Below, one piece after another: positions 1 to 50,645 of a stretch of DNA of 50,645 bases (its first letter is position 1; every line of letters starts with the position of its first letter). Made by a program: the position numbers and the translations under genes. The DNA is from Bacteroidota bacterium. Its GTDB lineage: Bacteria; Bacteroidota; Bacteroidia; Chitinophagales; Chitinophagaceae. The stretch lies in NCBI GenBank assembly GCA_030706605.1, contig JAUZOE010000030.1, forward strand, positions 1 through 50,645, read 5' to 3'. Under the pieces are notes generated by a model. That model was not told where the DNA came from, searched no databases, and was given only the letters and a program-made list of their open reading frames with translations.

Positions 1-4
1 ATTT

Positions 5-55
5 CCTTTTTGTCTTGATACAAAAAGTAACAAAAAAATCAAGGCTGCATAAAAA
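5..55 (+). repeat. Dispersed hairpin repeat, copy 1
   Basis: A short hairpin (TTTTTGT at 7-13 pairing with ACAAAAA at 20-26) is followed by GTAAC, an A-run, TCAAGG and CTGCAT. The same layout recurs in inverted orientation around 400-455 and in direct orientation at 14233-14292. All copies lie outside genes; two sit just past gene 3' ends, so the family may act as terminators or be a non-autonomous mobile repeat. Confidence 0.55.
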
Positions 56-60
56 AAGCT

Positions 61-420
61 AAAAATTGCAATGATTGTCTAAAATGAAATGAGTTCCAGC
101 TATAGAATATATCTCAGCTACAGTGCGACTTACCAGCAATGTGCTATCCCAGGCTTGGGTAACAGTCATTTCATTTCTTAACGACTATCATCCCAATTTT
201 CTTAACGCTTTTTTTATGAGGCCGATGGAGAACTCTCTAATAATCCTTTTCAACGAGAAGTGTTTCTGAGGATTAGTATTAGTTATGCGAATTCAGCTAT
301 TTATTAAAGAGCTTCGGTGGCGCGGGCCGGACAAACGCACGAATTGCGAAGCAATCATGAACACCAAGAAAAAAATAAATATAGCTTGAATAACCGATCG
401 GGTTGTCCTTGAACTTTTAG
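61..420. other. Intergenic stretch with no recognisable gene
   Basis: I see no convincing coding frame, RNA gene or protein remnant here. The stretch is bounded by inverted copies of the hairpin repeat (5-55 and about 400-455), so it could be the inside of a small non-autonomous element. Confidence 0.4.
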
Positions 421-450
421 GTTACTTTTTCTTTCAAGAGAAAAAGTAAC
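421..450. terminator. Perfect 12-bp hairpin after aguA (repeat copy 2)
   Basis: GTTACTTTTTCT (421-432) and AGAAAAAGTAAC (439-450) are perfect inverted repeats around a 6-base loop. The hairpin lies about 60 bases past the aguA stop on the minus strand. It is an inverted member of the repeat family seen at 5-55 and 14233-14292. A terminator role is inferred from position and the A/T-rich stem; the stem is not GC-rich. Confidence 0.45.
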
Positions 451-508
451 AAACAAACTATCTGTCTTTTCAAAAATGGATTGCAGGTGATTTACATCAC
501 TATTTCGC

Positions 509-1561
509 TTACCCAATAACGGCAGGTTCCTGCTGGCTCATACAATGAAAACTACCCAGCCCCCAGATAATATCAGTAGAATCAATACCCGTAACTTGTC
601 TTTCAGGAAAAGCCTCCTGTATAATCCGCAAGGCCACCTCATCTTTTTTGCAATTGAATACAGGCACTATTACCGCATGATTGGCAATATAAAAATTGGC
701 ATACGATGCAGGCAGGCGCTGCTCTTCATAAACAACTTTCTCCGGCATGGGCAATTCAATAATGTTGAGTAATTTCCCATTCAGCAGTCGCATTTTCTTT
801 AACTGGGCCAGGTTATGCTGCAGCAGTTCATAATTTTCATCCTGTTGATCTTCTTCCACTACCGCTACTACGGTATCTTCATTTACAAAGCGAACCGTAT
901 CATCTATATGCCCGTCGGTATCATCGCCCACAATGCCATCATCGATCCATAATATTTGCTCTGCCCCATAATAATCACATAAATATTTTTCTATCTGCAA
1001 TTGGTCCAGTTGAGGATTACGGTTGGGGTTCAGCAAACAAGCCCTGGATGTAAGTATGGTTCCTTTACCATTAAACTCCACCGATCCGCCTTCCATTACA
1101 ATGTCAGGGTAAAATACCGGGAGCTTCAGTTCTTTACCAATCAATGTCGGAATCACATCATCCAGGTCAAAGGGTGGATATTTATTGCCCCATGCATTGT
1201 AGCGCCAGTCCACAATTATTTTCTTCTGAGCCGCATTTGGATTGATCAAAAAGGCAGGCCCGTGATCCCTGCACCAGGCATCATTGGTAGGGTGAAAATA
1301 AAATTCAACTTTACTTAAATCGACATTTTCTTTTTGCAAATGCGCTATGGCAAATGATTTCATAGCCTCGTCATTTACATTAATACACACTCTTTCGCCA
1401 TGGCTTACTTCCTTAATAAACTGTACATAAGACGGGTAAATGGCTTCTATTTTCCCCGGCCACGACGCTTCTTTATGTGGCCAGCTAAGCCAGGTAGCCT
1501 CATGCTTTGCAAATTCTGCCGGGAAATAATAGCCGAGTTCTTTAGGAGTAGGTTGGTCCAT
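509..1561 (-). CDS. aguA: Agmatine deiminase
   Basis: This enzyme hydrolyses agmatine to N-carbamoylputrescine and ammonia in the cytoplasmic arginine-to-putrescine route. The 350-aa protein has the usual length for the PAD_porph (peptidyl-arginine deiminase-like) family. Family motifs are visible: WCRDHGP near residues 96-102, MEGGSVE with Glu157, DDTDGHIDD with His218, and a C-terminal GLGSFHC with the nucleophile Cys340. The ATG at 1561 gives the normal N-terminus (MDQPTPKELGYYFPAEF). It starts three bases after the stop of the upstream amidase gene, so the two are almost certainly co-transcribed and carry out successive steps. Nothing looks broken. Agmatine deiminase is preferred over a peptidyl deiminase because of the size and the amidase partner. 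Confidence 0.95.
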   Translation of the reverse strand: MDQPTPKELGYYFPAEFAKHEATWLSWPHKEASWPGKIEAIYPSYVQFIKEVSHGERVCINVNDEAMKSFAIAHLQKENVDLSKVEFYFHPTNDAWCRDHGPAFLINPNAAQKKIIVDWRYNAWGNKYPPFDLDDVIPTLIGKELKLPVFYPDIVMEGGSVEFNGKGTILTSRACLLNPNRNPQLDQLQIEKYLCDYYGAEQILWIDDGIVGDDTDGHIDDTVRFVNEDTVVAVVEEDQQDENYELLQHNLAQLKKMRLLNGKLLNIIELPMPEKVVYEEQRLPASYANFYIANHAVIVPVFNCKKDEVALRIIQEAFPERQVTGIDSTDIIWGLGSFHCMSQQEPAVIG

Positions 1562-1564
1562 CGA

Positions 1565-2440
1565 TTAATCCTCATCAATAAAACGGTTAGTAATTGGTTG
1601 GTACGAATCTATTCTTCTGTCGCGCAAAAACGGCCAGTGTGTACGGTAAGTATCCGTTTTAGAAACATCAATTTCAACCACCAGGATTTCTTCTTCATCA
1701 TGAGAGGCCTGCTGAATAATGCTGCCAAAAGGATTGGCCACAAATGAACCTCCCCAGAATTTCATGGCGCCATCCTGCTCAAAGCCAACACGGTTTACAC
1801 TTACCACATGTACCCCGTTGGCCACTGCATGGCTGCGCTGTATCGTTTGCCAGGCATCAAACTGTTCTTTATTGGTAGCGGCATCCTGGGCCGTGGCCCA
1901 GCCTATGGCCGTTGGGTAAAATAATATTTCGGCGCCCATCAGCGAAGTGATTCTTGCCGCTTCGGGATACCACTGATCCCAGCAGATCAATACGCCGATA
2001 TGGGCATATTTTGTTTTGAAAGTTTTATAGCCCAGGTCGCCGGGGGTAAAATAAAATTTTTCATAAAAAGCAGGATCATCGGGGATGTGCATCTTCCTGT
2101 ATTTGCCAAGGAAAGAGCCATCAGCATCTATCACTGCCGTGGTATTGTGGTATAAACCCTGTGCTCTTTTTTCAAACATAGAGGCAATGATCACCACCTT
2201 CAGATCTGCTGCCAGTTGGCCAAGTGTGTCAGTTGACGGCCCTGGCACCGGCTCAGCCAGTTTAAAATTTTCATAATCTTCCACATCACAGAAATACAGG
2301 GAAGTAAATAACTCCTGCAGGCATACGATTTGTGCGCCTTTGGCAGCCGCTTCCTTTATTTTTTCAATTGCCCTGGCAAGATTGCTTTGCTTATCGGCAA
2401 CACAGTGGCTTTGCACTAATGCAACATTTACTTTTGTCAT
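1565..2440 (-). CDS. aguB: N-carbamoylputrescine amidase
   Basis: This is a carbon-nitrogen hydrolase that converts N-carbamoylputrescine to putrescine, CO2 and ammonia, completing the pathway begun by the next gene. The nitrilase-fold catalytic triad is visible: Glu43 (LQELF), Lys116 (KYRKMHIP) and Cys153 (LICWDQWYPEA). At 291 aa it matches the bacterial AguB family. It is the first gene of a two-gene minus-strand operon. The upstream region (2441-2690) holds no gene and probably carries the promoter. Other nitrilase-family amidases share the fold, but direct linkage to an agmatine deiminase makes this assignment strong. Confidence 0.94.
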   Translation of the reverse strand: MTKVNVALVQSHCVADKQSNLARAIEKIKEAAAKGAQIVCLQELFTSLYFCDVEDYENFKLAEPVPGPSTDTLGQLAADLKVVIIASMFEKRAQGLYHNTTAVIDADGSFLGKYRKMHIPDDPAFYEKFYFTPGDLGYKTFKTKYAHIGVLICWDQWYPEAARITSLMGAEILFYPTAIGWATAQDAATNKEQFDAWQTIQRSHAVANGVHVVSVNRVGFEQDGAMKFWGGSFVANPFGSIIQQASHDEEEILVVEIDVSKTDTYRTHWPFLRDRRIDSYQPITNRFIDED

Positions 2441-2611
2441 AATACTTTATAAAGGTGCAAAGATATAAGATTGCAATTTAGGTGTACCTGCAAAAGCTGA
2501 TTAAAATCCTGGCTGTTACAAAAATGGAATTGTAAGGGGTGCCACCATATCTAGGTAAGGTGATCAACTGTTTTGCCCGGCAATTATTACCTGCAAAGCA
2601 GGAATGAGTCA

Positions 2612-2957
2612 TTTTGAGCAAAAAAGGGTGAAATTGATAGTTTTTGAGTAAAAAAGGAACAATTTGAACGTTTTTAATGCCTTTTTACATCTTTTTATAC
2701 GAATTAAACTCTTTTGAGCAGACCCAAATTGTAAAATCTTCGCGAAAAATGCCAATCCTGTTGCATGGGATCGCAATCTTGTGACACACTTTTACGATCC
2801 TGTTGCATGGAATCGCGATCTTGTGACACACTTTTACGATCCTATTGCATGGGATCGCGATCTTGCGACACACTTTTACGATCCTTGGGCACAAGTTTGC
2901 GATTTTGTAGCACACTTTTACGATTCTGTTGCACAAGTTTGCGATTTTGTGCCATAG
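2612..2957. repeat. Minisatellite: two 29-30-bp units, then 42-bp tandem repeats
   Basis: Two imperfect units beginning TTTTGAG occupy about 2612-2641 and 2642-2670. Four full 42-bp units follow at 2755-2796, 2797-2838, 2839-2880 and 2881-2922, with a partial fifth to about 2957. Each 42-bp unit is built from two related 21-bp halves; units 2 and 3 contain the palindrome ATCGCGAT. Because 42 is a multiple of three, frames stay open on both strands and encode C-x-(R/K)-I heptads, but no real start context or protein family is evident. I treat it as non-coding. Confidence 0.75.
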
Positions 2958-3138
2958 GTTGGTAGGGAATAGTAGTATAAAGCAGATTGTGTAAACAGCT
3001 TTAGAGTTGTATTTGCGCTACTCCTTGAAAGTCGTGTTTTTTTTGATAAACGCTTGATAAAAAAGGGATAATATAAATTGTTTTATTAAATTGAGTAGCG
3101 TATTTTTAGGTTAAATGCAAATGTAAGCAGTAACTTTA

Positions 3139-3777
3139 ATGGACTACACATACTCCGAAGACGAGATAGATTTCGCAAGACATATAAAGACTAATCCGCC
3201 CAAAAAAATTTGGTGGGACTTTACGACTTACGTGTTTGACTATGGAGACTTTTATTTTCAAATCGAATGTGTCTCAGAAATAGCAGACACTCAAAACAAA
3301 TCGAATGAAGCCATTATTGGGAAATTTACCAAGCATTTAGAAATTTATGTACCTGGACAATACACGAAACTTGTTTGTGAGAACAAAGAAATTGAGGAGC
3401 TATATACTGTAAGAGTTTTTCTTTATTTCACAACATTTAAAGAATATTCTAAACTTGAACAATTCTATAGTCAGACAAAACAGAAAGTAAAAACTTTGAT
3501 AACTGGTAAGAAAGATGTTTTAGGCGACATCCTTTCAAAAACAATTGGTGGTTGCAAAGAAATTACTTGCCATCCTAAATCAGAGGAAGCAAAAAATATT
3601 GATACTAAATATTCAAACTTAATTGACTGCGGGCTATTAATTCAAATTGATGGTAAATGTTTGAAAGCATTTGTGGAAAGTAATGGTTATGGTTTTCATG
3701 TATCAGACGACAAATATTTCAATGACATTGAAGAATTAAAAGACATTACAGGGCAATATGAATTTATAAAAGTGTGA
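3139..3777 (+). CDS. Hypothetical protein upstream of Gabija
   Basis: I do not recognise this 212-aa protein. It is soluble, with no signal peptide or membrane segment, and rich in Lys, Glu, Asp and aromatic residues. The N-terminus (MDYTYSEDEIDF) is acidic, and residues 20-50 contain WWDF and FDYGDFYFQIE, which look like beta strands. Base composition is strongly AT-rich, like the following Gabija genes and unlike the flanking housekeeping genes, so it probably arrived by transfer. An attC-like fold lies about 90 bases after its stop, so it may be a gene cassette. It is 239 bases from gajA and need not be part of the defence operon. Confidence 0.7.
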   Translation: MDYTYSEDEIDFARHIKTNPPKKIWWDFTTYVFDYGDFYFQIECVSEIADTQNKSNEAIIGKFTKHLEIYVPGQYTKLVCENKEIEELYTVRVFLYFTTFKEYSKLEQFYSQTKQKVKTLITGKKDVLGDILSKTIGGCKEITCHPKSEEAKNIDTKYSNLIDCGLLIQIDGKCLKAFVESNGYGFHVSDDKYFNDIEELKDITGQYEFIKV

Positions 3778-3871
3778 TAGAAAAGCTGCTGCTTACATGG
3801 TGCTTGGCTATGCTGGCAGACTTTCATTATTGAACATTTGTGCATATCTTCAACAATAGTTTTTCAAATGG

Positions 3872-3931
3872 GCTAACGTTGTGGGCTGAACGATATAAAT
3901 ACCAGCACAGCAGCAAGCCCTGCCGTTAGGT
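3872..3931 (+). other. attC-like recombination site (candidate)
   Basis: CTAACG (3873-3878) pairs with CGTTAG (3924-3929), and GGGCT (3883-3887) pairs with AGCCC (3916-3920). The linkers are unequal (4 and 3 bases) and about 28 bases lie between the inner arms. This two-box, imperfectly paired fold of about 60 bp is the layout of integron attC sites; the right end, GTTAGGT, fits the GTTRRRY core. The left core GGCTAAC deviates at one base. No integrase or second attC is visible, so this would be a solitary cassette site. Confidence 0.35.
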
Positions 3932-4016
3932 GCAAGCGTAAAGGACGACTCAACAACCATTTACAGGCAGACTTTTTCATAAAAGATAAAGTGAAGAAAA
4001 GTAAAAAATAATTCAT

Positions 4017-5930
4017 ATGTACATTTCAAAACTTAATATTAAAAACTACCGAAATTTCAAAGAATTTGAAATTGATTTAAAACCTTTTACATTAATCATT
4101 GGCGAAAATAATATTGGCAAGACAAATCTATTGAATGCGATTGGTTTGATATTTAGTCAAGATATAACATTCTTCAAAAAGAGGATGCTTGAAATTGATG
4201 ATATCAATTATGAAACATATCAAGCTTTTAAAAAATCTGCTTCAAAATGGAATGGATATGATAAGTTAGAATTTCCTGAAGTAAAAGTTGAAGTAATATT
4301 AACGGGCTTTGAAAACAACGAAGACCAAGAAGCAATAGTTTCAGATTGGTTTATTGATGATACATTTAAAGAAGCTAAGTTAACTTATCACTTTGGGTAT
4401 AGAGGAGACTGGAAAGTTTGGGCAACTGAAAATGAAGAAAAAGAAATTGATGACATTAATTTACCGATTGAAAAATTTGAATATAGTATCTATGGAGGAC
4501 TTGACCAAACAAAACAAGTTGATTGGTATTTTTTGCGAATGCTCAAAATGGAATTTTTAGATGCTTTGCGTGATGCACAAAAAGAACTAATTGCGAATAA
4601 TGAAAGTAAGTTACTTTTCAAAATTTTGAATAATCGGGATAAAAGTAAATTTGACAAAATAAAGGAAAGTCTAAAACAGTTAGATATTAAGGTAGATGAC
4701 AATGATGAATTAAAAATAGTGAAAATTGAAATTTCCGAAATGTTAAAAAAAATGTCTTTAGAACAAACAGAAGACCAAAATAAAATCGGGTTTCGTTTTA
4801 GTTCTCTAGAACACACAGAAATACTTAAAAAATTAGCAATTGAATATGGAGTGAATCCGATTAGTATTGATAGAAATGGTTTAGGACGAAACAATGTACT
4901 TTTTATGTCTTTAATCTTGTCACATTTAACAAGCGATGCAATAAAAAAGCAAAATGTTTTTTTTCGGGTTGTTGGTATTGAGGAACCCGAGGCGCATCTA
5001 CATCCACATCTACAAGAGCATTTAGCAACAAATATTTCAACAGAAGTTAATGAAGGAATGCAAATAATTCTTACTTCACATTCTACTCATATAACTTCCA
5101 AGTTAGATTTAGAAAATACAGTTGTTCTTTATCACCACGAAAAGACTAATGAAGTTAAAAGCCATTTTATTTTAGATGGTTTGGAAAATGTAAAAGAGAA
5201 AGATGATAAAGAAACCAAAGAACACAAACACTATTTAAGCCGTTATTTAGATGCATCTAAATCTTCATTGTTATTTGGCAGAAAAATGATTTTGGTAGAA
5301 GGTATTTCTGAACAAATATTAATCCCACGTTTTTTTGAACTTTACACAAAAAAACTAAGTAAAATAAAGACACTACAAAAAATTGGGTGCACATTAGTAA
5401 ATGTTAATAGTGTAGCATTTTCTCATTTTTTAGAATTAGTACAAAACAGTCGCACTAAAAACGAAAATTTCTTTATAAAATGTTTGGTTTTGACAGACCA
5501 AGATACTGAGCAGAGAGATAAAAAAGGGGAATTAGTTGAAAGAGCTAAAAAACTAAAACTAAAATATGATAAACCATCCAATATATTGATAGAATTTTCT
5601 TCCGATACTACTTTTGAAAAAGATGTAATAGAAGCAAACAAATCAGATAAGGCTAAGGATATTATGTTTGATGCACTAAGTAAAACCAAATCAGAAAATG
5701 GCAAGAAATTAAAAGCATCTACATTGAATGATATAGAAATTCAAGTGTTTTTCGAAGAAATAGAAGAGTATAAAGCAGATTTTGCCACTGATTTATATGA
5801 AGTTTTAAAAGAAGAAGAGAGATACAAAGACTTTAATATTCCAAAATATATAACAAATGGTTTTGATTTTATTTTAGGTATTGAAAAAAATGAGACTTCC
5901 GATGAGCAAGAAAGTACAACAGAAGCCTAA
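4017..5930 (+). CDS. gajA: Gabija defence nuclease GajA (OLD-family ATPase + TOPRIM)
   Basis: GajA is the DNA-nicking endonuclease of the Gabija anti-phage system. The 637-aa protein has an N-terminal ABC/SMC-like ATPase: Walker A GENNIGKT at residues 29-36, Walker B IEEPEAHLHP near 320, and the H-loop LTSHSTH near 353. A C-terminal TOPRIM domain follows, with the acidic residue in ILVEGISEQ near 427 and the TDQDTE motif near 493. The length is slightly above the usual 550-600 aa. It overlaps the helicase gene gajB by a few dozen bases, the standard Gabija order. The AT-rich composition differs from the surroundings, suggesting transfer. A lone OLD nuclease is the alternative, but the helicase partner argues against it. 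Confidence 0.92.
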   Translation: MYISKLNIKNYRNFKEFEIDLKPFTLIIGENNIGKTNLLNAIGLIFSQDITFFKKRMLEIDDINYETYQAFKKSASKWNGYDKLEFPEVKVEVILTGFENNEDQEAIVSDWFIDDTFKEAKLTYHFGYRGDWKVWATENEEKEIDDINLPIEKFEYSIYGGLDQTKQVDWYFLRMLKMEFLDALRDAQKELIANNESKLLFKILNNRDKSKFDKIKESLKQLDIKVDDNDELKIVKIEISEMLKKMSLEQTEDQNKIGFRFSSLEHTEILKKLAIEYGVNPISIDRNGLGRNNVLFMSLILSHLTSDAIKKQNVFFRVVGIEEPEAHLHPHLQEHLATNISTEVNEGMQIILTSHSTHITSKLDLENTVVLYHHEKTNEVKSHFILDGLENVKEKDDKETKEHKHYLSRYLDASKSSLLFGRKMILVEGISEQILIPRFFELYTKKLSKIKTLQKIGCTLVNVNSVAFSHFLELVQNSRTKNENFFIKCLVLTDQDTEQRDKKGELVERAKKLKLKYDKPSNILIEFSSDTTFEKDVIEANKSDKAKDIMFDALSKTKSENGKKLKASTLNDIEIQVFFEEIEEYKADFATDLYEVLKEEERYKDFNIPKYITNGFDFILGIEKNETSDEQESTTEA

Positions 5931-7491
5931 GCCTGAATGTAAATTAGTTATTGCTGGACCTGGAGCTGGCAAAACACACAATATGGTTGAAAAAGTTTTG
6001 GCTTGTATAGAAGCATTACATCCAACACGCTTTTGTGCAGTTATTACATATACTAATGCCGCTACCGAAGAAATTAAATCACGCCTTTCAAAAAAGGTTA
6101 AAATTCCATCTAATGTTTTCATTGGTACTATACATAGTTTTTTGAATAGATTTGTTGTTATACCTTATGTATCATTGATTGATAAAAATATTGAGATTGA
6201 TAAAGTATTTTTACAAATAAGCTCTGAAGATATTGTAAGAGATAAAATGAAAATCACAGGTAAAGATGCTGCAATAGTAAGGAAGCGTCTTTATGAATCA
6301 TTAAATAAAAAAGGATTAATAACTTTTGACCAAACTATAAGTTTAGCATTAGAAGTTATTAAAAACCAGAAAACTGGAACATTAGTTTGTAAACGATTAC
6401 AATTCTTGTTTGTAGATGAATTTCAAGATATTAGCAATAAACATTTTGAAATAATTGAATCAATAAGAAAACAAAGTCAAACTGAAATATATTGTGTTGG
6501 TGATCCTGAACAATATATAAGCGGATTTCAATATGATATGAAATACGAGTCCATACCAATTCTGAAAATTCCAAAATCTATATATAATATTGAGAACAAT
6601 ATTAACAATCATAGATGTTCATTACCTATAATTACATTTATCAATAATTTTAATGGTAGAATTTATAATAACGTACCTTTTCAGCAAAACAAAGTTGTGA
6701 ATAAAAATATAGCAGCTCATTGTGTTTATTTTATTAAAGACCATGATTTAACACCTATGATTGAAAAGTTTACGACTTTAATAGAAGATAAAGAATACAA
6801 GAAAAGTGATGTATATATTATTGCAAAAAAGAATCCTACTATCGAATCATTTAAAAAGATTTTAACTACACACAAACAAGTGTTTGAAAGTAATACAACT
6901 ACACAAGTAGAAACGATGTTAAATATAATTACAACTGTAACAAAAAAAAGCCAGATAAAAATTCAAGCAGAAACAAATATTTCAAAAGTAGAATTTAGGA
7001 AGTTTGTTTTAAAGTGTTTGAAAAATCACAAAGCAGATAATAATTTAAAGATTGCTGATTTGAAAAAATATATTGTTGAGCAAATGAAAGTAGATATTTC
7101 TGAGCAAGAAATAAGTAAACAACACGATATTTTCGGTGATTTAAAAAAAATATCAACAAATAAAAAATTAGAAAATTCTGAATGTTTCACTTTGAGTAAT
7201 ATTCATAATGTAAAAGGATTAGAAAGTAAAGTTGTTTTATGTATTGCAAAAACTAAGAAAGAATTAGAATTATGGCTAGAAACAGATGTTAATGAAAGAG
7301 AAAAAACAATTCTTAGGAAAAATAAAAATGACAAATTAGTTAAAGATGATGAATTAGATGATTATCCTAGAATCGGCTATGTCGCATTCTCACGAGCCAA
7401 AGAATTACTATGTATTGCTTGCCAAGAAGAAATAGATGAAGAATTGAAAAATAGAATTGAAAAACTGAATATTCAGATTATCCCCATTTAG
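5890..7491 (+). CDS. gajB: Gabija defence helicase GajB (UvrD/Rep-like)
   Basis: GajB is the superfamily 1 helicase-like partner of GajA. Visible motifs are Walker A AGPGAGKTHNM near the N-terminus, motif Ia YTNAATEEI, motif II VDEFQDIS, motif III GDPEQYISGFQ, motif V HNVKGLESKVV and motif VI GYVAFSRAKELL. The product is about 530 aa, in the family range. Possible starts are TTG 5881, ATG 5890 and ATG 5902; all overlap the end of gajA, implying translational coupling. The last codons and the stop (7489-7491) lie inside a dispersed repeat that begins at 7482, so the native C-terminus may have been altered by a few residues. The motif VI Arg is intact, so the gene looks functional. Confidence 0.9.
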   Translation: MRLPMSKKVQQKPKPECKLVIAGPGAGKTHNMVEKVLACIEALHPTRFCAVITYTNAATEEIKSRLSKKVKIPSNVFIGTIHSFLNRFVVIPYVSLIDKNIEIDKVFLQISSEDIVRDKMKITGKDAAIVRKRLYESLNKKGLITFDQTISLALEVIKNQKTGTLVCKRLQFLFVDEFQDISNKHFEIIESIRKQSQTEIYCVGDPEQYISGFQYDMKYESIPILKIPKSIYNIENNINNHRCSLPIITFINNFNGRIYNNVPFQQNKVVNKNIAAHCVYFIKDHDLTPMIEKFTTLIEDKEYKKSDVYIIAKKNPTIESFKKILTTHKQVFESNTTTQVETMLNIITTVTKKSQIKIQAETNISKVEFRKFVLKCLKNHKADNNLKIADLKKYIVEQMKVDISEQEISKQHDIFGDLKKISTNKKLENSECFTLSNIHNVKGLESKVVLCIAKTKKELELWLETDVNEREKTILRKNKNDKLVKDDELDDYPRIGYVAFSRAKELLCIACQEEIDEELKNRIEKLNIQIIPI

Positions 7492-7590
7492 TCCAAGCAT
7501 ATAAAAAAGAAGCCTGGCGCAAGAGTGTAGAAAAGGTTTTGTGAGTTGGCGATCTTGTGCCTGCATAGAACAAATGTTCATCCCAATATA
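7482..7590 (+). repeat. Dispersed repeat, inverted partner of 44640-44752
   Basis: The stretch beginning CCCCATTTAGTCCAAG matches, in reverse complement and with scattered substitutions, the stretch 44640-44752. Shared blocks include AGCCTGGCGCAAGAGTGTAG and ATCTTGTGCCTGCATAGA. The match stops near 7590, just before the IS110 transposase gene. It also covers the gajB stop codon. Confidence 0.75.
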
Positions 7591-7627
7591 GCCCCACTCG
7601 CGCATTCTATGATAAAAATCAAATAAA

Positions 7628-8635
7628 TTAAGCTGCAAATTTTTGAGTATTTACAAACGGAGTTTGTCTGTTTATTACTGCAAAAACACGGCTTAGTATT
7701 TTACACCTGATAGCATTCATTACCAACATTGGATTTTTTCCTTCGTTAATTTTGCGACCATAATAATCACTTATTTCTTTATCATATTTTTTAGCACTTA
7801 GCGCAGCCATATTTAATAACGATTTCATTTTTTTGTCAGCAAGGTGGCTTACTTTGGTTTTACCTTTTATACTACTGCCCGAACTGTATTCAAAAGGAGC
7901 AATACCTGCATAACAGGCCAGCTTTCGCCAGTTCTTAAACCGGGTAAAACATCTTGTTTTGATAATGAGGTATATAGCTGACTGTTTACCCACTCCTGGT
8001 ACAGAAGTAGCCAATTGAAAACAATCTTCAAGCTGCTTGTTGCTTTTTACAATCACTATGATGGCTGCATCAATTTTTTTAAGAGAAACTTTTAGTTGTG
8101 CTACTGTTTTCTTATTAATTGCCATTACTTCATTTGTAACTTCTTTAGATAAAAAATTAGTGGCTTCAACAGATGCTTCCATAGCATGTATTGCTTTTAA
8201 TAATTTTTCCCTTTCGCTATAAAACAGTTGCAGCTTGAGAATATCCTGTTCCGGTATTTGACTAAGCTTAAGTTTATGACCATGAGTAACTGCATTAAAA
8301 GCAATGTCTTTTGCATCAACTTTGTCGTTCTTGCCCCTGGATATCCCTTTGGATCTTTTAATCTCTACTGCAGGAATCTCCCAATAATCCAATTGTTGTT
8401 TGCTGAAGTAGATGGACAAAGGCATACTGTACAGACCAGTATTTTCGAAACAAAATAAAGCATCATCAGGTTGTATTTTTTGTTTCTTTAAAAAGGAAAT
8501 AATTCCCTTGATTCCTTTTTCATTGTTAGCAACAATGATATGCGGATGTTCAGTATTGGCAGGCTCAAATACAAAGCGAACATCTAACTTAGATTTTGAT
8601 ACATCAATGCCTACTGTAACTAAATACTTTTTCAT
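7628..8635 (-). CDS. IS110-family transposase (DEDD recombinase)
   Basis: The 335-aa protein has both IS110 domains. The N-terminal RuvC-like DEDD domain shows GIDVSK with Asp11, CFENTG with Glu64, and NDKVDAKD with Asp104 and Asp107. The C-terminal Tnp (transposase_20) domain includes SVPGVGKQSAIYL and YAGIAPFEYSSGSSIKGKT, where the conserved serine nucleophile is expected. Length is normal and no frame is broken, so the element may still be active. The start ATG at 8635 gives the canonical MKKYLVTVGIDVSK N-terminus. It lies between the Gabija genes and a transposase remnant, in an accessory island. Confidence 0.95.
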   Translation of the reverse strand: MKKYLVTVGIDVSKSKLDVRFVFEPANTEHPHIIVANNEKGIKGIISFLKKQKIQPDDALFCFENTGLYSMPLSIYFSKQQLDYWEIPAVEIKRSKGISRGKNDKVDAKDIAFNAVTHGHKLKLSQIPEQDILKLQLFYSEREKLLKAIHAMEASVEATNFLSKEVTNEVMAINKKTVAQLKVSLKKIDAAIIVIVKSNKQLEDCFQLATSVPGVGKQSAIYLIIKTRCFTRFKNWRKLACYAGIAPFEYSSGSSIKGKTKVSHLADKKMKSLLNMAALSAKKYDKEISDYYGRKINEGKNPMLVMNAIRCKILSRVFAVINRQTPFVNTQKFAA

Positions 8636-8689
8636 AAATTTGATTTAAGGAAAAACAATAAAAGTTGAAGTGCATTAAAGCCTTTAATA

Positions 8690-8830
8690 GACCTAAAAGT
8701 CTAACATTCTATTTGATGCTATTCAACAAAGTTCAACAAGGAAGCAGAGGACTAATGCGCCAGATAAGCCGTAAGCTTAGCAGATATGTTAGTTCACCTC
8801 TGCTTCCTTTTGAAAAATTAATGAAATCTA
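8690..8830 (-). ncRNA. Candidate IS110 bridge RNA
   Basis: A perfect 13-bp inverted repeat (AAGGAAGCAGAGG at 8738-8750, CCTCTGCTTCCTT at 8797-8809) encloses a 46-base loop. Inside it ACTAA (8751-8755) pairs with TTAGT (8789-8793), and TAAGC pairs with GCTTA around a 5-base loop. A long stem with an internal loop and apical hairpin is the shape of target- or donor-binding loops in IS110 bridge RNAs. Its position directly upstream of the transposase on the same strand fits. The boundaries are approximate. Confidence 0.5.
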
Positions 8831-8896
8831 ATTGAATACAAAGTAAAGGCAGATATGCAGCTAAGGCCATGTGGTGTTAGCGTATCTGTGCGTTGA

Positions 8897-8974
8897 ACAG
8901 GGTTTGTTACAAAGGCTAAAGAATGGAAATACAGCAGCGCAATAGATTATTATGGAGGTAAAGGACTTTTATAA
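8897..8974 (+). pseudogene. Remnant of REP-associated tyrosine transposase (C-terminus)
   Basis: One frame reads TGFVTKAKEWKYSSAIDYYG then GKGLL and a stop. This closely resembles the C-terminal end of REP-associated Y1 transposases (the N-P-V-x-A-G-F-V ... W-x-Y-S-S-A-x-D-Y pattern). A stop codon at 8894-8896 replaces the upstream part, so only about 25 codons remain. A perfect 10-bp inverted repeat, GTATCTGTGC (8882-8891) and GCACAGATAC (8986-8995), flanks the fragment. Confidence 0.7.
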
Positions 8975-9231
8975 ATTATTCAATAGCACAGATACCCTGC
9001 CTGCACAAAAGCTATGCTGCATATCGCCCGGTGGGAAAGGCTTAATGTCTTCCTTTCTTTTTTACAAAAACATCTGTAAAGGGTAATACTATCTTTCGGT
9101 TTATATTTTTGCGTACAACCTGCCTGATGCTATCCGCATTAATTATTTGAATGCTTTTAAAAGTTTTTAAATTGCAACATATTTTAAATGCAATATCATG
9201 TCAGCATTTTTTAAATCAAAATCAAATTGTA

Positions 9232-10131
9232 ATGACTTATAAAAATTTGTTTTTCTTATTATTTGTTGCTTTACTGATTTCATGCAGTGATACAAATAAG
9301 CATAGCAGTAAAAGTAATTTTGATAAACAGGCACATCGGGGTGGCAGAGGATTAATGCCTGAAAATACGATTGCTTCTGAAAAGAATGCAATCAATTATG
9401 ACTGTACGATGGAAATGGATCTTCAAATGTCCAATGACAAAAAAATTGTTGTTTCTCATGACCCTTCTTTTAATAATGATTTCTGTCTTACTCCCGAAGG
9501 AAATACCATGACAAAGAAAGATGGCCATGGCAGATTGATCTATAACATGCCTTATGATAGTGTTGCAAAATATGATGTTGGCATTAAGCCTTATCCTGGC
9601 TTTCCACGACAGGAAAAAATTCATGCAATTATGCCACTGCTAAGTGTTTTAATAGATTCTGTAGAAGCGTATGGCAGGCAATTGAATCACATTAATCATT
9701 ATAACATTGAAATAAAATCGCTTCCCCAATATGACGGAAAAACTTATTCAACTTTGGAGGAATATATTGATGCTGCAATGACTATTATTATGGATAAAGG
9801 AATTGCAGCACGCACGATGATGCAATCATTTGATGTGAGGGCTTTAAGAATAATTCATAAAAAATATCCAACAGTGAAAATATCTTTCCTGGTGCCCGAT
9901 TTCAATAAAAATACAGCCGAAGGATATATCAGTCAATTGGGTTTTACGCCTGATGTGTTCAGCCCGGAATTTTCTTTGGTTACGGCAGATTTGGTACAAG
10001 CGTTTCATAAAAAAGATATCCTGGTAATTCCATGGACTCCCGATACGCTGGAAGATATTCAGCGTTTAAAAGATATGGGAGCAGATGGCGCTATAACGGA
10101 TTATCCTGATTTGTATTCACGGCTAAAATAA
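9232..10131 (+). CDS. Glycerophosphodiester phosphodiesterase family lipoprotein
   Basis: The protein probably hydrolyses glycerophosphodiesters to glycerol-3-phosphate and an alcohol outside the cytoplasm. The TIM-barrel GDPD signature is clear: AHRGGRGLMPENTIAS, EMDLQMSNDKKIVVSHDP (metal and catalytic His) and a late PWTPDTLEDIQRL ... GADGAITDYPD. I start it at ATG 9232, giving MTYKNLFFLLFVALLISCSD, a textbook lipoprotein signal with Cys18. The frame opens earlier at 9151, but that adds a non-signal extension. The product is 299 aa, normal for the family. It is a single gene with repeats on both sides and no obvious operon partner. Confidence 0.9.
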   Translation: MTYKNLFFLLFVALLISCSDTNKHSSKSNFDKQAHRGGRGLMPENTIASEKNAINYDCTMEMDLQMSNDKKIVVSHDPSFNNDFCLTPEGNTMTKKDGHGRLIYNMPYDSVAKYDVGIKPYPGFPRQEKIHAIMPLLSVLIDSVEAYGRQLNHINHYNIEIKSLPQYDGKTYSTLEEYIDAAMTIIMDKGIAARTMMQSFDVRALRIIHKKYPTVKISFLVPDFNKNTAEGYISQLGFTPDVFSPEFSLVTADLVQAFHKKDILVIPWTPDTLEDIQRLKDMGADGAITDYPDLYSRLK

Positions 10132-10149
10132 AATTTTAAATCAACAGTA

Positions 10150-10200
10150 AACTCCTCCCAGGCCTTGCTCTGCTTTGCTTCAAGGCCTGGAGTAAGAGGC
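10150..10200. repeat. Palindromic intergenic repeat (R0)
   Basis: CCAGGCCTTG (10158-10167) and CAAGGCCTGG (10181-10190) form a perfect 10-bp stem. The motif TGCTTTGCTTCAAGGCCTGG recurs in variant form near 44870 and 47300, and CCAGGC palindromes also occur at 10690-10755 and 11165-11210. It resembles a REP-type family; a REP-transposase remnant lies 1.2 kb upstream. Confidence 0.65.
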
Positions 10201-10279
10201 ACAACAGGGGAATAACTGAACGATGGAATGCAGTATCAGAAGTTTCCCGGCTGCTTACAATAATCGAAAACAAAATAAG

Positions 10280-10639
10280 ATGAAATCTAAAAAAGAATTA
10301 AAGGATGGTTACAAGGAAATGAAATTTAAAATTGGAGTATTTCAAATCAGGAATATTGTCAATAATAAAATATATGTTGAATCCAGCACAGACTTAGCCG
10401 CGATTTGGAACAGAAATAGATTTCAGCTCAGGAATGGACTTCACAACAATGTAAGTTTACAACAAGATTGGAAAGAATTTGGGGAAGAAAATTTTGTTTA
10501 CGAAATACTTAGTGAAATAAAACAAGACGATACAAAGGCAACAGACTATCGCAAAGAAGCAAAACAACTTGAAGCAATGTTTATTGAAGAACTTCAACCT
10601 TTTGATGAAAAGGGATATAATATAAAGAGCATTCGATAG
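10280..10639 (+). CDS. GIY-YIG-like nuclease domain protein (divergent)
   Basis: This is a small stand-alone protein of 119 aa from ATG 10280 (MKSKKELKDGYKEMKFK). The core reads GVFQIRN ... KIYVESSTDL ... RNRFQLRNG ... DWKEFGEENFVYEILSEI. This lines up with the Bacteroidota single-domain GIY-YIG family (GIYxIxN...KxYVGSS...RxxxHxxxL...DW...G...F). The GIY and YIG motifs have become GVF and YVE, and the usual catalytic Tyr and Gly positions are altered, so catalysis is doubtful. A longer reading from 10223 is possible but adds an atypical N-terminus. It lies between two palindromic repeats, like a mobile cassette. Confidence 0.7.
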   Translation: MKSKKELKDGYKEMKFKIGVFQIRNIVNNKIYVESSTDLAAIWNRNRFQLRNGLHNNVSLQQDWKEFGEENFVYEILSEIKQDDTKATDYRKEAKQLEAMFIEELQPFDEKGYNIKSIR

Positions 10640-10689
10640 CCTTTAAAAAGATAGGGCATAATAAGAGTTTAGCAAAATTGAGTCCAGAC

Positions 10690-10870
10690 AATCCTGGCTT
10701 CTTTCCCTTGCAGTGTTTCTACTCCGGGCCTGAAGCCAGGCAGTACACGGACGATCAAATCTAAAGAGTAATAAAAATAATTATCTTAGGCTGTTAGATA
10801 TATTTGATAACCGGGAAGTGAATTGATGCAACGGTGTCCAGCAACCGCACAGTGCCGGGGAGAGAAAGAC
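10690..10870. repeat. Intergenic repeat R1 (pair with 11163-11310)
   Basis: The stretch contains GGGCCTGAAGCCAGGCAGTA and CACGGACGATCA, then a T/A-rich part and CCAGCAACCGCACAGTGC. The same ordered blocks recur with substitutions at 11163-11310. The two copies directly flank the 73-aa membrane protein gene. The CCTGGC ... GCCAGG arms can fold into a hairpin. Confidence 0.65.
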
Positions 10871-10934
10871 AAAACACCCTATTTATCGTATCTTGAAAAT
10901 ATTTTAATTTTTAGGACCAACTCATATTGATTTT

Positions 10935-11156
10935 ATGCAAGAGACCAACAATTGGATAAAGAATCCAACAAAAAAACAAATGACACTTTTAGTTATTGTG
11001 GGGTTGACAGGTTTTATTTTATTATTGCTTTCAATGACAAACTTTTTTACAGAAACTATATTCCAGGGAAAATATCTTGTTTTATACTTTTTATTAATTG
11101 GTTCAGGATTGACTGTTTACAAAGTTTGTAGAAATTATTACAAAACCAATAAATAA
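10935..11156 (+). CDS. Small membrane protein, unknown function
   Basis: This 73-aa protein has two predicted membrane helices, roughly residues 15-36 (MTLLVIVGLTGFILLLLSM) and 47-63 (YLVLYFLLIGSGLTVYKV). The N-terminus and C-terminal tail (RNYYKTNK) are basic or polar, so both ends probably face the cytoplasm. I recognise no family. It sits alone between direct repeats R1 and R2, like a cassette. It could be a small accessory or toxin-like peptide, but the sequence gives no support for a specific role. Confidence 0.55.
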   Translation: MQETNNWIKNPTKKQMTLLVIVGLTGFILLLLSMTNFFTETIFQGKYLVLYFLLIGSGLTVYKVCRNYYKTNK

Positions 11157-11162
11157 AAGCTC

Positions 11163-11310
11163 TTCCCAGGCCGAGTGTCTGCTCCAGGGCTTGAAGCCAG
11201 GCAGTACACGACCGATCATCGAAAGAGTATAAAATATATATTTGATAGGCTTATGCAGCCGTATTCAGCAACCGTACAATGCGAGCAGCAGAGACCGCAA
11301 GGGAAAAATT
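11163..11310. repeat. Intergenic repeat R2 (pair with 10690-10870)
   Basis: The blocks TGAAGCCAGGCAGTACACG, CGATCA, AAAGAGTA and TTCAGCAACCGTACAATGC match R1 in order, with substitutions and a deletion. Together with R1 it brackets the 10935-11156 gene. Confidence 0.65.
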
Positions 11311-11336
11311 ATTTACCTTTGTAAACAAAAAAAAGT

Positions 11337-12441
11337 ATGGTTTGTAAGCTGGAGAAGAAAAAAATTGAAGAACTCAAAACAACTAACATCTTACCACAAA
11401 CGCCATTCTGGGGGCGTATAAAAAGCAACCAGGGATTATCTCCAAATGGATTTGAATTAACGGTTTCAAAAGATTTATTAAATGATAATGAAGATGCCCT
11501 GTCAAAAACCGGGGATGACTTATTAGTGCTCACAAAGTATATTGACAATAATACTTGCTTTGCCTATGTTCCCTATGGTCCAAAACTGGAACCATCTTTT
11601 GAGAATCAGGGATTATTTCTTGAACATTTATCTGAATCAATAAAACCTTATTTGCCATCAAATTGCATCTTCATTCGTTATGATTTGATTTGGGAGAATC
11701 AATGGGCAGTAGAAGATCAATATTTTGATCATTCGGGTAATTGGATAGGTGCTCCTTCAAGTCAGACACAAGAATATAGGATTAATTTTAAAACAGCTAA
11801 ATGGAATTTAAAAAAAAGTGTAAGTGATATTCTCCCTAAAAACACTTTCTTCCTGGACTTAACATTAACGGAGCAGGAGTTGCTTTGTAATATGAGATAT
11901 AATACAAGATATAGTGTAAAAAAAGCATTAACGAATGGGATTAGGGTTCAGGAATATGGAATTGAATATATGAAAGATTGGTACAAATTATATCTTGATA
12001 CAGCCTCTCAGGCATAATATGCCATTGCAAAACCAGGAATACTTTTCTACTATCTTTAGAAACCAGGATAATAATCAAAAAGGGGTGACAGTAAAGATGT
12101 TAATGGCAGATATTGACGGGGAATTTCTTTCATCAATGTTCCTGGTTTTATCAAAGAAACGTGGGACTTATTTGTATGGAGCATCCACTTCTTGTAAAAG
12201 GGACTTAATGGCTAGTTATGCGCTTCAGTGGGAGTCAATAAGAATTTCAAAAGAATGGGGATGTACAGAATATGATATGTTTGGCTCAGCACCTAATTTA
12301 AACAAGGCACATCCTTTACATGGAGTACATGTATATAAGAAAGGGTTTGGAGGAAACCTGTATCATAGAATGGGGTGCTGGGATTATCCATACAACAAAA
12401 AACTTTATGAATTATACCGGTACCAGGAATTAAGAAATTAA
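11337..12441 (+). pseudogene. FemAB-like peptidyltransferase, frameshifted
   Basis: The family adds amino acids to the lipid II stem peptide from aminoacyl-tRNA; Bacteroidota homologues may use other acceptors. Two frames together give about 365 aa with FemAB/GNAT features: ILPQTPFWGRIK near the N-terminus, NMRYNTRYSVKKA, then in the second frame FLSSMFLVLSKKRGTYLYGA and YDMFGSAP. The first frame ends at the TAA 12015-12017 after TASQA; the second continues as RHNMPLQNQEYF. Removing one base near 12010 restores T-A-S-R-H-N-M-P, so a single-base insertion broke the gene. There is no long homopolymer or slippery site, so mutation or assembly error is more likely than programmed shifting. Confidence 0.8.
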
Positions 12442-12593
12442 AAAACGAAGACCTGCCATTTTTTTCGGTCCCAACACCATAAATTGGATACAAGATGGAA
12501 AACAACAAAAAATCCATAATTAACAAACTTTCTATTAATATTATAATACAGTTGGTTTTTTAGCGTTACTATACTTACAGTCCAAGTTATAGT

Positions 12594-13835
12594 ATGAATA
12601 AATCAGCCCTCATTTTTATTTCTCTTTTATTAATGTCTCATTTTCTCAAGGCTCAATCTGATTTATCTTCCGATGACCTGTTTAAAAATGCCAGGAATGC
12701 TGCATTTGAAGAAAAAAACTATGATAAAGCCAAATTGCTTGCTTATGAAGCATTGGGTAAATCCCCTAATTATGCGGATATAGATATTTTTTTAGGAAGG
12801 CTGTTTACCTGGGATAAGGAATATGACAGTGCGCGATACCATTTTACAAAAGTGCTCAATGCCAATCCGGCCAATGAAGATGCTAGTGTTGCTTATGCTG
12901 ACCTGGAATACTGGAACGATCATTACGAAAAATCAATAAATATTTGCGATAAGGCATTGGCAGTTTATCCTTCATCAGAAAAGTTTTTGCTCAGGAAAGC
13001 AAAAAACTTAAATGCAATGAAAAAGTATAAAGAGGCCAGCCTGATTACCACTCAGCTTTTAAAGTCTGATAAAAAAAATACGGCTGCATTAGCATTAGCT
13101 GCAAGGCTTAAAGATGCGGTAGCCATCAATAAAATCAGTATCAACTACGAACATATATCCTTTGACAAACAGTATGACAAGCCATGGCAATTAGGATACA
13201 TCTCCTATTCCCGCCATACTAAGTTGGGGACTGTAATTGCAAGAATGAATTATGCCAATCGCTTTGGCAGCAATGGAATTCAAGGGGAGGTAGATGCTTA
13301 TCCACACATCAGTAAAACCTTTTATGCTTATGTAAATTTTGGTTATTCCGGTAATGTGGGCGTATTTCCCAACTACAGGGCAGGTTTTTCCTTATATGCT
13401 AATTTGCCCAATAGTTTTGAAGGTGAAGTAGGTATGCGATACCTGTATTTTTCGAGCGCTACCAATATTTATACTGCTTCCATTGGTAAGTACTATAAGA
13501 GTTTTTTGTTTACAGCACGCACTTACCTCACTCCTTCTGTCGGAACCATTTCTCAATCCTATAGTTTAGCTGCCCGATATTATCTAAGAGGCGCTGATGA
13601 TTACATCGGCCTTACGATGGGGACCGGTATTTCGCCGGATGATAACAACCAGAATATTCAATTTAGCAACAAGCAGGAAAAGCTTTCTTCAAAGAAAATA
13701 TCCGCAAGCTTTGATCACACATTCTTAAAGTGGAATATCATTTCAATAAGTGCCGGTTTAATCAACCAGGAATATGCGCCATCTGAAAAAGGTAACCAGT
13801 TTAATGTATCGGTTGGCTTAAGTCACCGGTTTTAA
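12594..13835 (+). CDS. YaiO-family outer-membrane beta-barrel protein with TPRs
   Basis: The 413-aa protein has a signal peptide (residues 1-20, ending LKAQ). A TPR-like helical region runs over about 25-170 (NYDKAKLLAYEALGKSPNYAD, EYDSARYHFTKVLNANPANEDA), followed by a roughly 220-residue barrel ending in the aromatic VSVGLSHRF, typical of outer-membrane proteins. This is the YaiO layout, analogous to PgaA and other TPR-plus-barrel polysaccharide exporters. It converges on the minus-strand operon with the GT2/LtaS-like synthase, so I infer that it exports that polymer. In E. coli yaiO neighbours the glycosyltransferase gene yaiP, the same pairing. The frame is intact. Confidence 0.88.
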   Translation: MNKSALIFISLLLMSHFLKAQSDLSSDDLFKNARNAAFEEKNYDKAKLLAYEALGKSPNYADIDIFLGRLFTWDKEYDSARYHFTKVLNANPANEDASVAYADLEYWNDHYEKSINICDKALAVYPSSEKFLLRKAKNLNAMKKYKEASLITTQLLKSDKKNTAALALAARLKDAVAINKISINYEHISFDKQYDKPWQLGYISYSRHTKLGTVIARMNYANRFGSNGIQGEVDAYPHISKTFYAYVNFGYSGNVGVFPNYRAGFSLYANLPNSFEGEVGMRYLYFSSATNIYTASIGKYYKSFLFTARTYLTPSVGTISQSYSLAARYYLRGADDYIGLTMGTGISPDDNNQNIQFSNKQEKLSSKKISASFDHTFLKWNIISISAGLINQEYAPSEKGNQFNVSVGLSHRF

Positions 13836-14305
13836 TTCCATTCGGTTTACGCATCAAAATAACTCTGCCTTGGCTGTTTCATTAACTGTATGAAACCGAT
13901 TCATCATTGATTAAAATCGTATTCTGCAATGTGTTTTCCAGAACCTGTTACCTTAAATATATTAGAAATCCGGGGTATCAATGTCTTATCTAATAACCTT
14001 ATATTAATACTCAATTGAGTATAGCTATATATTGAAAATCAATTTAATGGCTTAAACTTACAAATCTATTTCAGGTGTAATATCCCGTTCAAACTCAGGC
14101 ATTTTTTATAAAAGGAAAGACACAATCTAAAAGATTTTTATTCAAAATATAATTGCCCAAAAACCATCCTTTTTAAAATTGCAGGATCAGGTATTTAAAA
14201 TTTAAATCCTTACAAGTAAAGAGTTAATCATTGTTTACTTTTTTGCACTGATGAAAAAAGTAAACAAAAAAATCAAGGCTGCATAAAAATAAGAGGAAAG
14301 GAAAT
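13836..14305. repeat. Convergent intergenic region with hairpin repeat copy 3
   Basis: There is no gene here. GTTTACTTTTTT (14233-14244) and AAAAAAGTAAAC (14254-14265) form a perfect 12-bp stem with a 9-base loop. AAAAAAATCAAGGCTGCAT follows, as at 31-50. The hairpin is just past the stop of the minus-strand synthase gene and between convergent genes, so it may act as a terminator. Confidence 0.55.
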
Positions 14306-17300
14306 TTATTTAATTAACAAACTATCAGGAAGCAACTTTGTGCTTCCTGATACTGTACTATTCTTCTGAAGGAACACTCCAAATGCGGCCTTCAATTTAG
14401 CTTTTTCAGCATCATTTTTTACAGGGTCCAAATACATCTTATCGCTGATTTTATATAGATCATCCTGGTGCAACATGTAATCATCCATAATAAAATCTTC
14501 AATAGAATTTTTAGTTTGCATTAAAGGATAAGCACGCGTGTTTCTAAATGTATGAGAGGTATCAAGTTCCTGTCCCATCCAGTCTGCCACAGCGGGCACT
14601 TTCAAATTGTATTGGTGTTTTAACAGTGATAATAAGCTGGGAGTAATATCAAAATGTGTAGAGACGCCTTTAAAAGTTTGACTCCGTTTTAGTAAAGGTG
14701 AATAGATAATCAATGGAACATGATAACGGTCAATTTTGGTAGACATCGGTATTTCTGGCATCCGGTGATCGCCGGTTATTATAAATATAGTATTACTAAA
14801 ATCGGCCCTGTTAGAATAGCTATTGATAAAATCCCTGATGGAATTATCAGTGTATAAAATAGTGGCATATTGACTTTTATAGCGTCGATGTTCTTCTTTC
14901 TGTGCTTCGGTAAATCCGAGTGCTTGCATTCGTTCTTCAAAAAGTTGCAGGTACTTATCTTCTTCGGTAATGATGAAAGGACTATGAGTAGATAAAGTCA
15001 TTACTGCATTAAGGGTTGGATCTGCCATTTTACCAGACTCTTCATTTAGTTTTTTGAGTACCTGGTCGTCACCATATCCCCAACTGAAGCCGCTACTGCT
15101 GGGAGGCATTTTATGATAATTGTCAGAAAAAGTTTTTTCATCATACACCTTTCCACCATTCATTGTTACAAATTGATTCATGTTATCAAAGCTGGCATCC
15201 CCTCCATAGAAAAAGTTAATACCATATCCGTTTTGTTTCAAAATATTGAACAGTGACAAGTGTGCCGGCATTTGATTTCCCAATGCAAGAAAACCATTTT
15301 TACCAAAAGGCAACGAACCATAAATTGATGGTAACATAGCAAAGGTTCTGCCGCCTTCGCTTAAGAAATTGCTCCAGTAAAGGCTCTTGGTGGATAAAGA
15401 ATCCAAATAAGGAGTAAAACTTCCCAGGTAAGCATCCTTGTTAGAGAACGCCCTGCCTAAACCTTCTACCACCAGGAAAACAAAATTCGGAACCTTTTCC
15501 TGCTTATTAAAAAAAGGTGAAAGCACATCACTTGAATCAACAGTATGTAAAAAAGGATAGTTTTTTTCATCTACATAATGAAAGGCACTGGCATACGTAG
15601 CTATATTATTTCCCGGCGTATCTTCCTGCTTACTTCCAAACAAAAACGTATAGCAACTATTATAAAAAAAGTATGATTTATTTAACGCCATTGTATTACT
15701 AAATTCCGGGCCTGGTTTCCACTTATTGGTTATGGTAGCAATGGAGCTTAAAGCGGAGAGAGCAAATAAACCAATTAATGACCAGGAAAGCGGCGTACTT
15801 AGTTTAATTTTTTTAGGTATTGAAATAAATAGCAAAATGACTAAGCTAACTATCAGTATGGCGCTAAAAATAAAAGTCATTGAAACACCTGCGGCACCTA
15901 CCGTTTCTTTTATATCAGCAAATGAATACCCAAAAAGGTCGGCTCCTAACGGCACTAAGGTTTCTAAAAAATATTCCCCCAGGGCTGCATGTACCATAAT
16001 CAACAATAAAGAAAATGTAACAAAGAAAACACGAGCCAGTTTTTTATTCAAAAGAAATAAGAATACGAAAATAACAACGGGAATAATAGCAATATTCAGG
16101 CTAAAGGCAATATCCTTAATAAGGCCCAGTTTTATAACATTCGTAAAATCTTTGGGCATTCCAAAATGCTGGATATCTCGTATGAGTTGATATATTTTTA
16201 TAGCCAACATAGAAACCAAAAGGATCATACTATAGGTAGCTGCTTCTCTTATTCCCTGCAAAAATTTTGATTGAGGCTTAGGTTCAAAATCCTGGCTCCC
16301 AAATTGAGCCGCTATACTATCCTGTACCTGGCTGACACCAAGTCCCTGCCTGGTCATTTCTCCCCAGGTATGTCTTTTTCTTAAATAATCAATATTGCCC
16401 TTGATAGCAGACCAAACTACTACCGGATGAAAAATAAAAGGCTCCAGGAAAGCGGTTACTATTAATTTTAAAACGTCATTTCTATTTTTATACTGGTTGT
16501 AGGTGAGTACTTCCATTAATATAGCAAATACAGAATACAAGAAACCAAATAATAGAACACACCCAAGTAAAATAAAGAACCACGACCATTGAACCATACC
16601 TAAAAATGCAAAAAGCAAAAAGAAAATAAATCCAAAAAATTCAACCAATGGCGCCATGAATTCAAAGAAAAACCAATACGGGTAACTTAACATCCCTAAT
16701 AATCCATACCGCGGATTAAAGAACATGATTTTATGCATCCGCAGGGTTTCTATTGTACCTCGTGTCCAGCGGTTTCTTTGTCTTTCCAATATTGTATAAC
16801 TGGCAGGGGCTTCTGTCCAGCATAGCGGATCAGGGATATAAGTTACTCTGTAAGACAATTTATGTTCTTCCATATACCGGCGCATTCTTACAATCAATTC
16901 CATATCCTCACCAACAGTATTCACACTATATCCTCCGCATTTAATAACGATTTCTTTATTGAATGCACCGAAAGCACCCGAAATAAGCAACAGTCCATTT
17001 AATTTGCTCCACGCCATACGGCCTAATAAAAAGGAACGGATATATTCTAAAGTCTGCATCCTTGCCAAAAACTTTTTGGGCAGATTAATTTCTACTAACC
17101 TGCCATTTTCTATTTTACAGTCGTTGGCAATCCTTATCACTCCACCAGAGGCAATGACTTTTGCTTTTGTTTCTTCTAAAAAAGGTTTTATCATTTTAAG
17201 CAGGGCATCCTGCTCTAATACACAATCCACATCTACACATACAAAATAGCCATACCGGGAAATATTGATGCCTACATTCAGAGCATCTGCTTTTCCCCCA

Positions 17301-17746
17301 TTTTCTTTATCCACCACAATCAGTTTATTAAAAACCGGGTTATTGCTTTTATATACTCCTTTTACCTTTTGGGTAGGAATTTGTTCATTGATAAAAGTAT
17401 TGGTTTTGTAAAGATCATAGGCTTGAATCAATTTTTGAAGAGAGTCATCTTTGCTGCCATCATTTATAATTATTAATTCAAGTGTGTTATAATGTACAGA
17501 TAACATTGATCTTACATTTTCAACAATATTGGCGGCTTCATTATAGGCAGGCGCTAAAATACTGATTCCCGGAAGATGTTCCGATGCTGCGAGAACTCTG
17601 AAATCTGCGAAGCTGTTTTTACGCAGGTAATTCTTTATTTCTGACACTGAATATATTCCCACAAAAAAATAGAAGAATAATAAAATCAATGAATACAGGA
17701 GTATCCCATATGTAAAAAAATCAAAAATTATTCTTTGCCATGTCAT
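14306..17746 (-). CDS. Fusion: processive GT2 synthase + LtaS-like phosphotransferase
   Basis: The 1146-aa membrane protein joins two machines. Residues 1-460 are a PgaC/BcsA-like synthase: a first helix at 10-32, APAYNEA near 65, D172 and D174 in VDVD, GED 279-281, QRNRW 323-327, and helices to about 450. Residues 500-680 add about five helices. Residues 750-1070 are an alkaline-phosphatase/sulfatase-fold domain of the LTA-synthase type: metal Glu761, nucleophile Thr801 in GGRTFAMLPS, His921, Asp993-His994 and His1009. I infer that it polymerises a sugar chain and decorates it with phosphoglycerol or phosphoethanolamine at the outer face. It overlaps the HEAT gene by ATGA. The substrate is unknown. 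Confidence 0.88.
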   Translation of the reverse strand: MTWQRIIFDFFTYGILLYSLILLFFYFFVGIYSVSEIKNYLRKNSFADFRVLAASEHLPGISILAPAYNEAANIVENVRSMLSVHYNTLELIIINDGSKDDSLQKLIQAYDLYKTNTFINEQIPTQKVKGVYKSNNPVFNKLIVVDKENGGKADALNVGINISRYGYFVCVDVDCVLEQDALLKMIKPFLEETKAKVIASGGVIRIANDCKIENGRLVEINLPKKFLARMQTLEYIRSFLLGRMAWSKLNGLLLISGAFGAFNKEIVIKCGGYSVNTVGEDMELIVRMRRYMEEHKLSYRVTYIPDPLCWTEAPASYTILERQRNRWTRGTIETLRMHKIMFFNPRYGLLGMLSYPYWFFFEFMAPLVEFFGFIFFLLFAFLGMVQWSWFFILLGCVLLFGFLYSVFAILMEVLTYNQYKNRNDVLKLIVTAFLEPFIFHPVVVWSAIKGNIDYLRKRHTWGEMTRQGLGVSQVQDSIAAQFGSQDFEPKPQSKFLQGIREAATYSMILLVSMLAIKIYQLIRDIQHFGMPKDFTNVIKLGLIKDIAFSLNIAIIPVVIFVFLFLLNKKLARVFFVTFSLLLIMVHAALGEYFLETLVPLGADLFGYSFADIKETVGAAGVSMTFIFSAILIVSLVILLFISIPKKIKLSTPLSWSLIGLFALSALSSIATITNKWKPGPEFSNTMALNKSYFFYNSCYTFLFGSKQEDTPGNNIATYASAFHYVDEKNYPFLHTVDSSDVLSPFFNKQEKVPNFVFLVVEGLGRAFSNKDAYLGSFTPYLDSLSTKSLYWSNFLSEGGRTFAMLPSIYGSLPFGKNGFLALGNQMPAHLSLFNILKQNGYGINFFYGGDASFDNMNQFVTMNGGKVYDEKTFSDNYHKMPPSSSGFSWGYGDDQVLKKLNEESGKMADPTLNAVMTLSTHSPFIITEEDKYLQLFEERMQALGFTEAQKEEHRRYKSQYATILYTDNSIRDFINSYSNRADFSNTIFIITGDHRMPEIPMSTKIDRYHVPLIIYSPLLKRSQTFKGVSTHFDITPSLLSLLKHQYNLKVPAVADWMGQELDTSHTFRNTRAYPLMQTKNSIEDFIMDDYMLHQDDLYKISDKMYLDPVKNDAEKAKLKAAFGVFLQKNSTVSGSTKLLPDSLLIK

Positions 17747-18837
17747 GCGGCTCTTTCAGTTTCAATTTGAAGAAAAATAGCTTTCCACGGATTTTCATCC
17801 GCAAATAAATGAGTTTGTAAAAAGGCAGTTCCCAATGGATGCAGGCATGACAGAGTTTTTGCGGCAGAGGCTTTTATATCATTATCAGCATTATGTAATT
17901 GTTTTAATAAAAACAATAATTGTTTTTCAGTACCGGCTTCTTTTAAAATGTCAAGGATAAGAAGTTTAATTTTCTTATTTCCGGAGGGATAAATTTCAAT
18001 AATTTTTTCCGGAGTATCTTCCCGTGGCATTTTTTTAAGATAGTCAAGGGCACCTAATCTTACCTGGATTCCTGGATGTTGTAAACAATTAATAACCGAT
18101 TCGTAAACATTATAGCAATTATAAAAAGTGGCCAGCTTTAAAGAAAAATTAATTACAGATTCATTTGGTGACCGAAGCCATTTTTTAATACTATCTAAAT
18201 TGTCGGGTTTGGGGCCATTCAGATTATTTAAAAGCTGTATTTGATGCCATTGGCTTATCGGGTAAGTAGTTATATTAAGAAAGCGCAACCCCGGAAATCC
18301 ATAAAAACTGATTAAAGCACTTTGTGCTTCTGCCCGGACCAATTCATTTTTATTGTTGGTAAGCCTGAAAATTGGTTTCACATATTTCACCTGCTCCATT
18401 ACTGACAGTTCCTGCAGACCTTTTACTTTAATATGCCACCGTTTGCTGTTAACCTTTTTAAAAGAATCTTTATCAAGATTTAAAATTTCATATAACTTTT
18501 TTAGATTGGTGGTGGCTGTTCCTGTAAGATTTTTCCTGGCATGTATCACTTCTTCAATTAAACACTGTCTGAATAAATCATTTTGCAAAAGCTTCTTATT
18601 GCCGAAATCAATATCAAAAGTTTCACTTTCTTCTTCCGTAAAAAATATGACCTGGCTTATGATTGTCGCTATCGGGTCGCGCCACATTTTCCGTTTGCGC
18701 TCAATGCTTTTTTTATAAATAACCATCCCTAATATGAATACAAATAGTAAAACCAGTGCCAACAAGGATATATAAATGGCACTTATAAATTTATAAGCAT
18801 TCATTTCAAAAAAAATATGAATAAAAGAGCCATGCAT
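17743..18837 (-). CDS. HEAT-repeat protein with N-terminal membrane anchor
   Basis: The 364-aa protein has one membrane helix near residues 19-42 (FISAIYISLLALVLLFVFI), then a cytoplasmic region rich in paired helices. HEAT-like units include LVRAEAQSALISFYGFPGLRF, VRLGALDYLKKMP and IKASAAKTLSCLHPLGTAFLQ. HEAT repeats scaffold protein-protein contacts, and it probably assembles with the synthase encoded next, which it overlaps by four bases. Starts at 18837 (M1) and 18804 (MNAYKF) are both possible; the second puts the helix at the usual distance from the N-terminus. It lies 17 bases after the receiver gene in the same operon. Confidence 0.82.
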   Translation of the reverse strand: MHGSFIHIFFEMNAYKFISAIYISLLALVLLFVFILGMVIYKKSIERKRKMWRDPIATIISQVIFFTEEESETFDIDFGNKKLLQNDLFRQCLIEEVIHARKNLTGTATTNLKKLYEILNLDKDSFKKVNSKRWHIKVKGLQELSVMEQVKYVKPIFRLTNNKNELVRAEAQSALISFYGFPGLRFLNITTYPISQWHQIQLLNNLNGPKPDNLDSIKKWLRSPNESVINFSLKLATFYNCYNVYESVINCLQHPGIQVRLGALDYLKKMPREDTPEKIIEIYPSGNKKIKLLILDILKEAGTEKQLLFLLKQLHNADNDIKASAAKTLSCLHPLGTAFLQTHLFADENPWKAIFLQIETERAA

Positions 18838-18854
18838 TTTTCTAAATTATAAAA

Positions 18855-19226
18855 TTAAAGGATTACAGAACTGGGATTGTATCTTTTTACCCTCATTGAT
18901 AGTTCATTCGGGCTAAATGGCTTTGTGATGTAATCATCGGCGCCCAACTGAAATGCTTCCAGAACAACGTTTTCCTGTCCCATTGCCGACAAAACAATTA
19001 TGGGTATTTTTTTGCCTCCTTTCTTCCTTACCGTCTCAATAATTTCAAGCCCTGACGAAAATGGCATCATGATATCGGTTATAATTAAGTCTGGGGAGAA
19101 TTCTCCAATTTTCAAAATAGCCTCTCTCCCATCCTGGCATGAGATTACTTCATGCCCGTCTTTTTTAAGACGCAGTTCAATTGTTTTCAACATGATCATT
19201 TCATCTTCTGCTACTAATATTGTCAT
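18855..19226 (-). CDS. Single-domain response regulator (CheY-like receiver)
   Basis: The 123-aa receiver domain has the acidic pocket AEDE (residues 6-9), phosphoacceptor Asp51 in LIITDIMMP, the switch Ser in VLSAMG and Lys in YITKPFSPNE. There is no output domain, so it should act by protein contact, perhaps on the HEAT protein or the synthase encoded downstream. It starts 16 bases after the hybrid kinase gene, which is its likely partner. Confidence 0.92.
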   Translation of the reverse strand: MTILVAEDEMIMLKTIELRLKKDGHEVISCQDGREAILKIGEFSPDLIITDIMMPFSSGLEIIETVRKKGGKKIPIIVLSAMGQENVVLEAFQLGADDYITKPFSPNELSMRVKRYNPSSVIL

Positions 19227-19242
19227 AGTTTTTAATTTTATT

Positions 19243-21813
19243 TTATGCGGATAATCTTATTGCTTCCTGTGTTCTTTTTAAATGTTCCCTTAATGGAGTT
19301 TCAATTTTTTTAAACACTTCACCGGCCTGCTTAATTAATAAACCAAGCTCTTCATATTTTTCAGCTTTTGAATTTTCTTCTATTTTTATCAAAATATGCA
19401 AAAGTTCATTTGCTTTAAAAAGGCCTGTACTACTTTTTAATTTATGGGCTATTTTATATACATCTATAGATTGACAGGCATCACATGCATGCTGCAATTC
19501 ATTTAATTCAACAGGTGTATTATTCAGAAAAAGGGAAAGTATTTCAGTCATGTAATCATTATCATCCATTTCTTCCAGCAGGCTTAAATCGAACAACTTA
19601 TCATCAGCTGGTTTACCTACGGCATGAATAGAATTATTAATGGGTTTATCTTCCAAAAGAAGGCTTAACCTCTCGTATAATAAGGAAAAATCAAATGGTT
19701 TTGTAATATAATCGTTCATTCCCATTCCGATACATTTTATCTTCTCTCCTTTTAGCGCAGAGGCTGTCATCGCTATTATAGGAATAGACATGTTCATTAC
19801 ATTCCTTATATATTTTGTGGCAGCATACCCATCCATTTCAGGCATTTGCAAGTCCATAATTATTACATCATAATCATTACATTTTTTAAGTAATGAAATC
19901 GCTTCCAAGCCATTATTGGCAACATCTGCTTCTCCCCCCGCCTTTTGCAATACACGACGGATCACCTTCTGATTAACTTCATTATCTTCAGCTACCAGAA
20001 ATTTTTTGCCCTTTAAAAAAGAATGATAATTTTTTAACTCTTTACCTCTGAAAAACAATTGATTATTAGTTTTGCTATAACCATATGGAATGGAAAATTG
20101 AAAGGTAGTACCACTATTAATCTTACTCGCAACAGAAATTTCACCATTTTGCATTTCTATCAATTGCCTGGTAATTGTCAGACCTAATCCAGAGCCTCCA
20201 TATTTACGGGAAGTCCCAACGTTTGCCTGGGTAAAACTTTCAAAAATCTTATTTATTTTATCATTTTCAATTCCTATCCCGGTATCGGTTATTGAAAAAT
20301 GTAAAACTATTTCATTACCCGACTTCCTTTGCATCGAGATGTTAATTTTAATTTCACCTTCATGGGTGAATTTTATGGCATTTCCAACAAGGTTTACCAG
20401 AATTTGATTAAGCCTGTACGGATCGCCATTTAAAGTATTGGGAACATCTTCATCTACGCCAAGTTGTATCTTTAATGACTTTTCCTTTAAACTATTCATG
20501 AAAATAGCTTTAATATTTTCCAATACTTCATTAAGATCAAAATCAATTTTTTCTATGGTTAATTTACCTGCTTTAATTTTAGAAAAATCCAGTATGTCGT
20601 TAATGATCACCACTAAATTATCTGAAGAACGTTTTATCGTCTTGGCAAAATCTTCCTGCTCTTCCGTTAGTTTCGTTTCCAATAAAAGATCGGTCATTCC
20701 CTGAATTCCATTCATAGGAGTCCTGATCTCATGACTCATATTCGCGAGGAACTGCTCCTGAAGGCTCTGTGCATCTTCTGCAATTTTTTTAGCTTTTATA
20801 AGCTCCTCCTGGTATCTGACTCTTTCTGTAATGTCTGTTCCGATTCCACCAATTCCATAAACTTTATTTTGCGCATTAATCAATGGGAATTGCAAAAATA
20901 GAATGTTGTGTTTACCATCAGGCATATCAATTATTACTTCAAGTTCCCTTGCCTTGCATTGTCTTATCACTTCAGCATCTGTGTCTTTCAAGCGTTGGGC
21001 AAGTTCCTTATTTGTAAAATCAAAAGCTGTTTTACCAATTATATTTTCTTCACTTAAACCGAATATTTTTTCAAACTGGTTATTGACCAAAAGATAGTTC
21101 CCGTTGAGATCTATTATATGGATTGATGAAGTGGCATTATCTAATATTGATTGTAATCTCTCCTGGTTTTGAACTAATTCTATTTCATATTTTCTTACCA
21201 CCTCTTCCATTTCCTTTTTTTCAGAAATATCTTTTATGATACATTGAAACCCGACAGGTAAATCATCTTGAAAAATCAGTACAGCAGATTGTTCCACCCA
21301 TTTTAAATCTCCAAATTTGGTACGGATACAAAATTCAACTAACGTTTCTTCTAATCTATTTTTTACCTGATTTTTATATTTTCTTTTTACCTCTTCGATC
21401 CAGTCGGCATCAATAAATTCAGAAAAATGCATACCTGATAGTTCACTCGGGCTATAGCCAGTTAGTTCAAAAGCTTTACTACTGGAAAAAGTAATCAATC
21501 CTTCCAAAGAAGTAGTGTACATGACTATTCCGGCATTTTCAATAAGATTACGATATTTAAGTTCGTTAGCTGCAAGATCATCCTTAGCGTAATATACCTC
21601 CTTTAAACTCTTATTCAACTTGTATAATAATCCTGCAATAATAACAAAGGCTATTGTGCCACTAAATATTTCGATTATGATTGTTTCTGCACTAGCACCT
21701 TTTCCCTGTTGTATAGATAGCACAAAATACAATAGAATAATAAAGCTGAATAAAACTAAAAACAGGATGCTTTTTTGCATCTTAGACAATTTGTGTTGGA
21801 GCATATTTTTCAT
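19243..21813 (-). CDS. Hybrid sensor histidine kinase (TM-PAS-PAS-HisKA-HATPase-REC-HPt)
   Basis: Starting at the ATG 21813 (MKNMLQHKLSKMQ) the protein is 856 aa; the frame opens 52 codons earlier but without a better start. Order: two membrane helices (about 14-32 and 46-62), two PAS domains (about 85-200 and 215-330), HisKA with His361 in SHEIRTPMNG, HATPase with GTSRKYGGSGLGL, a receiver with VAEDNEVNQ and IIMDLQMPEMDG, and an HPt domain with AHKLKSSTGLF. It can run a full phosphorelay and pass phosphate to the adjacent receiver. It leads the operon containing the polysaccharide synthase, which suggests post-translational control of polymer production. All catalytic boxes are intact. Confidence 0.92.
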   Translation of the reverse strand: MKNMLQHKLSKMQKSILFLVLFSFIILLYFVLSIQQGKGASAETIIIEIFSGTIAFVIIAGLLYKLNKSLKEVYYAKDDLAANELKYRNLIENAGIVMYTTSLEGLITFSSSKAFELTGYSPSELSGMHFSEFIDADWIEEVKRKYKNQVKNRLEETLVEFCIRTKFGDLKWVEQSAVLIFQDDLPVGFQCIIKDISEKKEMEEVVRKYEIELVQNQERLQSILDNATSSIHIIDLNGNYLLVNNQFEKIFGLSEENIIGKTAFDFTNKELAQRLKDTDAEVIRQCKARELEVIIDMPDGKHNILFLQFPLINAQNKVYGIGGIGTDITERVRYQEELIKAKKIAEDAQSLQEQFLANMSHEIRTPMNGIQGMTDLLLETKLTEEQEDFAKTIKRSSDNLVVIINDILDFSKIKAGKLTIEKIDFDLNEVLENIKAIFMNSLKEKSLKIQLGVDEDVPNTLNGDPYRLNQILVNLVGNAIKFTHEGEIKINISMQRKSGNEIVLHFSITDTGIGIENDKINKIFESFTQANVGTSRKYGGSGLGLTITRQLIEMQNGEISVASKINSGTTFQFSIPYGYSKTNNQLFFRGKELKNYHSFLKGKKFLVAEDNEVNQKVIRRVLQKAGGEADVANNGLEAISLLKKCNDYDVIIMDLQMPEMDGYAATKYIRNVMNMSIPIIAMTASALKGEKIKCIGMGMNDYITKPFDFSLLYERLSLLLEDKPINNSIHAVGKPADDKLFDLSLLEEMDDNDYMTEILSLFLNNTPVELNELQHACDACQSIDVYKIAHKLKSSTGLFKANELLHILIKIEENSKAEKYEELGLLIKQAGEVFKKIETPLREHLKRTQEAIRLSA

Positions 21814-21985
21814 ACAGGATGAATAGTTATTGGATTTGATACCTAATAAGCCATAAAGTACTAGTAGTAAACGTAGAAAAATCAGAAATATTGAGTGGCG
21901 GCAGGATATTATTATAGTTAAATAAAATAAGAAATTTAGTAATGTATTTTCCTGAGTAACTAATCTCAAAACCGAAGATTATAGA

Positions 21986-22344
21986 ATGAGTGCATTAATT
22001 CAAAAAAAATGTAATTATAGAATTGTTGCATTTTCTGAAAAACCTTTATCTATAAATTTTTCGGATTATTTGGGCCAAACTTTACAACACGATTATACCT
22101 GTCTCGCCAATCTTTTCCAGAAGTTAAGGGAACCACTATTGAACATTTTACGATTGCTCACAAAATTAAGCGGGAAAAAGAATTGCTGGTTTATAATTAA
22201 GTGACCCTTACGGAAATTGCTTACCAGATGTATTATAGTAGCATCGCACATCTTTCTGCACGATTTAAAAAGGTAACAGAGCTCACCCATACTTATTTCA
22301 AACAAACTAAAATTAAAAGGCTTGCCATGCTTGAAGATGTGTGA
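21986..22344 (+). pseudogene. AraC-family regulator remnant (HTH end)
   Basis: The first 47 codons from 21986 read SINFSDYLGQTLQHDYTCLA-like text. After a one-base shift near 22117 the frame reads F-P-E-V-K-G-T-T-I-E-H-F-T-I-A-H-K-I-K. It then meets an in-frame TAA and continues VTLTEIAYQMYYSSIAHLSA to the stop at 22342-22344. This is the C-terminal HTH pair of an AraC-type protein, in a subgroup I associate with an N-terminal metal-binding (HMA) domain. The upstream domain is missing. The gene therefore carries a truncation, a frameshift and a nonsense codon. Its stop overlaps the first box of a repeated promoter architecture. Confidence 0.78.
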
Positions 22345-22406
22345 ATGATATAACCAATTAATAGAATTATATAACACTTAATCCCTTTAAAGCAATGAAC
22401 TTTGCA
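22339..22406 (+). promoter_or_regulatory. Three-box promoter, copy 1 (before the dead SHOCT copy)
   Basis: Box A GTGTGAATGATATAAC at 22339-22354, box B TATAACA at 22370-22376 and a -7-like TTTGCA at 22401-22406. The offsets from the start of box A are 31 and 62 bases, identical to four other copies. It precedes the degenerate SHOCT gene at 22435. Confidence 0.65.
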
Positions 22407-22434
22407 ATATTAAATTCAAAAACAATGAAATAAA

Positions 22435-22562
22435 ATGTACAATAGTAACTAACGGAGAATGAACCTGATTTGGTAGTCTATTGGGGGAATTTTCATTCGG
22501 GTTATTCTTTCTTCTCTATAATATTCCCGGTCAGCGAAATAAAAAAGATTCACCGCTTGATA
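22435..22562 (+). pseudogene. Degenerate copy of the small SHOCT-like membrane gene
   Basis: The sequence follows the intact gene at 24254-24427 closely, including a shared stretch that encodes the N-I-P-G-Q-R-N-K-K-D-S-P-L region. It hits a stop at codon 6 (ATG TAC AAT AGT AAC TAA) and has lost the 3' end. The similarity extends upstream through the promoter boxes, so a segment of about 220 bp was duplicated with its promoter. From 22563 to 22651 I see nothing else. Confidence 0.8.
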
Positions 22563-22651
22563 ACATAAGGTAGCCGCTAAATCCTGCCATTTGCAATGTG
22601 TCAATATCAATCCTTTGAATTATTCTATTTTTTAATTTTTAAAATATAAAT

Positions 22652-23185
22652 ATGCAAAATCATTGGTATGTAGTATATACAAAGCCTTGCTGTGAAAGAA
22701 AAGTAGCGGTATTACTTAATAAAAAGAGGATTGAAAATTATTTTCCATTGAACTACAAAAGGTCTCAGTCTTTTGTGAGGAAAAGGATAATAGAAGAACC
22801 TTTATTTAAATCCTACTTATTTGTAAAAACAACGGAGATTAATATTATAACCATTACTAAACAGATAAAAAATATTATAAGTCTTCTTCATTGGATAGGG
22901 AAACCTGCAATAATCAATGAAGACGAAATAATTGCAATTAAGGAATTTACCAATAATCACCAGGAAATAAGGTTAGAAAAGGTGCATGTAAATTTAAAAA
23001 TATGTGAAAATATTATGGATGGCATTTCATATATAATGGATGGGAAAATTTTAATGGCAAAACCCAGAGCAATCAAACTGAATTTGCCTTCCCTGGGTTT
23101 TTCTATGACAGCCCGAATGGATGATCAAAATATTATAAGAAAAGGAATAATGCTTAATAAAAAGGAATCCCTCGTACAATCATAG
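22652..23185 (+). CDS. UpxY/NusG-like transcription antiterminator
   Basis: The 177-aa protein has a NusG N-terminal domain (HWYVVYTKPCCERKVAVLL, then a Y-F-P-L-N-Y-K segment and EEPLFKSYLFV) and a C-terminal part of KOW-domain size. In Bacteroidota such paralogues (UpxY type, RfaH-like) ride with RNA polymerase to let long polysaccharide operons be transcribed. It lies just outside the exopolysaccharide operon on the opposite strand, and no capsule operon follows it. It may be an orphan or may act on the nearby synthase genes. The C-terminus is divergent, so KOW function is uncertain. It is followed 23 bases later by a small secreted-protein gene. Confidence 0.85.
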   Translation: MQNHWYVVYTKPCCERKVAVLLNKKRIENYFPLNYKRSQSFVRKRIIEEPLFKSYLFVKTTEINIITITKQIKNIISLLHWIGKPAIINEDEIIAIKEFTNNHQEIRLEKVHVNLKICENIMDGISYIMDGKILMAKPRAIKLNLPSLGFSMTARMDDQNIIRKGIMLNKKESLVQS

Positions 23186-23208
23186 ACTTATTATTTAATT
23201 CGATAATT

Positions 23209-23514
23209 ATGAAATTTATTATTTTTCTTTTGCTCCCAGTTTTTGGAAAATCACAATTACCATCCAATACTCAACAACAAACACTAAAATACGAATGGAG
23301 AAAAATTTCCGGCCCATCACAATACAAGATTGAAACTCCAAATTTAGCACTCACAAATGTCAGCAATTTGGTGGAAGGAATATACCAGTTTGAATTAAAA
23401 GTAACGAACAGGTATGGACTTTCTGCAAGAGATACAATGGTTTTGACAGTCAAACCTCCGGATAATAATGCATCTGTAAAACAAGTCGACAATTCTATAT
23501 TATCCAAGAAATAA
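23209..23514 (+). CDS. Small secreted PKD-like domain protein
   Basis: The 101-aa protein has a short signal peptide (MKFIIFLLLPVFGKSQ) and one Ig/PKD-like fold: YEWRKISGPSQY, then LVEGIYQFELKVTNRYGLSA and DTMVLTVKPP. Such K319/PKD repeats usually occur in tandem in large surface proteins, so a single stand-alone copy is small for the class. It could be a fragment of a larger adhesin, though start and stop look clean. It follows the antiterminator gene and may be co-transcribed with it. Role unknown; surface interaction is a guess. Confidence 0.6.
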   Translation: MKFIIFLLLPVFGKSQLPSNTQQQTLKYEWRKISGPSQYKIETPNLALTNVSNLVEGIYQFELKVTNRYGLSARDTMVLTVKPPDNNASVKQVDNSILSKK

Positions 23515-23689
23515 ACTTTCTGCTGCTGGTGTCCTCTATTTTTTAACTGGGCAATACAATTGGCAACATGATCCTGAAGATAATAATACCCCCGGTATGA
23601 AATACAAAAAATATAGGCAGCCATCCATTTCCGGGGAAACTAACATATTGAATGAAAACCAGCCAGTAGTTCTTAGCAGGGACAGACAT

Positions 23690-23878
23690 CTATAGACCCT
23701 CGATAATTTTGTTAAGCTCTTCGCTGGTTTTTCCAAGTTTTATCTGAAGTTTTCCTAACATTTCATTTTTCTTGCCTTTGTCAAACAACAAATCATTATC
23801 TGTCAGTAAAGCAAATTTCTGTTTTAGCTTTCCTTTCTGTTCGTTCCAGTTTCCTTTTAATTCTGTCTTGTTTTTTAT
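23690..23878 (-). CDS. CsbD-family stress protein, start codon apparently ATA
   Basis: On the minus strand one frame reads I-K-N-K then TELKGNWNEQKGKLKQKFAL and KLGKTSEELNKIIEGL, which is a CsbD-family protein of about 62 aa, the usual size. CsbD proteins are small, abundant general-stress proteins of unknown biochemistry. Where ATG is expected (23878) the sequence is ATA, and no ATG, GTG or TTG in this frame offers a normal N-terminus, so the gene may be silenced or use a rare ATA/ATT start. A three-box promoter sits about 40 bases upstream at the same offsets as in the SHOCT and alcohol dehydrogenase genes. Between 23515 and 23689 I see no other gene. Confidence 0.75.
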   Translation of the reverse strand: MKNKTELKGNWNEQKGKLKQKFALLTDNDLLFDKGKKNEMLGKLQIKLGKTSEELNKIIEGL

Positions 23879-23915
23879 TTTATTTGTTTTAATTATTAGT
23901 GTAAAATTTACTATA

Positions 23916-23981
23916 CAAAGGTGAAGTTTTATTCGCCGGGTAATCTTACTTGATTCAATAAATAGTTTATATCATTCATAC
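23916..23981 (-). promoter_or_regulatory. Three-box promoter, copy 5 (csbD, minus strand)
   Basis: On the minus strand, box A reads GTATGAATGATATAAA starting at 23981. A weaker box B, AGTAAGA, starts 31 bases on, and a -7-like CACCTTTG places its TTTG at 23919-23916, 62 bases on. The conserved offsets on the opposite strand strengthen the case that the architecture is functional. Confidence 0.6.
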
Positions 23982-24156
23982 TTAGGATAAATTATATTCT
24001 TTTATTATTGCAATAAGTATTTGCGCCGTTTTATTGTTCGGTATCTGCGCAATATTTTCAAAGATCTACCCTGTAACCTATGCAAAAGAGGGAGTATTGA
24101 AGTGTAACTCCTATAATTCAATTATGCTTCAAAACCTATCCCACTGCTTAGCAAAA

Positions 24157-24224
24157 GTGTGAATGATGTAAGCAATTTATGGAATTGTATAACACTTAAT
24201 CCCATGAATGCAATGACCTTTGCA
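24157..24224 (+). promoter_or_regulatory. Three-box promoter, copy 2 (SHOCT gene)
   Basis: Box A GTGTGAATGATGTAAG at 24157-24172, box B TATAACA at 24188-24194 and TTTGCA at 24219-24224, again at offsets 31 and 62. The SHOCT start codon follows 35 bases after the TTTG. Confidence 0.7.
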
Positions 24225-24253
24225 GTATTACATTCAAATAAAAATTAAATTAA

Positions 24254-24427
24254 ATGTACAATAGCAATTACTGGGGCATGAACATGATCTGGTGGTTCAT
24301 TTGGGGAATTTTCATATTCTGGATATTCTTTCTTCCCTATAATATTCCCGGTCAGCGAAATAAAAAAGATTCACCGCTTGATATTTTACGAAAACGTTTT
24401 CCTTCGGGATTAATCACCAAAGATTAA
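24254..24427 (+). CDS. Small SHOCT-like membrane protein
   Basis: A 57-aa protein has an aromatic membrane segment (WWFIWGIFIFWIFFLPYNIP) and then GQRNKKDSPLDILRKRFPSG with LITKD at the end. The last part resembles the SHOCT motif (P-L-x-I-L-x-x-R-x-A-x-G-x-I-x), though the usual E-E-Y/F ending is cut short. Proteins of this type are common in Bacteroidota and are often linked to stress or metal response; the function is unknown. A dead duplicate lies at 22435-22562. Transcription is probably from the three-box promoter just upstream. Confidence 0.75.
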   Translation: MYNSNYWGMNMIWWFIWGIFIFWIFFLPYNIPGQRNKKDSPLDILRKRFPSGLITKD

Positions 24428-24596
24428 TATCAGAAAAAGAAAAAAATTCATGAGAATGATTTATCTAAAATAAGCTAATGATTTTCTCCGGATGCCTCCT
24501 TTTTTTACATCACACCAAATGTAGATTGACTATTCCCTTAATTACTATGATTGCTATAAGGTGATATTATAAAACAAAAAAAATCAAATATTTAAA

Positions 24597-25034
24597 ATGA
24601 AAACAATCAAAATAAATAATCGCTCTGCCCGTTTTTTTTCCGTCGGTATTTTGTTATTTATAGCTTTTATGCTCCCATCCTGTGCAAGAAAAATGTCATT
24701 CCAAACTTCAAACGTTGTTCCTGCTGCTGAAGGCAGAGTGAAAGTAAAGAAAAATAAAAATAAAAATTACGATATTGATTTAAGCTTAATACGACTGGTA
24801 GACCCTTCAAGGCTCGATCCCCCAAAAAAGGTTTATGTAGTGTGGATGAACACACAACATAATGGAACCAAAGCGGTAGGACAGTTAAATACTTCCAGCA
24901 GTTTACTTTCAAAAACCATGAAGAGTTCATTAAAAACTTCAGTGCCTTTTCAACCGACCAGTTTTTTTATAACAGCAGAAGATGATGCTGACATGCATAG
25001 ACCTTCAGGCCAGGTAGTGCTAAGAACCAATTAA
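24597..25034 (+). CDS. Hypothetical lipoprotein
   Basis: The 145-aa protein starts with a lipoprotein signal ending MLPSCARK (Cys29). A lysine-rich linker (KVKKNKNKN) follows, then a compact domain with VDPSRLDPPKKVYVVWMNTQ, GQLNTSSSLLSKTMKSSL and SFFITAEDDADMHRPSGQVV. The pattern resembles the small anti-sigma or Ig-like domains of Bacteroidota lipoproteins, but I cannot assign a family. A second small gene follows after 61 bases. It lies within the stress cluster, and no three-box promoter is visible in front of it. Confidence 0.75.
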   Translation: MKTIKINNRSARFFSVGILLFIAFMLPSCARKMSFQTSNVVPAAEGRVKVKKNKNKNYDIDLSLIRLVDPSRLDPPKKVYVVWMNTQHNGTKAVGQLNTSSSLLSKTMKSSLKTSVPFQPTSFFITAEDDADMHRPSGQVVLRTN

Positions 25035-25095
25035 AGAAAGAAATGGCACGGTAATGGGGAAAGGTTGAAAGAACCCCATTTAAAATCCAAATAGA

Positions 25096-25296
25096 ATGAC
25101 CGAAAATAAAAAAGACCAACCCAGTCTGCAAGCCGTTAATAATTCCGGTGGACAATCAACGCGACAAAATGCAAATTCACCAAGTGATAAAACGACCATC
25201 CAGGTGCAGGAAATCGAAGAATGGGATCTTGTAATACCGGATCAAAGACGACCACAATTCCGATCCGACGAAAACTATAGAAGAAGAAATTTCTAA
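25096..25296 (+). CDS. Small hydrophilic hypothetical protein
   Basis: A 66-aa, polar, probably disordered protein (PSLQAVNNSGGQSTRQNANS) with a short ordered-looking patch (IQVQEIEEWDLVIPDQRRP). No family recognised. It lies 61 bases after the lipoprotein gene on the same strand, so the two are probably co-transcribed. Coding status rests on context and plausible composition only. Confidence 0.5.
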   Translation: MTENKKDQPSLQAVNNSGGQSTRQNANSPSDKTTIQVQEIEEWDLVIPDQRRPQFRSDENYRRRNF

Positions 25297-25487
25297 ATGT
25301 GATTGATAATAGGAATTCAATTAATCATGTAATTCCTGCATGAGTAATTCGCAAAAAAAATGAGTCGAATCTACACGCCCGGGAGAACCCGATCGTGGGC
25401 AATATTTTCTACACCATTCATTTTTGGAAAATGTTTACGGTTTATGGAATCGCTTCTTAATTAAATGCTATCTAACAAACACTTATT

Positions 25488-26741
25488 TCAGGATTTTAAC
25501 GAGACAACAGTCTTGTCTTTGCTAACAGCCTTATCAACTAATTTATTTAAGGTAAGCCCCTGAACTATTATAGAAAATATCACTATAAAATAACAACACG
25601 AAAGTATCACCTCCCGGTAGGGAGAAAGAGGAAGTGAAAGTGCCATCGCTATGGATATACCTCCACGCAGACCGGCCCACGTGAGAATAGAAAGATTTAC
25701 CAGGTTCACTTTACGCAATTCAAAAAAAGCAATTAATGATACGCTGATCATTCTCGCAATAAGTATAATCAAAATTGATATCAACCCGATCAGCCAGTAA
25801 TGTCTTAGGAATGGCAATATCAATAGTTGCAGCCCAATCATTACAAAAAGGATGGTATTAAGTATACCATCCAGTAATTGCCATACATTATTTAAAAATT
25901 GATTGGCAGCATGATCTTTCCCAAAACTCTTATTGCCCACCACCAGCCCGGCCACAACAGCCGCTAAAGGTATAGATGCATGAAAAAGATTGGCCACCAC
26001 AGAAATGCCCAACACAATTGCCAGTGAAATTAAAAATATGGTTTGAAAATCTTTTATAGACTTAATAAGCCGGTAAGCAATGAAACCCATTATCAATCCA
26101 ATAAGAACACCACCGATAACCTGTGTTCCGAAAGAACGCAACATTTCTAATACTGAAATTCTGTTTGTTGATTGTTTGGTAATACCCAACGTTGTTACAA
26201 AAAGAATGAGCCCGACAGCATCATTAAACATAGACTCCCCCGATATAACAGTTGCTAACTTTGGAGGAATTCTTGATTTTGTTATAATGGCGCCAACAGC
26301 AATCGGGTCGGTAGGTGAAATAAGAGCACCAAAAACAAAACAATAAATAAGGGGTAATTTTATATGCAAAAGATAAGCCGCTCCAAATATCAATCCACCA
26401 AATACACCTGTAGATACCAGCACGCCCAATGTGCTCAAAATCAATACGGGCCGTCGCAATGCTTTTAGTTTTTGATAGTCGAAATGTAAGGCGCTGGCAA
26501 AAAGCAAAAAACCCAGCATTACGTTCAACAATACTTCAGAAAAATTAATATTATGAGCGAGTTTTGTAAGCAGGTTCAATTTTTCATCCCCAATTCTTCC
26601 TATTATTAAAACAACGATAGAAACTACCACCGACATGGTCATCACCCCTATCGTGCCCGGCAGCTTTACAAACCTTTCGTTCAAATAAGAAAAACCAGCG
26701 GTAATAATTATGAGTAAAGTTATAATGGATAGTATGTCCAA
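25488..26741 (-). CDS. Na+/H+ antiporter, CPA1 (NhaP-type) family
   Basis: The 417-aa inner-membrane protein has about 11-12 helices. The CPA1 core is clear: FGALISPTDPIAVGAI holds the transport Asp region, and SGESMFNDAVGLILF gives the ND motif of electroneutral NhaP/NHE-type exchangers. It exchanges sodium or potassium for protons to control pH and salt. There is no C-terminal regulatory domain. It is the only minus-strand gene of normal size in the stress cluster and is divergent from the alcohol dehydrogenase, sharing a region of roughly 245 bases. Confidence 0.93.
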   Translation of the reverse strand: MDILSIITLLIIITAGFSYLNERFVKLPGTIGVMTMSVVVSIVVLIIGRIGDEKLNLLTKLAHNINFSEVLLNVMLGFLLFASALHFDYQKLKALRRPVLILSTLGVLVSTGVFGGLIFGAAYLLHIKLPLIYCFVFGALISPTDPIAVGAIITKSRIPPKLATVISGESMFNDAVGLILFVTTLGITKQSTNRISVLEMLRSFGTQVIGGVLIGLIMGFIAYRLIKSIKDFQTIFLISLAIVLGISVVANLFHASIPLAAVVAGLVVGNKSFGKDHAANQFLNNVWQLLDGILNTILFVMIGLQLLILPFLRHYWLIGLISILIILIARMISVSLIAFFELRKVNLVNLSILTWAGLRGGISIAMALSLPLSPYREVILSCCYFIVIFSIIVQGLTLNKLVDKAVSKDKTVVSLKS

Positions 26742-26878
26742 AGTAAGTTGTTATGATTAATTTCTTTGTGTACTTGCAAGGTAAACATAAGAAGGTTGTT
26801 GCTATGAAGAATTAATATTCAGATAACTCCATGATTGGAAACGTTGGGACAACTATATATCCAATGTTTTTCTCAAAT

Positions 26879-26946
26879 GTGTGAATAATATAACAAATCT
26901 CCGGAAATGTATAACAGTTAAGAGAATTATTCCAGACAACTTTGCA
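26879..26946 (+). promoter_or_regulatory. Three-box promoter, copy 3 (alcohol dehydrogenase)
   Basis: Box A GTGTGAATAATATAAC at 26879-26894, box B TATAACA at 26910-26916, TTTGCA at 26941-26946; offsets 31 and 62. Box B sits where a Bacteroidota -33 element would be. TGTGA-N6-TAACA inside box A also resembles a Crp/Fnr half-palindrome, centred about 62 bases before the likely transcription start. Confidence 0.7.
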
Positions 26947-26985
26947 TATAAATCTTTTTTACTTCAATTATATAAAATCATCATA

Positions 26986-28113
26986 ATGAACAGCGCAACA
27001 ACTCCAACCAAAACAACCAAGCCAGAATTAGCTTCTGAAGGAACCAAAAATGCAAATGGACTTAGTAAAAAAATGAAAGCCCTGGTATATTATGGCCATG
27101 GCAAAAAATCGTGGGAGGAGAAGCCAACGCCAGTCATTCAAAACAATACCGATGTTATTGTGAAAATAATAAAAACGACCATTTGTGGTACCGACTTGCA
27201 TATACTTAAAGGCGATGTACCTGCAGTAACAGCAGGAAGAATACTTGGGCATGAAGGAGTAGGAATTGTAGAAGAAGCAGGCAGTGCGGTTACTGGCTTC
27301 AAGAAAGGAGATCACGTAATTATTTCCTGCATCACCTCATGCGGTAAATGCGTTTATTGCAAACGAAGTATGTACTCTCATTGTGTAAATGGTGGCTGGA
27401 TACTGGGACATTTGATCGACGGAACACAGGCCGAATATGTGCGGATACCTTATGCAGATAACAGTTTGTACCATATCCCCGAAGGAAGTGATGAGGAAGC
27501 ATTGGTAATGTTGAGCGATATTTTACCAACCGGCTTTGAATGTGGCGTGCTTAATGGTAAAGTGCAACCTGGAAATACTGTCGCAATCGTAGGCTCCGGC
27601 CCTATCGGACTAGCAGCATTATTAACAGCACAATTTTATTCTCCCGCAGAAATTATTATGATTGACCCGGATGATAACAGGCTTAAAACAGCAAAGAAAT
27701 TTGGCGCCACAAAAACTATTAATAACAGCAAAGAAAATGCAATTGAAAGGGTGAAGGAACTAACAGGAGGCATAGGGGTAGATACAGCAATTGAAGCTGT
27801 GGGAATACCGACCACATTTGAGCTATGCCAATCGTTGGTTGCGCCAGGTGGTATAATTGCCAACATAGGCGTGCATGGTAAAAGTGTAGAGCTTCATCTC
27901 GAAACATTATGGTCACGGAATATCGCTATTACCACACGTCTCGTTGATACCGTTACCACATCTATGTTGCTTAAGACAGTTCAATCAAAAAAACTCGATC
28001 CAAAATTATTGATTACACATAGGTTCAAATCAAGCGACATTATAAAGGCATATGATGTTTTTGGGCATGCAGCAAAAGAAAATGCATTAAAAGTTATTTT
28101 AACCAACGATTGA
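26986..28113 (+). CDS. Zinc-dependent alcohol dehydrogenase
   Basis: A medium-chain dehydrogenase of 375 aa from ATG 26986. The frame opens at 26881, but that extension overlaps the promoter boxes. It has catalytic zinc ligands (CGTDLH, GHEGVGIVEEAG), the structural zinc cysteines in SCGKCVYCKRSMYSHC, and the Rossmann loop VGSGPIGLAA followed by MIDPDDNRL (Asp prefers NAD). It probably oxidises or reduces short alcohols or aldehydes during fermentation or redox balancing. The N-terminal 35 residues (NSATTPTKTTKPELASEGTK) are an unusual disordered leader. It begins the long plus-strand run of stress and carbon genes. Confidence 0.92.
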   Translation: MNSATTPTKTTKPELASEGTKNANGLSKKMKALVYYGHGKKSWEEKPTPVIQNNTDVIVKIIKTTICGTDLHILKGDVPAVTAGRILGHEGVGIVEEAGSAVTGFKKGDHVIISCITSCGKCVYCKRSMYSHCVNGGWILGHLIDGTQAEYVRIPYADNSLYHIPEGSDEEALVMLSDILPTGFECGVLNGKVQPGNTVAIVGSGPIGLAALLTAQFYSPAEIIMIDPDDNRLKTAKKFGATKTINNSKENAIERVKELTGGIGVDTAIEAVGIPTTFELCQSLVAPGGIIANIGVHGKSVELHLETLWSRNIAITTRLVDTVTTSMLLKTVQSKKLDPKLLITHRFKSSDIIKAYDVFGHAAKENALKVILTND

Positions 28114-28277
28114 CAGTTTAAGATTAGTAGCAAGAATAGTGGTGAATTAAAATCAGAATTATGAAAATGGAGGGATAAAGCGGCATGGTTGATGTGTGAG
28201 ATCAAATCAGATCACAACAGTATAGCGAAGAGTTATTACCTGATTATAAAATCACCATCAAAATTTAAAATGAAAAA

Positions 28278-29105
28278 ATGAAAACGGAAACAGAAACTCT
28301 CCTGGAAATTGGTATCAATGGCTTGAAAGATAATCAACCGAAATTGGGAATTAAAATTAAAAAAGGAAAGAAAAAAATATTACACAAGCTCTATGTAGAG
28401 TTAGTGAAGTTTCAAAAAGAAGTTATTGATTCTGATCTCAAACTACTCGTAATACTGGAAGGGCGTGACGCAGCTGGGAAAGACGGCACTATAAAAAGGA
28501 TTATTAAACATCTCAGCCCACGCGACACAAAAGTAGTTGCATTGGGTAAGCCATCAGACTTCCAGGAACGTGAATGGTATTTTCAACGTTACACTACTCA
28601 CTTACCCGTTTCAGGCGAATTTGTTCTCTTCAACAGGAGCTGGTACAACCGTCTTGGTGTTGAAAAAGTTATGGGTTTTTGCACGCATAAACAATACAAA
28701 TCATTTTTTACAGAAGTGAAATCATTTGAGAAAGGGCTGATTGATGGAGGTTTCATTATCCTGAAATACTATCTCGATATCAGCAAAAAGATTCAGAAAA
28801 AAAGACTGAAAGCAAGAGAGACAAATCCGCTGAAGCACTGGAAAATAAGCCCCATTGACAAGGAAGCACTAAAGCATTGGAAAGATTATTCAGATGCAAG
28901 GGATGAAATGCTTTTGAAAACAAATTTTGAAAATGCTCCCTGGTTTATCGTAAATGCAAACGATAAAGATAAAACGCATATTGCGCTTATTACGCACCTT
29001 TTACATAGAATGAAATATGCCAGGAAGGATGAAAAATTGCTTTCGCATAATTATGGTTTGGTTGATCCTGCCACACCCGAAATCATAAAGGATAAGCTTT
29101 TCTGA
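28278..29105 (+). CDS. ppk2: Polyphosphate kinase 2
   Basis: PPK2 uses polyphosphate to phosphorylate nucleotides (usually ADP or GDP to the triphosphate). The 275-aa protein has Walker A LEGRDAAGKDGTIKR, the lid and Walker B region EREWYFQRYTTHLP and LFNRSWYNRLGVEKVMGF, and KHWKISPIDKEALKHW, all typical of one-domain class I PPK2. ATG 28278 is close behind another in-frame-free ATG, and the leader is A-rich. The upstream 28114-28277 region has no gene; it contains TGTGA and TCACA separated by 12 bases near 28195-28216, not the three-box pattern. It fits an energy-reserve function in this cluster. Confidence 0.95.
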   Translation: MKTETETLLEIGINGLKDNQPKLGIKIKKGKKKILHKLYVELVKFQKEVIDSDLKLLVILEGRDAAGKDGTIKRIIKHLSPRDTKVVALGKPSDFQEREWYFQRYTTHLPVSGEFVLFNRSWYNRLGVEKVMGFCTHKQYKSFFTEVKSFEKGLIDGGFIILKYYLDISKKIQKKRLKARETNPLKHWKISPIDKEALKHWKDYSDARDEMLLKTNFENAPWFIVNANDKDKTHIALITHLLHRMKYARKDEKLLSHNYGLVDPATPEIIKDKLF

Positions 29106-29353
29106 TAATGGTTGATTAAAACCATTTGACTTCTAGCAATAACTGACCACTATCATTTTTCAGGTGATGATAAGTCCCGAATTTTATAGAAATTTCACCG
29201 GATGCGTTTGACTTAAAATTTAAAAACTATGGTTATGAACAGAGAAATATTTAATAATAATCAATTATACAACCTCTTGACTTCAGATTGCTCAACAAAA
29301 TTCAACTACATTAACAGATATGCCCCTGTTAGTTACAAACAATAAATTAGTCC

Positions 29354-29779
29354 ATGCTTATTAAAGATGAAACCATACTAACCATTAACAGAGGTTCCTC
29401 CAGCATTGAATTTTCTTTATACAAAATAGAAGAGACACTAAAACAAATATTTGACGGGCAGATAGAAAACATTGGATCCTCAAAAGCAAAACTTAGTTTT
29501 AATAATTCTGTTACTGAACAAAAAAATTGTATCAGCATTAAAGCTGCCGATCATAATGCCGCTACTCATCACCTCATTGACTGGCTGGAAAAACAGGAAG
29601 GTTTTGATTCGATCAAAGCTATCGGCCACCGCATCGTTCATGGCGTGAAACATACGGAGTCTGAAATTATCTCTCCTGAATTATTGAAGGAGTTAAAACA
29701 AATCATCACTTACGACCCCGGCCATTTGCCGGAAAAAATAAAATTGACAGAAGTTTTAGCAAGTGGTACACTTCGTTAA
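29354..29779 (+). pseudogene. ackA: Acetate kinase, N-terminal third only
   Basis: AckA makes ATP from acetyl phosphate and is normally about 400 aa. This frame encodes only 141 aa: ILTINRGSSSIEFSLY (the phosphate-binding start, with Arg for the usual Ala/Ser) and IGHRIVHGVKHTESEIIS, then YDPGHLPEKIKLTEVL and a stop. The catalytic core and the second ASKHA domain are missing, and I find no trace of them in 29780-29920, so a deletion is likely. The second glycine of H-G-G is also changed. It is almost certainly inactive. The 248 bases upstream hold no certain gene. Confidence 0.85.
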
Positions 29780-29922
29780 AACAGGTAAGCTGTTTCGATT
29801 GAAGAAGTAATGATAGCAAAATTAACTTGTTCTGTTTTAAAGTACCACGTGAAAAAATAAATGAAAGTGAAACGTGCAGCAGGAATAAGACGAAAAAATT
29901 TAGAACCCAATTATTAACAAAT

Positions 29923-29990
29923 GGGTGAATTATATAAACACCTTCATAAATTTTGTAACAGGCATCTTAATTAAAAACCTTAACTTATAA
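29923..29990 (+). promoter_or_regulatory. Three-box promoter, copy 4 (hpf), divergent
   Basis: Box A GGGTGAATTATATAAA at 29923, box B TGTAACA at 29954-29960 and a degenerate third box TTATAA at 29985-29990. The offsets 31 and 62 are kept although the sequence has drifted. The hpf start codon is 55 bases after the third box. Confidence 0.55.
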
Positions 29991-30039
29991 CAAAACAAAG
30001 ATTTCATTATAATAAAATAAATATTTAAAAATTAGCATT

Positions 30040-30354
30040 ATGACTATTCAAATTAACACAGATAAAAACTTAAGTGTACACAAAACATTCAAAGCTGAAT
30101 TAGATAGTTTGCTTTCAGAAGAATTAAGCAGGTTCAGCGAACACATCACCAGGTTGGAAGTCCATCTATCAGACGAAAATGGAAACAAACAGGGGCTAAA
30201 CGATAAACAATGCATCATTGAAGCCCGCCTTGAAGGAAGGCAGCCAATTGCAGTAACAGATAAAGCAAATGACTATGAGCTTGCAGTAAGTGGTGCAATT
30301 AAAAAATTGAAAACTTCGTTGGATACAATTGTGGGAAAATTAAAACATCATTAA
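30040..30354 (+). CDS. hpf: Ribosome hibernation-promoting factor (HPF/RaiA family)
   Basis: The 104-aa protein has the short HPF/YfiA fold: a strand-helix start (MTIQINTDKNLSVHKTFKAE), LSRFSEHITRLEVHLSDENG, then CIIEARLEGRQPIAVTDKAN and an amphipathic C-terminal helix (AVSGAIKKLKTSLDTIVGKL). Such factors bind the 30S decoding site and silence ribosomes in stationary phase. It lacks the C-terminal dimerisation domain of long HPF. It is transcribed from a three-box promoter, consistent with the dormancy theme. The 219 bases after it contain only an unassigned short frame at 30427. Confidence 0.9.
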   Translation: MTIQINTDKNLSVHKTFKAELDSLLSEELSRFSEHITRLEVHLSDENGNKQGLNDKQCIIEARLEGRQPIAVTDKANDYELAVSGAIKKLKTSLDTIVGKLKHH

Positions 30355-30573
30355 AATGACGAACAATAACAACAGGATGGTATCTCCACATTTTAAAGTA
30401 ATTAATTAAAATATCTATCACTATTATGGAAACTGAAATTATGCAGCTCAAAGTAAAGGGAACTTTATCCCTTAATTATTGCAAAAGATGAATATTTACA
30501 TGCGCAAGATGGGATAGATACCCCTGAGATAAGAGATTGAAAACAGAATTTAACAACATAAAAAATAAAAATA

Positions 30574-31572
30574 GTGACTACTACACAAATTATTTTAGCA
30601 TCCAGGCCAAAAGGACTACCGACCCTGGAAAATTTTAAAATGGAAGATGTTGCATTGCCGTCTATCCGTGATGGTGAAGTTCTATTGGAAGGCATGTATT
30701 ATTCAGTTGATCCGTATATGCGTGGCCGGATGAATGATGCCAAATCCTATGCACCTCCTTTTGAAACAGGAAAGCCGCTAAGCGGCGGAGTTGTTGCCAA
30801 AGTAATCGAAAGCAAATCAACCAATTTTAAAAGTGGCGATATAATAACCGGCAACCTGCCCTGGCAAAAAAAAATGATTGCATCGGAAAAAGATATCCGG
30901 AAGATTGATACTACTATTGCCCCGGCAAGTTATTATCTCGGCATTCTGGGCATGACAGGGCTTACAGCTTATTTTGGATTAATGCACATTGGCAAACCTA
31001 AAGCGGGCGAAACAGTTGTAGTGTCAGGCGCCGCAGGTGCGGTCGGTATGGTGGTAGGGCAAATTGCTGCTATACAAAATTGCTATGTAGTGGGCATTGC
31101 CGGCACCGATGAAAAAATCAAATTGCTGAAAGATGAATTTGGTTTTGATGATGCCATCAATTATAAAACAACTCCAGATATGAAAAAAGCGATCGCCGCT
31201 GCATGCCCAAAAGGGGTAGATATTTACTTTGACAATGTAGGGGGCTCAATTTCCGATGCAGTTATAAGCAACATTAACTTTCACGCAAGGATACCATTAT
31301 GTGGACAGATTTCATTATACAACAGCACTGAAATTCCCATGGGCCCAAGGTTACAGCCTATGTTACTAACAAGAAGTGTTTTAATGCAGGGATTTATAGT
31401 AAGCAATTTTCAATCTGAATTCCCCGAAGGTCACAAACAATTGGCAACATGGGTAAAAGAATGCAGGTTAAAATTTACGGAAACAATAGAACATGGATTT
31501 GAAAAATTGCCACAAGCGCTGCTGGGGTTATTTAAAGGAGATAATACAGGAAAGATGATCGTAGAGGTGTGA
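30574..31572 (+). CDS. NADP-dependent oxidoreductase (MDR, leukotriene B4 DH/CurA-like)
   Basis: The 332-aa zinc-free medium-chain reductase has YSVDPYMRGRMND, then GVVAKVIES, the nucleotide loop VVSGAAGAVGMVVGQIA and YFDNVGGSISDAV. These are typical of NADPH-dependent alkenal/one or curcumin reductases that detoxify reactive carbonyls. The start is a GTG at 30574; no ATG gives this N-terminus (TTTQIILASRPKGLP). It is the third nicotinamide-related enzyme context in the cluster, and it probably protects against electrophiles. Confidence 0.92.
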   Translation: MTTTQIILASRPKGLPTLENFKMEDVALPSIRDGEVLLEGMYYSVDPYMRGRMNDAKSYAPPFETGKPLSGGVVAKVIESKSTNFKSGDIITGNLPWQKKMIASEKDIRKIDTTIAPASYYLGILGMTGLTAYFGLMHIGKPKAGETVVVSGAAGAVGMVVGQIAAIQNCYVVGIAGTDEKIKLLKDEFGFDDAINYKTTPDMKKAIAAACPKGVDIYFDNVGGSISDAVISNINFHARIPLCGQISLYNSTEIPMGPRLQPMLLTRSVLMQGFIVSNFQSEFPEGHKQLATWVKECRLKFTETIEHGFEKLPQALLGLFKGDNTGKMIVEV

Positions 31573-31630
31573 ACGTCTTTCCTATATTCGAGCCAAAGTT
31601 CGAAGCGTAGGAAATCAATATAAAAAATGA

Positions 31631-32461
31631 ATGAAACTCACTAAGCCCATGACAGCTATATTATCCATAATCGGGTTGCTCATTATCATATTGGTTATCG
31701 GCAAAATAAATCTATCCATCAAATTCAGAAAAGAAGTAAAAGAGCTTTTTTCACAATCAAAAAATATTTCAGATAATAAATTCAGTTACCAGCGACTTGC
31801 GGATTTGCCCGAACCTGTTCGACGCTATTTCAAATACGCTTTAAAAGACGGGCAACCTTATATTAGTTATGCAAGAATTACACATGAAGGACAATTTAAA
31901 ACAGGATTGGATAAGAACTGGATAAACATAAAAGGAGAACAATATGCCACAACAGAAAAGCCGGGCTTTATATGGAAAGGAACTACGGCTATGTTTATTG
32001 CCCGTGATATGTATATAGGAAATAAAGGAAGGCTCGTTGTTTCGCTTTTTTCTTTATTTAAAGTGGCAAATGCCAAAGGCGAACAGTATAACCAGGGTGA
32101 ACTGCTGAGGTGGCTTGGCGAAAGTATTTTATACCCGACAAATTTACTTCCCAGTGAAAGACTGCAATGGCTTCCGATTGATTCAAATTCAGCCAGGCTG
32201 ACGTTTAACTACAATGGGCTTTCATTGTTCTTTATTATCACTTTTAACGATGTTGGTGAAATAATCCAGATGGAAACCAAACGGTATATGGATAAAACAA
32301 CATTAGCAACCTGGGTTATTAAGTGCGCTGATTATAAACAAATGAATAATGTTATGGTGCCCTTAAGCTTTGACGTATTGTGGAGATTGGAAAAAGGAGA
32401 TTTTAGCTACGCAAAATTTAATATAAAAAAGATTGAGTACGATAAAGCGGAGATGTTTTAA
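31631..32461 (+). CDS. DUF6544-like membrane-anchored protein
   Basis: The 276-aa protein has one N-terminal helix (residues 9-28, AILSIIGLLIIILVIGKINL) and a globular domain with LPEPVRRYFKYAL, ITHEGQFKT, GELLRWLGESILYPTNLLPS and a C-terminal beta-rich part. The L-P-x-P-V-x-R-Y-F and (E/Q)-L-x-R-W-L-x-E ... P-T-x-L-L-P pattern matches a DUF family (I think DUF6544/DUF6920) of unknown function. It follows the reductase by 58 bases and is probably in the same transcript. The domain is presumably periplasmic if the helix is an anchor. Confidence 0.75.
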   Translation: MKLTKPMTAILSIIGLLIIILVIGKINLSIKFRKEVKELFSQSKNISDNKFSYQRLADLPEPVRRYFKYALKDGQPYISYARITHEGQFKTGLDKNWINIKGEQYATTEKPGFIWKGTTAMFIARDMYIGNKGRLVVSLFSLFKVANAKGEQYNQGELLRWLGESILYPTNLLPSERLQWLPIDSNSARLTFNYNGLSLFFIITFNDVGEIIQMETKRYMDKTTLATWVIKCADYKQMNNVMVPLSFDVLWRLEKGDFSYAKFNIKKIEYDKAEMF

Positions 32462-32508
32462 AAGTAAAATAGTTGATAAGATTAATCATTCATAAAAATT
32501 AAACGACA

Positions 32509-32889
32509 ATGACAACAACAAAAAAATTAGGCATCTGGATGGATCATGCAAGTGCACATGTAATGGAATTTGCTGATCCTATGGTAACAAATATTGTGAT
32601 ATCCGAATCCACACATGAGGAAAAAGAGAAAACTTTGCAGAAGGGTGAAAGCATGATGCACAACAAAAACCAGCAACAGCAGGCGGAGTATTATAGAAAG
32701 TTGAGTGGCTTTATAAAGGATCATGATGAAGTACTGCTTTTTGGTCCAACCGACGCAAAAATTGAATTATTAAACTTGCTAAAGGCAGATAAGCAATTCG
32801 ATAACATAAAGATCGAAACGATGCCTTCTGAAAAAATGACAGAAAACCAGGAGCAGGCTTATGTCAGAAACTATTTTTCAAAAAACTGA
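32509..32889 (+). CDS. eRF1 domain 3-like (baeRF-type) protein
   Basis: The 126-aa protein starts KKLGIWMDHASAHVMEF, then HNKNQQQQAEYYRKLSGFI and DEVLLFGPTDAKIELLNLL, and ends SEKMTENQEQAYVRNYF. This is the eRF1_3/Pelota-like fold found in bacterial baeRF proteins, which are suspected to act at ribosomes. Linked to hpf and ppk2, a ribosome-related stress role is plausible but unproven. The assignment rests on recognition of the GIWMD and F-G-P-x-x-A-K signatures. Confidence 0.65.
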   Translation: MTTTKKLGIWMDHASAHVMEFADPMVTNIVISESTHEEKEKTLQKGESMMHNKNQQQQAEYYRKLSGFIKDHDEVLLFGPTDAKIELLNLLKADKQFDNIKIETMPSEKMTENQEQAYVRNYFSKN

Positions 32890-32930
32890 AAAGTATATTA
32901 AGCAATGTATCCATTTAACATATAATCCCA

Positions 32931-33967
32931 ATGAATAAAAAAATATTAAAGGATACGGTCACCCGCTTATTTGCAGATAGTAAAGGTTTGCTGGCAATGG
33001 ATGAAAGCACCCCTACCTGCAATAAACGATTTGCCAAATTGGGCATTCCACAAACGGAAGAAGCCCGCCGTGACTGGCGGGAATTACTGGTAACCCCACC
33101 TGATTTAAGTGAGTGCATCAGCAGCACCATATTATATGATGAGACCATTCGCCAAAATGAAAGAGATGGAACGCCCATTATTAAAGCGATCATAAATGAA
33201 GGAATTGTTGTGGGAATCAAAGTAGATAAAGGCGCCAAATTAATGGCGGGTCATCCGGGCGAAAAATTTACTGAAGGTTTGGATGGATTGCGTGAGCGCC
33301 TGAAAGAATATTTCCAGATGGGTGCCAGGTTTGCTAAGTGGCGAGCGGTAATTGCTATTGGGGATGGCATTCCCAGTCTTGCCTGTATAGAAGCGAATGC
33401 AAATATATTGGCACTTTACGCAAGCCTCTGCCAGGAAGCAGGATTGGTGCCGATTGTGGAGCCTGAGGTTCTCATGGAAGGCACGCATGATTTACAGGTA
33501 TGCTTACCATCACAGAACAAGTATTGAGAACAGTTTTCAACCATATTTATGCACAGGGGGTGATGCTGGAAGGCGCTATTTTGAAACCCAATATGGTAAT
33601 TCCTGGATTAATTTGCCCGAAGCAGGTTAGTGTTGAAGAAGTTGCAGATGCTACTATACAATGCCTCCGTCAGTCAGTTCCTGCTGCCATTGGCGGAATT
33701 GCATTTTTATCAGGAGGACGATCCGGCAAACTTGCTTCAGCTCATTTAAATGCCATGCATGTGAGGCATGAATTGAAACTTCCATGGCCATTGACATTTT
33801 CTTTTGCAAGAGCCATTCAGCAACCTGCTATGGAGATTTGGGATGGGAAAGACAAAAACATAAAAGCAGCGCAGCAGGCTTTATTTCATCGGGCCAGATG
33901 CGACCAGAAAGCACGGATGGGCCTATACAATGCCTCAATGGAAATGGTTGAAGCAATGGCGATTTAA
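32931..33967 (+). pseudogene. Class I fructose-bisphosphate aldolase, frameshifted
   Basis: Class I aldolase splits fructose-1,6-bisphosphate using a Schiff-base lysine. Two frames make the full protein of about 345 aa: the first has GLLAMDESTPTCNKRF, GIKVDKGAKLM and VPIVEPEVLMEGTHDLQ. The second has TITEQVLRTVF, the catalytic Lys in GAILKPNMVIPG, and FLSGGRSGKLASAHLNAM. The shift occurs at 33498-33502: after CAG the present GTATGC should read with one more base before it (Q-R-M-L-T-I-T). A one-base deletion with no slippery homopolymer makes mutation or assembly error most likely. All catalytic residues are present on one side or the other. Confidence 0.85.
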
Positions 33968-34059
33968 TGCCCGCTTTTTTAACTGATACAGACTAAAATG
34001 TTCTTTCTTTCGCTAAATCAGTCAATCTGTATTCTTTGACATATTATAAAAGATAGCTC

Positions 34060-35696
34060 ATGCAAGTATCAATTTTAGCAGGAAAACCCGCAGAACAAAA
34101 TATACTTATAAATATTCCGCGCCTTGTTACCGCCTATTACACAGGAAAACCTGATCCATCAGTTAACGCTGAGAAGGTTTCGTTTGGAACCTCCGGTCAT
34201 CGAGGTTCTTCGTTTAAGAACTCTTTCAACGAAAATCATATTCTTGCCATTACACAAGCCATTTGTCTCTATCGCAAAGAAAAAAAAAAGATGGTCCTTT
34301 ATACCTTGGTTTTGATACACATGCCTTGTCAGCGCCTTCTTATGCTACCACTATGGAAGTATTGGCGGCGAATAATGTTGACGTGATGATTGCGAACGAA
34401 GATGAATATACGCCTACACCTGTAATTTCACATGCTATTTTAAAATACAACAAAGAGAGAAAAACAGGATTAGCAGATGGCATTGTTATCACACCATCTC
34501 ACAATCCTCCGGATGATGGTGGCTTTAAATACAATCCACCTAACGGAGGGCCTGCGGGGAATGATGTTACCAACTGGATTGAAAAGAAAGCCAATGAATT
34601 ACTGAAGAACAATCTTCAGGGTTTAAAAAGAATTTCGTTCGATAAAGCTATTAAAGCATCAACCACACACCGTTATGATTTCCTGAATAACTATGTAAAT
34701 GATCTTGGGAATATCATTGACATGGATGTCATTCGTAATGCAAAAATAAAGATGGGCGTTGATCCGATGGGCGGCGCGGGTGTTCATTACTGGGAACCCA
34801 TAGCCGAAAAGTATAAATTGAATTTAACGGTTACCAATAAAATTGTTGATCCCACTTTTAGTTTCATGACGGTTGATTGGGACGGGCAAATCCGTATGGA
34901 TCCTTCTTCTACTTATGCCATGCAGCGTCTGATAGCTATGAAAGATAATTTTGATATTTCGTTTGCCTGCGACACCGATCATGACCGGCATGGTATTGTA
35001 ACAAAAAGTGCAGGCTTGTTAAATCCCAATCATTATTTATCGGTAGCTATTTCTTACCTGCTTCAAAATCGCCCGCAATGGGCAAAAACATCAGCAGTTG
35101 GCAAGACGGTTGTTACTACGCAACTCATTGACCGCATAGCAGCGAAACTCAATAGGAAAATATATGATGTTCCTGTCGGATTCAAATGGTTTGTTGATGG
35201 CTTATTGGATGGCTCACTTTGTTTTGGTGGTGAGGAAAGTGCAGGCGCTTCTTTTTCGAGATTGGATGGAAGTGTTTGGACTACAGATAAAGATGGATTT
35301 ATCCCGGCATTACTATCTGCAGAGATCACTGCAAAAATGGGAATAGATCCCGGTAAAATATATACTACTCTTACCAGTGAATATGGTGTACCTTTCTATG
35401 ATCGCATTGAAGCTAAAGCAACGCCCGAACAAAAAGAAAAATTGAAAAACCTTTCTTCCTCAGAAATAAAACACAAGGAACTTGCCGGGGAAAATATTGA
35501 TAACATACTTATAAAAGCACCCGGAAATTATGCTGCAATAGGTGGCGTGAAAGTTGTGACAAAAAATGGGTGGTTTGCAGCACGGCCATCAGGAACAGAA
35601 GACATCTATAAAATCTATGCTGAAAGTTTTTTAAGTAAAGATCATTTGAAAACAATAATTGATGAAGCGCAAACTATTGTGAATGCTGCATTATAG
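34060..35696 (+). CDS. pgm: Phosphoglucomutase, split at an A10 slippery tract
   Basis: Pgm interconverts glucose-6- and glucose-1-phosphate. The first frame (34060-34386) carries VSFGTSGHRGSSFK; the second supplies the rest: phosphoserine loop GIVITPSHNPPDDGG, metal loop CDTDHDRHGIV, sugar loop GGEESAGAS and phosphate loop RPSGTEDIYKIYAES. They join at GAA AAA AAA AAG ATG (34279-34293 region), where a -1 shift on A-AAA-AAG gives D-G-P-L-Y-L-G-F-D-T-H, exactly the family sequence. So full-length protein of about 545 aa could arise by ribosomal or transcriptional slippage. A sequencing error in the A10 run is the alternative. It lies directly before the glucan synthase. Confidence 0.85.
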
Positions 35697-35713
35697 ACGA
35701 ATTAAACGAATTT

Positions 35714-38700
35714 ATGAAATTACAATTAATACCTGCAGCGCATGAACTCATATCTAATATGCGTGGCTTTTTTCAGTTGAGTGATAAGAACAATAACTTA
35801 AATGAAGAACCGCTCAGGGAGGAATTATTCAGTTCCGAACAGATGGAACGTTTCGGAAAAACGCTGGCGTCAAGGCATAAGTTAAGCACAAAACCTGCAA
35901 AAGATCATTTACTCAAACGACTTGCAGACAATGAAACCACTTTGCAGGAAGTGCGCAAGCTCCTCACGGATTCAATCAAAAGAAAATACCAGGTTACTCC
36001 CGCAGGCGAATGGCTGATAGATAATTTTTACCTTGTAGAAGAACATATTCGCATTGCAAAAACACATTTCCCGAAAAATTATAGTGAAGACCTTCCCCAA
36101 CTTTTGGATGGCAACTCATCGGGACTAACCCGTAGTTATGATATTGTTCTCCAGATCATTTCTCATAGTGACGGGCGAATAGATATGGAAAGCTTGGGCA
36201 ATTTTGTGAAGGCGTATCAAACAGTTACTCCTTTGAAATTAGGAGAACTATGGTCCATCCCTCTTATGCTGCGCCTGGCGCTGATTGAAAATATCAGGCG
36301 TGTGTCAGCCCACATCGCCGTCGATAAAGTTGACAGAAATCTTGCTGATTATTGGGCGGAAAAAATGATTGCTACTACGGAGAAAGCTCCAAAAACTCTC
36401 ATCCTGGTGATTGCCGATATGGCAAGGTCCAATCCTCCGATTGTAAGCGCATTTGTATCTGAATTGATTCGCCAATTGCGTGGTAAAGGCCCTGACCTTG
36501 GACTGGTGCTTAACTGGATAGAACAGCAATTATCAGGAAGTGGACTAACCAGTACTGAACTGGTAAATGCGGAAAACCAGAAGCAGGCGGTAGCACAGGT
36601 TTCTATTAGCAACAGTATCGGAAGTCTTCGTTTGCTTGGTGCCATGGATTGGCGTGAATTTGTTGAAACCTATAGTGTTGTTGAACAAACATTATTGAAA
36701 GACAATGAAGGAACGTATGGTTTAATGGATTTTACTACGCGTGACCGTTACCGCCATGTTGTAGAAATGATTGCTAAAAAGAGTACCTCCAGTGAGCAGG
36801 AAGTTGCTGAGATTGCGATACAATTAATACATGAAAATGTCACGGGAAAAAATGATGATCATCGCCATGCACATGTTGGCTACTATTTGATAGGATATGG
36901 AGTAAGCCAGACAAAAAAAATGGCAAAGATGCGTGAAACAGGCGCTGAAAGGATGAGGCACACTATCAGGAGACATGCATTCCTGGCGTATTCTATTTGT
37001 ATTTTGTTGATAACATTTGTTATTGGCGGAGTTATTTTATTAATAGCAGACTCAGATACAAGTAACACCTGGCTTCTTGTAGCAATTACTTTGCTAACGT
37101 TGTTATGCGCAAGCCAGTTGGCCATCTCGGTTGTCAATTTTTTTGCTACACTGTTGGTAAAGCCGAATTTACTGCCGAGAATGGATTACTCGCACCAGAT
37201 TCCTGATAATGCCGCTTCAATGGTTGTAATTCCGGCAATGCTTACGACAGTTGAGGAAATAAACGACTTGGTGGAATCGCTGGAAGTTCGTTTCCTGGCC
37301 AACAGAAATGATAATTTATATTTTGGTCTGTTAACTGATTTTACGGATGCCCATGTAGAAAAGCTGCCCGAAGACCAATCACTTTTAGAAACAGCAAAAA
37401 ACGGAATTGAACGGATTAATAAAAAATACGAAAGAGAAAATGAAGATTTATTTTTTCTCTTTCATCGTCCGCGAAAATGGAATGCAGGTGAGAAAATGTG
37501 GATGGGTTATGAAAGAAAGCGTGGTAAACTTTCTGATTTAAATGCCTTGTTAAGGGGTAATGCTAAAGAGCATTTCTCACTTGTTACAGGCAACCAATCC
37601 ATTTTTCCAAAAATAAAATATGTAATTACACTAGATGCAGATACGCAATTACCGCTGGGTTCCGCCTGGAAATTAATCGGAACGATGGCTCATCCGTTGA
37701 ACCGGGCCTGGTATGATGAAAGAAAGAAACGCGTAACAAAAGGTTATGGCATTCTGCAACCAAGAGTGACCGTTAGTTTACCAGACATAACCGGTTCTTT
37801 ATATGCCAGGATGCATGGAAATGAGCCGGGCATTGATCCTTATACCCGTGCATCATCTGATGTTTACCAGGATTTATTTGGAGAGGGTTCTTATATAGGC
37901 AAAGGCATTTACGAAGTAGATATATTTCAGAAAGTACTTGATGGAATATTTCTTGAAAACCGTATCCTCAGTCATGATTTGCTGGAAGGTTGCTATATAA
38001 GGTCAGGATTACTCAGCGATGTACAATTGTTTGAAAAATATCCCACGACTTATAGTGCAGATATGAAAATGCGGATACGCTGGATCCGCGGCGACTGGCA
38101 GATTTTTTCATGGATATTGCCGTTAGTAAAGGGTCCCGGTAATCGCTTGAATAAAAATCCCATTTCAGCATTATCAAAATTGAAAATATTTGATAATATA
38201 CGACGAAGCCTTGTACCTCCTGCCCTTACGGCTTTACTTTTATTGGGATGGATGGTTTTGCCATATCCTTTATTCTGGACCATAATCGTTTCAGGAATTA
38301 TTGTTTTCCCTATTTTTATTACTACACTTTGGGACACCCTCAGGAAGCCTAAAGATGTTGTTTTAAAATACCACATCAAAAATTCCCTCGTCAACCTTCG
38401 TGATATCATAGTAAAAACCTTATTTACATTGATATGTCTTCCTTATGAAGCCTGGTCAAATGAAAAAGCAATAATCCGCACCTTATGGCGCATGTTAATC
38501 AGCAGGAAAAAATTACTGGAATGGAATCCTTCTTCTCATAATGTAAGAATAAATACAAAAAGTTTACGGTCTTATTATGCTGCCATGTGGATTGAACCGT
38601 TTTTAACGATTAGTATTTTAGCTTTTTTAGCGATTTACTTCCCGGCAAAATTATTAATAGCAGGCCCAGTTCTGGTGTTATGGTTTATTGCTCCCTTTGT

Positions 38701-41700
38701 TACCTGGTTTACAAGTAAACCTTTACAGAAACAGGCAACTAAACTTAGTGATGAACAAAATCTTTTTCTTCAAAAACTCGCAAGAAAAACCTGGAGTTTC
38801 TTTGATCATTTTATTGTAATTGGTGACAACTGGTTACCACCTGATAATTTCCAGGAACAACCTGTAGAGCAATTAGCACACCGAACCTCTCCGACCAATA
38901 TTGGGCTTTCACTACTTGCCAGCTTAACGGCCTGTGACTTTGGCTACATAACGACCGGCGAATTCATTGAAAGAACAAAAAATACAATCGGTACCATGCA
39001 AAAACTGGAGAAATATAAAGGCCATTTTTATAACTGGTATGATACAGAAACCTTGAGTCCGCTGCCACCGAAATATATTTCTACAGTTGACAGCGGCAAC
39101 CTGGCCGGTCATTTATTGGTATTGCAACAAGGTTTATTGGCCATTCCCAACCAGCAAATTCAAAGTGTACAATTATTCAAAGGAATGACGGACACTTTGA
39201 GGGTACTCGCAAATACCGCAAATGAAAATAATAACGAACTATTCGAACCGCTTATCCTTGAACTTGAAACATTATCTAACGGAACAGACTATACGCCGAT
39301 TCAACTAAAAGATAAGGTTGAATCTTTATCAAACCAATTCGATCTTATTGCTAAAAAAACAGGTAATGACCCTGCAAGTGAAACGTACAGGTGGAAGCAA
39401 ATACTTATTAAAGAGTTGCAACAAATTAATGAGCATCTTCAAATATTTGAACCCTGGCTTTTATTGGCAAGCGCTCCGCCAAAATTTACAGAACTGGCTT
39501 TACTGAATTCAAATTCATCATTGACAGAATTATTAAAAATAGCCAATGAATTACAGGATGCAATAAATCGAGAACAAAAAGAGACCAACACAACAGAGGA
39601 AAACAAATGGCTTGAATTATTTCAAACTGCTTTAACCAAATCGATTCATAAGGCTGACCAATTAATTACTGATGCCAAAAATCTTGCCGGGCAATGTCAT
39701 GACCTGGCAGACATGGAATGGAATTTTCTTTACGATAAATCAAGCCACCTGTTTACCATTGGCTACAATGTTCAGGAACACCGGATTGATGCAAGTTATT
39801 ATGATTTGCTTGCATCAGAAGTGAGGTTATGCATATTTATTTGCATTGCGCAGGGCAAGTTGCCGGAAGAAAGCTGGTTTGCATTAGGACGGTTACTTAC
39901 TAACGTTGACGGGCAACCTATTCTTTTATCCTGGAGCGGTTCAATGTTTGAATACCTGATGCCATTATTAGTAATGCCCACTTATGACAATACATTACTT
40001 GACCAAACCTATAAAGCAGCCGTTGAATGGCAGATCAAATACGGCAAAAAAACAAACATGCCCTGGGGTATTTCAGAATCGTGTTACAATATGATCAATG
40101 CCAATTCCAATTACCAATACCGTGCTTTTGGTGCTCCCGGGCTTGGCTTGAAACGTGGCCTGGAGGAGGATGCCGTCATAGCGCCTTATGCATCCACAAT
40201 GGCATTAATGGTAGCACCGGAAAAAGCGTGCGAAAACCTGGAACTGCTTAATAAAAAAGGATTAGAAGGCAGATTTGGATTGTACGAAGCCATAGATTAT
40301 ACACCTTCACGTTTACAGCGTGGGCAATCAAGTGCAATTGTTTATTCATTTATGGCACATCATCATGGAATGAGTTTATTGTCACTGGCCTATTTACTTC
40401 GTGACAAACCGATGCAAAAATTATTTGAAGCAGAACCCCAGTTTAAGGCGACGTTTTTATTATTGCAGGAAAGAATTCCAAAAGCAACTACCTTTTTTGC
40501 ACACACCACAGATATAGCAGATATTAACTATGTAGCAAGTGGCCAGGAAACACGGATTATCAATACCCCGGACACTTCTGTGCCTAAAGTACAATTATTA
40601 TCAAATGGAAGGTACCATGTAATGATAACTAATGCAGGCGGTGGTTACAGCCGATGGAAAGACCTTGCCGTTACCCGCTGGCATGAAGATGTTACCTGCG
40701 ATAATTGGGGAACTTTTTGTTACATCCGCGATCTGGATAGTAAAAAATACTGGTCTAATACCCATCAACCCACACTTTCAAAAGCTGATAAATATGAGAC
40801 GGCTTATTCCCAGGGTCGTGTAGATTTTAATACAAAACAAAATGAAATAGAGACACACACTGAAATTGTGGTTTCTCCGGAAGATGATATAGAAATGCGG
40901 AGATTACGGGTAACCAACCTTTCCGGCATACGTAAGACTATTGAAGTTACCAGTTATGCAGAAGTAGTGATGGCAACTGCTGCATCAGATTTGATGGCGC
41001 CTGCTTTCAGCAATCTTTTTGTGCAAACCGAAATCAATCCTCATCAACATACGATCATGTGTACCCGAAGGCCACGGTCGGCAGAAGAACAATCGCCGTG
41101 GATGTTTCATTTAATGGCAACGGAAGGAAAACATGCCGAAGAAATCTCCTATGAAACAAACAGGATGGCATTTATTGGTCATGGCAATTCTATACTGAAT
41201 CCGCAGGCCATGAATAATCCCGGAAAACTTTCCGGCAGCCAGGGTTCCGTACTGGACCCTATTGTTGCCATCCGCTATAAAATAATCCTGGAGCCGGAAG
41301 AAGTAGCTACCATTGATATAGTTATTGGCATTGCTGAAACAAAGGAAATTTGCCAGGGACTGATTAATAAATACCAGGATAACATCCCTCATAAAGATCG
41401 TGTATTTGAAATGGCCTGGACGCATAGCCAGGTAGTTCTCCGGCAAATAAATGCTTCTGAAGCGGATGCACAATTATATGGACGCCTGGCCAGTTCCATT
41501 ATTTTTACAAATAGTTCTTTTCGTGCAGACCCTGCCATATTAATCAATAATCACCGGCAACAATCTGGACTGTGGGGCTACTCTATTTCGGGAGACCTGC
41601 CCATTGTTCTTTTAAAAATTGAAAACCAGGCTAACATGCAAATGGTAAAACAATTGATACAAGCCCATGCTTATTGGCGTTTAAAAGGACTTATAGTAGA

Positions 41701-44410
41701 TCTCGTGATCTGGAATGAAGCGCACGATGGGTACAGGCTGGATTTCCAAAATGATATCCAGGCACAAATTCCATCCGAATTAAAAGACCGCCCGGGAGGT
41801 ATTTTTGTAAGAGCCGCAGACCAGATATCTAATGAGGATCGCATATTATTTCAAACCGTAGCCCGTGTCAATATTTCGGATAGCGGTGGATCGTTAGCAG
41901 ATCATGTAAACCGTAAATCGATTGCAAAGGTAGTCATACCCCGTATTAACAAAGACGAAAAATACACGCCTTCATTAACATCAATTTCATCACCAAAGGA
42001 TCTTATCTTTTTTAATGGATCAGGAGGCTTCTCTCCTGATGGAAAAGAATATGTTATTGTTACTGATGATAAAAGCAAAACGCCGGCTCCCTGGGTTAAT
42101 GTAATTACGAATCCAAATTTTGGAACGGTTATTTCAGAAAGCGGATCAGCATATACCTGGACTGAAAATGCGCATGAATTAAGGCTAACCTCCTGGAGTA
42201 ATGATCCGGTATCTGACACAACCGGGGAAGCATTTTATATAAGAGATGAAGAGAGCGGTCGCTTCTGGTCAACTGCATTACTCCCTGCCGGAAGTAAGTC
42301 ACCTTATGTTACACGTCATGGTTTTGGCTACAGTGTTTTTGAGCACATAGAAGATGGTATCCATTCAGAGATGATCGTGTACGTTGATATGAAATCAACT
42401 ATTAAATTCACTGTATTAAAAATACGCAACCAATCGGGAAGGTCGCGAAAGTTATCTGCAACAGGTTACACCGAGTGGGTGCTGGGCGATAACAGGATAA
42501 AAACCGCCATGCATATTCACACCGAAGTAGATCCTGACAGCGGAGCGATCTTTGCAAAAAATCAATACAATACCGAGTTCAACAACAGGGTAGCATTTTT
42601 TGATGTGGATTATTTGAAAAAAACTTTTACCGGCGACCGTACGGAATTTATTGGCCGCAATGGAACTTTGCAAAACCCGGATGCCATGTCACGGATAAAA
42701 CTTTCCGGAAAAGTGGGACTTGCCTTGGATCCCTGCGCTGCTATCCAGGTTCCATTCTTCGTGGCGGACGGTGAAGAACAGGAAATCGTTTTCAGGTTGG
42801 GAGCAGGTAAAGATGCCAATGAGGCAAGCGCCATCGCCAAACAATTCCGGGGAGCTGCAGCAGCCAATGAATCATTAGAAAGAGTAAAAAAATACTGGAC
42901 AAATACCATAGGTGCTTTAAAAGTAGAAACACCAGACGAAGCCATCAATTTGATTACTAACGGTTGGCTCACGTATCAAACACTTTCCTCACGATTGTGG
43001 GGACGCAGTGGATTTTACCAATCAGGCGGCGCTTTTGGTTTCAGGGATCAATTACAGGATGTAATGTCCTTGCTTCATACAAGGCCTGAACTTGCCCGCG
43101 AGCAGATTTTACTTTGCTCATCACGACAATTTAAAGAAGGTGATGTGCAGCATTGGTGGCATCCGCCGATTGGCCGTGGAGTGCGTACGAGGATATCCGA
43201 TGATTATCTATGGTTGCCCTTTGTAACGTCTTATTATATTAAACATACCGGAGATGTTGCTATCCTGGATGAATCCTCAAATTTTCTCGACGGCCGCCAG
43301 CTAAACCCGGGAGAAGAATCCTATTTTGATCTTCCGCTGGATTCGCATACATCCGCTACTCTCTATGAGCATTGCGTTCTGGCGATAAAACATGGACTCA
43401 ATTTTGGCGTACACGGGTTACCGTTAATTGGTACCGGCGACTGGAATGATGGTTTTGATAAGGTAGGCCAGCAGGGTAAAGGAGAAAGTGTTTGGCTGGC
43501 ATTTTTCCTTTATGAAATACTAATCCGATTTGCAGACATTGCAGGTTTACACAATGATGCTGCATTTGCAACAGCATGTAAAAGCCAGGCGCAGCAATTA
43601 AAACAAAATATTGATAAGAGTGCCTGGGACGGTGAATGGTACAAGCGTGCCTGGTTTGATGATGGAACACCGCTTGGATCTAAAAACAATGAAGAATGTA
43701 AGATTGATTCTATTGCACAAAGCTGGGCAGTATTATCAGGAGGAGGAAATGCCAGCCTTGTACATACAGCGATGGAATCTGCTTATAAAAATTTGGTACA
43801 AAAAGACGTAAGCATTATTAAATTATTGGAACCAGCGTTTGATAAATCCGATTTAAATCCCGGTTATATAAAAGGATATGTGCCTGGCGTAAGAGAGAAT
43901 GGCGGGCAATACACACATGCAGCCGTATGGATGATCATGGCGTTTGCCAAATTGGGTGACAACAAACGGGTGTGGGAATTATTAAACATGATTAACCCGG
44001 TTAACCACGGTAAAACTGCGGAAGAGATTGCCACCTATAAAGTAGAACCGTATGTGCTGGCTGCCGATGTATATTCACGTACTCCGCACGCAGGTCGTGG
44101 CGGATGGACCTGGTACACAGGTTCAGCCGGTTGGTTGTATCGCTTAATAACTGAATCTTTTCTTGGCCTGCACCAGGAAGGCAACAAATTGACAGTTACT
44201 CCTTGTGTTCCTAAAGAATGGGAATCATTTAAAGTGCATTACCGGTACAAGAAATCAATATATCATATTGAAGTAATGCAAATCCACATTGGGCAAGAAA
44301 TACATGTAACGGTAGATGGTGTGCAGCAGCCTGGCCAAATGATAACGCTCATAGATGATGGAGCAGAACATACGGTGCATGTTGCCAGTATTGCCTTAAT
44401 TATGAATTAA
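35714..44410 (+). CDS. Cyclic beta-1,2-glucan synthase (NdvB/Cgs-like)
   Basis: The 2898-aa membrane enzyme has the Cgs plan. The N-terminal third has helices near 420-475 and a GT84 domain with TLDADTQLPLG around 640 and RWIRGDWQ near 785, followed by helices near 835-885 and 955-1000. A glycoamylase-like region contains FGAPGLGLKRGLEEDAV (about 1475) and AHHHGMSLLSLAYL (about 1545). The C-terminal part carries carbohydrate-binding folds and a GH94 phosphorylase domain with TGDWNDGFDKVGQQGKGE near 2573. Such enzymes prime, elongate, trim and cyclise beta-1,2-glucans for osmoprotection or host signalling. It starts 17 bases after pgm, which makes the glucose-1-phosphate needed for UDP-glucose. 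No frame is broken. Confidence 0.93.
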   Translation: MKLQLIPAAHELISNMRGFFQLSDKNNNLNEEPLREELFSSEQMERFGKTLASRHKLSTKPAKDHLLKRLADNETTLQEVRKLLTDSIKRKYQVTPAGEWLIDNFYLVEEHIRIAKTHFPKNYSEDLPQLLDGNSSGLTRSYDIVLQIISHSDGRIDMESLGNFVKAYQTVTPLKLGELWSIPLMLRLALIENIRRVSAHIAVDKVDRNLADYWAEKMIATTEKAPKTLILVIADMARSNPPIVSAFVSELIRQLRGKGPDLGLVLNWIEQQLSGSGLTSTELVNAENQKQAVAQVSISNSIGSLRLLGAMDWREFVETYSVVEQTLLKDNEGTYGLMDFTTRDRYRHVVEMIAKKSTSSEQEVAEIAIQLIHENVTGKNDDHRHAHVGYYLIGYGVSQTKKMAKMRETGAERMRHTIRRHAFLAYSICILLITFVIGGVILLIADSDTSNTWLLVAITLLTLLCASQLAISVVNFFATLLVKPNLLPRMDYSHQIPDNAASMVVIPAMLTTVEEINDLVESLEVRFLANRNDNLYFGLLTDFTDAHVEKLPEDQSLLETAKNGIERINKKYERENEDLFFLFHRPRKWNAGEKMWMGYERKRGKLSDLNALLRGNAKEHFSLVTGNQSIFPKIKYVITLDADTQLPLGSAWKLIGTMAHPLNRAWYDERKKRVTKGYGILQPRVTVSLPDITGSLYARMHGNEPGIDPYTRASSDVYQDLFGEGSYIGKGIYEVDIFQKVLDGIFLENRILSHDLLEGCYIRSGLLSDVQLFEKYPTTYSADMKMRIRWIRGDWQIFSWILPLVKGPGNRLNKNPISALSKLKIFDNIRRSLVPPALTALLLLGWMVLPYPLFWTIIVSGIIVFPIFITTLWDTLRKPKDVVLKYHIKNSLVNLRDIIVKTLFTLICLPYEAWSNEKAIIRTLWRMLISRKKLLEWNPSSHNVRINTKSLRSYYAAMWIEPFLTISILAFLAIYFPAKLLIAGPVLVLWFIAPFVTWFTSKPLQKQATKLSDEQNLFLQKLARKTWSFFDHFIVIGDNWLPPDNFQEQPVEQLAHRTSPTNIGLSLLASLTACDFGYITTGEFIERTKNTIGTMQKLEKYKGHFYNWYDTETLSPLPPKYISTVDSGNLAGHLLVLQQGLLAIPNQQIQSVQLFKGMTDTLRVLANTANENNNELFEPLILELETLSNGTDYTPIQLKDKVESLSNQFDLIAKKTGNDPASETYRWKQILIKELQQINEHLQIFEPWLLLASAPPKFTELALLNSNSSLTELLKIANELQDAINREQKETNTTEENKWLELFQTALTKSIHKADQLITDAKNLAGQCHDLADMEWNFLYDKSSHLFTIGYNVQEHRIDASYYDLLASEVRLCIFICIAQGKLPEESWFALGRLLTNVDGQPILLSWSGSMFEYLMPLLVMPTYDNTLLDQTYKAAVEWQIKYGKKTNMPWGISESCYNMINANSNYQYRAFGAPGLGLKRGLEEDAVIAPYASTMALMVAPEKACENLELLNKKGLEGRFGLYEAIDYTPSRLQRGQSSAIVYSFMAHHHGMSLLSLAYLLRDKPMQKLFEAEPQFKATFLLLQERIPKATTFFAHTTDIADINYVASGQETRIINTPDTSVPKVQLLSNGRYHVMITNAGGGYSRWKDLAVTRWHEDVTCDNWGTFCYIRDLDSKKYWSNTHQPTLSKADKYETAYSQGRVDFNTKQNEIETHTEIVVSPEDDIEMRRLRVTNLSGIRKTIEVTSYAEVVMATAASDLMAPAFSNLFVQTEINPHQHTIMCTRRPRSAEEQSPWMFHLMATEGKHAEEISYETNRMAFIGHGNSILNPQAMNNPGKLSGSQGSVLDPIVAIRYKIILEPEEVATIDIVIGIAETKEICQGLINKYQDNIPHKDRVFEMAWTHSQVVLRQINASEADAQLYGRLASSIIFTNSSFRADPAILINNHRQQSGLWGYSISGDLPIVLLKIENQANMQMVKQLIQAHAYWRLKGLIVDLVIWNEAHDGYRLDFQNDIQAQIPSELKDRPGGIFVRAADQISNEDRILFQTVARVNISDSGGSLADHVNRKSIAKVVIPRINKDEKYTPSLTSISSPKDLIFFNGSGGFSPDGKEYVIVTDDKSKTPAPWVNVITNPNFGTVISESGSAYTWTENAHELRLTSWSNDPVSDTTGEAFYIRDEESGRFWSTALLPAGSKSPYVTRHGFGYSVFEHIEDGIHSEMIVYVDMKSTIKFTVLKIRNQSGRSRKLSATGYTEWVLGDNRIKTAMHIHTEVDPDSGAIFAKNQYNTEFNNRVAFFDVDYLKKTFTGDRTEFIGRNGTLQNPDAMSRIKLSGKVGLALDPCAAIQVPFFVADGEEQEIVFRLGAGKDANEASAIAKQFRGAAAANESLERVKKYWTNTIGALKVETPDEAINLITNGWLTYQTLSSRLWGRSGFYQSGGAFGFRDQLQDVMSLLHTRPELAREQILLCSSRQFKEGDVQHWWHPPIGRGVRTRISDDYLWLPFVTSYYIKHTGDVAILDESSNFLDGRQLNPGEESYFDLPLDSHTSATLYEHCVLAIKHGLNFGVHGLPLIGTGDWNDGFDKVGQQGKGESVWLAFFLYEILIRFADIAGLHNDAAFATACKSQAQQLKQNIDKSAWDGEWYKRAWFDDGTPLGSKNNEECKIDSIAQSWAVLSGGGNASLVHTAMESAYKNLVQKDVSIIKLLEPAFDKSDLNPGYIKGYVPGVRENGGQYTHAAVWMIMAFAKLGDNKRVWELLNMINPVNHGKTAEEIATYKVEPYVLAADVYSRTPHAGRGGWTWYTGSAGWLYRLITESFLGLHQEGNKLTVTPCVPKEWESFKVHYRYKKSIYHIEVMQIHIGQEIHVTVDGVQQPGQMITLIDDGAEHTVHVASIALIMN

Positions 44411-44639
44411 AGAATAAGATTGTAAAAATTTTGAACAAATAAAATTCAAAATGAGTAAACAAAAAGTAGAAGACCTGCAGGGGCCGAAATATGCAATACA
44501 ATAGCGAACCGAAGCCGATTGTTGCAAAGTTCCGTCCTGCTATTGCAAAACCTTGTTGGTGGCAGTTTTAGGTCTCACGGTCTAATTCCCAACTTTAGCG
44601 CAAGTCTGATGGCTTGGCTTTTGTGTGTTGGCTATACTT

Positions 44640-44752
44640 GTGCTATATCGGGTGAATATTTGCTCTATGCAGGCACAAGATTGCCTACACTCAAAACCTT
44701 TTCTACACTCTTGCGCCAGGCTTCTCTTTTTATATACTTGGACTAAATGGGG
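44640..44752 (-). repeat. Dispersed repeat, inverted partner of 7482-7590
   Basis: Read on the minus strand this stretch aligns with 7482-7590 through several blocks of 15-20 identical bases. The rest of 44411-44640 has no recognisable gene. Confidence 0.75.
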
Positions 44753-44806
44753 GGAAACCCAAATAAAACTGCAACTATTTTTTTAATATGCTTGGACTAA
44801 ATGGGG
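44733..44806. repeat. Two direct copies of a 20-bp motif
   Basis: TATACTTGGACTAAATGGGG at 44733-44752 and TATGCTTGGACTAAATGGGG at 44787-44806. The reverse complement of the second form starts at 7482, over the gajB stop. Confidence 0.8.
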
Positions 44807-44915
44807 CGCACTATTCATTCATGCTCTAAGATAGTCATACTATTTTAGATTGACCGGCCATGTCATGCTTTGCTTCAAAGCCTGGAGGAGAGACCTGCCT
44901 GGGAGGATATGGATG
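44803..44915 (+). repeat. Direct repeat, left copy beside the M13 gene
   Basis: Blocks GCGCACTATTCATTCATGCT, CTAAGATAGTCAT, GCTTTGCTTCAAAGCCTGGA and CTGGGAGGA recur in the same order and orientation at 47242-47352. The palindromic core is the R0 type seen at 10150-10200. Confidence 0.75.
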
Positions 44916-44930
44916 CTTTGTACCGCAAAA

Positions 44931-46973
44931 TTACCAAACCTGTGCTCTTAAACTATCCGGCAAATACATCTTATCACCTGGCTTTACATGAAAGGCTTTA
45001 TAAAATGCGGGAATATCCGAAAGTGGGTTGTTTACTCTATACATAGCCGGTGAATGGGGGTTGGTCATTATCAGCATTCTTGCAATTTCAGGCCTTGTTT
45101 TAGCTCGCCATATTTCGGCCCATGACATAAAAAACCGCTGATCGGGCGTCAGCCCGTCAATTTTTTTATCAGATTTTCCTTCGGCTGTTTTTTTGAAAGC
45201 AGCATAGGCAATAGTAACCCCTCCAATATCGGCAATGTTTTCGCCCTGCGTTAATTCACCGTTTATATGCAAAGTATCTACTACCAATGAATGATTGTAT
45301 TGGTTCACCACAAGGTCTGTACGCTTTTTGAAATTAGCTGAATCTGAAGGCAACCACCAGTTTTTTAAATTCCCTCGAGCATCAAATTTTCTACCCTGGT
45401 CATCAAACCCATGCGTCATTTCATGGCCCATTGCAGCTCCGATTGCACCATAATTTATGGCGTCATCGCCATTCTTATAAAAGAACGGCGGCTGAAGGAT
45501 ACCAGCAGGGAAATTGATGTCATTTGTGGAGGTATTGTAATAAGCGTTAATGGTGGGAGGCGTCATAAACCACTCTGAACGATCAACCGGCTTGCCAATT
45601 TTATTAATCATGTATTGGTAGGCGAAATGACCGGTATTCTTTAGATTTTGAATAAAATCATTTCTACTGATATCAACAGACGAATAGTCTTTCCATTTAT
45701 CGGGATAGCCGATCTTCTTTGCAAAGGCATTCAGTTTACCGATAGCTTTTTGTTTGGTTAAATCACTCATCCATTTAAAGCTGTCAATTCTTTCTTTATA
45801 GGTTTGTTGTATATTATTTACCAGGTCAAGTATTCTTTGCTTTGCCTCAGGGGGAAAAAATTTCTTTACATATAATTCGCCTAACGCATCGCCCAGTTTT
45901 TCATCGGTTAATTTGGCCATACGCTTCCATCTTGGCTGTAATTCTTTCTGCCCGGTAAGCATTTTTTCTAAATCGAAATTAGCGTTAACAAAAGGCGTAC
46001 TTAAGTAAGGCGCGAAAAAATTTATGTAACGAAATCGTAAATAATTTTTCCAGTCGCTTACCGAAACAGATAAAAGCATATTGTTCAAAGCAGCATAATA
46101 TGCTGGCTGCCCGACCACCACTGAATCTGCTTTTACGCCCAGTGCACCAGGAAGCCAGGACCAATTCATATTTGGCTCCTTCTTACTTAATTCGGCTACT
46201 GCCATCTTATGGTAATTAGCATAAGGATCACGCAGTTCTACAGGCTTTTTCGATGCATTCGCCAAGGCGTATTCTATCTTCATAACAGACGCAGCTTCTG
46301 CAGCCGCCAATGTTGAATCGTCGCCCGAAAGCGTCAATACTTTCGCTATATATTTTGTGTAAGCTTTCCGGATGTTTTGGGTTGAGGAATCCATTTTTGT
46401 ATAATAATCTTTATTGGGAAGCCCTAACCCTCCCTGGTTAAAATACTCCGTCACTACATCACTGTTCTTAGCATCCGGGCCTGCGGAAAAACTAATTAGG
46501 GGAGACAATCCCATGTTATATTCAAATGCAACTTCCTTTAATACATCCCGTGAAGATTGCAGGGTGTTAATACGTTGCATATCAGCCTGCAAAGGCTGAA
46601 AGCCTTTCTGCTCAATAGTTGAAGAATCCATCGCACTGGAATAAAAATCTCCCACTTTTTGGGCATTACTTCCTTTGGCAGCTTTTAGATTGGCGCATGA
46701 ATCGAGGATGAATTTTAGCTCCAGTTGTGTCTTTTGCTGAAGAATAGTGAAGGATCCCCATCTTCCTTCTGATGCAGGGATCTCAGTTTTCTTTATCCAG
46801 CCGCCATTTACATAATGAAAGAAATCATCCTGCGGGCGCACAGTAGAATCAATGCCACTTGTGTCAAGCAAATCACTTTGACCTTTACTCCCGGCACTTT
46901 GATTGCAGGAAGAAATGATCAAAATACAAATTGGCAAATACAAGGTGATTGCCTTTTTTAATGCAAGTTTCAT
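44931..46973 (-). CDS. M13 family metallopeptidase (lipoprotein)
   Basis: The 680-aa PepO/neprilysin-type endopeptidase begins with a lipoprotein signal (ILIISSCNQ, Cys23). The N-terminal helical domain (DDFFHYVNGGWIKKTEIP) is followed by INAYYNTSTNDINFPAGIL, the zinc motif GHEMTHGFDD near 515, and the third ligand in GENIADIGG near 579; the family ending (FHVKPGDKMYLPDSLRAQVW) is complete. It degrades small peptides outside the cytoplasm. It is monocistronic and flanked on both sides by direct copies of an approximately 110-bp palindromic repeat. Confidence 0.95.
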   Translation of the reverse strand: MKLALKKAITLYLPICILIISSCNQSAGSKGQSDLLDTSGIDSTVRPQDDFFHYVNGGWIKKTEIPASEGRWGSFTILQQKTQLELKFILDSCANLKAAKGSNAQKVGDFYSSAMDSSTIEQKGFQPLQADMQRINTLQSSRDVLKEVAFEYNMGLSPLISFSAGPDAKNSDVVTEYFNQGGLGLPNKDYYTKMDSSTQNIRKAYTKYIAKVLTLSGDDSTLAAAEAASVMKIEYALANASKKPVELRDPYANYHKMAVAELSKKEPNMNWSWLPGALGVKADSVVVGQPAYYAALNNMLLSVSVSDWKNYLRFRYINFFAPYLSTPFVNANFDLEKMLTGQKELQPRWKRMAKLTDEKLGDALGELYVKKFFPPEAKQRILDLVNNIQQTYKERIDSFKWMSDLTKQKAIGKLNAFAKKIGYPDKWKDYSSVDISRNDFIQNLKNTGHFAYQYMINKIGKPVDRSEWFMTPPTINAYYNTSTNDINFPAGILQPPFFYKNGDDAINYGAIGAAMGHEMTHGFDDQGRKFDARGNLKNWWLPSDSANFKKRTDLVVNQYNHSLVVDTLHINGELTQGENIADIGGVTIAYAAFKKTAEGKSDKKIDGLTPDQRFFMSWAEIWRAKTRPEIARMLIMTNPHSPAMYRVNNPLSDIPAFYKAFHVKPGDKMYLPDSLRAQVW

Positions 46974-47241
46974 AAAAAAGTTTTGATGTTAGTGTTTAAA
47001 GTGAAACGGCGTTTAACTATTTTTTTTAATATTCTCAGTATCCCAATTTTCTTTTAATGCGACGGTTTTACTCACTTCCCCAAGGTGGTGGCTCTTTCCA
47101 ATAGGATAAAAAATATTCCATTAACCCACATACCAAAACCAAAATGCATAAAGTCATCATTATAATAATAATGATCAACTCTATTTCCCCCTGCCGTGTT
47201 TTCTACTCCCAACTCCGTGGGTTGCAGGGCAAGGCTGCACA
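46974..47241. other. Intergenic region upstream of the M13 gene
   Basis: No convincing gene. The first bases upstream of the M13 start are probably its promoter and leader, A/T-rich and without a clear Shine-Dalgarno site. Confidence 0.4.
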
Positions 47242-47352
47242 GGCGCACTATTCATCCATACTCTAAGATAGTCATTACTATTTAGATTTAACAGCAGTGT
47301 CCTGCTTTGCTTCAAGGCCAGGAGAAGAGAAAACACGTCCTGGGAGGAAGGT
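47242..47352 (+). repeat. Direct repeat, right copy beside the M13 gene
   Basis: The blocks GCGCACTATTCATCCATACT, CTAAGATAGTCAT, TGCTTTGCTTCAAGGCCAGG and CCTGGGAGGA match 44803-44915 in order. Confidence 0.75.
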
Positions 47353-47369
47353 CTATCCCAAATGAAATG

Positions 47370-47400
47370 AAGTTGCCAACCTTTGGAAGATTGGCAACTT
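47370..47400 (-). terminator. Hairpin after the CHRD gene
   Basis: AAGTTGCCAA (47370-47379) and TTGGCAACTT (47391-47400) form a perfect 10-bp stem with an 11-base loop, about 70 bases past the CHRD stop. The T-tract is weak on the minus strand, so a bidirectional or stabilising role is also possible. Confidence 0.5.
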
Positions 47401-47472
47401 TTAAAATTCAAAATAAAAATGCTGGTTATTTCTTTGTTTACGTATATCCCTGTTAGAGATAAAATGGAATAT

Positions 47473-47949
47473 CTATTTTTTAAGAATTAATTGTGCACGC
47501 AATTCACCAGCGGGATAAGAAGTACTATGAATATTCACATAATAAGAACCCGCTTTTAAATCCGCTTCCTGCTCTGTAGTTAAAGGTTGAGAAACAAAAT
47601 TAAATTCCTGGTCAGTGCTGCCTTTCGGAAGATCTGTAAAAGGAATGACTACGGGACCGCTCACCCCTACTTCACCTTTATGAATGTGCCCCATGATTGT
47701 AGTATCACCTTTGTTGCCAAGGCTCCATTTTAAATTTAGGGTGATTACCTTGGTTTTTGCATTATAATTTCCATCGAGTGTTCCTGAACCTGTTGTAGTA
47801 ACGGGAGGCGCTTCACTAGACCCCAAAAGCTGCGTTGACTCAAACGCTTGTGTATCGCTGCTATTGCACGAAGCGAAAACCACAGCGGCGCATACAACGG
47901 TTATAAAAAATAATTTGTACTTGTTGATAAACTTAACTGTTTTCATCAT
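47473..47949 (-). CDS. CHRD-domain lipoprotein
   Basis: The 158-aa protein has a signal ending VVFASCNS (Cys28) and one CHRD domain: LLGSSEAPPVTTTGSGTLDG, then IMGHIHKGEVGVSGPVVIPF and a Y-Y-V-N-I-H-S-T motif followed by YPAGELRAQL. CHRD domains occur in chordin and in bacterial surface proteins; the G-H-I-H and N-I-H-T histidines suggest metal binding. The biological role is unknown. It is monocistronic with a downstream hairpin. Confidence 0.92.
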   Translation of the reverse strand: MMKTVKFINKYKLFFITVVCAAVVFASCNSSDTQAFESTQLLGSSEAPPVTTTGSGTLDGNYNAKTKVITLNLKWSLGNKGDTTIMGHIHKGEVGVSGPVVIPFTDLPKGSTDQEFNFVSQPLTTEQEADLKAGSYYVNIHSTSYPAGELRAQLILKK

Positions 47950-48066
47950 ATAATATTTAAAAATTAGGAAATAAATTTTTTACCCACTTATGGAATTTTA
48001 ATATTTCAGGTGTAACCAACCACCACCAGAATCAAGCCAGACATTAGAGTGATGAAGTATTTACTT

Positions 48067-48116
48067 TCCCGTGCCGTGTACTTTTTCTTAGGAACGTCTC
48101 CGGCACGGGACGTTCC
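48067..48116. other. Overlapping hairpins with pseudoknot-like topology
   Basis: TCCCGTGCCG (48067-48076) is complementary to CGGCACGGGA (48101-48110). GGAACGTC (48091-48098) is complementary to GACGTTCC (48109-48116). The second pair encloses part of the first pair's right arm and shares two bases with it, so the stems either compete or form an H-type pseudoknot. No gene is convincing in 47950-48205. Confidence 0.4.
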
Positions 48117-48208
48117 GCTTACAAACGCAACGTCAACTGCGTGAGTTGCTGAGAAGATGGCCTTTTTATTGAATGGCTTTTGAACACTTGTGCTCAACGC
48201 CCTCCAAT

Positions 48209-48236
48209 AAAAAAGCCCTCCACTATCGTGGAAGGC
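48209..48236 (-). terminator. Rho-independent terminator of a displaced tRNA
   Basis: On the minus strand GCCTTCCAC, loop GATA, GTGGAGGGC is followed by six T's. One stem pair is G-U in this direction but C-A on the other strand, so the terminator works on the minus strand. It lies three bases past the tRNA 3' end fragment. Confidence 0.85.
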
Positions 48237-48238
48237 TT

Positions 48239-48256
48239 TGTGCCCGGGACTGGAGT
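48239..48256 (-). other. Attachment site: tRNA 3' end, probably tRNA-Leu
   Basis: The minus strand reads ACTCCAGTCCCGGGCACA. That is the end of a T-loop (ACT), a T-stem 3' arm (CCAGT), an acceptor 3' arm (CCCGGGC) and a discriminator A. The rest of the tRNA is absent, and an integrase gene starts 175 bases on. This is the classic duplicated 3' tRNA end left when an element integrates. The CCCGGGC acceptor suggests a Leu isoacceptor. Confidence 0.7.
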
Positions 48257-48430
48257 AAATTATATTTTATTCCATTTTTTCTTAATCACCTTGTCACCCT
48301 TTACAATCAAGCATTAAAAGGCATTTCAACAATTAATATAAATTAAAAGAAAACAACTGAAAGTAAAATAAAACGTCCCCTGAGACGTCCCCCAGTCAAT
48401 TTTAAATCTATATTTACAAAAATATTAATC

Positions 48431-49657
48431 ATGCCAGATGCAAAATTTGTACTTAAAGAACCTTCCAGCAAAGAAGAAACTTTGATTTATTTATTCTTTC
48501 GTTTCAATAATCAAAGATTAAAATATTCTACAAGTGAGAAAATTAAACCAAAATTCTGGAATTCGGACAAACAGCGTGCCAAGGAAACTAAATCTTTTCC
48601 ATCTCATACCAGCCTTAATGTCACTTTAGATAACCTCTCCACGAATGTAAAAGAGACTTACAGAGACCTTGTAAACTCAAACCGAACCCCTACCCCTTAT
48701 AAACTAAAAGACGCTTTAGATAAGTCATTATTTAAAGAAGAATATGGGCAGAAGACAACATTCCTGAAATTTGTCAATGAACTTTTTAAAGAACCTAATA
48801 GGAAAGCCAATACTTTAAAACAATGGAAACAAACTTTGCGAAAACTTTTAGAGTATAAGAGTTATACAAAAAATGAAGTTGATTTTGACACAATTGATAT
48901 GGATTTTTATAATTCATTTATTCACTTTCTCACTAAAGAGGGCTATACAAAAAATACAATCGGGGGCTTTATAAAAAATGTAAAAATATTTATGAATGAA
49001 GCTGTAGATAGAAACCTTACAAAGAATATGGAATACCGGAATAAGAAATTTAAAATTTTAGAAGAGCAGGTTGATAAAATTTATCTTTCACAAAAAGAAC
49101 TTCAAACCATTTATGATATGAGGCTTGCCGGGATTTATCAACGGTTGGATAAAGTAAGAGATTTATTTATTGTGGCTTGTTATACCGGATTAAGGTTTTC
49201 GGATTTAATTCAGGTAAGATCAGAAAATATCATTAATGATGGCAACCAAATTAAAATCAGAACTGAAAAAACATCTGAACTTGTTATCATCCCACTTCAT
49301 AAACTTGTAAAAAATATTATTACAAAGTATCAAGGCCATTTGCCTTCTGTTATTACTAACCAAAAAATGAATCAGTATTTAAAAGAAATAGGCGAATTAG
49401 CAGAAATTAATGAGACTGTAAAAATTGCTATAACAAGAGGCGGTAAAACTGAAAATGATATATTTAAGAAATGGCAATTAATCACAACTCATACCGCCAG
49501 AAGATCATTTGCCACTAATGCATTTTTAATGGACGTTCCCACAATCTCAATAATGAAAATTACCGGTCATAGAACAGAGAAAAGTTTTATGAAATATATT
49601 CGCATCAGTCAGGAAGAAAACGCAAACAAATTATTAACTCATCCATTTTTTAACTAA
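48431..49657 (+). CDS. Tyrosine site-specific integrase
   Basis: The 408-aa integrase has an arm-binding N-terminus (KEETLIYLFFRFNNQRLKYS), a SAM-like core-binding domain (residues 110-200) and the catalytic domain with Arg in CYTGLRFSDLI, H-x-x-R in THTARRSFAT, His in ITGHRTEKSF and Tyr in MKYIRIS. It fits the Bacteroidota ICE/transposon integrases of the phage_int_SAM_5 type. It sits next to the tRNA-derived attachment site and reads into the element. The next gene starts at its last base, so they are translationally coupled. Confidence 0.95.
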   Translation: MPDAKFVLKEPSSKEETLIYLFFRFNNQRLKYSTSEKIKPKFWNSDKQRAKETKSFPSHTSLNVTLDNLSTNVKETYRDLVNSNRTPTPYKLKDALDKSLFKEEYGQKTTFLKFVNELFKEPNRKANTLKQWKQTLRKLLEYKSYTKNEVDFDTIDMDFYNSFIHFLTKEGYTKNTIGGFIKNVKIFMNEAVDRNLTKNMEYRNKKFKILEEQVDKIYLSQKELQTIYDMRLAGIYQRLDKVRDLFIVACYTGLRFSDLIQVRSENIINDGNQIKIRTEKTSELVIIPLHKLVKNIITKYQGHLPSVITNQKMNQYLKEIGELAEINETVKIAITRGGKTENDIFKKWQLITTHTARRSFATNAFLMDVPTISIMKITGHRTEKSFMKYIRISQEENANKLLTHPFFN

Positions 49658-50082
49658 TGACATTTAAAAAAACTTTTAAACAACATGATCTTAATGCGGT
49701 TATAAAAAAAGTCGAGCAGATGGAAAAGGATATAGCTCCGGCAGAAAACGCAATTGACTCTAAGAATAACAGTATCAAAAAGAATGCTATTACTGTTAAA
49801 CAACAAATATTAATTCTTGATTATTTAGGAGCTTTTGATAAAATAAATTCCGTTGATAACGCTACAAAAAAAGCTGCATTTTTAGAATTACTTCTTAACA
49901 AGAATGAGCAGAATATAAGAACTGAATTAGGGAAGATTTATGAATTAAAAAACTCAGTCTTACCAATTAAGAAAACTAAGATTAAAGAAAATTTGATAAA
50001 AGTCTCTCAAATATTTAGCGATTTAGGATTAAAAAGCATAGTTAAGAAAATTCAAAATGATATTGATAAGTTAGGCCAGTAA
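49657..50082 (+). CDS. Hypothetical protein coupled to the integrase
   Basis: The 141-aa, lysine-rich, all-helical protein shares one base with the integrase stop (TAATG). It has a charged N-terminal half and a helical C-terminal domain (QQILILDYLGAFDKINSVDN, then AAFLELLLNKNEQNIRTELG). Similar small proteins accompany integrases in Bacteroidota islands, but I cannot name a family. A role as a recombination or regulatory accessory factor is inferred only from coupling. There are no membrane segments. Confidence 0.7.
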   Translation: MTFKKTFKQHDLNAVIKKVEQMEKDIAPAENAIDSKNNSIKKNAITVKQQILILDYLGAFDKINSVDNATKKAAFLELLLNKNEQNIRTELGKIYELKNSVLPIKKTKIKENLIKVSQIFSDLGLKSIVKKIQNDIDKLGQ

Positions 50083-50199
50083 AGCCTTCTAAAAATTGTA
50101 GTACTACTCTTTAAAAGTTGTAGTACTCCTTACCCTACTACACGGCCAATTTCGAACTTTTATTTGCATCACCCTACCAAAAAAAAAGGGTATGTAAAT

Positions 50200-50511
50200 A
50201 TGGAAAAAATATTATTAAATGGAATTAGTATCAATGAACTGTTAGACAAGATTGGGCAGTTAATTGAAAACAAGATTGGGCAAAATAACAATCAGCCACA
50301 GAAACAAGATCAATCAAAATTTATCTCCCGGAAAGAAGTAGCGAAACTTCTTAAAATTTCTCTCCCCACTTTAAACGATTGGACTAAGTCAGGGCTGTTA
50401 AATTCTTACCGTATCGGAACAAGAGTTTTATATAAACCTGATGAAGTAGAACAATCACTCACGCAAAGGAACTTCACTAAATTTAGAAAAGGAGGTAATC
50501 ATGGCGCATAA
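50200..50511 (+). CDS. Helix-turn-helix (excisionase-like) DNA-binding protein
   Basis: From ATG 50200 the protein is 103 aa. A coiled N-terminal helix (ISINELLDKIGQLIENKIGQ) precedes an HTH_17/MerR-like domain: ISRKEVAKLLKISLPTLNDW, then a K-S-G-L-L-N segment and RIGTRVLYKPDEVEQSL. This is the excisionase/DNA-binding fold common next to Bacteroidota integrases; it probably controls excision or element transcription. An earlier start at 50164 is possible but lacks support. Confidence 0.88.
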   Translation: MEKILLNGISINELLDKIGQLIENKIGQNNNQPQKQDQSKFISRKEVAKLLKISLPTLNDWTKSGLLNSYRIGTRVLYKPDEVEQSLTQRNFTKFRKGGNHGA

Positions 50512-50645
50512 AAATGATTACTCTGTGATAGTATATTTTGAAAATACTACTCCTAAAAAATGGCAGTTCGTTCACACGTTAAATAGTTTTTCAAAGTTCT
50601 TGGATTCTAAACATCCAACTTGGAAATATTTTAATGTCTATGAAA
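50501..50645 (+). CDS. Partial gene at the window edge
   Basis: An open frame from ATG 50501 (MAHKNDYSVIVYFENTTPKK) runs off the window after 48 codons. It overlaps the HTH gene by 11 bases. A perfect Shine-Dalgarno, AAAGGAGGT, sits four bases before the start, unusual for Bacteroidota chromosomes but common on mobile elements. Function unknown; the visible part is soluble and aromatic. Confidence 0.7.
   Translation, partial: MAHKNDYSVIVYFENTTPKKWQFVHTLNSFSKFLDSKHPTWKYFNVYE

Follow-up and report, generated by a model that had tools for sequence, protein, structure and literature searches.

A promoter motif built mainly on a 21-bp direct repeat recurs in the 50,645-nucleotide window (the whole stretch of DNA analysed here) and across the family Chitinophagaceae, and we judge it probable from sequence, at roughly three chances in four, that an AraC/XylS activator acts on these tandem sites and drives a scattered regulon of survival-type genes. 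The observations that carry this reading are the motif, its rigid 21-bp spacing, the -7 element, the targets, the co-occurrence of motif and regulator, the sites beside regulator genes, and the predicted AraC fold. Mechanistically, each copy of the motif would be an activator-dependent promoter, at which two monomers of a 192-residue AraC/XylS protein would occupy two direct-repeat half-sites (about -70 to -55 and about -49 to -33) and bring primary-sigma RNA polymerase to the -7 element. The regulon would comprise scattered small survival-type genes, joined in many species by the regulator's own gene. We infer that the protein binds directly, that it activates and does not repress, and that the signal is a stress or stationary state.

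Architecture and spread of the promoter motif

The first-pass annotation of this DNA had described five three-box promoters, and all five are present where it placed them (Table 1). Its claim that offsets of 31 and 62 bases hold in every copy was borne out with full boxes in copies 1, 2, and 3 (box A, then TATAACA at +31 and TTTGCA at +62), but one box is degraded in each of the other two: copy 4 (box A GGGTGAATTATATAAA, TGTAACA at +31) has TTATAA in place of TTTGCA at +62, and copy 5 (box A GTATGAATGATATAAA, TTTGTA at +62) has AGTAAGA at +31, a 4/7 match. Box A alone, with at most three mismatches, occurred 7 times in the window versus a mean of 2.82 over 100 shuffles, all of which stayed below 7. 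A strict two-box pattern caught only copies 1 and 3 in the organism's own genome, and looser patterns and profiles were therefore applied. When the whole genome was scanned with a sequence-only model (R1) of 50 sites from named Bacteroidota loci, none from this genome's own loci (the 50 best among 114 distinct sites scoring at least 38, out of 198 sites), copies 1 to 4 were recovered (E 7.7e-11 to 1.9e-4) and copy 5 was marginal (E = 0.038).

Table 1. Promoter copies and genes in the window (positions counted from its first nucleotide)
Feature	Position	Strand	Details
Decayed AraC-family regulator copy	22108..22341	+	match over residues 108-185 (55% identity); a single in-frame stop
Promoter copy 1	22339..22404	+	box A 22339-22354; box B 22370-22376; -7 element GAACTTTG 22397-22404; E 7.7e-11
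Dead SHOCT-like duplicate	22435..22562 (end approximate)	+	several in-frame stops; behind copy 1
csbD-like frame	23690..23878	-	PF05532, 43.5 bits (cut-off 40); behind copy 5
Promoter copy 5	23916..23981	-	box A 23981-23966 (two mismatches); poor box B 23950-23944; -7 element CACCTTTG 23923-23916; E 0.038
Promoter copy 2	24157..24222	+	box A 24157-24172; box B 24188-24194; -7 element GACCTTTG 24215-24222; E 1.2e-10
SHOCT-like small gene	24254..24427	+	57 codons; behind copy 2
Promoter copy 3	26879..26944	+	box A 26879-26894; box B 26910-26916; -7 element CAACTTTG 26937-26944; E 2.7e-8
Zinc-binding alcohol dehydrogenase, 375 aa	26986..28113	+	PF08240, PF00107; behind copy 3
Promoter copy 4	29923..29988	+	box A 29923-29938 (two mismatches); box B 29954-29960; -7 element TAACTTAT 29981-29988, degraded; E 1.9e-4
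hpf / S30AE ribosome-hibernation factor, 104 aa	30040..30354	+	PF02482, 32.6 bits (cut-off 23.7); behind copy 4

Enrichment across the genome and related Chitinophagaceae had been set beforehand as a check, and the boxes and -7 element at fixed spacing were indeed found in 90 of 294 same-family genomes (362 sites), versus no site for the reversed pattern. The motif was also present in 71 of the 80 named Bacteroidota loci, chosen as the best 80 among 577 confirmed stretches; Flavobacterium degerlachei DSM 15718 and F. granuli DSM 19729 are represented in this set. As the annotation had held, copies 1 and 2 represent a single duplication (86% over 227 bp), as would be expected if the boxes had been left behind by a duplicated or mobile repeat, or belonged to a structured RNA leader. 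Such an origin is scarcely credible, however, as outside the window conservation is confined to the boxes, with variable bases between them, an Rfam scan of 21900-30400 gave no match, and the inferred start is downstream of the boxes.

The site matches itself best at an offset of 21 bp, as a direct repeat (0.61) of the form AATNNTRTAAC; the proximal copy spans the -33 region and is followed by a sigma-A-type -7 element. Counting against the AraC reading, a short palindrome also occurs in box B (0.54 at column 31.5). Among the strong box-A matches in the best 80 of 577 loci (n = 197), box B was above the cut-off in 106 and below it in 91. The A-B spacing was that of the window in 104 of these 106 pairs, with the other two off by one base, one in each direction, while the -7 element stood at the window spacing in 72, nearer by one base in 17, and below the cut-off in 17. 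The site matrix comprised 34 sites (window copies 1 and 3 retained, copy 2 and its counterpart in genome G008 excluded), and a site of that matrix (G008) recurs in at least one (L137) of the 80 loci. The earlier proposals that the two sites lie two helical turns apart and that box B occupies the -33 region both agree with the data. Column 59, which was not part of the search, was A in 36/36 sites (36 of 37 sites were counted, with one near-copy in G012 excluded).

Two other kinds of promoter element could be considered for these boxes. Crp/Fnr sites are inverted repeats, TGTGA-N6-TCACA or TTGAT-N4-ATCAA, and box A (consensus GTGTGAATNATGTAACT) begins TGTGA, which had been likened to a Crp/Fnr site of a low-oxygen or starvation regulon. 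We consider this most improbable and do not retain the claim, given that box A has no partner TCACA or TAACA half (column 16, which would complete TAACA, is A in 16% of 198 sites from the best 80 of 577 loci), that the site is a direct repeat instead of a palindrome, and that the motif follows an AraC-family protein. Alternative (ECF) sigma promoters with TRTAACA as the -35 element would suit the location of box B at the -33 region, but they are very unlikely, since the -7 element has the primary form AnnTTTR (the leading T of TAnnTTTG is mostly missing; the position is taken from PMC9723704) and box A, 21 bp farther upstream, would be left unexplained.

A candidate regulator of the AraC family

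The best candidate reader of the motif is an AraC-family protein of 192 aa, predicted to bind it and encoded in the window's own genome at contig C4:94268-94843. Its only Pfam matches were PF12833 (HTH_18; 57.4 bits, cut-off 33.6) and PF00165 (HTH_AraC; 29.3 bits, cut-off 26.6), its first domain is predicted as beta-alpha-beta-beta-alpha-beta, and Foldseek matched the predicted fold to AraC-type domains (6swi, 3mkl, 3w6v, and 1bl0; E 4.6e-5 to 7.5e-4). Searches of an open-licence PMC library turned up no paper on the motif or the regulator.

Motif presence in the 294 genomes was graded with the similarity of the best regulator match: the motif occurred in 14/14 genomes with E at or below 1e-90, 23/24 at 1e-90 to 1e-80, 20/22 at 1e-80 to 1e-75, 4/14 at 1e-75 to 1e-70, 7/47 at 1e-70 to 1e-60, 9/59 at 1e-60 to 1e-50, 1/22 at 1e-50 to 1e-45, and 12/92 with no match. 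Within genera, motif and regulator occurred together in 49 genomes versus 28.5 expected, a value that 0 of 100,000 shuffles reached. Thirteen genomes, including G252 (4.3e-90), have a regulator at or below 1e-70 and no site within three mismatches. Of the best 80 of 577 loci, 44 carry a site upstream of the regulator's own gene, and 80 of 134 further regulator loci have a site above a cut-off that about 1 in 100 loci would pass by chance (one reversed locus scored 16.5), located at the regulator 3' end in 35 and upstream of the gene in 10. In the window, a decayed regulator copy terminates on box A of copy 1, and the genome-wide model scan detected no site belonging to the genome's intact regulator gene.

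The motif might instead be read by a different DNA-binding protein, with the AraC gene travelling along as a conserved regulon member. Twelve of the 90 motif-bearing genomes had no regulator at 1e-45, and after a profile search 10 still had none or only other AraC domains at about 1e-13; by eye, sites in some regulator-less genomes precede csbD-like, Ig-like, ice-binding-like, or receiver genes. We nevertheless regard a different reader as unlikely in view of the graded co-occurrence, the within-genus excess, and the 21-bp direct repeat, a form also described for other AraC-type systems in a passage of PMC3878776. The receiver of the regulator's own-genome operon was rejected as the common factor because it is present in only 20/294 genomes at 1e-40.

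The regulator alignment covered 36 of the 80 regulators from the best 80 of 577 loci. Regulators with T/H at HTH positions 104/155 had G at box-A base 4 in 60 sites and A in 4 (64 sites), and those with N/Y had A in 10/10. We do not claim residue-to-base co-evolution from this, since the split follows the tree and many sites overlap the regulator stop codon, at which either TGA or TAA is permitted.

Tandem half-sites near the -35 region are a mark of the AraC/XylS family. The present case shows half-sites of this kind, spaced about 21 bp and adjoining or overlapping the -35 region, as well as a double helix-turn-helix domain. For the AraC-type HTCS of Bacteroides polysaccharide loci, the part of PMC3878776 on predicted sites gives direct repeats at an average distance of 21 bp; however, HTCS fuse periplasmic sensor, kinase, and receiver for glycan use, whereas the 192-aa chain here has none of these and survival-type targets, and we do not assign it to that class. 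The block layout also resembles that of MtlR and other AraC/XylS activators; for MtlR, a passage of PMC4514859 places two similar direct-repeat blocks at -72 to -58 and -50 to -36, immediately upstream of the core promoter. As described there, MtlR responds to mannitol at one operon, in contrast to the many scattered targets and another N-terminal domain here.

Copper-linked relatives

Homologs about 53-58% identical to the own-genome regulator, with the same domain layout, adjoin HMA or copper-ATPase genes and have two-box sites at the regulator 3' end, with box A usually TGTAAAT and CxxC kept. In a tree of 143 of 173 homologous proteins, a 38-row clade (100/99 support) contains all 21 copper-flagged rows; flags were set by short protein patterns, which missed L079, where Pfam puts an E1-E2 ATPase beside the regulator, and the sole flag at 83% identity (L178) belongs to a 20-kb locus excluded from the tree. 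CxxC occurs in 71/173 homologs, and the own-genome protein has MVSLRC instead. The predicted fold weakly resembles Atx1/HAH1 (E 0.37 and 0.41), and Pfam HMA gave no match in the two family members scanned. From the predicted fold of the first domain, and from the sister clade linked to copper, we suggest a metal-responsive branch of the regulator family.

Downstream genes and stress survival

The first-pass annotation had named SHOCT (live and dead), csbD, an alcohol dehydrogenase, and hpf behind the five copies. The dead SHOCT-like copy is indeed broken by several stops, but the 'live' one ends after 57 codons versus 74 in its G008 relative, whose own SHOCT match is sub-threshold (22.4 bits, cut-off 27). 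The csbD frame matches its family, but ATA stands at the expected start codon (23878-23876), where ATG, GTG, and TTG are absent. With downstream genes assigned by a simple rule as the top-scoring ORF and not from annotation, targets elsewhere included csbD, YtxH, Dps-like, cupin, universal-stress-like, ice-binding-like, DUF5670, and envelope proteins. Together with csbD and hpf in the window, the YtxH, cupin, Dps-like, and universal-stress-like targets uphold the proposal of a multi-gene regulon of stress type; the target set is likely a stress or dormancy regulon, and low oxygen is unsupported. Ice-binding-like was the commonest target domain (27/143 downstream proteins; 143 of 148 non-regulator proteins were scanned, five above 700 aa being excluded). 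Such proteins are not classical general-stress proteins, which counts against a stress regulon.

The csbD, dps, ytxH, and hpf/yvyD families are also named as Bacillus subtilis SigB targets in a passage of PMC7824861. In contrast to SigB control, nothing here implies an alternative sigma factor: a -7 element of the primary type is accompanied by a predicted activator site, and we thus do not class the system with SigB or RpoS.

Overall, our data point to the motif and its small AraC-type protein as a widespread, as yet unnamed stress-gene switch in Bacteroidota, a phylum that is not known to have RpoS or SigB. More tentatively, and at somewhat less than even odds, many Bacteroidota may rely on a short AraC-type activator, and on no alternative sigma factor, for a general stress or dormancy response. 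This activator would be sister to or descended from copper-linked HMA-like AraC regulators, the main stress lineage having lost one CxxC cysteine and kept the 21-bp tandem-site logic. One regulator family would be divided into copper-linked and stress-linked branches with a common promoter grammar. Studies of stress survival in Bacteroidota gain a concrete candidate regulator, a site-scoring model, and target families in named cultured species, including several Flavobacterium.

Architecture and distribution of the spaced motif

The three-box promoter architecture (box A, box B and a −7 element at fixed spacing) put forward in the first-pass annotation was recovered at all five proposed sites, and is complete in copies 1–3 and degraded in the −7 element of copy 4 and in box B of copy 5 (table). 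Box A alone occurs seven times in the window against a shuffle mean of 2.82, a count that 0 of 100 shuffles equaled. Together with copy 1, the decayed AraC gene is the fossil of an arrangement in which the site lay beside the regulator gene.

Features of the window and of related loci
Feature	Location	Strand	Observation
Copy 1	window 22339	+	boxes at +0, +31 and +62 present
Copy 2	window 24157	+	boxes at +0, +31 and +62 present
Copy 3	window 26879	+	boxes at +0, +31 and +62 present
Copy 4 (hpf)	window 29923	+	TTATAA replaces TTTGCA
Copy 5 (csbD)	window 23981	−	box B poor, AGTAAGA
Decayed AraC gene	window 22108-22341		interrupted by an in-frame stop; its end falls on box A of copy 1
141-aa ORF	window 29354-29779		presumably a shortened acetate kinase
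Two overlapping ORF pairs	window 32931-33967 and 34060-35696		each pair spread over two frames, as after a frameshift; presumably resembling an aldolase and a phosphoglucomutase
Polyketide synthase site	C36:10481 (L220), own genome		upstream of type III (chalcone synthase-like) gene
AraC-family, hybrid histidine kinase and lone receiver operon	L043:12892-16919 (own C4, ~90.9-94.9 kb)		also in L045 and L046
Secreted/lipoprotein-like gene runs	L140:3362-7931, L152:12481-18840, L208:1277-6570		several ice-binding-like; one two-box site per gene

Beyond the window, the spaced pattern (box A, 15 bases, box B, 24 bases, TTTG; up to 3 mismatches) matched 37 places, spread over 14 of 99 relatives; its reversed form matched nowhere. 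The family-wide scan proposed in the first-pass annotation, run with a modified pattern (R at A/G positions, ANCTTTR as −7 element), returned 362 sites in 90 of 294 same-family genomes and none backwards. Similarly, a matrix built from 34 sites and applied to 80 named Bacteroidota loci (the best 80 of 577; 1.37 Mb), of which at least one (L137) repeats a training site, gave 198 sites of at least 20 bits in 71 loci; the reversed sequences held no such site (top score 9.2). The spaced motif is not due to chance.

Fifty sites give the consensus GTGTGAATnATGTAACTTATTTnnAAAGTTATGTAACACTTTnnnnnnTnAAnnnnCnCAnCTTTG. Site self-similarity peaks at a 21-bp shift (0.61, versus 0.41 at 30 and 0.30 at 9), and AATNNTRTAAC is therefore a head-to-tail repeat two turns apart; a short palindrome also lies within box B (0.54 at column 31.5). 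Among 197 strong box-A matches in the same best 80 of 577 loci, box B exceeded the cut-off in 106, with the window's exact spacing in 104 of these, and the −7 element lay at the exact distance in 72, one base nearer in 17 and was missed in 17. Conservation extended to two columns that the first search pattern did not specify: A three bases before TTTG (36/36 sites) and C immediately before it (30/36). This A is that of the sigma-A element TAnnTTTG, which in Flavobacterium psychrophilum occupies −12 to −5 (PMC9723704); the leading T of the element is mostly substituted here (T 17%, C 53% of 198 sites). TTTG precedes the chosen start codon by a median of 37 nt (194 of 198 sites). Taking the −7 element as −12 to −5, the half-sites fall at about −70 to −55 and −49 to −33, close to the −72 to −58 and −50 to −36 blocks given for the AraC/XylS activator MtlR in PMC4514859. 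Direct repeats averaging 21 bp are likewise described for Bacteroides AraC-type HTCS proteins in PMC3878776. The motif set has the marks of an AraC-type regulon, one that is common across Bacteroidota; the first-pass annotation was wrong to propose a Crp/Fnr site, the motif being mainly a 21-bp direct repeat.

A candidate AraC-family regulator

In the 4.27-Mb genome of the window organism, a sequence-only model built from 50 sites outside this genome detected 13 sites at E ≤ 2e-4: four in the window, five at C4:86-91 kb, two on C12 and one each on C36 and C1 (copy 5 scored E = 0.038). Those on C4 lie among small genes, including DUF5670 and a CsbD-like gene (weak Pfam match), adjoining the operon in which an intact AraC-family gene is joined by a hybrid kinase and a lone receiver; those on C12 precede a receiver gene and, as judged by eye, a CsbD-like gene. 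The 192-aa AraC-family protein of this operon is the best regulator candidate on sequence grounds. From closest similarity to none (E ≤ 1e-90, then to 1e-80, 1e-75, 1e-70, 1e-60, 1e-50 and 1e-45, then no homolog), the motif was present in 14/14, 23/24, 20/22, 4/14, 7/47, 9/59, 1/22 and 12/92 of the 294 genomes. Within 27 informative genera, 49 genomes had both motif and regulator versus 28.5 expected (table 49/2/18/75), a number that none of 100,000 shuffles reached. A site precedes the regulator's own gene in 44 of the 80 named loci (best 80 of 577), and 80 of 134 further regulator loci carry a site above the cut-off, in 35 cases at the 3′ end of the regulator gene and in 10 upstream of it; no site was detectable for the intact regulator gene of the window organism. 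The operon's receiver occurs in 20 of 294 genomes at 1e-40, and because just 18 of these bear the motif, it is absent from 72 of the 90 motif genomes; the kinase-receiver pair may thus be an optional input to the regulator. Our search of open-licence PMC literature found no publication on motif or regulator.

Exceptions and a copper-linked branch

In 13 genomes that do have a regulator at ≤ 1e-70, G252 (4.3e-90) included, no site lay within 3 mismatches. Conversely, 12 of 90 motif genomes lacked a homolog at 1e-45, and in profile searches of these G228 proved to have a split gene and G209 a divergent one, while seven gave nothing at 1e-12 and three just other AraC domains near 1e-13. These last ten genomes hold 23 sites, some preceding csbD-like (L008), Ig-like (L009, L109), ice-binding-like (L250) and receiver (L247) genes by eye, and the remainder other or unclear ORFs. 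Their assemblies may have missed the gene, or a different protein may take its place.

In the AlphaFold model of one Flavobacterium member (pLDDT 86.5, pTM 0.67), the first domain folds as beta-alpha-beta-beta-alpha-beta, weakly like the copper chaperones Atx1 (E 0.37) and HAH1 (E 0.41), and the second is an AraC DNA-binding domain that matches PDB AraC-type domains. Of 38 homologs that fall below 60% identity and have CxxC, a position that reads SxxC in the own-genome regulator, 21 carried an HMA or copper-ATPase gene flag. All 21 flagged rows of a 143-row tree belong to one clade of 38 rows, which has 100/99 support and consists of CxxC proteins throughout; none of the other 105 rows carries a flag. 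A two-box site separates CxxC members from HMA/copper P-type ATPase genes directly downstream of them in L079, L080, L081, L298, L307, L321, L332, L333 and other loci. Box A carries A at base 4 in 10/10 sites of regulators with N/Y at HTH positions 104 and 155 (seven read TGTAAAT) versus 4/64 for those with T/H. The two-box promoter is thus common to copper-linked and stress-linked branches, whose order of descent would have to be inferred, the tree root not being fixed.

Targets and probable role

Domains in 143 scanned downstream proteins included ice-binding-like (27), CsbD (12), OmpA (8), receiver (6), YtxH (3), cupin (3), BON (2) and YceI (2); Dps-like and universal-stress-like targets were recognized by eye, and hpf was observed as a target in the window only. 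The stress-type regulon inferred in the first-pass annotation agrees with these families (CsbD, YtxH, Dps-like, hpf), and no result points to oxygen, leaving its low-oxygen variant unsupported. The csbD, dps, ytxH and hpf/yvyD families are also SigB targets in Bacillus subtilis, as listed in PMC7824861. Judging from its target genes, the regulon likely has a role in stress or dormancy.
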